The notes under the pieces are model-generated. The model had not been told where the DNA came from. It searched no databases and was given only the letters and a program-made list of their open reading frames with translations. A DNA stretch of 30,042 nt from a virus. The stretch is taken from IMG/VR virus record IMGVR_UViG_3300042891_001411, positions 1 to 30,042 of that record. One strand, written 5' to 3'. Below are positions 1 through 30,042 of the stretch, piece after piece (position 1 is the stretch's first letter; each line of letters begins with the position of its first letter). A program made the translations under genes and the position numbers.

Positions 1-2355
1 ATCTTTAATAGTACTTACAAGTCCAATTGTATATTTGATATTTTTAGTATCTCCAATGTTCATTCTCATCAAATTAGAAATACGAGAAACTACATCGCCC
101 GAGATTAATGGATTAGATTTAATCACAACAAATTGTTTCTTAACTTCTGGATTCAACGCCATCACTGATTCACCCTCAGCTTCAGTAACAGGTGTAGTAG
201 GTGTTGGTGACGGTGTTGCAATTGATTGACCGGTAATATCAATTCCTTGAAAAGCAGAATCAAGTTTCTTATTGATTTTAATACTTGGATTTATTTTGCC
301 AGTTGCAATATCAAGAATGTCTAAAATATTACTTATGACAGGACGCATTTTTGATTTTGTAGGAGCATTTAAATCCACTGCTTTTACACTTAAACTTAAA
401 TCATACACTTTACTTAAAAATGCTTTGACCATTCTCAAATCATTAGGAGTCAACGATGTTTTACTACCGACGACTGGAGTGGTTCCGCCTGGAGTGGTTC
501 CGCCTGGAGTGGTTCCGCCTGGAGTGGTTCCGCCTGGAGTGGTTCCACCGGGAGTGGTTCCACCGGGAGTGGTTCCGCCTGGAGTGGTTCCACCGGGAGT
601 GGTTCCACCGGGAGTGGTTCCACCGGGAGTGGTTCCGCCTGGAGTGGTTCCGCCTGGAGTGGTTCCGCCTGGAGTGGTTCCGCCTGGAGTGGTTCCACCG
701 GGAGTGGTTCCGCCTGGAGTGGTTCCACCGGGAGTGGTTCCACCCGGAGTTGTTGAACCACCATCTGGTGTTGCTGGAGTTGGTGGAGTTGCAGCTTCTT
801 TATCATCTACAACTACATCTTTAGGAAAGTCTAACTTATACTTTGGAAACTCCGCCATCAAACTTTCGAGTATATCAATAGCGGACTTTGCTTGTGGAAT
901 CTTTTTCAAATTATCTATCAACTGTGAAGTTGAAGAACCTTTTACTTTAAAGGTTTTTGCAATATCTTTGAGATAAGTTGAAATTTCTTTTCCAATATTA
1001 AACTTAAGATTTTCTATGGATTTTAGTTGATTTGCAGTTAACTCAGATGAAGCTGGTTTTGCGGGATCGCCACCTTGATCAGTGGGCGAAGGTAATGCGT
1101 TACTTTGCACTGTTTGTGCACGTTGCGGACCATCTGGAGTAACATTAATCTCACGTGAATTAGTTTTCGGACCCTGACTGCCTGCCTGGGATAATGGACC
1201 AGCACCAGAAGTAGCAGGTGTTTCATCTGCTTCAGATAAAATATTATTAACAATATCTGTTAATTTTAACGAATTGTTTTCAGATAAAGCAGCACCTGCA
1301 ACGCCTCCCACAGCAGAACCTGCAGTAGTACCGATACCGGCTTTAACACCACTTCCAACTGCTGATGATGCACTAGCACCTGTTAACAGTTCAAAACCAG
1401 AGTGCAAGAAAAATGCAATTGCACCTACCAACAGCGGAAATTGTGTGATGGTCAATGCACCCAAACCCAATGTAGCAGCACTAATTCCACCAACAAACGT
1501 CAACAATCCAATAATAATACCAGATTTGACTGGATTTTCACGTCCAAATTTTCCTAATGCATCAATGGTATTAATAATAGTTGAAGTTTCTTTACCAGAT
1601 GAATCAATTTTTGATAATCTATCACGAATGATTTTTTTCTTTACTTCAAACAAACGATCAAAGTCTTGTACTGGTTGTAAGTTTTGAAGTTTGGCCCATT
1701 GTGCGTCAAATAATTCATTCAACTTGCGCAACAATTTCTCAGCACCACCTACACCAGCAAAAGCGGTTCCAGTCAACATTGCTGGAGTGAACAGTGTTCC
1801 TGCAAATGCTACATCTGCTGCACCACTTGCAAGTTGTTTACCCTTCTGCCAAATTCCCCCTGCCCATCCACTCATTTTAACTGGAACAAGACCCACCTTA
1901 TCTGGTATAGTTTTATCCAAGGTTTTGAGTTGACCCAAATAATCACCAACACTTCTTATAAAGTTTTGATTTCTAGCTTTAAGGTAGGCTTCATTTCCTG
2001 CATCAGTTGTAGAACCTTTTACACCAAACTTATTTTGTACCCAATTACCTAATGTACCACCCAACTTACCACCTGTTGCTAATTTGTTAATACCAGCTCT
2101 AGCTTTTGCACCTAAACCTGCTGCTTTAGCTGCAAATTGATCACCAAACTTCTCTTGAAGAATCTTTTCACTAATTTCCACACATTCTAATGCAAGAATC
2201 AATTCTTTCTGTGCATTCAATCCGTTACGATAATGTTCAAAAAACTCTTGGGTTCTGTCGCCTAAAAGTGGTTCATATTCATTGAAAAACGCAACTTCTT
2301 CGTTGAGAAGTTGTTTAAAATAAAATGTTTCGATCAAAAGTCTGGAATCGGTCAT
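1..2355 (-). CDS. Large virion-type protein with hydrophobic segments and an 18-unit TTPGG repeat (partial, C-terminus off window)
   Basis: An ATG at 2355-2353 opens a frame of 785 codons that runs off the left edge without a stop. I do not recognise the family. The N-terminal third is mixed helical (begins MTDSRLLIETFYFKQLLNEE). Residues about 271-325 form a strongly hydrophobic Gly/Ala/Leu/Ile stretch that could be one or two membrane segments. A Gly/Ala/Ser-rich region follows at about 330-360. Near residue 375 is NNILSEADE, an (L/I)xE site of the type cut by T4 prohead protease. Residues about 538-627 are a Thr-Thr-Pro-Gly-Gly repeat, and a second Pro/Thr linker (SPTPTTP) lies further on. 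The start is 16 nt after the endonuclease stop. It lies downstream of the head operon, where T4 has scaffold and capsid genes, but nothing here resembles gp22 or gp23. A membrane-active or head-internal virion protein is possible and unproven. Confidence 0.8.
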   Translation of the reverse strand, partial: MTDSRLLIETFYFKQLLNEEVAFFNEYEPLLGDRTQEFFEHYRNGLNAQKELILALECVEISEKILQEKFGDQFAAKAAGLGAKARAGINKLATGGKLGGTLGNWVQNKFGVKGSTTDAGNEAYLKARNQNFIRSVGDYLGQLKTLDKTIPDKVGLVPVKMSGWAGGIWQKGKQLASGAADVAFAGTLFTPAMLTGTAFAGVGGAEKLLRKLNELFDAQWAKLQNLQPVQDFDRLFEVKKKIIRDRLSKIDSSGKETSTIINTIDALGKFGRENPVKSGIIIGLLTFVGGISAATLGLGALTITQFPLLVGAIAFFLHSGFELLTGASASSAVGSGVKAGIGTTAGSAVGGVAGAALSENNSLKLTDIVNNILSEADETPATSGAGPLSQAGSQGPKTNSREINVTPDGPQRAQTVQSNALPSPTDQGGDPAKPASSELTANQLKSIENLKFNIGKEISTYLKDIAKTFKVKGSSTSQLIDNLKKIPQAKSAIDILESLMAEFPKYKLDFPKDVVVDDKEAATPPTPATPDGGSTTPGGTTPGGTTPGGTTPGGTTPGGTTPGGTTPGGTTPGGTTPGGTTPGGTTPGGTTPGGTTPGGTTPGGTTPGGTTPGGTTPGGTTPGGTTPVVGSKTSLTPNDLRMVKAFLSKVYDLSLSVKAVDLNAPTKSKMRPVISNILDILDIATGKINPSIKINKKLDSAFQGIDITGQSIATPSPTPTTPVTEAEGESVMALNPEVKKQFVVIKSNPLISGDVVSRISNLMRMNIGDTKNIKYTIGLVSTIKD
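476..745 (-). repeat. 18-copy, 15-bp in-frame tandem repeat encoding TTPGG
   Basis: Eighteen consecutive 15-bp units lie in frame in the large partial gene and encode Thr-Pro-Gly-Gly-Thr without interruption. In the coding strand there are two main unit types, ACTCCAGGCGGAACC (A) and ACTCCCGGTGGAACC (B). They differ only at two adjacent synonymous third positions that always change together. Read along the + strand the order is AAAABBABBBAAAABABB', where the last unit is a CCG-GGT variant. Each unit is two-thirds G+C, far richer than the surrounding AT-rich gene. A degenerate copy continues past 745. The product is probably a flexible linker or stalk. Confidence 0.97.
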
Positions 2356-2371
2356 ATCAAATAAATAGGTA

Positions 2372-4042
2372 TTACTTTATAAATAATTCAAATTTTAAAG
2401 ACCCACAATCCCATATTCTATCCCATTTATTTGTTCTCATATTTTCCCATTCTGTTAGGTTTGGATCAAATATTTCAATCTTATTGGATAGTGTATGTTT
2501 TGCGTATCCATACCGATGATATCTTTTATATGAGTTTCCTTTTCCGAAATACCAATAATTAGGAACACCGTTAGATTTTTTAATAAAACCAATTGATGTA
2601 TACAAATTTCCCACCGACCACCGTCTATCGGCATAACTTACAATTTTTGAAGGATTATAATTTTTGATGAAGTATTTAATTAATTTACTTGCACCTCCGG
2701 TCACTGATGTATCAAGTTTGGAACAAAATCGATACAACTCGTATGTATCTATTATTGATTTATTTCCAAGAGCAGTTCTAAGTTTTCCAAATGTCATTAA
2801 TGAAACCAATTCATCATTATGATAAAGTCCTAACTTGATAGAACTATTATCTTTTCCTTGAAGATGATTACACGTCAAAAAGTTTGTTGAGGTTTTAACA
2901 TCAACTTCACGAATTTCACATTTTCTTGCAAAAATAGTATTGGTTGTAACTGAAAGTATTGAACGTATCCTACTTTTCACAATATCTTTTTTGAACCTCC
3001 ATTCATCTTCAAAAATATGAATTAACCTAATACCTTTTTTCTCACAAAGTTGAGTTTTGTTTAAATGGTAATTTTTAGATTTATTGCCATTAATTTCTCC
3101 ATGCCAATACAATCCATTACATTCGATTGCCAATTTCTTTTCTGACAAATAAAGATCTATTTCAAGTGGATTAATGATAGTTCTTACATTCTTTTCAACC
3201 GGGGTAATATTAAGACTTACAATAAAATCATAAACTTCTGTTTGAAATGTAGATGATAGTTTGTTACATGTCGGACATACAGGAACGTCACCATCTTCAA
3301 GACAATCTAAAAATTCAGTTGAACATGTCTTACATCTAAATTTAAATGATGTATAATATCCACATTCAATGTATTCTTCTTTAGTAAACAATACATCTAC
3401 CTTTGAACGTAACCTGTCGGTTGTTAACAGTGAATCATAAAATTTAGATCTTCTGGACTTTGTAGTTTTATTTTTTACCTCTTCGGATTGTTGTATGTTT
3501 TTTACCCCATATTTATCGAATACAGCGTTTTCTTTTTTAACTTGGTTCGATAAAATCCATTCAACTCCAAATTTACTTAAATTGGTACTTTTTATACGAT
3601 TTAAAACCTCGTCTGATTTGGTGGGATTATCAACGCCATAATTTTTAACACATGTTTTCTTTTTTTTATCAATGATATCTTTATTACTCAACCCATATTC
3701 ACAGCCGTATCTTTTTATGTTTGTAGATTTGATTTTAGAAACTGTTTGTTCATCCAACTGTGCACAACTCGGTGAACATGTTCTTAAATATCCTTTCGTA
3801 AAAGTAGTAAATGTAGTTACATTTTTACAATTCGGATTTTTACAAATAGGTTGAATCGTTATATCATTTACAATATGCCATATTCTTTGAGGAAATGTTG
3901 GATTGTTCAAATAAGAAGTCGATTGAAGAACATCATTATATACATTCAGTTGTCCAGTCTTTTCAAACCAAGTAACCAAACACTTTTTAGAAATCAACTT
4001 TCCGTTTGATAGTAGATTATTTTGTATCCAATTTTTCATCAT
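2372..4042 (-). CDS. Freestanding homing endonuclease, Vsr-like/PD-(D/E)XK type, with zinc-ribbon and KYGV repeats
   Basis: The protein is 556 aa from ATG 4042. The longer frame back to 4090 starts inside the terminator and would add an unlikely hydrophobic leader (MFFCICFIIII), so I reject it; ATG 4039 is equally possible. Order: a Cys4 cluster (C67, C72, C89, C93); three or four repeats of the form K-x-T-x3-KYGV-x-N-x3-S-x-E (about 100-195) as in phage homing endonucleases; a second zinc ribbon (C237-KT-C240, C256-PT-C259). The Vsr-like nuclease core is at about 290-350, with EIDLYL, AIECNGLYWH and IRLIHIFEDEW. The C-terminal domain (about 372-515) contains HLQGKD, LMTFGKLR, GGASKL and SYADRRWSVGNLY. 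This looks like the acyltransferase-like (Mom/GNAT-like) tail seen on other phage endonucleases, though that fold call is tentative. It would cut a cognate DNA site and promote its own spread. It lies between the head-operon terminator and the next gene. Confidence 0.88.
   Translation of the reverse strand: MMKNWIQNNLLSNGKLISKKCLVTWFEKTGQLNVYNDVLQSTSYLNNPTFPQRIWHIVNDITIQPICKNPNCKNVTTFTTFTKGYLRTCSPSCAQLDEQTVSKIKSTNIKRYGCEYGLSNKDIIDKKKKTCVKNYGVDNPTKSDEVLNRIKSTNLSKFGVEWILSNQVKKENAVFDKYGVKNIQQSEEVKNKTTKSRRSKFYDSLLTTDRLRSKVDVLFTKEEYIECGYYTSFKFRCKTCSTEFLDCLEDGDVPVCPTCNKLSSTFQTEVYDFIVSLNITPVEKNVRTIINPLEIDLYLSEKKLAIECNGLYWHGEINGNKSKNYHLNKTQLCEKKGIRLIHIFEDEWRFKKDIVKSRIRSILSVTTNTIFARKCEIREVDVKTSTNFLTCNHLQGKDNSSIKLGLYHNDELVSLMTFGKLRTALGNKSIIDTYELYRFCSKLDTSVTGGASKLIKYFIKNYNPSKIVSYADRRWSVGNLYTSIGFIKKSNGVPNYWYFGKGNSYKRYHRYGYAKHTLSNKIEIFDPNLTEWENMRTNKWDRIWDCGSLKFELFIK
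2378..2385 (-). promoter_or_regulatory. TAYTTATA motif upstream of the large partial gene
   Basis: The minus strand reads TATTTATA 22 nt before the ATG at 2355, inside the last codons of the endonuclease gene. The same motif recurs before several other genes in the window. A promoter role is inferred from the recurrence only. Confidence 0.25.
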
Positions 4043-4080
4043 ATTGCGTTTGTATTTGATGATAATTATGAAACAAATGC

Positions 4081-4109
4081 AAAAAAACACAACATAAAAA
4101 TGTTGTGTT
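4081..4109 (-). terminator. Intrinsic terminator of the head operon
   Basis: On the minus strand, just after the protease stop, AACACAACAT pairs perfectly with ATGTTGTGTT (10 bp) around a TTTT loop. A run of T follows, including the end of the second arm (seven A at 4081-4087 on the + strand). This is the only clear stem-plus-U-tract I find. It should end transcription of the terminase-portal-protease operon before the endonuclease gene. Confidence 0.85.
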
Positions 4110-4115
4110 GTAGTA

Positions 4116-4727
4116 TTATTTAACTTCCGAAATAATATCGTGAATCAACAATTCAATTTTAGAATATTTGTTAATCGTAGTATTTTGTACCGATTCATTT
4201 AGTGCACTAGACGGAAATAAAAATGCACCTCTAGTTGATGGATTACTAACAAAATCAAATGCAATTAATTCAAAGTCATCTTGAACTTCATCCGCATTTT
4301 CTCTTACATTTTTACGTACACTTCCAAGACCACGACTACTAATACCCAATTTAACTCCAGCTTTGAACAATGCTTTTAAAATGTTACCACTTGGTGTAGG
4401 AAGTATTTCAACTTTACCTACCAAGTCATCACCGTTCCACATCATTTCGACGACGTTATGGCTGACATGTTGAAGATTGACAACGCTGCTATCTGGGTGG
4501 TCTAATTCGCCCAATGCACGGCGTTCTTTTACAAAGTTATCATCGTACTTCTTGACTTCACGTTCCAAAATGTCTTTTGGATATACACGTCCGTTTTGAT
4601 TCTTTGCATTTGCACGTTGAAGAACTCCTTGAACAATCAATGGTTTAGAAGGATCATCTGTTCCTTCATTCAATTGACTACTAATTGGTTCAAAGAAAAT
4701 CCAACCTGTTTGTACTGTTTTATCCAT
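4116..4727 (-). CDS. 21: Prohead core protease, T4 gp21-like (peptidase family S77)
   Basis: The 203-aa protein has the hallmarks of the T4 gp21 serine protease: a His in GELDHPDS near residue 95 and a Ser in GISSRGLG near 131, followed by the acidic ELIAFDFVSNPS segment that is typical of the family. Known members mature the head by cutting scaffold, capsid and internal proteins at (L/I)xE sites and then destroy themselves. The protein contains possible self-cleavage sites, LNE-G near residue 20 and ISE-V close to the C-terminus (DIISEVK). The start lies 2 nt after the preceding stop, so translation is probably coupled. It is the last gene before the terminator. Length fits the family (T4 gp21 is about 212 aa). 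Confidence 0.93.
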   Translation of the reverse strand: MDKTVQTGWIFFEPISSQLNEGTDDPSKPLIVQGVLQRANAKNQNGRVYPKDILEREVKKYDDNFVKERRALGELDHPDSSVVNLQHVSHNVVEMMWNGDDLVGKVEILPTPSGNILKALFKAGVKLGISSRGLGSVRKNVRENADEVQDDFELIAFDFVSNPSTRGAFLFPSSALNESVQNTTINKYSKIELLIHDIISEVK

Positions 4728-4729
4728 AA

Positions 4730-5248
4730 TTAAGCTTGTTTTGGTTCTGATTTAGGTTGAGGAGTCACAGCTTGAACAACTGCTTGACCAGCAGCTGTGG
4801 TTGCTTTTGTTCCCGGTTCAGCAGTTTTAGGTTCTTTAGGTTCTTTGACTTTCAAAGCTTCACCCTGACCCAAAATTGTAATCTTGAATCCAGGCTTCAA
4901 AAAGTATTCCTTATCATCTTCGTCTCTTAAAATCACAACGTAACGATCATAAAAGTAATCAAGACTGGTACTAGTAACAGAGATCTCATAATCACGTACT
5001 GGTTGACCATATCCCTTAGATGCTTGTATTGATACTTTCTTATTCAATACCCGACTATTCAAATTACGTAAAAACGAAGCTTTAGATTCTGCAGTAGTTC
5101 TTGCAATTTTAGCTTCAAATTCACTGAATTCTGAACTAACGTTATAGTCTACAGATGTTGATGGTAGTGGTTGACCACCTGCGGTTGATGTACCGAAGTG
5201 TTGTGGTGCACCATCATCTTCAGTAATAAGTTTTACCAATGAAATCAT
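4730..5248 (-). CDS. Head-region protein with a capsid-targeting-like N-terminus
   Basis: A 172-aa protein I cannot assign to a named family. It begins MISLVKLITEDDG, a short amphipathic segment ending in ITE followed by D. This resembles the N-terminal capsid-targeting sequences of T4 internal proteins, which gp21 cleaves after (L/I)xE. The middle (about 40-130) is a mixed globular domain including VSIQASKGYGQPVRDYEI and YVVILRDEDDKEYFLKPG. The C-terminal 40 residues are low-complexity (Lys, Glu, Pro, Thr, Ala, Gln). It lies 1 nt from the upstream gene and 2 nt from the protease, in the interval between portal and protease where T4 encodes core proteins gp67 and gp68. A prohead-core or internal head protein is the best guess. 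Confidence 0.85.
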   Translation of the reverse strand: MISLVKLITEDDGAPQHFGTSTAGGQPLPSTSVDYNVSSEFSEFEAKIARTTAESKASFLRNLNSRVLNKKVSIQASKGYGQPVRDYEISVTSTSLDYFYDRYVVILRDEDDKEYFLKPGFKITILGQGEALKVKEPKEPKTAEPGTKATTAAGQAVVQAVTPQPKSEPKQA

Positions 5249-5249
5249 A

Positions 5250-5969
5250 TTATTGTATTTTTCTTAATTTTTCACTAATAGACTTGAGTCTGGCTTTGAT
5301 TTCAGCAATTCTGCCGGATGTACGCTTCCAAAGTTCTTCATTTGGAACGTTCATTTCGGTTTTGAGTCTTTGATTGACACTCATTAAAAAGTCAACTTCT
5401 CTGAGCATCTTTGTGATTTCTTGAGTAATCAAAGATACTTTGTAGGAATGTCTCTTGGGATTTTCTTTCAAACGAGCATAACGTGAAACAGCTTCGTTCA
5501 ACTTCTTTTCGTTTTCATCTAACGAATCAAGATCTTTTTGAAGTTTTTCAACGCCCTTTTTCCACACAGCCTTTTTCTTTGCTTTCTTTTCAAAGTTTTG
5601 ATCTGGTTCGCCGGGATGTTTATCTGCCCAGTCAGGAACACCATCACCATCAGCGTCAGGTTTCTTTTTCTTCTTGTGATCTTTCTTTTCGTCAAGTTCT
5701 TCTTCCTCATCAATTTCTTTTGCAACCTTTGAACCCGGATTTTGTTTCAATGTAGCTTTGGTTGCATTGTTAGTGCCGCCTTTTTTAGAAAATGCAAATG
5801 GGGTTGAAAAGCCATCAATTCCACCGGTTCCACCAGTTCCACTAGTTGTTGATGTTTCATCAAGATCTTGTAGTTCTTGTTTAATCAATTTCTTGATAAG
5901 TTCTTTTAGCTTGGCTTCTTCTTCGCCGGTGATAAGATCTGGGGTTTTTGGTTTTTTATCTTTACTCAT
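5250..5969 (-). CDS. Charged, scaffold-like head protein with a calcium-binding TSP3-type motif
   Basis: A 239-aa, highly charged protein. Residues 12-40 form a Lys/Glu helix, followed by a Ser/Thr/Gly linker (40-50) and a short conserved-looking FSTPFAFSKKGG segment. Residues 84-104 are an acidic then poly-Lys tract. Residues 105-122 (DADGDGVPDWADKHPGEP) match the thrombospondin type-3/EF-hand-like calcium-binding pattern. The rest (about 125-239) is predicted mostly coiled coil and contains an LNE-A site near 158. Charge, coiled coil and position between portal and protease fit a prohead core or scaffolding protein that the protease would digest, by analogy with gp67/gp68/gp22. I see no direct sequence match to those. 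It is 1 nt from both neighbours. Confidence 0.85.
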   Translation of the reverse strand: MSKDKKPKTPDLITGEEEAKLKELIKKLIKQELQDLDETSTTSGTGGTGGIDGFSTPFAFSKKGGTNNATKATLKQNPGSKVAKEIDEEEELDEKKDHKKKKKPDADGDGVPDWADKHPGEPDQNFEKKAKKKAVWKKGVEKLQKDLDSLDENEKKLNEAVSRYARLKENPKRHSYKVSLITQEITKMLREVDFLMSVNQRLKTEMNVPNEELWKRTSGRIAEIKARLKSISEKLRKIQ

Positions 5970-5970
5970 A

Positions 5971-6834
5971 TTATTTCAAATTGTTAAGTTCTTTTACCAA
6001 TTCATACGACAACAATAGAGCCATAATATGATTGTCTTTTACAACGGTTGTAGGTTTTACTTTGTCCAAAACATTTGTGATTTCGGAAAGTTTGATTGCA
6101 ATCACCTGATTATCAGTGATTTTATTCTTTGAGTTGACAATAATCTGCTTAATCTTTTCAATTTCTTCACAAACATAGTTTGAAAGAGAATTGGTATTAG
6201 AGACATTAAGAATATATTCACGTATCAATTTCTTTTGACTGTCATCAAAATCTTTATATTTGGTATTGATACCTTCTAACAACAATTTATATGCAAGCAA
6301 TCTAATATCTTCACTTTGTTGTTTGTAGTATTCCAAAAGATTTTCATCGGTATCAGGTTTCTTTGATACTGCGTTACAAAGTGATTCAATGATGGATTCT
6401 CTTGATTGAACTACTTCTTGTACATCAAATTTGGAGGCAGTTTTGTTTTCAAAAATCTTATAAATGGAAGCCAAAATACGATAGTTTTTAATATTTGCCT
6501 TTAAAAAGCTGTCAATTGGATATATGTCCTTGATTTCACGTATCAAATCATACTTTTGTTGTGTTAAGTTTTTGTCATTTAATTGTGACCGTGATTCCAA
6601 TACAACACTTATGATTCTTTCAGCATGAGAAGTATCTCTAGCCTTTTCATTTAATAAAAAATTATATAGTTGATATTCCTTACCCAATTCTGTATTCTCA
6701 GAAAAATACTTGAACAAAATTTGTTTGGCTGCTGACTCGTCTTTACCTGCAATAATATCTGCGGTAATTTGTCTAGTAAGCAACTCAAACAAAATTCCTG
6801 TATTTTTGAACTTTGAATGCTTAGATTTTTGCAT
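5971..6834 (-). CDS. Conserved head-cluster protein of unknown function
   Basis: A 287-aa, mostly helical, charged protein starting MQKSKHSKFKNTGILFELL. The KxSKxKNTGxLFELLxRQIT opening is familiar to me from uncharacterised proteins beside the portal gene in marine and other T4-like phages. It has no catalytic motif, signal peptide or membrane segment. It is the first gene after the portal and is followed 1 nt later by the charged scaffold-like protein. A head-assembly or prohead-core role is inferred from position only. The start is fixed by the short gap and preceded by an AT-rich leader without a Shine-Dalgarno sequence. Confidence 0.85.
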   Translation of the reverse strand: MQKSKHSKFKNTGILFELLTRQITADIIAGKDESAAKQILFKYFSENTELGKEYQLYNFLLNEKARDTSHAERIISVVLESRSQLNDKNLTQQKYDLIREIKDIYPIDSFLKANIKNYRILASIYKIFENKTASKFDVQEVVQSRESIIESLCNAVSKKPDTDENLLEYYKQQSEDIRLLAYKLLLEGINTKYKDFDDSQKKLIREYILNVSNTNSLSNYVCEEIEKIKQIIVNSKNKITDNQVIAIKLSEITNVLDKVKPTTVVKDNHIMALLLSYELVKELNNLK

Positions 6835-6850
6835 ATTATTAGTTATGATT

Positions 6851-6858
6851 TATAAATA
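6851..6858 (-). promoter_or_regulatory. TAYTTATA motif before the 287-aa head gene
   Basis: The minus strand reads TATTTATA, 16 nt before ATG 6834, in the 56-nt gap after the portal gene. The motif recurs before other genes, so I infer a possible promoter or translation-leader element. Confidence 0.35.
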
Positions 6859-6890
6859 TATTAATTTTTGATGAAACTCCCATATTTGTA

Positions 6891-8759
6891 TTATTCTAAT
6901 ATATTAGACTCATCCATTATAGATTTTTGTTTATTTTCCGACAACAAAGTTTCTTTTTCTTGTTTAGATGTTTTTAAAAATGAGTCTAAGCTAACTAACT
7001 CTTTGGATATATTTTCTAAACTAAACACTGATCCTCCAGCGTACTTGTGTGTAGGTGATCGGTCAGACTTAAAGTCCCTATTCATTTCCAAACGACCGGT
7101 AACATCTTCACCAAATGGATAGTCCGATGACTTTTTTTGTCCTTTTTGTGACGGACGTTCATAATCCGGCTTTTGTTTTTCCTTTAATGTAGGAACTTCT
7201 CCGCCACCAGTTTCAGCACCTCCAGCTTCAGCACCTCCTCCGCCTCCGCCATCACCTTCAGGACTTATTTTTTGGAATGATTTAGCAGGATCGTTTCCTT
7301 CTTCTTCGATTTGTTTGAATCTATATGACTGTTTTGAATCATCAACAATTTCATTTTTAACAGTATTCATATCGTCCTCAGACATATGAAACACATTATC
7401 ATATACCCACTTCTTGCTAAATAATTTGTTTTCAATCATGTCTTTAGCAACACTTACTTTATTTGACCAAATATCAATCTTTTCCTTTTCAAACACCGTC
7501 GATGGATTGACTAATTCTAAACTAAAGTCTACCAAACTTGCATCTCTATATCCCTGAGCATACAAGTGAACAATACCAATCTTGGTCAATTCACTAATAA
7601 GAATACGTTGAATACGTTCAATTGTACGTGAAAAACGAACATCTTCTTGTGCCAAAGTGGCCTTACCGCTTAAATCTTCATCGTAACTCAAGAACGCTTT
7701 AGGAATCTTAAGGGCAGCCATCATCTTCTTACGGAGATATTCAATATCGTCTGTACCAGTAAATTCCATACCACTAAGAGATTCAATACTGGTACCACTA
7801 TCACCACCACGAACAGGAAGATAAAAATCTTCAACCATGTTTTGAAGGTTGAAACGAAGATTGTAATCGCCACTTTTTTCATCGATATATGGAACCTTTT
7901 TAGTCTTTGCAATTAACTTTTCCATGTATGAGTCGATTTCATTCGGAGGAATATTACCAACATCAATCTTGAAAATACGTTTTTCAGGAGCACGCATGAT
8001 ACGATGGATCAACATTGCGTCTTCCATCAAACTCAATTGTTTCCAAACACGACGAGCACCTTCCAACATACTCTTACCATATGGCAAGAAATTACTATCA
8101 CTCAACAAACGAAAGTGTGCTACTTGATAATTTTCAAGATCTTCTACCTTACCACCATCTGGTAAATTGACTTGAAACTTAATATAGTTCTTGTTATACA
8201 AGTCACTATTTTCAACACGGGTTACATTATAAGCACTAATTGGTTCAATCATGTAAACACCATATTCTGGACTAATGTATAATCGAAGGTAAAAGTCACC
8301 GTATTTACACATGTTACGAACATAACTCCAAAGATTAAATTCGATATTCATAATATCATAATACAGATTACGTAAAATCTGTTTGATATTATCATTTGGT
8401 GTATTAATTACTAACATGTCACCCATCTCATTACGAGTAAGTGATTCATCAGCATAAATGTCTAGAGCGGAACTTAGAATTGGATCCATGTCCATCGTAT
8501 CATAATCTCTAAAGAGTTCGATACGTGCTGCTTGATAACTGAGTGTAAAATCTCTGCTATATTGGTTGTATGCAGAAGTACGAATACGATTAAAACGGTC
8601 ACGTAATGTATTTCTATCAGTAGCGTATGCTACTTCATCTGTATCAACTACTTTTAACTTTTTACCACCAATATTACGTACAATAACATCTGTCGAGAAA
8701 AGTCTTCTGAGACGAGCAAATAATGATCTGCTCTTTAAATCGGTTGGTTGATCTGCCAT
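6891..8759 (-). CDS. 20: Portal protein, T4 gp20-like
   Basis: The 622-aa protein matches the T4 gp20 portal family, which forms the dodecameric DNA channel at the head vertex and seeds prohead assembly. Family-typical stretches include DPILSSALDIYADESLTRNE (about 93-112), HRIMRAPEKRIFKIDVGNIP, EDFYLPVRGGDSGTSIESL, and KKMMAALKIPKAFL, followed by the helix beginning EDVRFSRTIERIQR. The C-terminal 120 residues are low-complexity and variable, with a Gly run (GGGGGGAEAGG) and Lys/Glu/Pro stretches. Length is somewhat above T4 gp20 (524 aa), mainly because of this tail. It follows the terminase gene by 42 nt, as expected for a 17-20-21 gene cluster. The start is in the recurring CATATGGC context. 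Confidence 0.96.
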   Translation of the reverse strand: MADQPTDLKSRSLFARLRRLFSTDVIVRNIGGKKLKVVDTDEVAYATDRNTLRDRFNRIRTSAYNQYSRDFTLSYQAARIELFRDYDTMDMDPILSSALDIYADESLTRNEMGDMLVINTPNDNIKQILRNLYYDIMNIEFNLWSYVRNMCKYGDFYLRLYISPEYGVYMIEPISAYNVTRVENSDLYNKNYIKFQVNLPDGGKVEDLENYQVAHFRLLSDSNFLPYGKSMLEGARRVWKQLSLMEDAMLIHRIMRAPEKRIFKIDVGNIPPNEIDSYMEKLIAKTKKVPYIDEKSGDYNLRFNLQNMVEDFYLPVRGGDSGTSIESLSGMEFTGTDDIEYLRKKMMAALKIPKAFLSYDEDLSGKATLAQEDVRFSRTIERIQRILISELTKIGIVHLYAQGYRDASLVDFSLELVNPSTVFEKEKIDIWSNKVSVAKDMIENKLFSKKWVYDNVFHMSEDDMNTVKNEIVDDSKQSYRFKQIEEEGNDPAKSFQKISPEGDGGGGGGAEAGGAETGGGEVPTLKEKQKPDYERPSQKGQKKSSDYPFGEDVTGRLEMNRDFKSDRSPTHKYAGGSVFSLENISKELVSLDSFLKTSKQEKETLLSENKQKSIMDESNILE

Positions 8760-8801
8760 ATGATTACATTATATATTTCGTAAATAAATAGTGAAACTGT
8801 G

Positions 8802-10400
8802 TTATAATAACCAAGTTAAACTTTCTTTTTGATCTTTTAATCCCGTTGGCATTTCCCACGACTGTTGTGCATTTGCATTTTTAGTTGTATAAACTGGAGC
8901 ACTTTGTTGTTCAGATCTATTGATATTACCCAACATATTACGTGTAAGGTCAACTGATTGTTGTCTTAACTTTAATGCAGTGTCACGTACCCATAAACCT
9001 ATAGCAAATGACATTACCAAGTCATCATTATAATTCCTCATTGATTCTGCTTTACCATTGTGCCATATAAACGTATATAGTTCATCAATAGTACGTACCG
9101 ATTGAATATTGATCGACTTTTCACGCATATAACTTTCCAAACGTGAAATAATCAACTGTCTAGTTACAGAAGTAGTTGTAAAACCCGGAGTCATTTTCTT
9201 CTCCGTTGCATGTATACGATTAGTCATTTGATGTTCAACATCAACATATTTTAGATCCGCACTGCTATAAAACAAATTGGGGTATTTTCTATCTAATACC
9301 TGTTGAATTGTACCCCAACCAATATTCAGATTTTCAATAACCAACAAAGCATTATTATACTCAGTTGCAATATTGACCAACATGTTTCCATAATCTTTAG
9401 TACCAACTTGACCTTTATACTCAGCAACCTGTGTGAAACTTTCAACGTCAATAACGTGGAATGCACTATAGTCAGCACCATCACCACGAGCAACGTCAGC
9501 GCATACCAAATACGAACGAGTATAATCTGGATACTCCCATAACCATAAAGACTTATCCATTCCTCTTGTTTCAATTGGATCACGTACTTTAGTTTGTTTG
9601 TAAAAGTCCAATATAGGAACATCAATGACAGTATTACCGGATGTTGCAAAATCACAATCGCATTCCTGCGCAGCCATTTTTGGTCCCAATAACTTAGTTT
9701 GTGCGTCCCGCCAAGACTGATCTCTTTCTGGATGAAGATGCCATGGTAACTTAATCGTATGAAACTTATTCTTTTTTGCTTCTGCATCTACCCATGTTCT
9801 ATGGAAGAAATTACCAACACCATTAGGAGTAGATAATACAATAGCTTTACCACCGGTAGATAGTGTCGATTGAGCAGATGTCCAAATTTCATCAATGTTA
9901 TCAATAAATGCAGCTTCATCAATAATCAACATTGATAGTGCAGAAGAACGACCAGCTGTTCCAGAAGAAGATACTGCTTTAATTTGAGAACCGTTTGTTA
10001 ATCTCAAACTTAACCTATTATCTTCTTGTTCTTTTACTTTCAACCAAGATGGAAGATTATCATTTGCAAACCTAACACGGGTGACAATTTCTTTCGACGT
10101 TTCTTGTGTAATACTGATACACAAAATGTTTTTGTCACTGTGAAATATCATCATCCACAAACTATACGCACTACTCAATGTAGTAATACCCAATTGACGA
10201 CTTTTTAAAATAATATTATAGTCGTTGTCGATAATTTGTTGAAGAGATTCGTCCTGAAACGGATACAATTCAAATGGTATTGTTCCACGTTTAGGATGTT
10301 GAATTTTGACGTACTTCTTCATAAAGTACATCGGATTTTCAAGACACTTTTTATACTCTGCCTTGATGATATCTCTTAATGTTTTTTGTTCACTCGACAT
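8802..10400 (-). CDS. 17: Terminase large subunit, T4 gp17-like packaging ATPase/nuclease
   Basis: The 532-aa protein is the DNA-packaging motor. The ATPase half has the adenine/Q region YPFQDES (46-52), the P-loop KSRQLGITT (66-74), Walker B MLIIDEAAF (157-165) and coupling motif LSTPNG (189-194). The P-loop has Ile at the position of the T4 GKT lysine; a Lys at the start of the loop (K66) may substitute, as in other deviant terminase P-loops. The RNase H-fold nuclease half has ADVARGDGADYSAF (D302), VIENLNIG (E356) and NDDLVMSFAIG (D459/D460), so the catalytic acids are intact. The first 11 bases overlap the end of the upstream zinc-ribbon gene, implying coupling. It is somewhat shorter than T4 gp17 (610 aa). 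Confidence 0.97.
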   Translation of the reverse strand: MSSEQKTLRDIIKAEYKKCLENPMYFMKKYVKIQHPKRGTIPFELYPFQDESLQQIIDNDYNIILKSRQLGITTLSSAYSLWMMIFHSDKNILCISITQETSKEIVTRVRFANDNLPSWLKVKEQEDNRLSLRLTNGSQIKAVSSSGTAGRSSALSMLIIDEAAFIDNIDEIWTSAQSTLSTGGKAIVLSTPNGVGNFFHRTWVDAEAKKNKFHTIKLPWHLHPERDQSWRDAQTKLLGPKMAAQECDCDFATSGNTVIDVPILDFYKQTKVRDPIETRGMDKSLWLWEYPDYTRSYLVCADVARGDGADYSAFHVIDVESFTQVAEYKGQVGTKDYGNMLVNIATEYNNALLVIENLNIGWGTIQQVLDRKYPNLFYSSADLKYVDVEHQMTNRIHATEKKMTPGFTTTSVTRQLIISRLESYMREKSINIQSVRTIDELYTFIWHNGKAESMRNYNDDLVMSFAIGLWVRDTALKLRQQSVDLTRNMLGNINRSEQQSAPVYTTKNANAQQSWEMPTGLKDQKESLTWLL

Positions 10401-10998
10401 GATTTAACTTCTCCAACTTCTTTTCAATCTTAAGAATCTGTTTATCGATTTTTTTTAAATCCGTCTTAAGATCCTTCAAAATATTTTCTCTACGTTCAAT
10501 TGTCCATTCATCTGAAGTTCCATCACCATTTGGAAATGAAATCTTTTGATGTGACGATACAAAGTTATAACTTTCTTGTACTTTGGTACGAAATTCTTTA
10601 GCTTGACTCAATTGATTACGCAACAGTTTATTTTGTTCGTATTCTTCATACTTTCCTTCAATACGTAACGTAGTTTCAAACTTTGCAAGACATTCTTGAC
10701 AACGACCCGTCTTATTATAAAGAATTTCATCATAACGATTGCCCCATCGAATATCCATGTTACAATCTTTACAGTGACGTTTAGTGGATTCTATGGTGGA
10801 TGAATTGACATTATTAATGGCACGTTTTGTACCATTCTTCTTTATCCATTTTTTACCATTTACATCTTCCCAAATTTCACCATCTTTACGAGACGCAAAA
10901 TCGGAGTCTGCGGTATAACCTACTTGAATAAAAGGACGTTCACCATTTAGATAGTCCCTAACAATTGCCAAATTGCTTTTTCCGGATGCTTTTTTCAT
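10390..10998 (-). CDS. Zinc-ribbon/coiled-coil protein overlapping terL (small-terminase position)
   Basis: A 202-aa protein with a Cys4 zinc-binding pattern, C76-KD-C79 and C100-QE-C103. It is preceded by a beta-rich segment (about 35-60: GEIWEDVNGKKWIKKNG) and followed by a Lys/Glu-rich helical C-terminus (about 120-200) likely to be coiled coil. I do not recognise a family. It overlaps the terminase start by 11 bp, the place where T4 encodes the small terminase gp16, and zinc-ribbon plus coiled-coil would suit DNA binding and oligomerisation. However, T4 gp16 has no zinc ribbon, so this is a positional guess. Without a Shine-Dalgarno sequence, the start is chosen by frame length and the 16-nt gap to the preceding stop. 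Confidence 0.85.
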   Translation of the reverse strand: MKKASGKSNLAIVRDYLNGERPFIQVGYTADSDFASRKDGEIWEDVNGKKWIKKNGTKRAINNVNSSTIESTKRHCKDCNMDIRWGNRYDEILYNKTGRCQECLAKFETTLRIEGKYEEYEQNKLLRNQLSQAKEFRTKVQESYNFVSSHQKISFPNGDGTSDEWTIERRENILKDLKTDLKKIDKQILKIEKKLEKLNHVE

Positions 10999-11014
10999 AA
11001 CTTTTTATTTTGGT

Positions 11015-11770
11015 TTATACTTCGAACGTATCATTAAATACTGTGATGGCTTTGGAATATGATTTTTTTGTTTCATCCAATGGATTATCTGTATATTGCC
11101 AATTCCAAAATAGTTCTGATGGTGTCTGAAATCCATAAAACTCTAACATCTCTTTTTGTGTTTTAACTACGTCTTTACCATTCCAATTTTGACCCAAAGC
11201 AATAACTCCAGAATCAACGTTTTTGATAATGTTAGATTCACCAAGTGTAGAGTGTCGGTTTTCAATCCATGTTAATCTTTCAATCAACTTTTGATGTACA
11301 CTGTTGGTTTGACCCCAACGGATTGATGTAAAAAATACAACGGTGTCACTTTCAAATAATGGCTTTGTGATCTTCCACAGTTCATCCGATTTGTTATTGA
11401 TACTTGCCCAACAACGATGATATCCACTTGGATTTTTATCTTTGTCTTTTAACAATGCACCTTTTTCTCCACAATGATTTCCAAACTTGGAAGATACATT
11501 GCCTTCACAAACAGCAATGTTCAATTTGCTGGCATCAATAAATTCACATTTATCGGTTCCTAAACGTTCAGCAACCAACTTTGCAAGTTTGGTAGATTTA
11601 GCTTCATCGTCTTTATGACCTTCCCATCTGTTGGATGTAGCAATCAACAATACCTTTTTCTTGGTCTGAAGATATTTGATGGTGTTTTCAAGACGCAATG
11701 AGTTCTTCTCCATGTCCTGTTGACTAGAACTTGAAGCTGCCTCAACCAAAAAATCAGAGAGTTTTACCAT
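11015..11770 (-). CDS. Flavodoxin-fold NAD(P)H-dependent oxidoreductase with a capsid-targeting-like leader
   Basis: A 251-aa protein. Residues 39-72 (VLLIATSNRWEG, then KSTKLAKLVAERLG) and 143-165 (TVVFFTSIRWGQTNSVHQKL) follow the pattern of the flavodoxin-like NADPH-dependent FMN reductase family: a beta strand, phosphate-binding loop and helix, then a second flavin-contact loop. Such enzymes reduce flavin, quinones or other acceptors; the substrate here is unknown. Three cysteines (88, 100, 120) stand out. The N-terminus MVKLSDFLVEAASSSSQQD is not part of the fold. It resembles a T4 internal-protein capsid-targeting peptide ending in LVE before A, then a Ser/Gln spacer. It sits between a structural gene and the packaging genes. 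The start follows AGGATGAT and a TATTTATA motif. The oxidoreductase class is fairly sure; packaging is inferred. Confidence 0.85.
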   Translation of the reverse strand: MVKLSDFLVEAASSSSQQDMEKNSLRLENTIKYLQTKKKVLLIATSNRWEGHKDDEAKSTKLAKLVAERLGTDKCEFIDASKLNIAVCEGNVSSKFGNHCGEKGALLKDKDKNPSGYHRCWASINNKSDELWKITKPLFESDTVVFFTSIRWGQTNSVHQKLIERLTWIENRHSTLGESNIIKNVDSGVIALGQNWNGKDVVKTQKEMLEFYGFQTPSELFWNWQYTDNPLDETKKSYSKAITVFNDTFEV

Positions 11771-11777
11771 ATCATCC

Positions 11778-11785
11778 TATAAATA
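11778..11785 (-). promoter_or_regulatory. TAYTTATA motif before the oxidoreductase gene
   Basis: The minus strand reads TATTTATA, 7 nt before ATG 11770, in the 41-nt gap after the 11812-13752 gene. AGGATGAT lies between the motif and the start, one of the few spots with a weak Shine-Dalgarno-like string. Confidence 0.35.
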
Positions 11786-11811
11786 TAATACACCAAACTG
11801 TTTTTGTATTA

Positions 11812-13752
11812 TTAATTGTAATATGGCACCTTCTTATTATTAATTAAAAACCATCCGTCTGGAGCTCTTAATGGACAAATCACATTTACAGGATCACCTA
11901 TTGCGGTCACGTTGGTACTTGTTACTGTTTGACTAACTGTTCCCGGTGAAGTAGTTGTTGGAACTAATGTTGCACCAGACGGATCAAACAGTGCAATCGT
12001 TCTTAAATCCGAATACACTAGATTTGAATTAATATCAAATAGTTCAGATTTAATTTCAAATTGTTCACCAGCAACAGTTATAGGAAATGGAATACGAGAT
12101 GTAAATATCTCGGGAGAAAATGATGGTTCTGAATACGTTGAAAATTGCATGTCAGACAAAGTAGATACACAGTTATTTGTGTAAATCACCATAGTTCCAT
12201 TGAAATCGTTATTAAATCTACTATAAAATGTCAATGGATCTGGATGATATAATGATGTTGATTTTTCATCCAAATAAACTTCGCCGATCTTTATTCCCCG
12301 ATTAGTATCATAATTTGCATCCGCATTGATTTGATTAAATAATGATGATGTAATATAAAAGCCAACATAAGCGGGTTTAGTTTTATCCGATTTTACAACT
12401 TTACATCTAACAGAAAAATTATAAGTTACATCAGAATAAAATGTCATAAAGTTACTATCATATGCCATTCCAGATTCATTTAAAGATGATGTCGGTTCAA
12501 ATGGTGTATAAACATGGTTTCTACTTCCAATATTCGTATCGTTTTTAACAATAATATATTGATCATTTGAAGTTGAATTAGTGATTTCAAGTGCATCCAT
12601 CAAATACGATGCATCTCTTTTAAAGTTAATTGTATTTGAACTACTAAACCAATAATGTTGTGCATGAATAGTATTTGGAAAAGATCCCATACTTTTAAAG
12701 TAACTATTCGGTGTGGAATGATCTATCAAACTAAGTGTGTCAACAAAAGGTTCGTCAGCAACAATTTCAAAATCACCGGCTGAACTTAAACTTCTACGAT
12801 ATAATTTATGTCGATAAACGTTGCCAGAAAAAGTCTTAAGATTTTTATAAGTTACAAATGCAACAGACTGATTTACAGATGAACTTGTAATGAATCTATA
12901 ATCATAACGTACACTTGTAAGTGTCGATGATAAAGAACCCAATGATACATTAGAAATAATTTTCTTATTTTTATTGTTAATGTAATAAATTGGATTCTTT
13001 AATTTAACAGTATGTTCATCGACTATATCACTAATCACATTAGATGACGTTAAATTCGTAACAATTTGATCATCAAACTGATTTATATACACCGTTACCA
13101 ATGAGTTTTTCATTGATGATGATACAATTAGAGAAGGATCGGTGAAAGTAAGTCTATAGTCAATAGGTGAAGAACTAAGATCGAACGCATCATAATCATC
13201 ATTCTTTTTTGGAACCACTGCATACGTAGTAATGGGTGTATTTACAAGAGTGGTGATATAACCAGACGATTGATCTGTAATAACAGGCACATATGTTGAT
13301 TTAACTGATAATGTTGGTGATTTATAAAAAATTACTTTGGATGAATTTGGTATTGATGGGTTTATTTGAATATTACCAATCCAACGTATTATTTTGTTTG
13401 AAACATCTTTGCTTACTATTGTAATTTTTCCAACTCCGTATGGAGTCGAACTATATACATACACTGAAACTCGTATAGCGCCCCCTTCTTTATACGCTAT
13501 GTTATTTGTTTTAGCGAACTCAACGTACAAAGAATTGCCGTTTACATCTAATACTTCAACTTGAATTGGAGTATTAGATGCCAGTTTATTTGAACCATTT
13601 AAAAGAAATGTATTCTTTCCTGCCGTAAATTTAGGATTATACTCTGATAGTATAAAATAATCGGACAAAAACGATGTATCTTCTATATCAACTCTTATAT
13701 TAGATAAATTAAGTTTTTGTCCAACATTTCTTGCATTTGATATTAACGCCAT
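11812..13752 (-). CDS. Beta-rich virion structural protein, probably tail or baseplate
   Basis: The protein is 646 aa from ATG 13752 (MALISNARNVGQKLNLSN). An in-frame ATG at 13770 would add six residues but lies inside a hairpin loop region, and the CATATGGC context at 13752 matches other starts in the window. The sequence is rich in Ser, Thr, Asn, Tyr and Val with alternating beta-strand patterns (for example PIQVEVLDVNGNSLYVEF and RVSVYVYSSTPYGVGKITIV), typical of phage tail and adhesin proteins. I recognise no named domain, signal peptide or catalytic motif. It lies between the SbcCD fusion and the oxidoreductase, away from the main tail block. A structural role is inferred from composition. 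Confidence 0.8.
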   Translation of the reverse strand: MALISNARNVGQKLNLSNIRVDIEDTSFLSDYFILSEYNPKFTAGKNTFLLNGSNKLASNTPIQVEVLDVNGNSLYVEFAKTNNIAYKEGGAIRVSVYVYSSTPYGVGKITIVSKDVSNKIIRWIGNIQINPSIPNSSKVIFYKSPTLSVKSTYVPVITDQSSGYITTLVNTPITTYAVVPKKNDDYDAFDLSSSPIDYRLTFTDPSLIVSSSMKNSLVTVYINQFDDQIVTNLTSSNVISDIVDEHTVKLKNPIYYINNKNKKIISNVSLGSLSSTLTSVRYDYRFITSSSVNQSVAFVTYKNLKTFSGNVYRHKLYRRSLSSAGDFEIVADEPFVDTLSLIDHSTPNSYFKSMGSFPNTIHAQHYWFSSSNTINFKRDASYLMDALEITNSTSNDQYIIVKNDTNIGSRNHVYTPFEPTSSLNESGMAYDSNFMTFYSDVTYNFSVRCKVVKSDKTKPAYVGFYITSSLFNQINADANYDTNRGIKIGEVYLDEKSTSLYHPDPLTFYSRFNNDFNGTMVIYTNNCVSTLSDMQFSTYSEPSFSPEIFTSRIPFPITVAGEQFEIKSELFDINSNLVYSDLRTIALFDPSGATLVPTTTSPGTVSQTVTSTNVTAIGDPVNVICPLRAPDGWFLINNKKVPYYN

Positions 13753-13777
13753 ATGTATTGTAATTAACAATACATAT
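13751..13777 (-). promoter_or_regulatory. Perfect 11-bp inverted repeat at a gene start
   Basis: ATATGTATTGT and ACAATACATAT flank a 5-nt loop (TAATT on the minus strand). It fills the gap after the SbcCD stop and includes the first two bases of the start codon at 13752. No U-tract follows, so it is not a standard terminator. It could mask the start or be an RNA-processing or protein-binding site. Confidence 0.6.
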
Positions 13778-13782
13778 ACAAC

Positions 13783-16700
13783 CTATTGAAAATTAATACG
13801 TGAAAATCCAGCATCCTTGACAATCTCCAGACGAGTATCCACCATATCTTTCAAGACATCCAAGTGACTAACAATCCATACAAAGTCAAAATTATTCTTT
13901 AAAAACGAAAACAAATTAGACATAGCGGACAAATGATCACTATCAGCACATCCAAATCCCTCATCAATAGCAATAAAATTAGGACGTGGTAGATTAGACA
14001 CATTAATCAATGCAACCCGAATAGCCAGAGAACTAACAAACTTCTCTAAACCACTTGCCAGTTCCAACGGCCACTTTTTATCCTCATATACAATGTATGC
14101 CATAATGTTTTTACCATCAGTCTGAAAAGAAATAGTGAATTCAACAATCTGATTCAGGATGTTATTAACCTCAGACTCAATGCCGGGCAATGCTTTAGAG
14201 ATGATCTGATATTGTAATCCATCCCTAGAGACAGCATCTACATAATATGTGTATGCGTTATGAATCTTCTCGGTCTCCTTTATTTCCGTTATCTTAGATT
14301 CGATCTGAGACTTTTGGTAATTCCAATTATTAATCTTACTCTTAGCGTCCGTTATGGTAACGTTAACAGTTCTAATGTTAAAATCGATATTCTTAATATT
14401 AGACTTGATGCCATCAATTATTTTTTGAACATTGATATTCGATTCAATTGCATCTTTTGCATCATAATATTCTTTGATCTTGGATGTAATTGACACCAAA
14501 GAGTTATTATCTTTTACAATGGTATTTTCCCGTTGTAACTGAAGATTCTCTAAATTAGAAATATTCTTGGTCAAAGTTGACAGATTATTCACCAGATTTC
14601 TATATTCCTGATATTGATTTGCAATCAGTTCGATTGTGGTCAATTTATTTTTGACTACATTCAACTTTTCAATCAATCCTTTAGCTTCCATTTTGTCATT
14701 CTCAAGATCTTCTTTTGTCTTAATTGCGTCTTGAACGAAAACGTTGTTAACGCAGAAATTACAATTTGGATCATACTTATGCGTCTCAAGTTTTTTCAAC
14801 TTATCCAATTTATTTGTTACAATCAACTTCTTACGTTCCAACTGACCTTCAATATTAGATGCGTCTAATTTCAAAGTATTATACTCTGAGTATTTAGATT
14901 CAATATCGTCCGATTTAAACTTATCAACCTTATCGTTAATAGGCTTAATATCATTCTTTAACTTATCAATATTTGGAATTTCTTGATTAAACTTTGTTTG
15001 TTCAGTAATAATCTTCTTTTCAGTATTGATACGTTGTAACTCCAACATACTGATATCAGTATTTGTTACATTTACCTTAACCAATTGTTTCGTAGTCTCG
15101 GCAACCTTATCATTTTCAATATCACGACTATCCATCAATGTTTTGAGTTCATCTTCCTTTAGACGAATTACTGACTCTGTATTATTGATATTAGTAGTTA
15201 GTATTTCTAACTCTGCGTTATAATCCGTCTTAACAAAGTTCTTCATCAAGATTGCCCACTCACGCATTTTATCGTTGGCTAATCCATGCAACTTATCAAA
15301 AATAGTAAGTCCCATAAACTGTGACAAAAGATCCTTACGTTCGGTTTGTCCAAGATCAATAAAAGAACCAGTCTTACTGTTTTGAATACTCAACACCGTT
15401 AAAATAAAATCATCATAGGTACCAACGTAATCACGAATCAAATCATTGGTATTACGACGAGCTTCACCATTTAGTTCTACAATTTTACCTTTTTCTTCCT
15501 TCCAGAACTTTACATCAACTTTGACACTACCCTTTTTATCAGCATGTCCAATTCGTTCGATAAAGTAATCAACCTTATCAATTTCAAAATTAAACTTACA
15601 CCGGAATGACATCTTTTGGGTATTCATGACGTGAACGGCTTTAAAAGCACGATCACACTTATCGAATATACAAAAAGATAGTGCCGAAAGAATACTAGAC
15701 TTACCACTTGCGTTTGCAGCAAATAGTCCCACGACATCTTTCATTTTGCTAAAATCAATTACGTTATTTTCACCATAACTGAACATATTATCAAATTCAA
15801 ACCGTTTAGGCTTCCACCGAATATTTTTTGCGGTTAAATCTTTAACAATCAAATCATTCAATTCTTTATTGATCTTTTCAACATCACGAATTAGATCATC
15901 TGGAATGTTTGTATGTTTGTCCCTAAGATATTCCTCAATCAATTTGTTCTGATATGAAATATTTGAAAGTCCATGAACATTCAAATTTGGTACAACTGAA
16001 TTAGAAAAAGTTGGAGACAAACTATCTACACGAAGATAGTTGATATCAATAATTTCAGTATGTTTAGAAATTTCTGAAACTACCGTTTTCATTTCAGTTG
16101 CCACCGTTTCAAACAACTTAATTCGCAATGTAGTCTTCTTTGGAATATCAGTTATGTCGGTTACCAACTTTCCGTTATTAACCTCCGCCGTAAAATATCC
16201 ATAATCATTTTTTACTTCAACGTGTTTGAACTTAAATGTCTTCAAGTCCCAATAAACAAAACCATGTCCTTTCAATTCCTCGCCATGATCCTGTTGAATC
16301 AACGATCCAGAATAAACCACAACAGGTTTACGAATGTGATTGGAATCAATATGATACTGTTGAAGAACCTGATGACGATGTATATCGCCAAGCAAAATCA
16401 TTTGATGACCATCAAACAATTCATTTTTGGTGTTACTACTAACTTTATATCCAATATCAGTTACAGCACTGTCAATCGGTCCATGATACAACCCAACAAA
16501 ATAATTAGCATTATTAACGTAAATCTTAGGAATATCAGAAAATTTAATGAAGTTCTCAGGTGAATGTTCATCAAACACGGAAAAGTTGTTAAACAAAATA
16601 TCACCAAGTTGGTACACTCCAGTATCCCTAAGATAAAAAAGATTTGGGTGTTGTAACGCATTTACTATAGGTGTTAAACTATCCAATCTATTTTTATTGG

Positions 16701-16992
16701 TAAGTGTAGCGTCATGATTACCCGCAGTCAATATAGTTGGGCGTAAATCTGCCAAACTCTTCAAAAAATCGGACGTTATTTCAACGCATTCGGGACTCAG
16801 ATCGCTTTTGTTATGGAAAACGTCTCCAACCACACAAACCACGGTTGAAGATGGCGTTTTAGCAATTGCATTGTAGAGATTTTTAAATACCTCTTTGTAT
16901 TCAGAATGACGTTTAGTCAGTCGAACATGAATATCTGCGATGTGCAAAATATTTGTAAAATTACTAACGTCACATTTTAGTTTATTAATCAT
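13783..16992 (-). CDS. sbcCD: Fused SbcD-SbcC (gp47-gp46, Mre11-Rad50-like) recombination nuclease
   Basis: One 1069-aa frame joins both subunits of the recombination nuclease, which are separate genes 47 and 46 in T4. Residues 1-about 330 are the Mre11/SbcD phosphoesterase with all metal motifs: HIADIH (17-22), VGDVFH (55-60), AGNHDA (90-95), LYHGP (168-172) and GDIHRHQ (202-208). A linker leads to the Rad50/SbcC ATPase: P-loop FAANASGKSS (424-433), Q-loop VLSIQNS, long coiled coils on both sides of a zinc hook DPNCNFCVNN (cysteines near 744 and 747), signature ELASGLEKFVSSLAIR (about 974) and Walker B NFIAIDEGFG (about 1001). The P-loop has Ala where the first Gly of GxxxxGKS is usual. It resects DNA ends for recombination-dependent replication. 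The stop is followed by the hairpin at 13751-13777. Confidence 0.95.
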   Translation of the reverse strand: MINKLKCDVSNFTNILHIADIHVRLTKRHSEYKEVFKNLYNAIAKTPSSTVVCVVGDVFHNKSDLSPECVEITSDFLKSLADLRPTILTAGNHDATLTNKNRLDSLTPIVNALQHPNLFYLRDTGVYQLGDILFNNFSVFDEHSPENFIKFSDIPKIYVNNANYFVGLYHGPIDSAVTDIGYKVSSNTKNELFDGHQMILLGDIHRHQVLQQYHIDSNHIRKPVVVYSGSLIQQDHGEELKGHGFVYWDLKTFKFKHVEVKNDYGYFTAEVNNGKLVTDITDIPKKTTLRIKLFETVATEMKTVVSEISKHTEIIDINYLRVDSLSPTFSNSVVPNLNVHGLSNISYQNKLIEEYLRDKHTNIPDDLIRDVEKINKELNDLIVKDLTAKNIRWKPKRFEFDNMFSYGENNVIDFSKMKDVVGLFAANASGKSSILSALSFCIFDKCDRAFKAVHVMNTQKMSFRCKFNFEIDKVDYFIERIGHADKKGSVKVDVKFWKEEKGKIVELNGEARRNTNDLIRDYVGTYDDFILTVLSIQNSKTGSFIDLGQTERKDLLSQFMGLTIFDKLHGLANDKMREWAILMKNFVKTDYNAELEILTTNINNTESVIRLKEDELKTLMDSRDIENDKVAETTKQLVKVNVTNTDISMLELQRINTEKKIITEQTKFNQEIPNIDKLKNDIKPINDKVDKFKSDDIESKYSEYNTLKLDASNIEGQLERKKLIVTNKLDKLKKLETHKYDPNCNFCVNNVFVQDAIKTKEDLENDKMEAKGLIEKLNVVKNKLTTIELIANQYQEYRNLVNNLSTLTKNISNLENLQLQRENTIVKDNNSLVSITSKIKEYYDAKDAIESNINVQKIIDGIKSNIKNIDFNIRTVNVTITDAKSKINNWNYQKSQIESKITEIKETEKIHNAYTYYVDAVSRDGLQYQIISKALPGIESEVNNILNQIVEFTISFQTDGKNIMAYIVYEDKKWPLELASGLEKFVSSLAIRVALINVSNLPRPNFIAIDEGFGCADSDHLSAMSNLFSFLKNNFDFVWIVSHLDVLKDMVDTRLEIVKDAGFSRINFQ

Positions 16993-16997
16993 AAAAT

Positions 16998-17960
16998 TTA
17001 TACAGATAGTTTCATTCGAAACAAAGATTCAAAATCCAACACTGGTGTGTTTTCAATCAATTCCCATGTTTTTTCAAAACCAATTTCGGACGGATCTTTT
17101 CCATCCAGTTTAACCACTTTCGTTTCAATGTTGTTCTTCAATAAAAATTCACTTATTCTAATAGAATCAAACAAAGCATCATTGTCCAAAACGATGTTTA
17201 CTTTTCTTACTGTATTACAGATCAATGAAGATTTCAACTTATTTGAAAGAGTTTTTCCAAATAAAGGAATTGCGTTGTTTCGTATGGCGATTGCATCAAA
17301 CGCACCCTCAACCAATGTTATCGGTTGATTATAGTCCACAAACATTTCAAATCCAATAATGTCTTTGGAACTATAACTGTTCACATATTTCATTTTGGCA
17401 TCTTCAAATACGCTACGAGTGGAATAAAAATTCAACTGGCCAGACGCATCATATGATGGAATTAAAACTCTGCCATGAAATTGACCACCGTCACAATATC
17501 CAATATTATATCTCAAAACATCATATTTAGTAATGTTTCGGGACTTCAAGTATTGTAGAGCGTGTCTTCCAACCAAAGTTAAATCATCATCATAAAACGA
17601 ATGATACTCTTGAGGTAATACTAATTGAACAGTCTGTTCAATCTTTCGTTCAGAGAATATTTCCAAGATGGAACTAATATCATCTTGTGGAAGTTTCCTA
17701 TATGTTTGGGTATTTTTATAAATCTGTCCAAGATACTCGCTTGATAATCCCAACTTTTTAAATAAAGTTTTGAGAGATGTACCTGATAATCCACACACCC
17801 AACAGTGGTATTTACCAGTAATCGTGTTGATTTCCAACTTACGTTTGTAATGTTTACAGACTGGACAAAAATAAACTGCATCAGTCCCCTTTCGAATCTT
17901 GGCAGACTGTTTGAATGCTTTATTTAGGATTGTTACGACTTCCGTCTGATACAACAACAT
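16998..17960 (-). CDS. DnaG/gp61-type DNA primase
   Basis: A 320-aa protein with an N-terminal zinc ribbon (C32-PV-C35, C53-WV-C56), then the RNA polymerase core: GRVLIPSYDASG (163-174) and a TOPRIM domain with LVEGAFDAIA (E218), VNIVLDNDA (D259, D261) and LDGKDPSEIG. It would make RNA primers for lagging-strand synthesis at the phage fork. Size is close to T4 gp61 (about 340 aa), and no helicase domain is fused, so a separate gp41-like helicase is expected elsewhere. The gene ends 5 nt before the SbcCD start, suggesting co-transcription of a replication/recombination block. The start has no Shine-Dalgarno sequence. Confidence 0.93.
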   Translation of the reverse strand: MLLYQTEVVTILNKAFKQSAKIRKGTDAVYFCPVCKHYKRKLEINTITGKYHCWVCGLSGTSLKTLFKKLGLSSEYLGQIYKNTQTYRKLPQDDISSILEIFSERKIEQTVQLVLPQEYHSFYDDDLTLVGRHALQYLKSRNITKYDVLRYNIGYCDGGQFHGRVLIPSYDASGQLNFYSTRSVFEDAKMKYVNSYSSKDIIGFEMFVDYNQPITLVEGAFDAIAIRNNAIPLFGKTLSNKLKSSLICNTVRKVNIVLDNDALFDSIRISEFLLKNNIETKVVKLDGKDPSEIGFEKTWELIENTPVLDFESLFRMKLSV

Positions 17961-18000
17961 GCGTATACTGTATCAGATCCCCAGACTAAATCAACTTATT

Positions 18001-18504
18001 TTAAGGTTTAAATAAAGCACACACCACTGCATCGTACATGTCACCATTACGTTCGTCCCAACTTCCCTTTTTCTTTTTTTTGTCATATTTGTCAACATCC
18101 AAGAAATTGACAATGTTGGCTTTAACAAACTCTTTAGACTTCATTCCTTTGACTCTCGCCTTACCAAACAGTTGTTTACGCATGGTATTAACGTTACAGA
18201 GGTTAATTTTTACACCCATGTCTTCAGATAGAATGTACTCAAAAACTGCGTTGAATCTTGCCAATTTGATGATGGTTTGTTGAGTTGTACGACCACCCAT
18301 AAATCCGTTCAGTGCGGCTTCCATATTAACTGATGTGATACTACTGTAATATTTAGTGGATTCTAAAAACTTCAAAACAAAAAAAGACTTCTCTTTGGAA
18401 GTCTCTAAATGTGATATATCTAAAAAGCCAGTATCAATTATTTTACCGTTTTCCGAAACTGCCCATCCAACGGTAGACGTACTAGCGTCTAATCCTAATG
18501 TCAT
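18001..18504 (-). CDS. ruvC: RuvC-like Holliday junction resolvase (RNase H fold)
   Basis: A 167-aa protein with the four acidic residues of the RuvC family: D6 in TLGLDASTSTVGWAV, E62 in SVNMEAALNG, and D155/D158 in RNGDMYDAVVCAL. A Lys-rich loop (KYDKKKKKGSWDE, 139-151) precedes the last motif, and length matches bacterial RuvC (about 170 aa). It should resolve four-way or branched DNA before packaging, the job T4 gives to the unrelated endonuclease VII (gp49). It leads the resolvase-primase-SbcCD block, with 40 nt to the primase. Other RNase H-fold nucleases cannot be excluded, but the motif set and size favour a resolvase. Confidence 0.88.
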   Translation of the reverse strand: MTLGLDASTSTVGWAVSENGKIIDTGFLDISHLETSKEKSFFVLKFLESTKYYSSITSVNMEAALNGFMGGRTTQQTIIKLARFNAVFEYILSEDMGVKINLCNVNTMRKQLFGKARVKGMKSKEFVKANIVNFLDVDKYDKKKKKGSWDERNGDMYDAVVCALFKP

Positions 18505-18521
18505 AACTTATTTTTATACCG

Positions 18522-18803
18522 TTACTTCTTATATCTTGTAGTATCAGTTACACGATACAATCCTGATGTAGATAACGCTTTATCAGTAAAATTCTCACGA
18601 CGAGATGTGTTCATACCAGTCGTAAATCCCGGCTCAATTGTAAGTGTTCGTGAAAGCTGAGTATATCCAAATGGTGATTGAAGACCCAAAATAGCAGTAT
18701 TTGTATTTGCTTTTTTAGCATCAAATGCACCGCCTGCTTTATCACTCTTATATCTCTGCTCAAGATTTTTTGTGAGAGATGTTCTTTCGATTGAGGTTGC
18801 CAT
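18522..18803 (-). CDS. Small protein of the tail block, unknown function
   Basis: A 93-aa protein (MATSIERTSLTKNLEQRY...) with no recognisable domain. It contains a PFGYTQLSRTLTIEPGF segment and is polar, without membrane segment or signal. It is placed directly after the 781-aa tail protein and before the resolvase gene. The conserved-looking start context (ATTATGGC), a TATTTATA motif upstream and the tight packing support a real gene. A minor virion component is a guess from position. Confidence 0.7.
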   Translation of the reverse strand: MATSIERTSLTKNLEQRYKSDKAGGAFDAKKANTNTAILGLQSPFGYTQLSRTLTIEPGFTTGMNTSRRENFTDKALSTSGLYRVTDTTRYKK

Positions 18804-18821
18804 AATTTAATATATGTTTAC

Positions 18822-18829
18822 TATAAATA
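18822..18829 (-). promoter_or_regulatory. TAYTTATA motif before the 93-aa gene
   Basis: The minus strand reads TATTTATA, 18 nt before ATG 18803, in the 29-nt gap after the 781-aa gene. It is one of the recurring upstream motifs. Confidence 0.35.
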
Positions 18830-18832
18830 TGT

Positions 18833-21178
18833 TTATACATCCCATTTAATCAAAAAATTTAATGGGTATTCACCACTGTTTTTGATTGGAGATGATAACT
18901 TAGCTACGGCTACAAGATCTGATCCTGTATATAAACCAATAGTTGTAATGTATGGTGCTAAATATGAACCGGTGACATCCAAAGATGCACTATCTTGATA
19001 ATTTAAGAAATCTGGTTTAACCGTTGGAATTCCATTTGTATTCGTATATTTTGATGTTTTTGAAGTAATATATGCAACAACGTCAGAAAGAGTCTTACGT
19101 GTTGAAAATGGATTGATTAGTCGAGTATAATCATTAATACCCAACGATCCAATAAAGAACTTCCACAAGATCTTTGCATCCTGAATAGAAACTTTTCCAT
19201 CGCCATCAAAATCAAATTGTGACTCCAATCTGAATAATGTTGGTTTAAACGTAGCATATTGTTGTTTTAATGTATATTGACCATATTCATAATATGTTGT
19301 ATAGTATTCAAACAAACTACGTTCCGAATCAGATTCAATAACATATTCGTCCCAGAAAGTAGAATCTTGATCAAAATTTGGATTTCCCGGTGTATTGATA
19401 TCAACGATGTACAATAAAATCAAATTAATATCTCTAAAATCAACATCTCCGCTACCCAACAAGTTAAATGGTGGGTTAGTAACATTCAATGCAGTTGGAT
19501 TGGTACTAACATTAAATTCACCAGAGTCAACTACACAAATCACGGATTTTTCATTAATTGTATATTTGCTACTATAATCTATGGTGTATTTGTACTCGTA
19601 AGTATCGTTTGTAGACAACACATTTGTAAATTGCGATCCGGTATTTGAAAAAACAATTTCACCATTCTTGTAAAAAATATTTCCAGCATGATAATCTGTT
19701 CTCAATGAACTCAATGTAGAAATATATGCATGTCCTTTCATGTTTTGTAATACAGATTGTGGTACAAGTGGTGTCACCACAAACGAATTACTTGAAGTAA
19801 AGTCTGTCAAAATCAACGGCGATCCAATCACAATCCCGGTATCACTAATAGCTACATCATATCCATATGACATGTATGGATATCCAATTGATTTCTTTTT
19901 GTAATCATAAGTCACAGGTATAACAGATGATCCAGTCCTCTCTAACAAAATAAACTGTCCATTTAAGACATGCGTATCATCATATGATTGACTAATAGAA
20001 CTAGATATGTTGGCTTTAACCGCCAAGTCATTGCTTGATGATACACACCCTACAATAATATTGTTGTTAAATGTATCAACAGAAATTCCTAGTTTATTCT
20101 GTTTAATTGTGTTTACATCACCAATATACTTCTCAACCAAATCCCAATATACTTGTCCACTATCAGCATAAATTCCATTTGCTTCAGGTGTGTTTACTGG
20201 ACATTCTGTCTTTTTATAGATATATACAGCGCCTCTATCATACTGTGTTGTGGATCCACTGAATTCATAATAACTGGCATCATATGGAGCACCAATTACA
20301 ATTGTATCACCATTAATTTGAATATCCGAACCAAACCCATCATATGACTTTTTGACATAATTATAAGAATTAACATCGTCAAATGGAACTTTTTGAGAAC
20401 CGGTAATAGATGAAAACGTATGTGTTAATGACCAACCACCTGACGCACTTTCATACAAATATACTTTGGGGTTTTCTATAGAAACATCTTCAGAAACCAA
20501 AACTGAATTTGTTCCTGATTTATCAATTCGAACTATAGATCCAAAACTATTTCCTACTGTAGGAGAAGTAATATATGTGGTTGGTGATGCTGGAATTGAT
20601 ACACTATTAGATCCCGTAGTGTAACTATAAAAGTATACACGATCATATGCATTTGCACTTATTGCAATATAATTTTTATTAACCGCAACGGAATGTCCAA
20701 ATGTATTGTATGATGTGTTTATGGGAGATACTATCTTTGATACACTCAACAATGATGCCGACAAAGAATACGCAACCGATGATGACGGATTCAATAAATA
20801 TACATCTGTTAAACTATTATGTGAATATGACGTACCATCATACGATCCACTAAAATATTCATCACCGACCACAAAAATATTGTTATACAAATCAAATGAC
20901 AATCCATATCCATCTTTAATAACATTACCGCTCGTTCCACCACTACCACCACTACCACCTGTGCCTCCTGTACCAGACGTACCATACGCCTTCATAGACT
21001 GTGCAGTTCCATAATAAGTATAAATCCCTTGTGAAGCATTAAATCGATAAAGATCAATACTACCCGTACCCTCTTGAGATGCATATTGTGGATTTGGATT
21101 TCCTATAGCTGCAAATTTACCATGGGCTTCTACCTTATATCCAAATAGTGTTACAGGTCCAATCGTTCCATTATTCAT
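18833..21178 (-). CDS. Tail protein with FG-GAP-like beta-propeller and dockerin-like EF-hand pair
   Basis: A 781-aa protein. Residues about 10-460 contain repeats of the integrin FG-GAP/propeller type: FGYKVEAHGKFAAIGNP (12-28), YGLSFDLYNNIFVVGDEY, FGHSVAVNKNYIAISAN (160-176), FGSDIQINGDTIVIGAP (282-298), GISVDTFNNNIIVGC and YGYDVAISDTGIVIGSP. Each ends in a strand like GAVYIY. A Gly-rich linker (66-85) interrupts blade one. A beta module follows (about 525-562, ending EFNVSTNPT). A region with two dockerin-like calcium hands comes next: GDVDFRDINLILLYIV (577-592) and DFDGDGKVSIQDAKILWKFF (656-675, ligands D656, D658, D660, D667). The end, TTIGLYTGSDLVAVAKLS, is shared with the 418-aa neighbour. 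It is probably a surface-exposed tail or fibre protein; a partner for the dockerin-like part is unknown. Confidence 0.88.
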   Translation of the reverse strand: MNNGTIGPVTLFGYKVEAHGKFAAIGNPNPQYASQEGTGSIDLYRFNASQGIYTYYGTAQSMKAYGTSGTGGTGGSGGSGGTSGNVIKDGYGLSFDLYNNIFVVGDEYFSGSYDGTSYSHNSLTDVYLLNPSSSVAYSLSASLLSVSKIVSPINTSYNTFGHSVAVNKNYIAISANAYDRVYFYSYTTGSNSVSIPASPTTYITSPTVGNSFGSIVRIDKSGTNSVLVSEDVSIENPKVYLYESASGGWSLTHTFSSITGSQKVPFDDVNSYNYVKKSYDGFGSDIQINGDTIVIGAPYDASYYEFSGSTTQYDRGAVYIYKKTECPVNTPEANGIYADSGQVYWDLVEKYIGDVNTIKQNKLGISVDTFNNNIIVGCVSSSNDLAVKANISSSISQSYDDTHVLNGQFILLERTGSSVIPVTYDYKKKSIGYPYMSYGYDVAISDTGIVIGSPLILTDFTSSNSFVVTPLVPQSVLQNMKGHAYISTLSSLRTDYHAGNIFYKNGEIVFSNTGSQFTNVLSTNDTYEYKYTIDYSSKYTINEKSVICVVDSGEFNVSTNPTALNVTNPPFNLLGSGDVDFRDINLILLYIVDINTPGNPNFDQDSTFWDEYVIESDSERSLFEYYTTYYEYGQYTLKQQYATFKPTLFRLESQFDFDGDGKVSIQDAKILWKFFIGSLGINDYTRLINPFSTRKTLSDVVAYITSKTSKYTNTNGIPTVKPDFLNYQDSASLDVTGSYLAPYITTIGLYTGSDLVAVAKLSSPIKNSGEYPLNFLIKWDV

Positions 21179-21186
21179 AAATCAAT

Positions 21187-21675
21187 TCACAATGCTGAAG
21201 TTAAATCCACATAATTGATGAAATGTGTACCATCTACATATAAGTTTCCGTAGGTATCATCAAAAAATGTATAGACTTTATCCTTCGAATAATCAACAAT
21301 CACAACTGAATCTCTTAAAATAGAATCACCAAAATAAATTCTTGGCAATGTTATTCTAATACAACTATTCTGAAGAATCTTAATAACCTTATCGGTATCA
21401 GTAGTTTCTAATCCAAAATTTTGTGCAATATTATCATTGTAATATGCGTTTTTAACCACCTGATACACCAACCGTTTATATGTGCCATTTTCATTTTGTT
21501 CGTCTGCAGTGACACCATACAACGCAGCTGATGCTGAATCATAAAAGTTGTAACTGCTGCTTACAAAATATCCCTCTTCCACCGTTTGGACCGAACTGAT
21601 TGAATTCAGTGACCACGATTTGTTTGATACAAACGGCGTATTAAATATTTCATTCGTTTGAATGGGCTTGATCAT
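21187..21675 (-). CDS. Tail-block protein of unknown function
   Basis: A 162-aa protein without a domain I recognise. It is rich in Tyr, Asn, Asp and Val with beta-strand patterns (RLVYQVVKNAYYNDN, SCIRITLPRIYFGDSILRDS, VVIVDYSKDKVYTFFDD). It lies between the 418-aa and 781-aa tail proteins, 8 nt from the latter. A small tail, baseplate or fibre-connector protein is likely by position. The start is preceded by a TACTTATA motif and AGAAG. Confidence 0.8.
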   Translation of the reverse strand: MIKPIQTNEIFNTPFVSNKSWSLNSISSVQTVEEGYFVSSSYNFYDSASAALYGVTADEQNENGTYKRLVYQVVKNAYYNDNIAQNFGLETTDTDKVIKILQNSCIRITLPRIYFGDSILRDSVVIVDYSKDKVYTFFDDTYGNLYVDGTHFINYVDLTSAL

Positions 21676-21682
21676 CTTCTAT

Positions 21683-21690
21683 TATAAGTA
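21683..21690 (-). promoter_or_regulatory. TAYTTATA motif before the 162-aa gene
   Basis: The minus strand reads TACTTATA, 7 nt before ATG 21675, in the 66-nt gap after the 418-aa gene. It has the same core as the TATTTATA sites. Confidence 0.35.
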
Positions 21691-21741
21691 TAATCCAACA
21701 ATAGATTTGATCACAATCCGATTGGATTTTAGATTAAACGA

Positions 21742-22998
21742 TTAAAAATCAAGTCGTACTTTAACCAAAAGTTCATTTGAAAATGTCTTTTGAGAAGGTC
21801 TACTTAATTTGGCGATTGCAACCAACTCGTTATTTCCATTGTACAAGCCAACAGATGTAGGATAAACCTTCGGATCAGTCAAAAAGTCTGTTTGCTTGAT
21901 ATCACCACGTTGATAAATCTCTAATGTTACAGGATCTTGTACCGATGTTTGATATGAGAACGTAGGATTATTGGTATAGTTAAAATCACGGTTTTTAACA
22001 CGTACAAAATAATGTCTAGATGGTACATACTCGCTTCGTCTAAGTCTCATATTGTCATCAGACGCTCTAATAGCATTATATACAGCTTCTTTAAACAACT
22101 GGTTATTCAAATATGTACCAGACGCAGGTGCATTTGTTCTTGCGTTATTAAGTGTATTTACAGACGGAATAGTAATGTTTGCATTAGAGGAAGCATCTCC
22201 TCCTCCAGCGGAAGTCATCAAAACATTATTTAAAAACTCACAATTCAAAACCACTGTACCCGATTTTGGAAATATAATACCTACTCCAGTGTTTGGATGA
22301 TATTGTGCAACTGATTTTGAGCCGGTGTAATTTGATGTTCCAGTTAACAATCCGGTTGCATTACCTGAATAATCATTGTATGTTGCTTCTCCGGTAGTTT
22401 CGTCATAATTACCTAAAATCAAATTGTAATATGTAGATGAACCACTACTTTGATTTGTAATACTAGAATCATCAATCAAACGAACATACTGACCGCTTAC
22501 ATCATTTTCCAAAGTTATTTGAAATTGTCCAGCATCAATTCCATCTCTAATCTTTTGAGAATTATAAGATAAAACAATAAAGTCTGTACTTAACGATACA
22601 CTAGAAACCGTAGTTGAACCAATAGCTTGTGACTTCACTGAAAAAGTTTCACCATTATTAAGAGAATTTACATATTGTGTATAAATTGCCTTAGTAGGTG
22701 CTGCTTGAATGTTTGTATATTCATCATAACTAACACCAAATCCATTAATATTGCCATAAGCAACACTTAAAATAACGTCGTTAGAACTTGATGTAGCAGA
22801 AACGCTAGGATATACATCCAAATAGTAATAACCATTATATAAGTCAAATCTATTTGATCCGGAGATTACTGCTTGCAAACTACCTGTTGCAACCTGATTT
22901 TGGACTTGATATACGGAACCGTTATTGAAAATTCCGGTTGATACTTTTGTAGATCTTCCTACGACAATATCAGACTGTTCAAATTGTTTATAGATCAT
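21742..22998 (-). CDS. Virion structural protein sharing a C-terminal module with the 781-aa tail protein
   Basis: A 418-aa Ser/Thr/Asn/Tyr-rich protein with beta-strand patterns, typical of tail and baseplate components. Residues 329-418 read as a module: VRVKNRDFNYTNNPTF, then VYPTSVGLYNGNNELVAIAK and a strand ending VKVRLDF. The 781-aa neighbour has the same order of motifs (EFNVSTNPT, then TIGLYTGSDLVAVAK) but with a long insertion between them. The LY-x-LVA-x-AKLS-x-P pattern is one I associate with tail proteins of T4-like phages. It starts 3 nt after the stop of the 210-aa gene. The exact T4 equivalent is unclear; gp8/gp10-type baseplate roles are possible. Confidence 0.85.
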   Translation of the reverse strand: MIYKQFEQSDIVVGRSTKVSTGIFNNGSVYQVQNQVATGSLQAVISGSNRFDLYNGYYYLDVYPSVSATSSSNDVILSVAYGNINGFGVSYDEYTNIQAAPTKAIYTQYVNSLNNGETFSVKSQAIGSTTVSSVSLSTDFIVLSYNSQKIRDGIDAGQFQITLENDVSGQYVRLIDDSSITNQSSGSSTYYNLILGNYDETTGEATYNDYSGNATGLLTGTSNYTGSKSVAQYHPNTGVGIIFPKSGTVVLNCEFLNNVLMTSAGGGDASSNANITIPSVNTLNNARTNAPASGTYLNNQLFKEAVYNAIRASDDNMRLRRSEYVPSRHYFVRVKNRDFNYTNNPTFSYQTSVQDPVTLEIYQRGDIKQTDFLTDPKVYPTSVGLYNGNNELVAIAKLSRPSQKTFSNELLVKVRLDF

Positions 22999-23001
22999 AT
23001 G

Positions 23002-23634
23002 TTAGGAAATTCTTACAGTAACAGGGATAACAACCGTTCCACCGCTTTCATTACCGACCACGGTAATTGTAGCAGATGTTGTAACTGTTAATGATGTATT
23101 TGGCACAAACTTAAATCGATTACCAACAACCACTTGGGAACTAGTACTAATCAAATCATTGGCAAACGATGGAACAGTACTTGTAGTAGTATTTGCAGCA
23201 TTTGTTTGATCAACGATCAACGTACCAATTTTCTTATTAGACAAAATAGCAGTATATCCAAGTGTAAGGTTATATGCTGGATTAGTCGTTGGTGAAATCA
23301 CATTATCAGATTTATTATCTTTTTGAACGTCAATTGATTGAATATTCAAACTAATGACTGGAATTGATGTTACGCCTTGTGCGAGAGTAACCAATTTATA
23401 TTTCATTGACTGAGTTTCATCAGACAGTGGTTGAAATACAGGTGTATTTCTAATAGCAATATCATAATATGCACTACCCTGTGGATGGTTTGGATTGTAC
23501 AAACTATAGTCAACTTCATCATCTGCCAATGCAAATGACGTAATATTTAGATTGCCAGTCTGAGCAAGAAGTTCTCTCCCTCTTTTCGTAAGGACCGCAT
23601 CCACAGTAATTGATTTGTTATCGACGTATGCCAT
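23002..23634 (-). CDS. Conserved baseplate/tail-type protein
   Basis: A 210-aa protein. The N-terminal 80 residues (VDAVLTKRGRELLA, ITSFALADDEVDYSLYNP, HPQGSAYYDIAIRNTPVFQP) resemble a conserved structural family that I associate with baseplate regions of large myoviruses. The rest is beta-rich with Thr/Val-rich strands and an Ig-like look towards the end (TVTTSATITVVGNESGGTVV). It has no catalytic motif. It lies between the 1428-aa giant and the 418-aa protein. A TACTTATA motif lies 13 nt before the ATATGGC start. Confidence 0.82.
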   Translation of the reverse strand: MAYVDNKSITVDAVLTKRGRELLAQTGNLNITSFALADDEVDYSLYNPNHPQGSAYYDIAIRNTPVFQPLSDETQSMKYKLVTLAQGVTSIPVISLNIQSIDVQKDNKSDNVISPTTNPAYNLTLGYTAILSNKKIGTLIVDQTNAANTTTSTVPSFANDLISTSSQVVVGNRFKFVPNTSLTVTTSATITVVGNESGGTVVIPVTVRIS

Positions 23635-23647
23635 ATATGTGTTTGTT

Positions 23648-23655
23648 TATAAGTA
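23648..23655 (-). promoter_or_regulatory. TAYTTATA motif before the 210-aa gene
   Basis: The minus strand reads TACTTATA, 13 nt before ATG 23634, in the 53-nt gap after the 1428-aa gene. The rest of the gap is AT-rich and shows no terminator hairpin. Confidence 0.35.
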
Positions 23656-23687
23656 TTGTTTTAACTGTCTTTTTGTTTATTATTTTT

Positions 23688-26600
23688 TTATTGAACTGTC
23701 AAAACTCCGTTATTTCCTGTAGAGACAGATGTGTTGGTTATTACCGTACTTACTATTGGTAAACTTTTATCTGGATTTCCACAACTATCTACAGTATAGT
23801 TACTGGTTTGTTTTGATTTAACAAAATATCCATATTTAACACTATCATTAGCAATTACCTTAAATAAATCCCAACGAATCGGATTGTGTCTAGTTCCCAA
23901 AAAGTTTTGTGTCGATCCACGAAATGGATTTCCTATCGTATATGAATACAAATCATACGTTTTCTTTGGTGTAACAACTAGTTTATTTAAAATTTTAGTA
24001 TAAGACACGACAGAATTATTGGTTCCATATTCCGATACAGATGAACTAAATGGAATCATCCAAGTAAAATGTGGTACAGATTCAGATACATCATTACTTC
24101 TATAGGTAGCGTCAAATGATCCGCTAATAACATTAGTATCAAAATACATAATACCATAATCAGTACCAGTGTATAATTCACTATTTACCCACAATTCTTC
24201 ATAAGATGTCACATCGTTAATATAAGAATATCCTCCTTGAAAATTCTGAAAATTATTATTGAGGATTAACGAACCAGTCTGTGGGAATATTAAGATTGGT
24301 TTCTTATCCACAAACTGTTGATAAGAACTTGAATTTTCTGTTTGGATTTGATCATTTCTGTATACAGTAATATTTGCAGCCGAACACGAATTTATCAAAT
24401 GAGTCAATTCAAATGACTCTTCGTTAATAGAAACTTCAATTGGTTTAGATGGAAATTTAATTCTCTCCAAAATTGTTGGTTCAATTAAAATACCCGACAA
24501 CAAAATATTACGAGCAGCAATAACATTACGAATTGATTCAAAAATACTTGAATCAAAATACAATTTATAAATACTCGTAAATTCTTGATAAAGAATACGT
24601 CCACTGTATGTTGGTGATCCAGAAGAATAATACGCTGCACGCATGTCTTCAAGAAGTGAGTAACTTGACGAAAACTCTTGACGTGGGTCTCCCAACTCAC
24701 TCAATACATTTGTATCGCCAAAATATCTTAAAATCTCTTCGTTCTTACTAGATACCGGAGACATAAACACACCAATTAAAGGAGAATCAGTATCATTGTC
24801 AAACGATGTGCTCTTATCAAACGGAGTTAAAGCAGATAAATTTTGATGATTTTTAATTGAAATCTTATTGTTCCATAACAGATTTGGACCATAGCCAGAT
24901 AATCTATATGATTGATTAACATTATATTGAATAAAGTTATAAGGAAATGCAGATGATGATTCTCCTAAACATATATTTGCGTATGGATACAATGAACTGG
25001 TTGGGTAATTTCCAGAATACATTGATCGAATAACTAATGTGTCATCATATAAATCCGGATTATTTTCCAAAGAACTATATGTTGTATCCGAACTAACATC
25101 TTTACTTGGAATATTATATAGATAACATGTTAATGTTCCAGTGATTGATTCATATTGATACGTTTGAAGTGACGTACTTAACGATCTAGGATAATTGTAA
25201 GCTAAACGTAAATATAAATTGTTTCTAATATCGTTATAATTTGATTCATAATACGAATCGAAGTTATTTGCATGTTCCTTAAAGTTATTGTCAGTTATAG
25301 GAACCGTCCACAAATTCAATTTATCAATCGATCCGCTAAATTGTGTAGAACCCAATTTTAAAAACGGTAATGTTCCATCGGTAAATGATACGTTCTGATC
25401 ATATTCAAATATATCAGATGTAATTGAACGCAACCTATTATCACCTTCTTCATTGATTTCAACAAATAAATCATATTTCGTTGGTATTTCATTGACATCC
25501 AATGAACCAGTATACAACGATGATGGATCGTTTTTACGAACCATAACACTATAAACATTTCCATCAAATATTGGCAATAAGTCAGAAGAAAGTTCAGAGT
25601 CACCAATTTTAAATATAATTTTACCATTATTACTTAACGACTCTTTATAGGCATAAATTCTATAATCATACTGTGAGGATGAGTCTGGAAACTTTCTTAA
25701 TAAATCAATTTGACTTTGTTGAGCATAAGTCTTGCTGTAATTGTTACTAAATGCAAACTTAAATTCAACTGTTTGCACCGAACTTGTATACGGTGTTAAA
25801 ACATATGACTGAGTTGACATATTCAACAAATAAGAGTGTTTATCGAATGTGTACAATGATTGTGATACGTCTGAATATGCACCAAATTCACGAACGTTAA
25901 TAATATTTGTTGGCACTCCATAACACGCCAACAACAATTTAACGCCCTCAACTGTACCTTTAGCTTTCAATATCGCAGGTAAACTATTTAAAATTCTATT
26001 GTTAATGATATTTGTTTTATCAGAAACCGAAGCATAATTTGTTCCTGCAATATAGTTACTATCCAAGTTAACATCATTTACTGACGATTGCATTTTCCAT
26101 CCAAATGATGCCAACATACCATCCAAAATATTATTTGGAATGAAAGTATCCGTTCCCGTTACGTTATATGACAACATCGGGAATTTATCAATGTAAATAT
26201 AAATGTTATCAAAATGATGACCGATCATTGATAAGAAAATCAAAAAGTCATCGTTATGTGAATCTGATAACAAATAAGATGGTAAATTATTTATTAAACT
26301 GTCACGGTTATTTCTATCATATTCATCAGCCGCATCTTCATATGATTGTGGAAATCTATTTATATTGTTATATAAACTGTTAATCCACAAATAATATTCA
26401 TACCCGTCAAAAGACAATTTAATATCATTAATCTCCCGATTTAATGTTTCAATTTTTTGTACAGTGTACTGATCCGAATAAGGTGCAGCATTTAAAGATG
26501 ATATTGAAGCAAGTTTATTATTAATCGACGTTAACTTATTTTTATATATTATGATACGAGTTTTTGCAGATGAATACACTACAAAGTTTTCAAAGTTAGT

Positions 26601-27974
26601 ATAATCTACATCAATTGTCGAAAATCTTTGTTTTAAAATTAAATCAATATCCTCTGACTTTGATATATCTGACTCCGAGTAATTTACAGACAATGATGTC
26701 TTTTTATCATTGACCTTCAAATTAACATTTGCAGGTTTGATAGTAAAGGTGTTGTATTTTGACGTTGTTGTTAAAACAACATTTTGTACGATTGGAGCCA
26801 ACGATGTATTAGTAATCCAAAATGTACTGTTAATTCCTATCGTATTTGGCAACTGTTCTTGTAACTTTAACACCAATGTTCCGTCTGAAAATACTTTAAA
26901 TGACAAAATCTTAATCGTTAAATTTTGTCCAAAGTTAATTGAATTTTTTAACGGACCAATATACTTCTTATCATACTCAATCTTAATATCAGCCAAATAC
27001 TGTTGAATCTGTTGATTGAAAACTGCGTACAAATATGAATAACATGTTAATGTATCATTGTTATCAATATCATGTATGTTCTTCAGTCGTATCTTAATTG
27101 TTTCAGATACAATGGTATCTAAAATACGTGAATATTGATCATATGAATAACATTCAGCATAATTTTCATAGAGAAATGTTTTGATATAATCGGCAATACC
27201 AATAAATTTAATATCTTTTGATATACTGTTAGTTGCATTTGATGGAATAATGAAACCGTTATAAATCTCATTCATCAACTTGTATAACCCTTCACCACCA
27301 ACTACAGAATATGCTTTATCAAATGTACTTAAGATATCATCAGGAGTTACATTTACAAAGTTAAGCAAATATGTTTGTTTAAGATAATATTCAAAATATG
27401 GAATAATATCTCTTGCTTCAATCTTACCGCTTACATAACAATCATATTCACTTTTAAAATCGATCTTATCTTGATCATTGAAATTTTCTTTTTCAAGAAT
27501 CAATGATGTTTTTATTTCTTTTCGTGACGGAGAAATCTGTTTAATAACCAAACATTGTTTGTCATATGTACCCACAATGTTTGACAAAAAGTTGTATACA
27601 ACTCGATAACTACCATTTTGAATTCCATATATTGCCAAATCCAAACGAGGATTCAATAAAATTTTTGCATTTTCATACAATGTAAACGTAGGAATAAATT
27701 CATTATACGTTACCGAAATTGTATTATTTTTAATATCCTGATATTCAACGTTACGTGATTGATAAGTATCATCTTGGTATACAGGTTGCCACAAGTTAAG
27801 ATTTTCTTGAGAATCAAATACTGACAATTCAATATAATCATCAATTTGTGATCCATAAAACCTTTCTGGTGACGGTGGAACCTTCTTCATCAAAGAAGAA
27901 ATTTCAGCAGGAAAATAAGATGAACTATTTACCTGATCTACATAATCAGTTGTAGTTGGAAAAGGATATGCCAT
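23688..27974 (-). CDS. Giant baseplate/tail protein with P2-gpI-like and LamG-like regions
   Basis: A 1428-aa protein, the largest in the window. The N-terminal 650 residues are unassigned and contain helical stretches (NKLTSINNKLASISS). Residues about 655-695 (RILNSLPAILKAKGTVEGVK then LLLACYGVP) match the conserved core of P2 gpI-type tail proteins that build the baseplate wedge. Residues about 725-895 look like a concanavalin A/LamG sandwich: VQTVEFKFAFS, NGKIIFKIGDSEL, VYSVMVRKNDPS, and GSIDKLNLWTVPI as the last strand. The C-terminal 500 residues are Ser/Tyr/Asn-rich and beta-patterned. One chain thus seems to combine a baseplate assembly part with a glycan-binding-like part. Domain borders are approximate. 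Start context is CATATGGC with no Shine-Dalgarno sequence. Confidence 0.88.
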   Translation of the reverse strand: MAYPFPTTTDYVDQVNSSSYFPAEISSLMKKVPPSPERFYGSQIDDYIELSVFDSQENLNLWQPVYQDDTYQSRNVEYQDIKNNTISVTYNEFIPTFTLYENAKILLNPRLDLAIYGIQNGSYRVVYNFLSNIVGTYDKQCLVIKQISPSRKEIKTSLILEKENFNDQDKIDFKSEYDCYVSGKIEARDIIPYFEYYLKQTYLLNFVNVTPDDILSTFDKAYSVVGGEGLYKLMNEIYNGFIIPSNATNSISKDIKFIGIADYIKTFLYENYAECYSYDQYSRILDTIVSETIKIRLKNIHDIDNNDTLTCYSYLYAVFNQQIQQYLADIKIEYDKKYIGPLKNSINFGQNLTIKILSFKVFSDGTLVLKLQEQLPNTIGINSTFWITNTSLAPIVQNVVLTTTSKYNTFTIKPANVNLKVNDKKTSLSVNYSESDISKSEDIDLILKQRFSTIDVDYTNFENFVVYSSAKTRIIIYKNKLTSINNKLASISSLNAAPYSDQYTVQKIETLNREINDIKLSFDGYEYYLWINSLYNNINRFPQSYEDAADEYDRNNRDSLINNLPSYLLSDSHNDDFLIFLSMIGHHFDNIYIYIDKFPMLSYNVTGTDTFIPNNILDGMLASFGWKMQSSVNDVNLDSNYIAGTNYASVSDKTNIINNRILNSLPAILKAKGTVEGVKLLLACYGVPTNIINVREFGAYSDVSQSLYTFDKHSYLLNMSTQSYVLTPYTSSVQTVEFKFAFSNNYSKTYAQQSQIDLLRKFPDSSSQYDYRIYAYKESLSNNGKIIFKIGDSELSSDLLPIFDGNVYSVMVRKNDPSSLYTGSLDVNEIPTKYDLFVEINEEGDNRLRSITSDIFEYDQNVSFTDGTLPFLKLGSTQFSGSIDKLNLWTVPITDNNFKEHANNFDSYYESNYNDIRNNLYLRLAYNYPRSLSTSLQTYQYESITGTLTCYLYNIPSKDVSSDTTYSSLENNPDLYDDTLVIRSMYSGNYPTSSLYPYANICLGESSSAFPYNFIQYNVNQSYRLSGYGPNLLWNNKISIKNHQNLSALTPFDKSTSFDNDTDSPLIGVFMSPVSSKNEEILRYFGDTNVLSELGDPRQEFSSSYSLLEDMRAAYYSSGSPTYSGRILYQEFTSIYKLYFDSSIFESIRNVIAARNILLSGILIEPTILERIKFPSKPIEVSINEESFELTHLINSCSAANITVYRNDQIQTENSSSYQQFVDKKPILIFPQTGSLILNNNFQNFQGGYSYINDVTSYEELWVNSELYTGTDYGIMYFDTNVISGSFDATYRSNDVSESVPHFTWMIPFSSSVSEYGTNNSVVSYTKILNKLVVTPKKTYDLYSYTIGNPFRGSTQNFLGTRHNPIRWDLFKVIANDSVKYGYFVKSKQTSNYTVDSCGNPDKSLPIVSTVITNTSVSTGNNGVLTVQ

Positions 27975-27991
27975 ATGACTATGAATATATA

Positions 27992-29671
27992 TTACCGACT
28001 TAGATTGTTAATCTGTACATTTCCGGACGCCCCATAAGATTTATTTAATCCTCCTCCGATATTTAGAGATCCATCACGATTATTACCACCAACTAATTGA
28101 GTTGTTGATGATTTTGAACACTTCAATTGAAATACTTCAATATTATATGTACCTTCGCCACTTCTTCCATCCGCAATATCAATTATTGCGGTATAGTTAT
28201 TAGAAGAATTTGGTTGTTGGCTAATTTGTACAGATCCACGACCTGCCCACTTGATAGTCAAATTAGTATTATAGGATCCAATACCATTATTAGAAAATTC
28301 ACTAACAGTACGTGGTAATGTACCATGATATTGTTCATTAGAATATGTTACATTAGTTCCACGTAATGTAATGCGTAACGTATGATCAACATTACCTGTA
28401 AACTTAAATACACTCTTCGGATTAGTACAGTCTTCGGATGTATTTTGTATTGATTGGACACCACCGGAACATTCATTATAGTCTTTCTGATTATAAGCAT
28501 AACGACTCGTCCAAATAATACGACCGTCATATGAAATTAATGCGGCAACTGAATGTGGTCCTCCCCAGTTCTTATAAAACAATTCAACGGTCTTCCACCC
28601 TTCAGTTAACTGAATCGCTTTTGGATGATCGCCCTGATAGTTTTCCAACTGTGAGGCATATGGAGATTGAGCAGTAACACTTGTTAGATCAATATATTTT
28701 ACACCATCGATTGCCATGTATCCGGAATTATCTACAGAGTACTTTAATGTATACGTTCCAGTCGTTGGAATATACACTTGATATGTTAGTGTATCAGACG
28801 ATTCGACTTGGAAAGATTCCCCAACTTTTTCACTATACACACCATAACTATACATCATTGGACTCTTACCAACTCCGTATGATGGCCATACATTATCATA
28901 CTTACCAAATGGATAGTATTTTTCAACGCATGAAACCAACGACGGAACAACTTTTTGAACAGCAAGTTGATGTACAGGAACAGACATGACCACAGTCACA
29001 GGTTTAACATCTTGTATTAAACTCACAGGAGCAACTGGTTTTAGTGGAGGAGGAGTTGGATCAAAAAACTCTGTAGGTGGTGAAAATTGAATATCAGACT
29101 GACGTTCACATTGTTGTGGCGATGGTATCAATCCTTTTTGAGCACCAGTTAGTTCTGTTGATGTCGTCTCTGTAGAAGTAGATGTTGTTGATGTAACGTT
29201 AACTGTACCAGAACCCAATCCGGTAGATGATGCGTCCGATTGTACTGCTGCTGCAGATTTTAATGGCAAGTATGGAAATACTGTATTGAAATCGGATGAC
29301 AATTTTCCTTCACCCGCTTTAATACGAAGTCCAATAATAATATCTTTACTTGCAGAAATAAGAGCGTCTTTACCAGACGAATTGGCCATATTTGACAACT
29401 CAGATGTAAGACTATTGATTTGGGATTGAAGGGTTGTTTTTTCAGATTTCAAAGTAGATACGACGGCGTTTTCTTTAACGGGAATATCCTTGAACTCTTC
29501 AATATCAACCGTATAAATGTTTGATACCGAATTATTTTCATACACTTCACGTGTGAGTGTTACGGCCAAATACTTCTCAGTAGAATCAACTATAACTAAA
29601 TTGCCGTATTCATCAAACTGGTTAGTATATGAACCATCACGTTTAAATGTACTTTGTATATCTGTAATCAT
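27992..29671 (-). CDS. Tail protein with coiled coil and PA14-like carbohydrate-binding-type domain
   Basis: A 559-aa protein. A short beta domain (1-60) is followed by a coiled coil (69-95, LKSEKTTLQSQINSLTSELS), then a Ser/Thr-rich linker (145-175) and a Pro-rich segment (SPPTEFFDPTPPPLKPVAP, 197-215). Residues about 255-392 resemble a PA14-type beta sandwich: YQVYIPTTGTYTLKYSVDNS, YMAIDGVKYIDL, KAIQLTEGWKTVELFYKNWG and AALISYDGRIIWTS. The last 60 residues end in a Gly/Asn-rich tail. PA14-like domains bind glycans or mediate adhesion in several families, so a receptor-contact role is plausible. The start overlaps the preceding stop by 4 bp (ATGA), implying translational coupling. Confidence 0.85.
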   Translation of the reverse strand: MITDIQSTFKRDGSYTNQFDEYGNLVIVDSTEKYLAVTLTREVYENNSVSNIYTVDIEEFKDIPVKENAVVSTLKSEKTTLQSQINSLTSELSNMANSSGKDALISASKDIIIGLRIKAGEGKLSSDFNTVFPYLPLKSAAAVQSDASSTGLGSGTVNVTSTTSTSTETTSTELTGAQKGLIPSPQQCERQSDIQFSPPTEFFDPTPPPLKPVAPVSLIQDVKPVTVVMSVPVHQLAVQKVVPSLVSCVEKYYPFGKYDNVWPSYGVGKSPMMYSYGVYSEKVGESFQVESSDTLTYQVYIPTTGTYTLKYSVDNSGYMAIDGVKYIDLTSVTAQSPYASQLENYQGDHPKAIQLTEGWKTVELFYKNWGGPHSVAALISYDGRIIWTSRYAYNQKDYNECSGGVQSIQNTSEDCTNPKSVFKFTGNVDHTLRITLRGTNVTYSNEQYHGTLPRTVSEFSNNGIGSYNTNLTIKWAGRGSVQISQQPNSSNNYTAIIDIADGRSGEGTYNIEVFQLKCSKSSTTQLVGGNNRDGSLNIGGGLNKSYGASGNVQINNLSR

Positions 29672-30042
29672 CTTACTACTTTGAAATAAGTATTGTTATC
29701 AAACACTTCCACAGCGCCATTTACTTCGGTTTTAATCAAAATCTTAAAATATCTTTCCTGAGGCAATCCTGACATATCCAACATAAAGTAATTACCATTT
29801 GAATCACAACTCAACTTACTACCATCATCAAAGTCAATAATTACTTCTTCAGTTTCCGTGTCTTTGATTGAATAATAAGAATCGGTTGGTAAATATTTTG
29901 GAGTCAAATAAGATGTTTGTTGAGTAGATTTTGTAAAATTCTTCAATATAAAACGTTCTCTTGCAAATACGTTAATTCTAGCAACACTATCATTATTGTA
30001 TTGTTTTTTAACATTTTTTAATACGACAGTTAATTGAACATC
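29668..30042 (-). CDS. Tail-block protein, C-terminal fragment (N-terminus off window)
   Basis: The frame is open from the right edge to the stop at 29668 and gives 124 residues of a longer protein. No ATG lies in this stretch (29946 is a TTG codon, an unlikely start), so the true start is outside the window. The fragment contains NVFARERFILKNFTKS, SYYSIKDTETEEVIIDFDDG and QERYFKILIKTEVNGAVEVF, a beta-rich, Ig-like-looking end. I cannot assign a function. It overlaps the next gene by 4 bp, so it belongs to the same tail transcription unit. Confidence 0.85.
   Translation of the reverse strand, partial: DVQLTVVLKNVKKQYNNDSVARINVFARERFILKNFTKSTQQTSYLTPKYLPTDSYYSIKDTETEEVIIDFDDGSKLSCDSNGNYFMLDMSGLPQERYFKILIKTEVNGAVEVFDNNTYFKVVR

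Follow-up and report, generated by a model that had tools for sequence, protein, structure and literature searches.

A flavodoxin-fold enzyme was probably given a T4-type capsid-targeting sequence by a phage lineage, and would be packaged into the phage head, cut there and injected, as judged from sequence comparisons and from the analogy with phage T4. The kind of signal is known (the T4 capsid-targeting sequence), while the redox cargo appears to be new. The gene lies in a 30-kb virus record (the window, i.e. the whole stretch of 30,042 nucleotides that was analyzed) from a T4-like phage, which also encodes a terminase, a gp20-type portal, a gp21-type protease, a primase and an SbcC-like protein. 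The gene and the parts of its product are as follows:

11015-11770, minus strand: flavodoxin-fold oxidoreductase-like protein with an N-terminal leader, 251 aa (ORF, at least 212 viral relatives, Foldseek matches)
11741-11770, minus strand: predicted capsid-targeting leader, residues 1-10, MVKLSDFLVE (position-specific conservation, other families, T4 rule of PMC9026906), with the predicted cut between Glu10 and Ala11
11684-11740, minus strand: variable Ser/Gln-rich linker, residues 11-29 (alignment, pN/pS)
11018-11683, minus strand: flavodoxin-like domain, residues 30-251, with invariant Cys88, Cys100 and Cys120 (phage and cellular alignments, model, fold search)

The oxidoreductase ORF has an ATG start and encodes a protein with the N-terminus MVKLSDFLVEAASSSSQQDMEKN, in agreement with the first-pass annotation, which had read MVKLSDFLVEA with Glu10 before Ala11, followed by a Ser/Gln spacer, and had interpreted the segment as a capsid-targeting sequence, an interpretation to which the sequence comparisons described below lend support. 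The structure was modelled with AlphaFold2 at moderate confidence (mean pLDDT 68); the first core strand is predicted at residues 40-44, after a helix at residues 15-35, and the earlier statement that the domain begins near residue 39 is therefore fair. Alignable similarity to a cellular homologue extends from about residue 27 on.

At least 212 relatives of the oxidoreductase were found in IMG/VR, and 80 of these were kept for the analysis of leaders and loci. The leader is present on all of them (80/80; L057 is without a Met codon and L081 begins at a contig edge) and is retained in copies down to 68% identity. The 16 distinct copies all have Met1, Leu4, Asp6, Leu8 and Glu10, with either Leu or Phe at position 7; positions 3, 5 and 9 are variable, position 11 is Ala in 14 copies, Ser in one and Arg in one, and the linker (residues 11-29) is variable with the exception of Ser16. 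The leader consensus of the oxidoreductase is M(I/V)xLxD(L/F)LxE, with Ala after the predicted cut, and the overall layout is that of a propeptide, with conserved residues 1-10, a variable linker and a domain from about residue 30. The pN/pS ratio was 0.35 for the leader as compared with 0.45 for the linker and 0.22 for the domain, which indicates that certain positions of the leader bear most of its constraint. Different synonymous codons are used at the conserved residues (four for Leu4, three for Leu8 and three for Ala11), so selection acts on the peptide; the leader is more than a product of chance.

The internal proteins of T4 act early. Two of them, ipII and ipIII, both start with MKTYQEFIAEA, as had been stated correctly in the first-pass annotation, and gp24 starts with MAKINELLRES. 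The first 10 residues of IPIII suffice for head targeting, mutants indicate that targeting depends mainly on residues 4 and 7 and processing on residues 8 and 10, Asp at position 10 leaving targeting intact while abolishing processing, and gp21 cuts after L/I-x-E (PMC9026906). In the oxidoreductase leader all the positions of this rule are constrained (L4, L8 and E10 invariant, position 7 Leu or Phe), and the junction of the copies has the form L/I-x-E before a small residue. With such a leader attached, foreign enzymes, e.g., beta-galactosidase, are likewise taken into T4 heads and subsequently delivered to cells (PMC9026906). With regard to the natural cargo, IPI blocks a restriction enzyme (PMC3012670), phages that have lost IPIII can again infect a resistant strain when the host produces IPIII, even in a leaderless form (PMC9391042), and the packaged Alt is an ART (PMC5512222).

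What the present system shares with the gp21-processed T4 proteins IPI-IPIII and Alt is a leader of about ten residues with critical positions 4, 7, 8 and 10 and L/I-x-E before a small residue, the same kind of protease encoded nearby, the occurrence of one leader type on unrelated proteins, and some cargo of the ADP-ribosyltransferase type. It differs in the consensus, which here is M(I/V)xLxx(L/F/I)(L/I)xE with Leu4 in place of Tyr and, in the oxidoreductase, Asp6, as well as in the flavodoxin-fold oxidoreductase-like cargo, the wider cargo set and in that its packaging is predicted from sequence. The nearest T4 leader is that of gp24 (MAKINELLRE/S, i.e., M-x-x-(L/I)-x-x-L-L-x-E before Ser), although gp24 is a vertex protein of the shell whereas the oxidoreductase is a predicted cargo enzyme. 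Polyvalent proteins and other head-packaged effectors, such as P1 DdrB/DarA, MuF proteins and the N4 virion RNA polymerase, are alike in their predicted or known delivery with phage DNA and often have ART domains (PMC5512222), but most of them are large and multidomain or are loaded by different routes, while the smaller proteins considered here share a short cleavable tag. Since every sequence-level feature of T4 capsid targeting that could be tested was found, late expression aside, the oxidoreductase is predicted to be a member of this kind with a new cargo type.

The machinery expected to process such a leader is encoded in the same part of the window, where the following genes were identified:

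4116-4727, minus strand: gp21-type prohead protease, the enzyme expected to process such leaders (Pfam Peptidase_S77 E=2e-31, phrog_207 E=1e-56)
4730-5248, minus strand: 172-aa protein with a leader of the same kind, MISLVKLITE/D (predicted cut at the slash), directly before the protease gene; probably a prohead core protein
6891-8759, minus strand: gp20-type portal protein (Portal_T4 E 4e-69)
8802-10400, minus strand: terminase large subunit (Terminase_6N, phrog_2)
10390-10998, minus strand: 202-aa protein (p202) between the oxidoreductase and terminase genes (synteny)

The protease gene lies 6.3 kb downstream in the direction of the oxidoreductase gene, where a gp21-like protease had already been noted at about 6 kb, and proteases of this type were found in every long contig examined as well as in the nearest isolates of the window phage, Microcystis phage Mel-JY01 and Flavobacterium phage immuto (approximately 50% identity in portal and protease). 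In eight of these phages, the major capsid protein has an N-terminal part that terminates in QLLDE/A, QLIDE/V, QIVSE/A or QLISE/A (slash = predicted cut; mostly LLDE/A). These sites are located about 60 residues in, near the length of the T4 gp23 propeptide, which has 65 residues. The leader junctions FLVE/A and LLLE/A are of the same form, and we infer that the protease would cut at both the capsid-protein sites and the leader junctions. An L-x-E inside the oxidoreductase domain (L162-I163-E164) counts against the cleavage reading, as the protease would need to spare this site. Just after the protease gene, a homing-endonuclease-like gene is inserted (2372-4090, minus strand; phrog_3339 E 8e-129), and the product of a large ORF truncated by the left end of the window (1-2355, minus strand) combines a hydrophobic region with a long GGTTP repeat and contains, internally, LKLTDIVNNILSEA, which resembles an internal leader or protease site.

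Of the 80 oxidoreductase loci, 74 contain terminase and 65 contain portal, most of the related contigs being fragments in which the genes are simple ORF calls, and the gene order around p202 is kept in most related loci. In G001, a contig of 250 kb, the oxidoreductase gene (at 176 kb) is separated by more than 55 kb from the head cluster (88-119 kb) but retains its leader, and the slot between terminase and p202 is occupied by a leader-bearing PARP-domain gene. By tblastn, no recognisable copy of the oxidoreductase was found in any record of the phage collection, Mel-JY01 and immuto included.

The occurrence of the leader on other proteins was surveyed in seven long related contigs (approximately 830 kb) together with the window, comprising 1065 predicted genes, using the tight N-terminal pattern M[IVKR]x[LI]xx[LFI][LIVF]xE. 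This pattern was present at the N-terminus of 30 of the 1065 genes as opposed to 0.34 expected by residue shuffling (maximum of 300 shuffles: 2), an expectation that is clean only for the 16 non-oxidoreductase families since the pattern was written after leaders had been seen. Among 3420 internal Met positions, no match was obtained. A slightly looser pattern retrieved 31 genes that, once the leader was removed, formed 17 families without BLAST similarity to each other; eight of these genes are oxidoreductase copies, and the independent evidence therefore comes from the other 16 families. Domain matches among these 16 families included PARP (E 1e-6), ART-PolyVal (2.5e-8), the 2'-5' RNA ligase superfamily (1.5e-10) together with Acb1 (5e-7), and a GNAT acetyltransferase (4e-8) with a phage lysozyme (4e-11), and several of the proteins resemble known injected effectors.

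With the pattern fixed, 46 of the 448 distinct ORFs in the 80 loci matched (0.1 expected), mostly in families already found. The controls outside the T4 group, crAss001 and SPO1, gave no tight match, while the gp21-bearing isolates immuto and Mel-JY01 gave two each versus 0.1 expected. On a 65-kb part of T4 a looser form of the pattern found ipII, ipIII, gp24 and alt, plus two other genes. In contig G003, three leader genes are consecutive (77578-79910). One new leader family was seen in two of the 80 viral loci (224 aa, MIRLNNILKEW...), the next part of which, KKQFRKIAFKHHP, is DnaJ-type J-domain-like. The two leader proteins of the isolated Microcystis phage Mel-JY01 (L144; 60276-60926 and 62056-62718) are similar to each other and begin with MIKLKSLLQE (followed by Ile) and MIKLMSLVTE. 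A leader protein of immuto, at 24569-24994, begins with MIKLIDLLTE, followed by Ser.

Cellular homologues of the oxidoreductase were searched for with two approaches. A genome scan using two peptide patterns yielded a single cellular homologue, because cellular copies are mostly without these patterns, and a second search in 380 genomes of the same phylum (small genomes, probably Patescibacteria) recovered three more, resulting in a total of four full-length copies. Judged by their translations, the neighbouring genes look cellular (SecD/SecF-like, prolyl-tRNA-synthetase-like, EngB-like GTPase, and pirin-like), and one aligned homologue has 53-59% identity to the phage copies. The N-termini of the four are MLDNLKNMDK, MPPNPFSSAD, MENDIQFYRE and MAYDPVPHRA, so that the leader occurs on 0/4 full-length cellular copies, all from one phylum. 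Maximum-likelihood phylogeny united the phage copies in one group (support 100/99), with the cellular copies outside. The alignment of homologues proposed in the first-pass annotation as a check thus came out in its favour, with the leader on phage copies and absent from cellular ones. Most simply, the leader was apparently gained once, in the phage lineage, and then kept across the phage clade, which would make the oxidoreductase an example of a gene with cellular relatives acquiring a tag. A search of plasmids for further homologues returned nothing close.

The identity of the enzyme was approached through its fold and its cellular relatives. The oxidoreductase had no direct match in Pfam, NCBIfam or PHROGs, and nothing useful was found by sequence in the PDB; a weak DpdC match from PADLOC (E 0.01, residues 18-50) was disregarded. 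The best Foldseek matches of the model were nearly all flavodoxin-like oxidoreductases (E 3e-6 to 5e-4, TM 0.4-0.5), among them SP1951 with FMN, azoreductase, RosB, NQO1/NQO2, WrbA and SsuE, and WrbA-like phage proteins (TM 0.4-0.5) were all that a search of a viral structure library yielded. The cellular homologues match Flavodoxin_2 (8e-5) and FMN_red (6e-5), both below the curated cut-offs (for FMN_red, PF03358, homologues L132 and L133 scored 19-23 bits with a cut-off of 24), and a profile of the oxidoreductase family finds clear FMN_red proteins (E 6e-13). As the family cut-off was not reached, the oxidoreductase was filed as FMN_red-related and not as FMN_red.

The model points to a flavodoxin-like fold and, together with the remote homology, most likely to a flavin- or quinone-reducing enzyme. 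The flavin reductase of the first-pass annotation thus holds as far as the flavodoxin-like fold and the remote FMN_red relatives are concerned, but it has no direct family match, and this assignment is weaker than that of a capsid-targeted protein. The predicted fold and the remote links via the cellular homologues are shared with flavin/quinone reductases (FMN_red, Flavodoxin_2, WrbA, NQO, SsuE, RosB), whereas the absence of a family-level match, a three-cysteine region (residues 85-125; Cys88, Cys100 and Cys120 are invariant across the aligned phage and cellular copies) and the leader with its linker set the oxidoreductase apart. A TSNR...KST segment is present, which we take to be the site where such reductases bind the flavin phosphate.

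In the mechanism proposed here, the oxidoreductase would be made along with the head proteins and docked by its leader into the prohead scaffold core, where the gp21-type protease would cleave between Glu10 and Ala11. The leader peptide would then leave, while the 241-residue mature enzyme would stay in the head. Once ejected with the DNA, the enzyme would be active in the new host immediately, probably reducing flavins or quinones with NAD(P)H. The co-tagged ADP-ribosyltransferase-like, Acb1-like and GNAT-lysozyme proteins would be in keeping with a function in countering early host defence or redox stress. In a wider and more tentative reading, which we regard as a serious possibility, an interchangeable short tag loads a whole payload of enzymes (the redox enzyme, ADP-ribosyltransferase-like proteins, an Acb1-like phosphoesterase, an acetyltransferase-lysozyme, and others). 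In this reading the oxidoreductase, once delivered, would act as a redox effector, changing the flavin, quinone or NAD(P)H state of the host or blocking a first-response defence before phage genes are expressed.

Several observations would also suit a protein that carries a true prohead-core targeting and cleavage signal and serves inside the prohead or head (in assembly or in the redox state of head proteins) instead of being delivered: in most loci the gene has head and packaging genes as neighbours, the second leader-bearing protein of the window (4730-5248), encoded between core-like and protease genes, resembles a core protein, and the T4 shell protein gp24 has a similar cleaved leader. 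We consider such a role unlikely, given that the oxidoreductase domain is enzyme-like with cellular relatives, that many other leader proteins resemble host-directed enzymes, that the gene of G001 is distant from the head cluster, and that the Mel-JY01 and immuto genomes manage without the oxidoreductase. Somewhat less probable still is an N-terminal helix that acts as a docking or oligomerisation element of an ordinary auxiliary metabolic enzyme working late in the infected cell; it would be in line with the modelling of the leader as a short helix (at low confidence) and with packaging being read from sequence, but would leave the same leader on 16 unrelated families, its L-x-E/A ending and its absence from cellular copies unexplained. 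A chance or annotation artefact (a start at Met20, or upstream bases kept for DNA reasons, e.g., a promoter) is very improbable and largely refuted, for although Met20 is found in 12 of the 16 copies and a promoter-like motif stands just upstream of the gene, translation from Met20 was rejected because the other 4/16 copies are without it, codons change where residues stay, and shuffles give almost no matches.

If its packaging and injection are confirmed, the oxidoreductase would represent a new type of effector injected by phages, a redox enzyme carried in the head; in the open-access literature searched, we found no paper joining capsid targeting with an oxidoreductase, or flavodoxin with the internal proteins of phage heads. 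The leader makes the question of which proteins an uncultured phage injects one of sequence search, and in the eight contigs 17 families, for many of which the function is unknown, are singled out in this way as candidate anti-defence or host-takeover proteins.

The promoter-like motif upstream of the oxidoreductase gene is located as follows:

11778-11785, minus strand: TATTTATA, promoter-like motif (over-represented, in the sense orientation, upstream of genes in these phages)

This motif precedes 90 of 744 genes of these phages, as compared with 6.6 in shuffles and 6 in antisense, and probably represents a phage promoter class. It is also present at window positions 6851-6858 and 18822-18829 (minus strand), shortly ahead of start codons, and in relatives. 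The idea of a special promoter for leader genes found no support, as the motif accompanies 11/31 leader genes versus 183/906 others (p=0.07, not significant).

Additional groups of tagged genes were observed in the long contigs. Five leader genes are packed into 4.4 kb of G001 (72646-77045, in L086), coding for an Acb1/2H-phosphoesterase-like protein, a GNAT-phage lysozyme fusion, a short protein whose start, LYRG, is ART-like and two unknowns, and this cassette is a candidate injected-effector island. Beside the oxidoreductase, a 344-aa leader protein is encoded in L063 (2784-3815) and 43 further loci, and also in G003 (77578-78612). It has the ligase-like motifs KIDGVN and EGIVVRD, and RNA ligases rank first in structural comparison, although with a poor model (pLDDT 49) and without significance (E 0.026); a head-packaged RNA ligase, if it is one, would be notable. 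A second recurrent N-terminus, MKxxELxxLIKExIxEVL, is found on about ten mostly short proteins (e.g., G001 18706-19209, 66265-66591 and 196268-196582; G002 46676-47116; G006 69050-69610) and is possibly another targeting leader.
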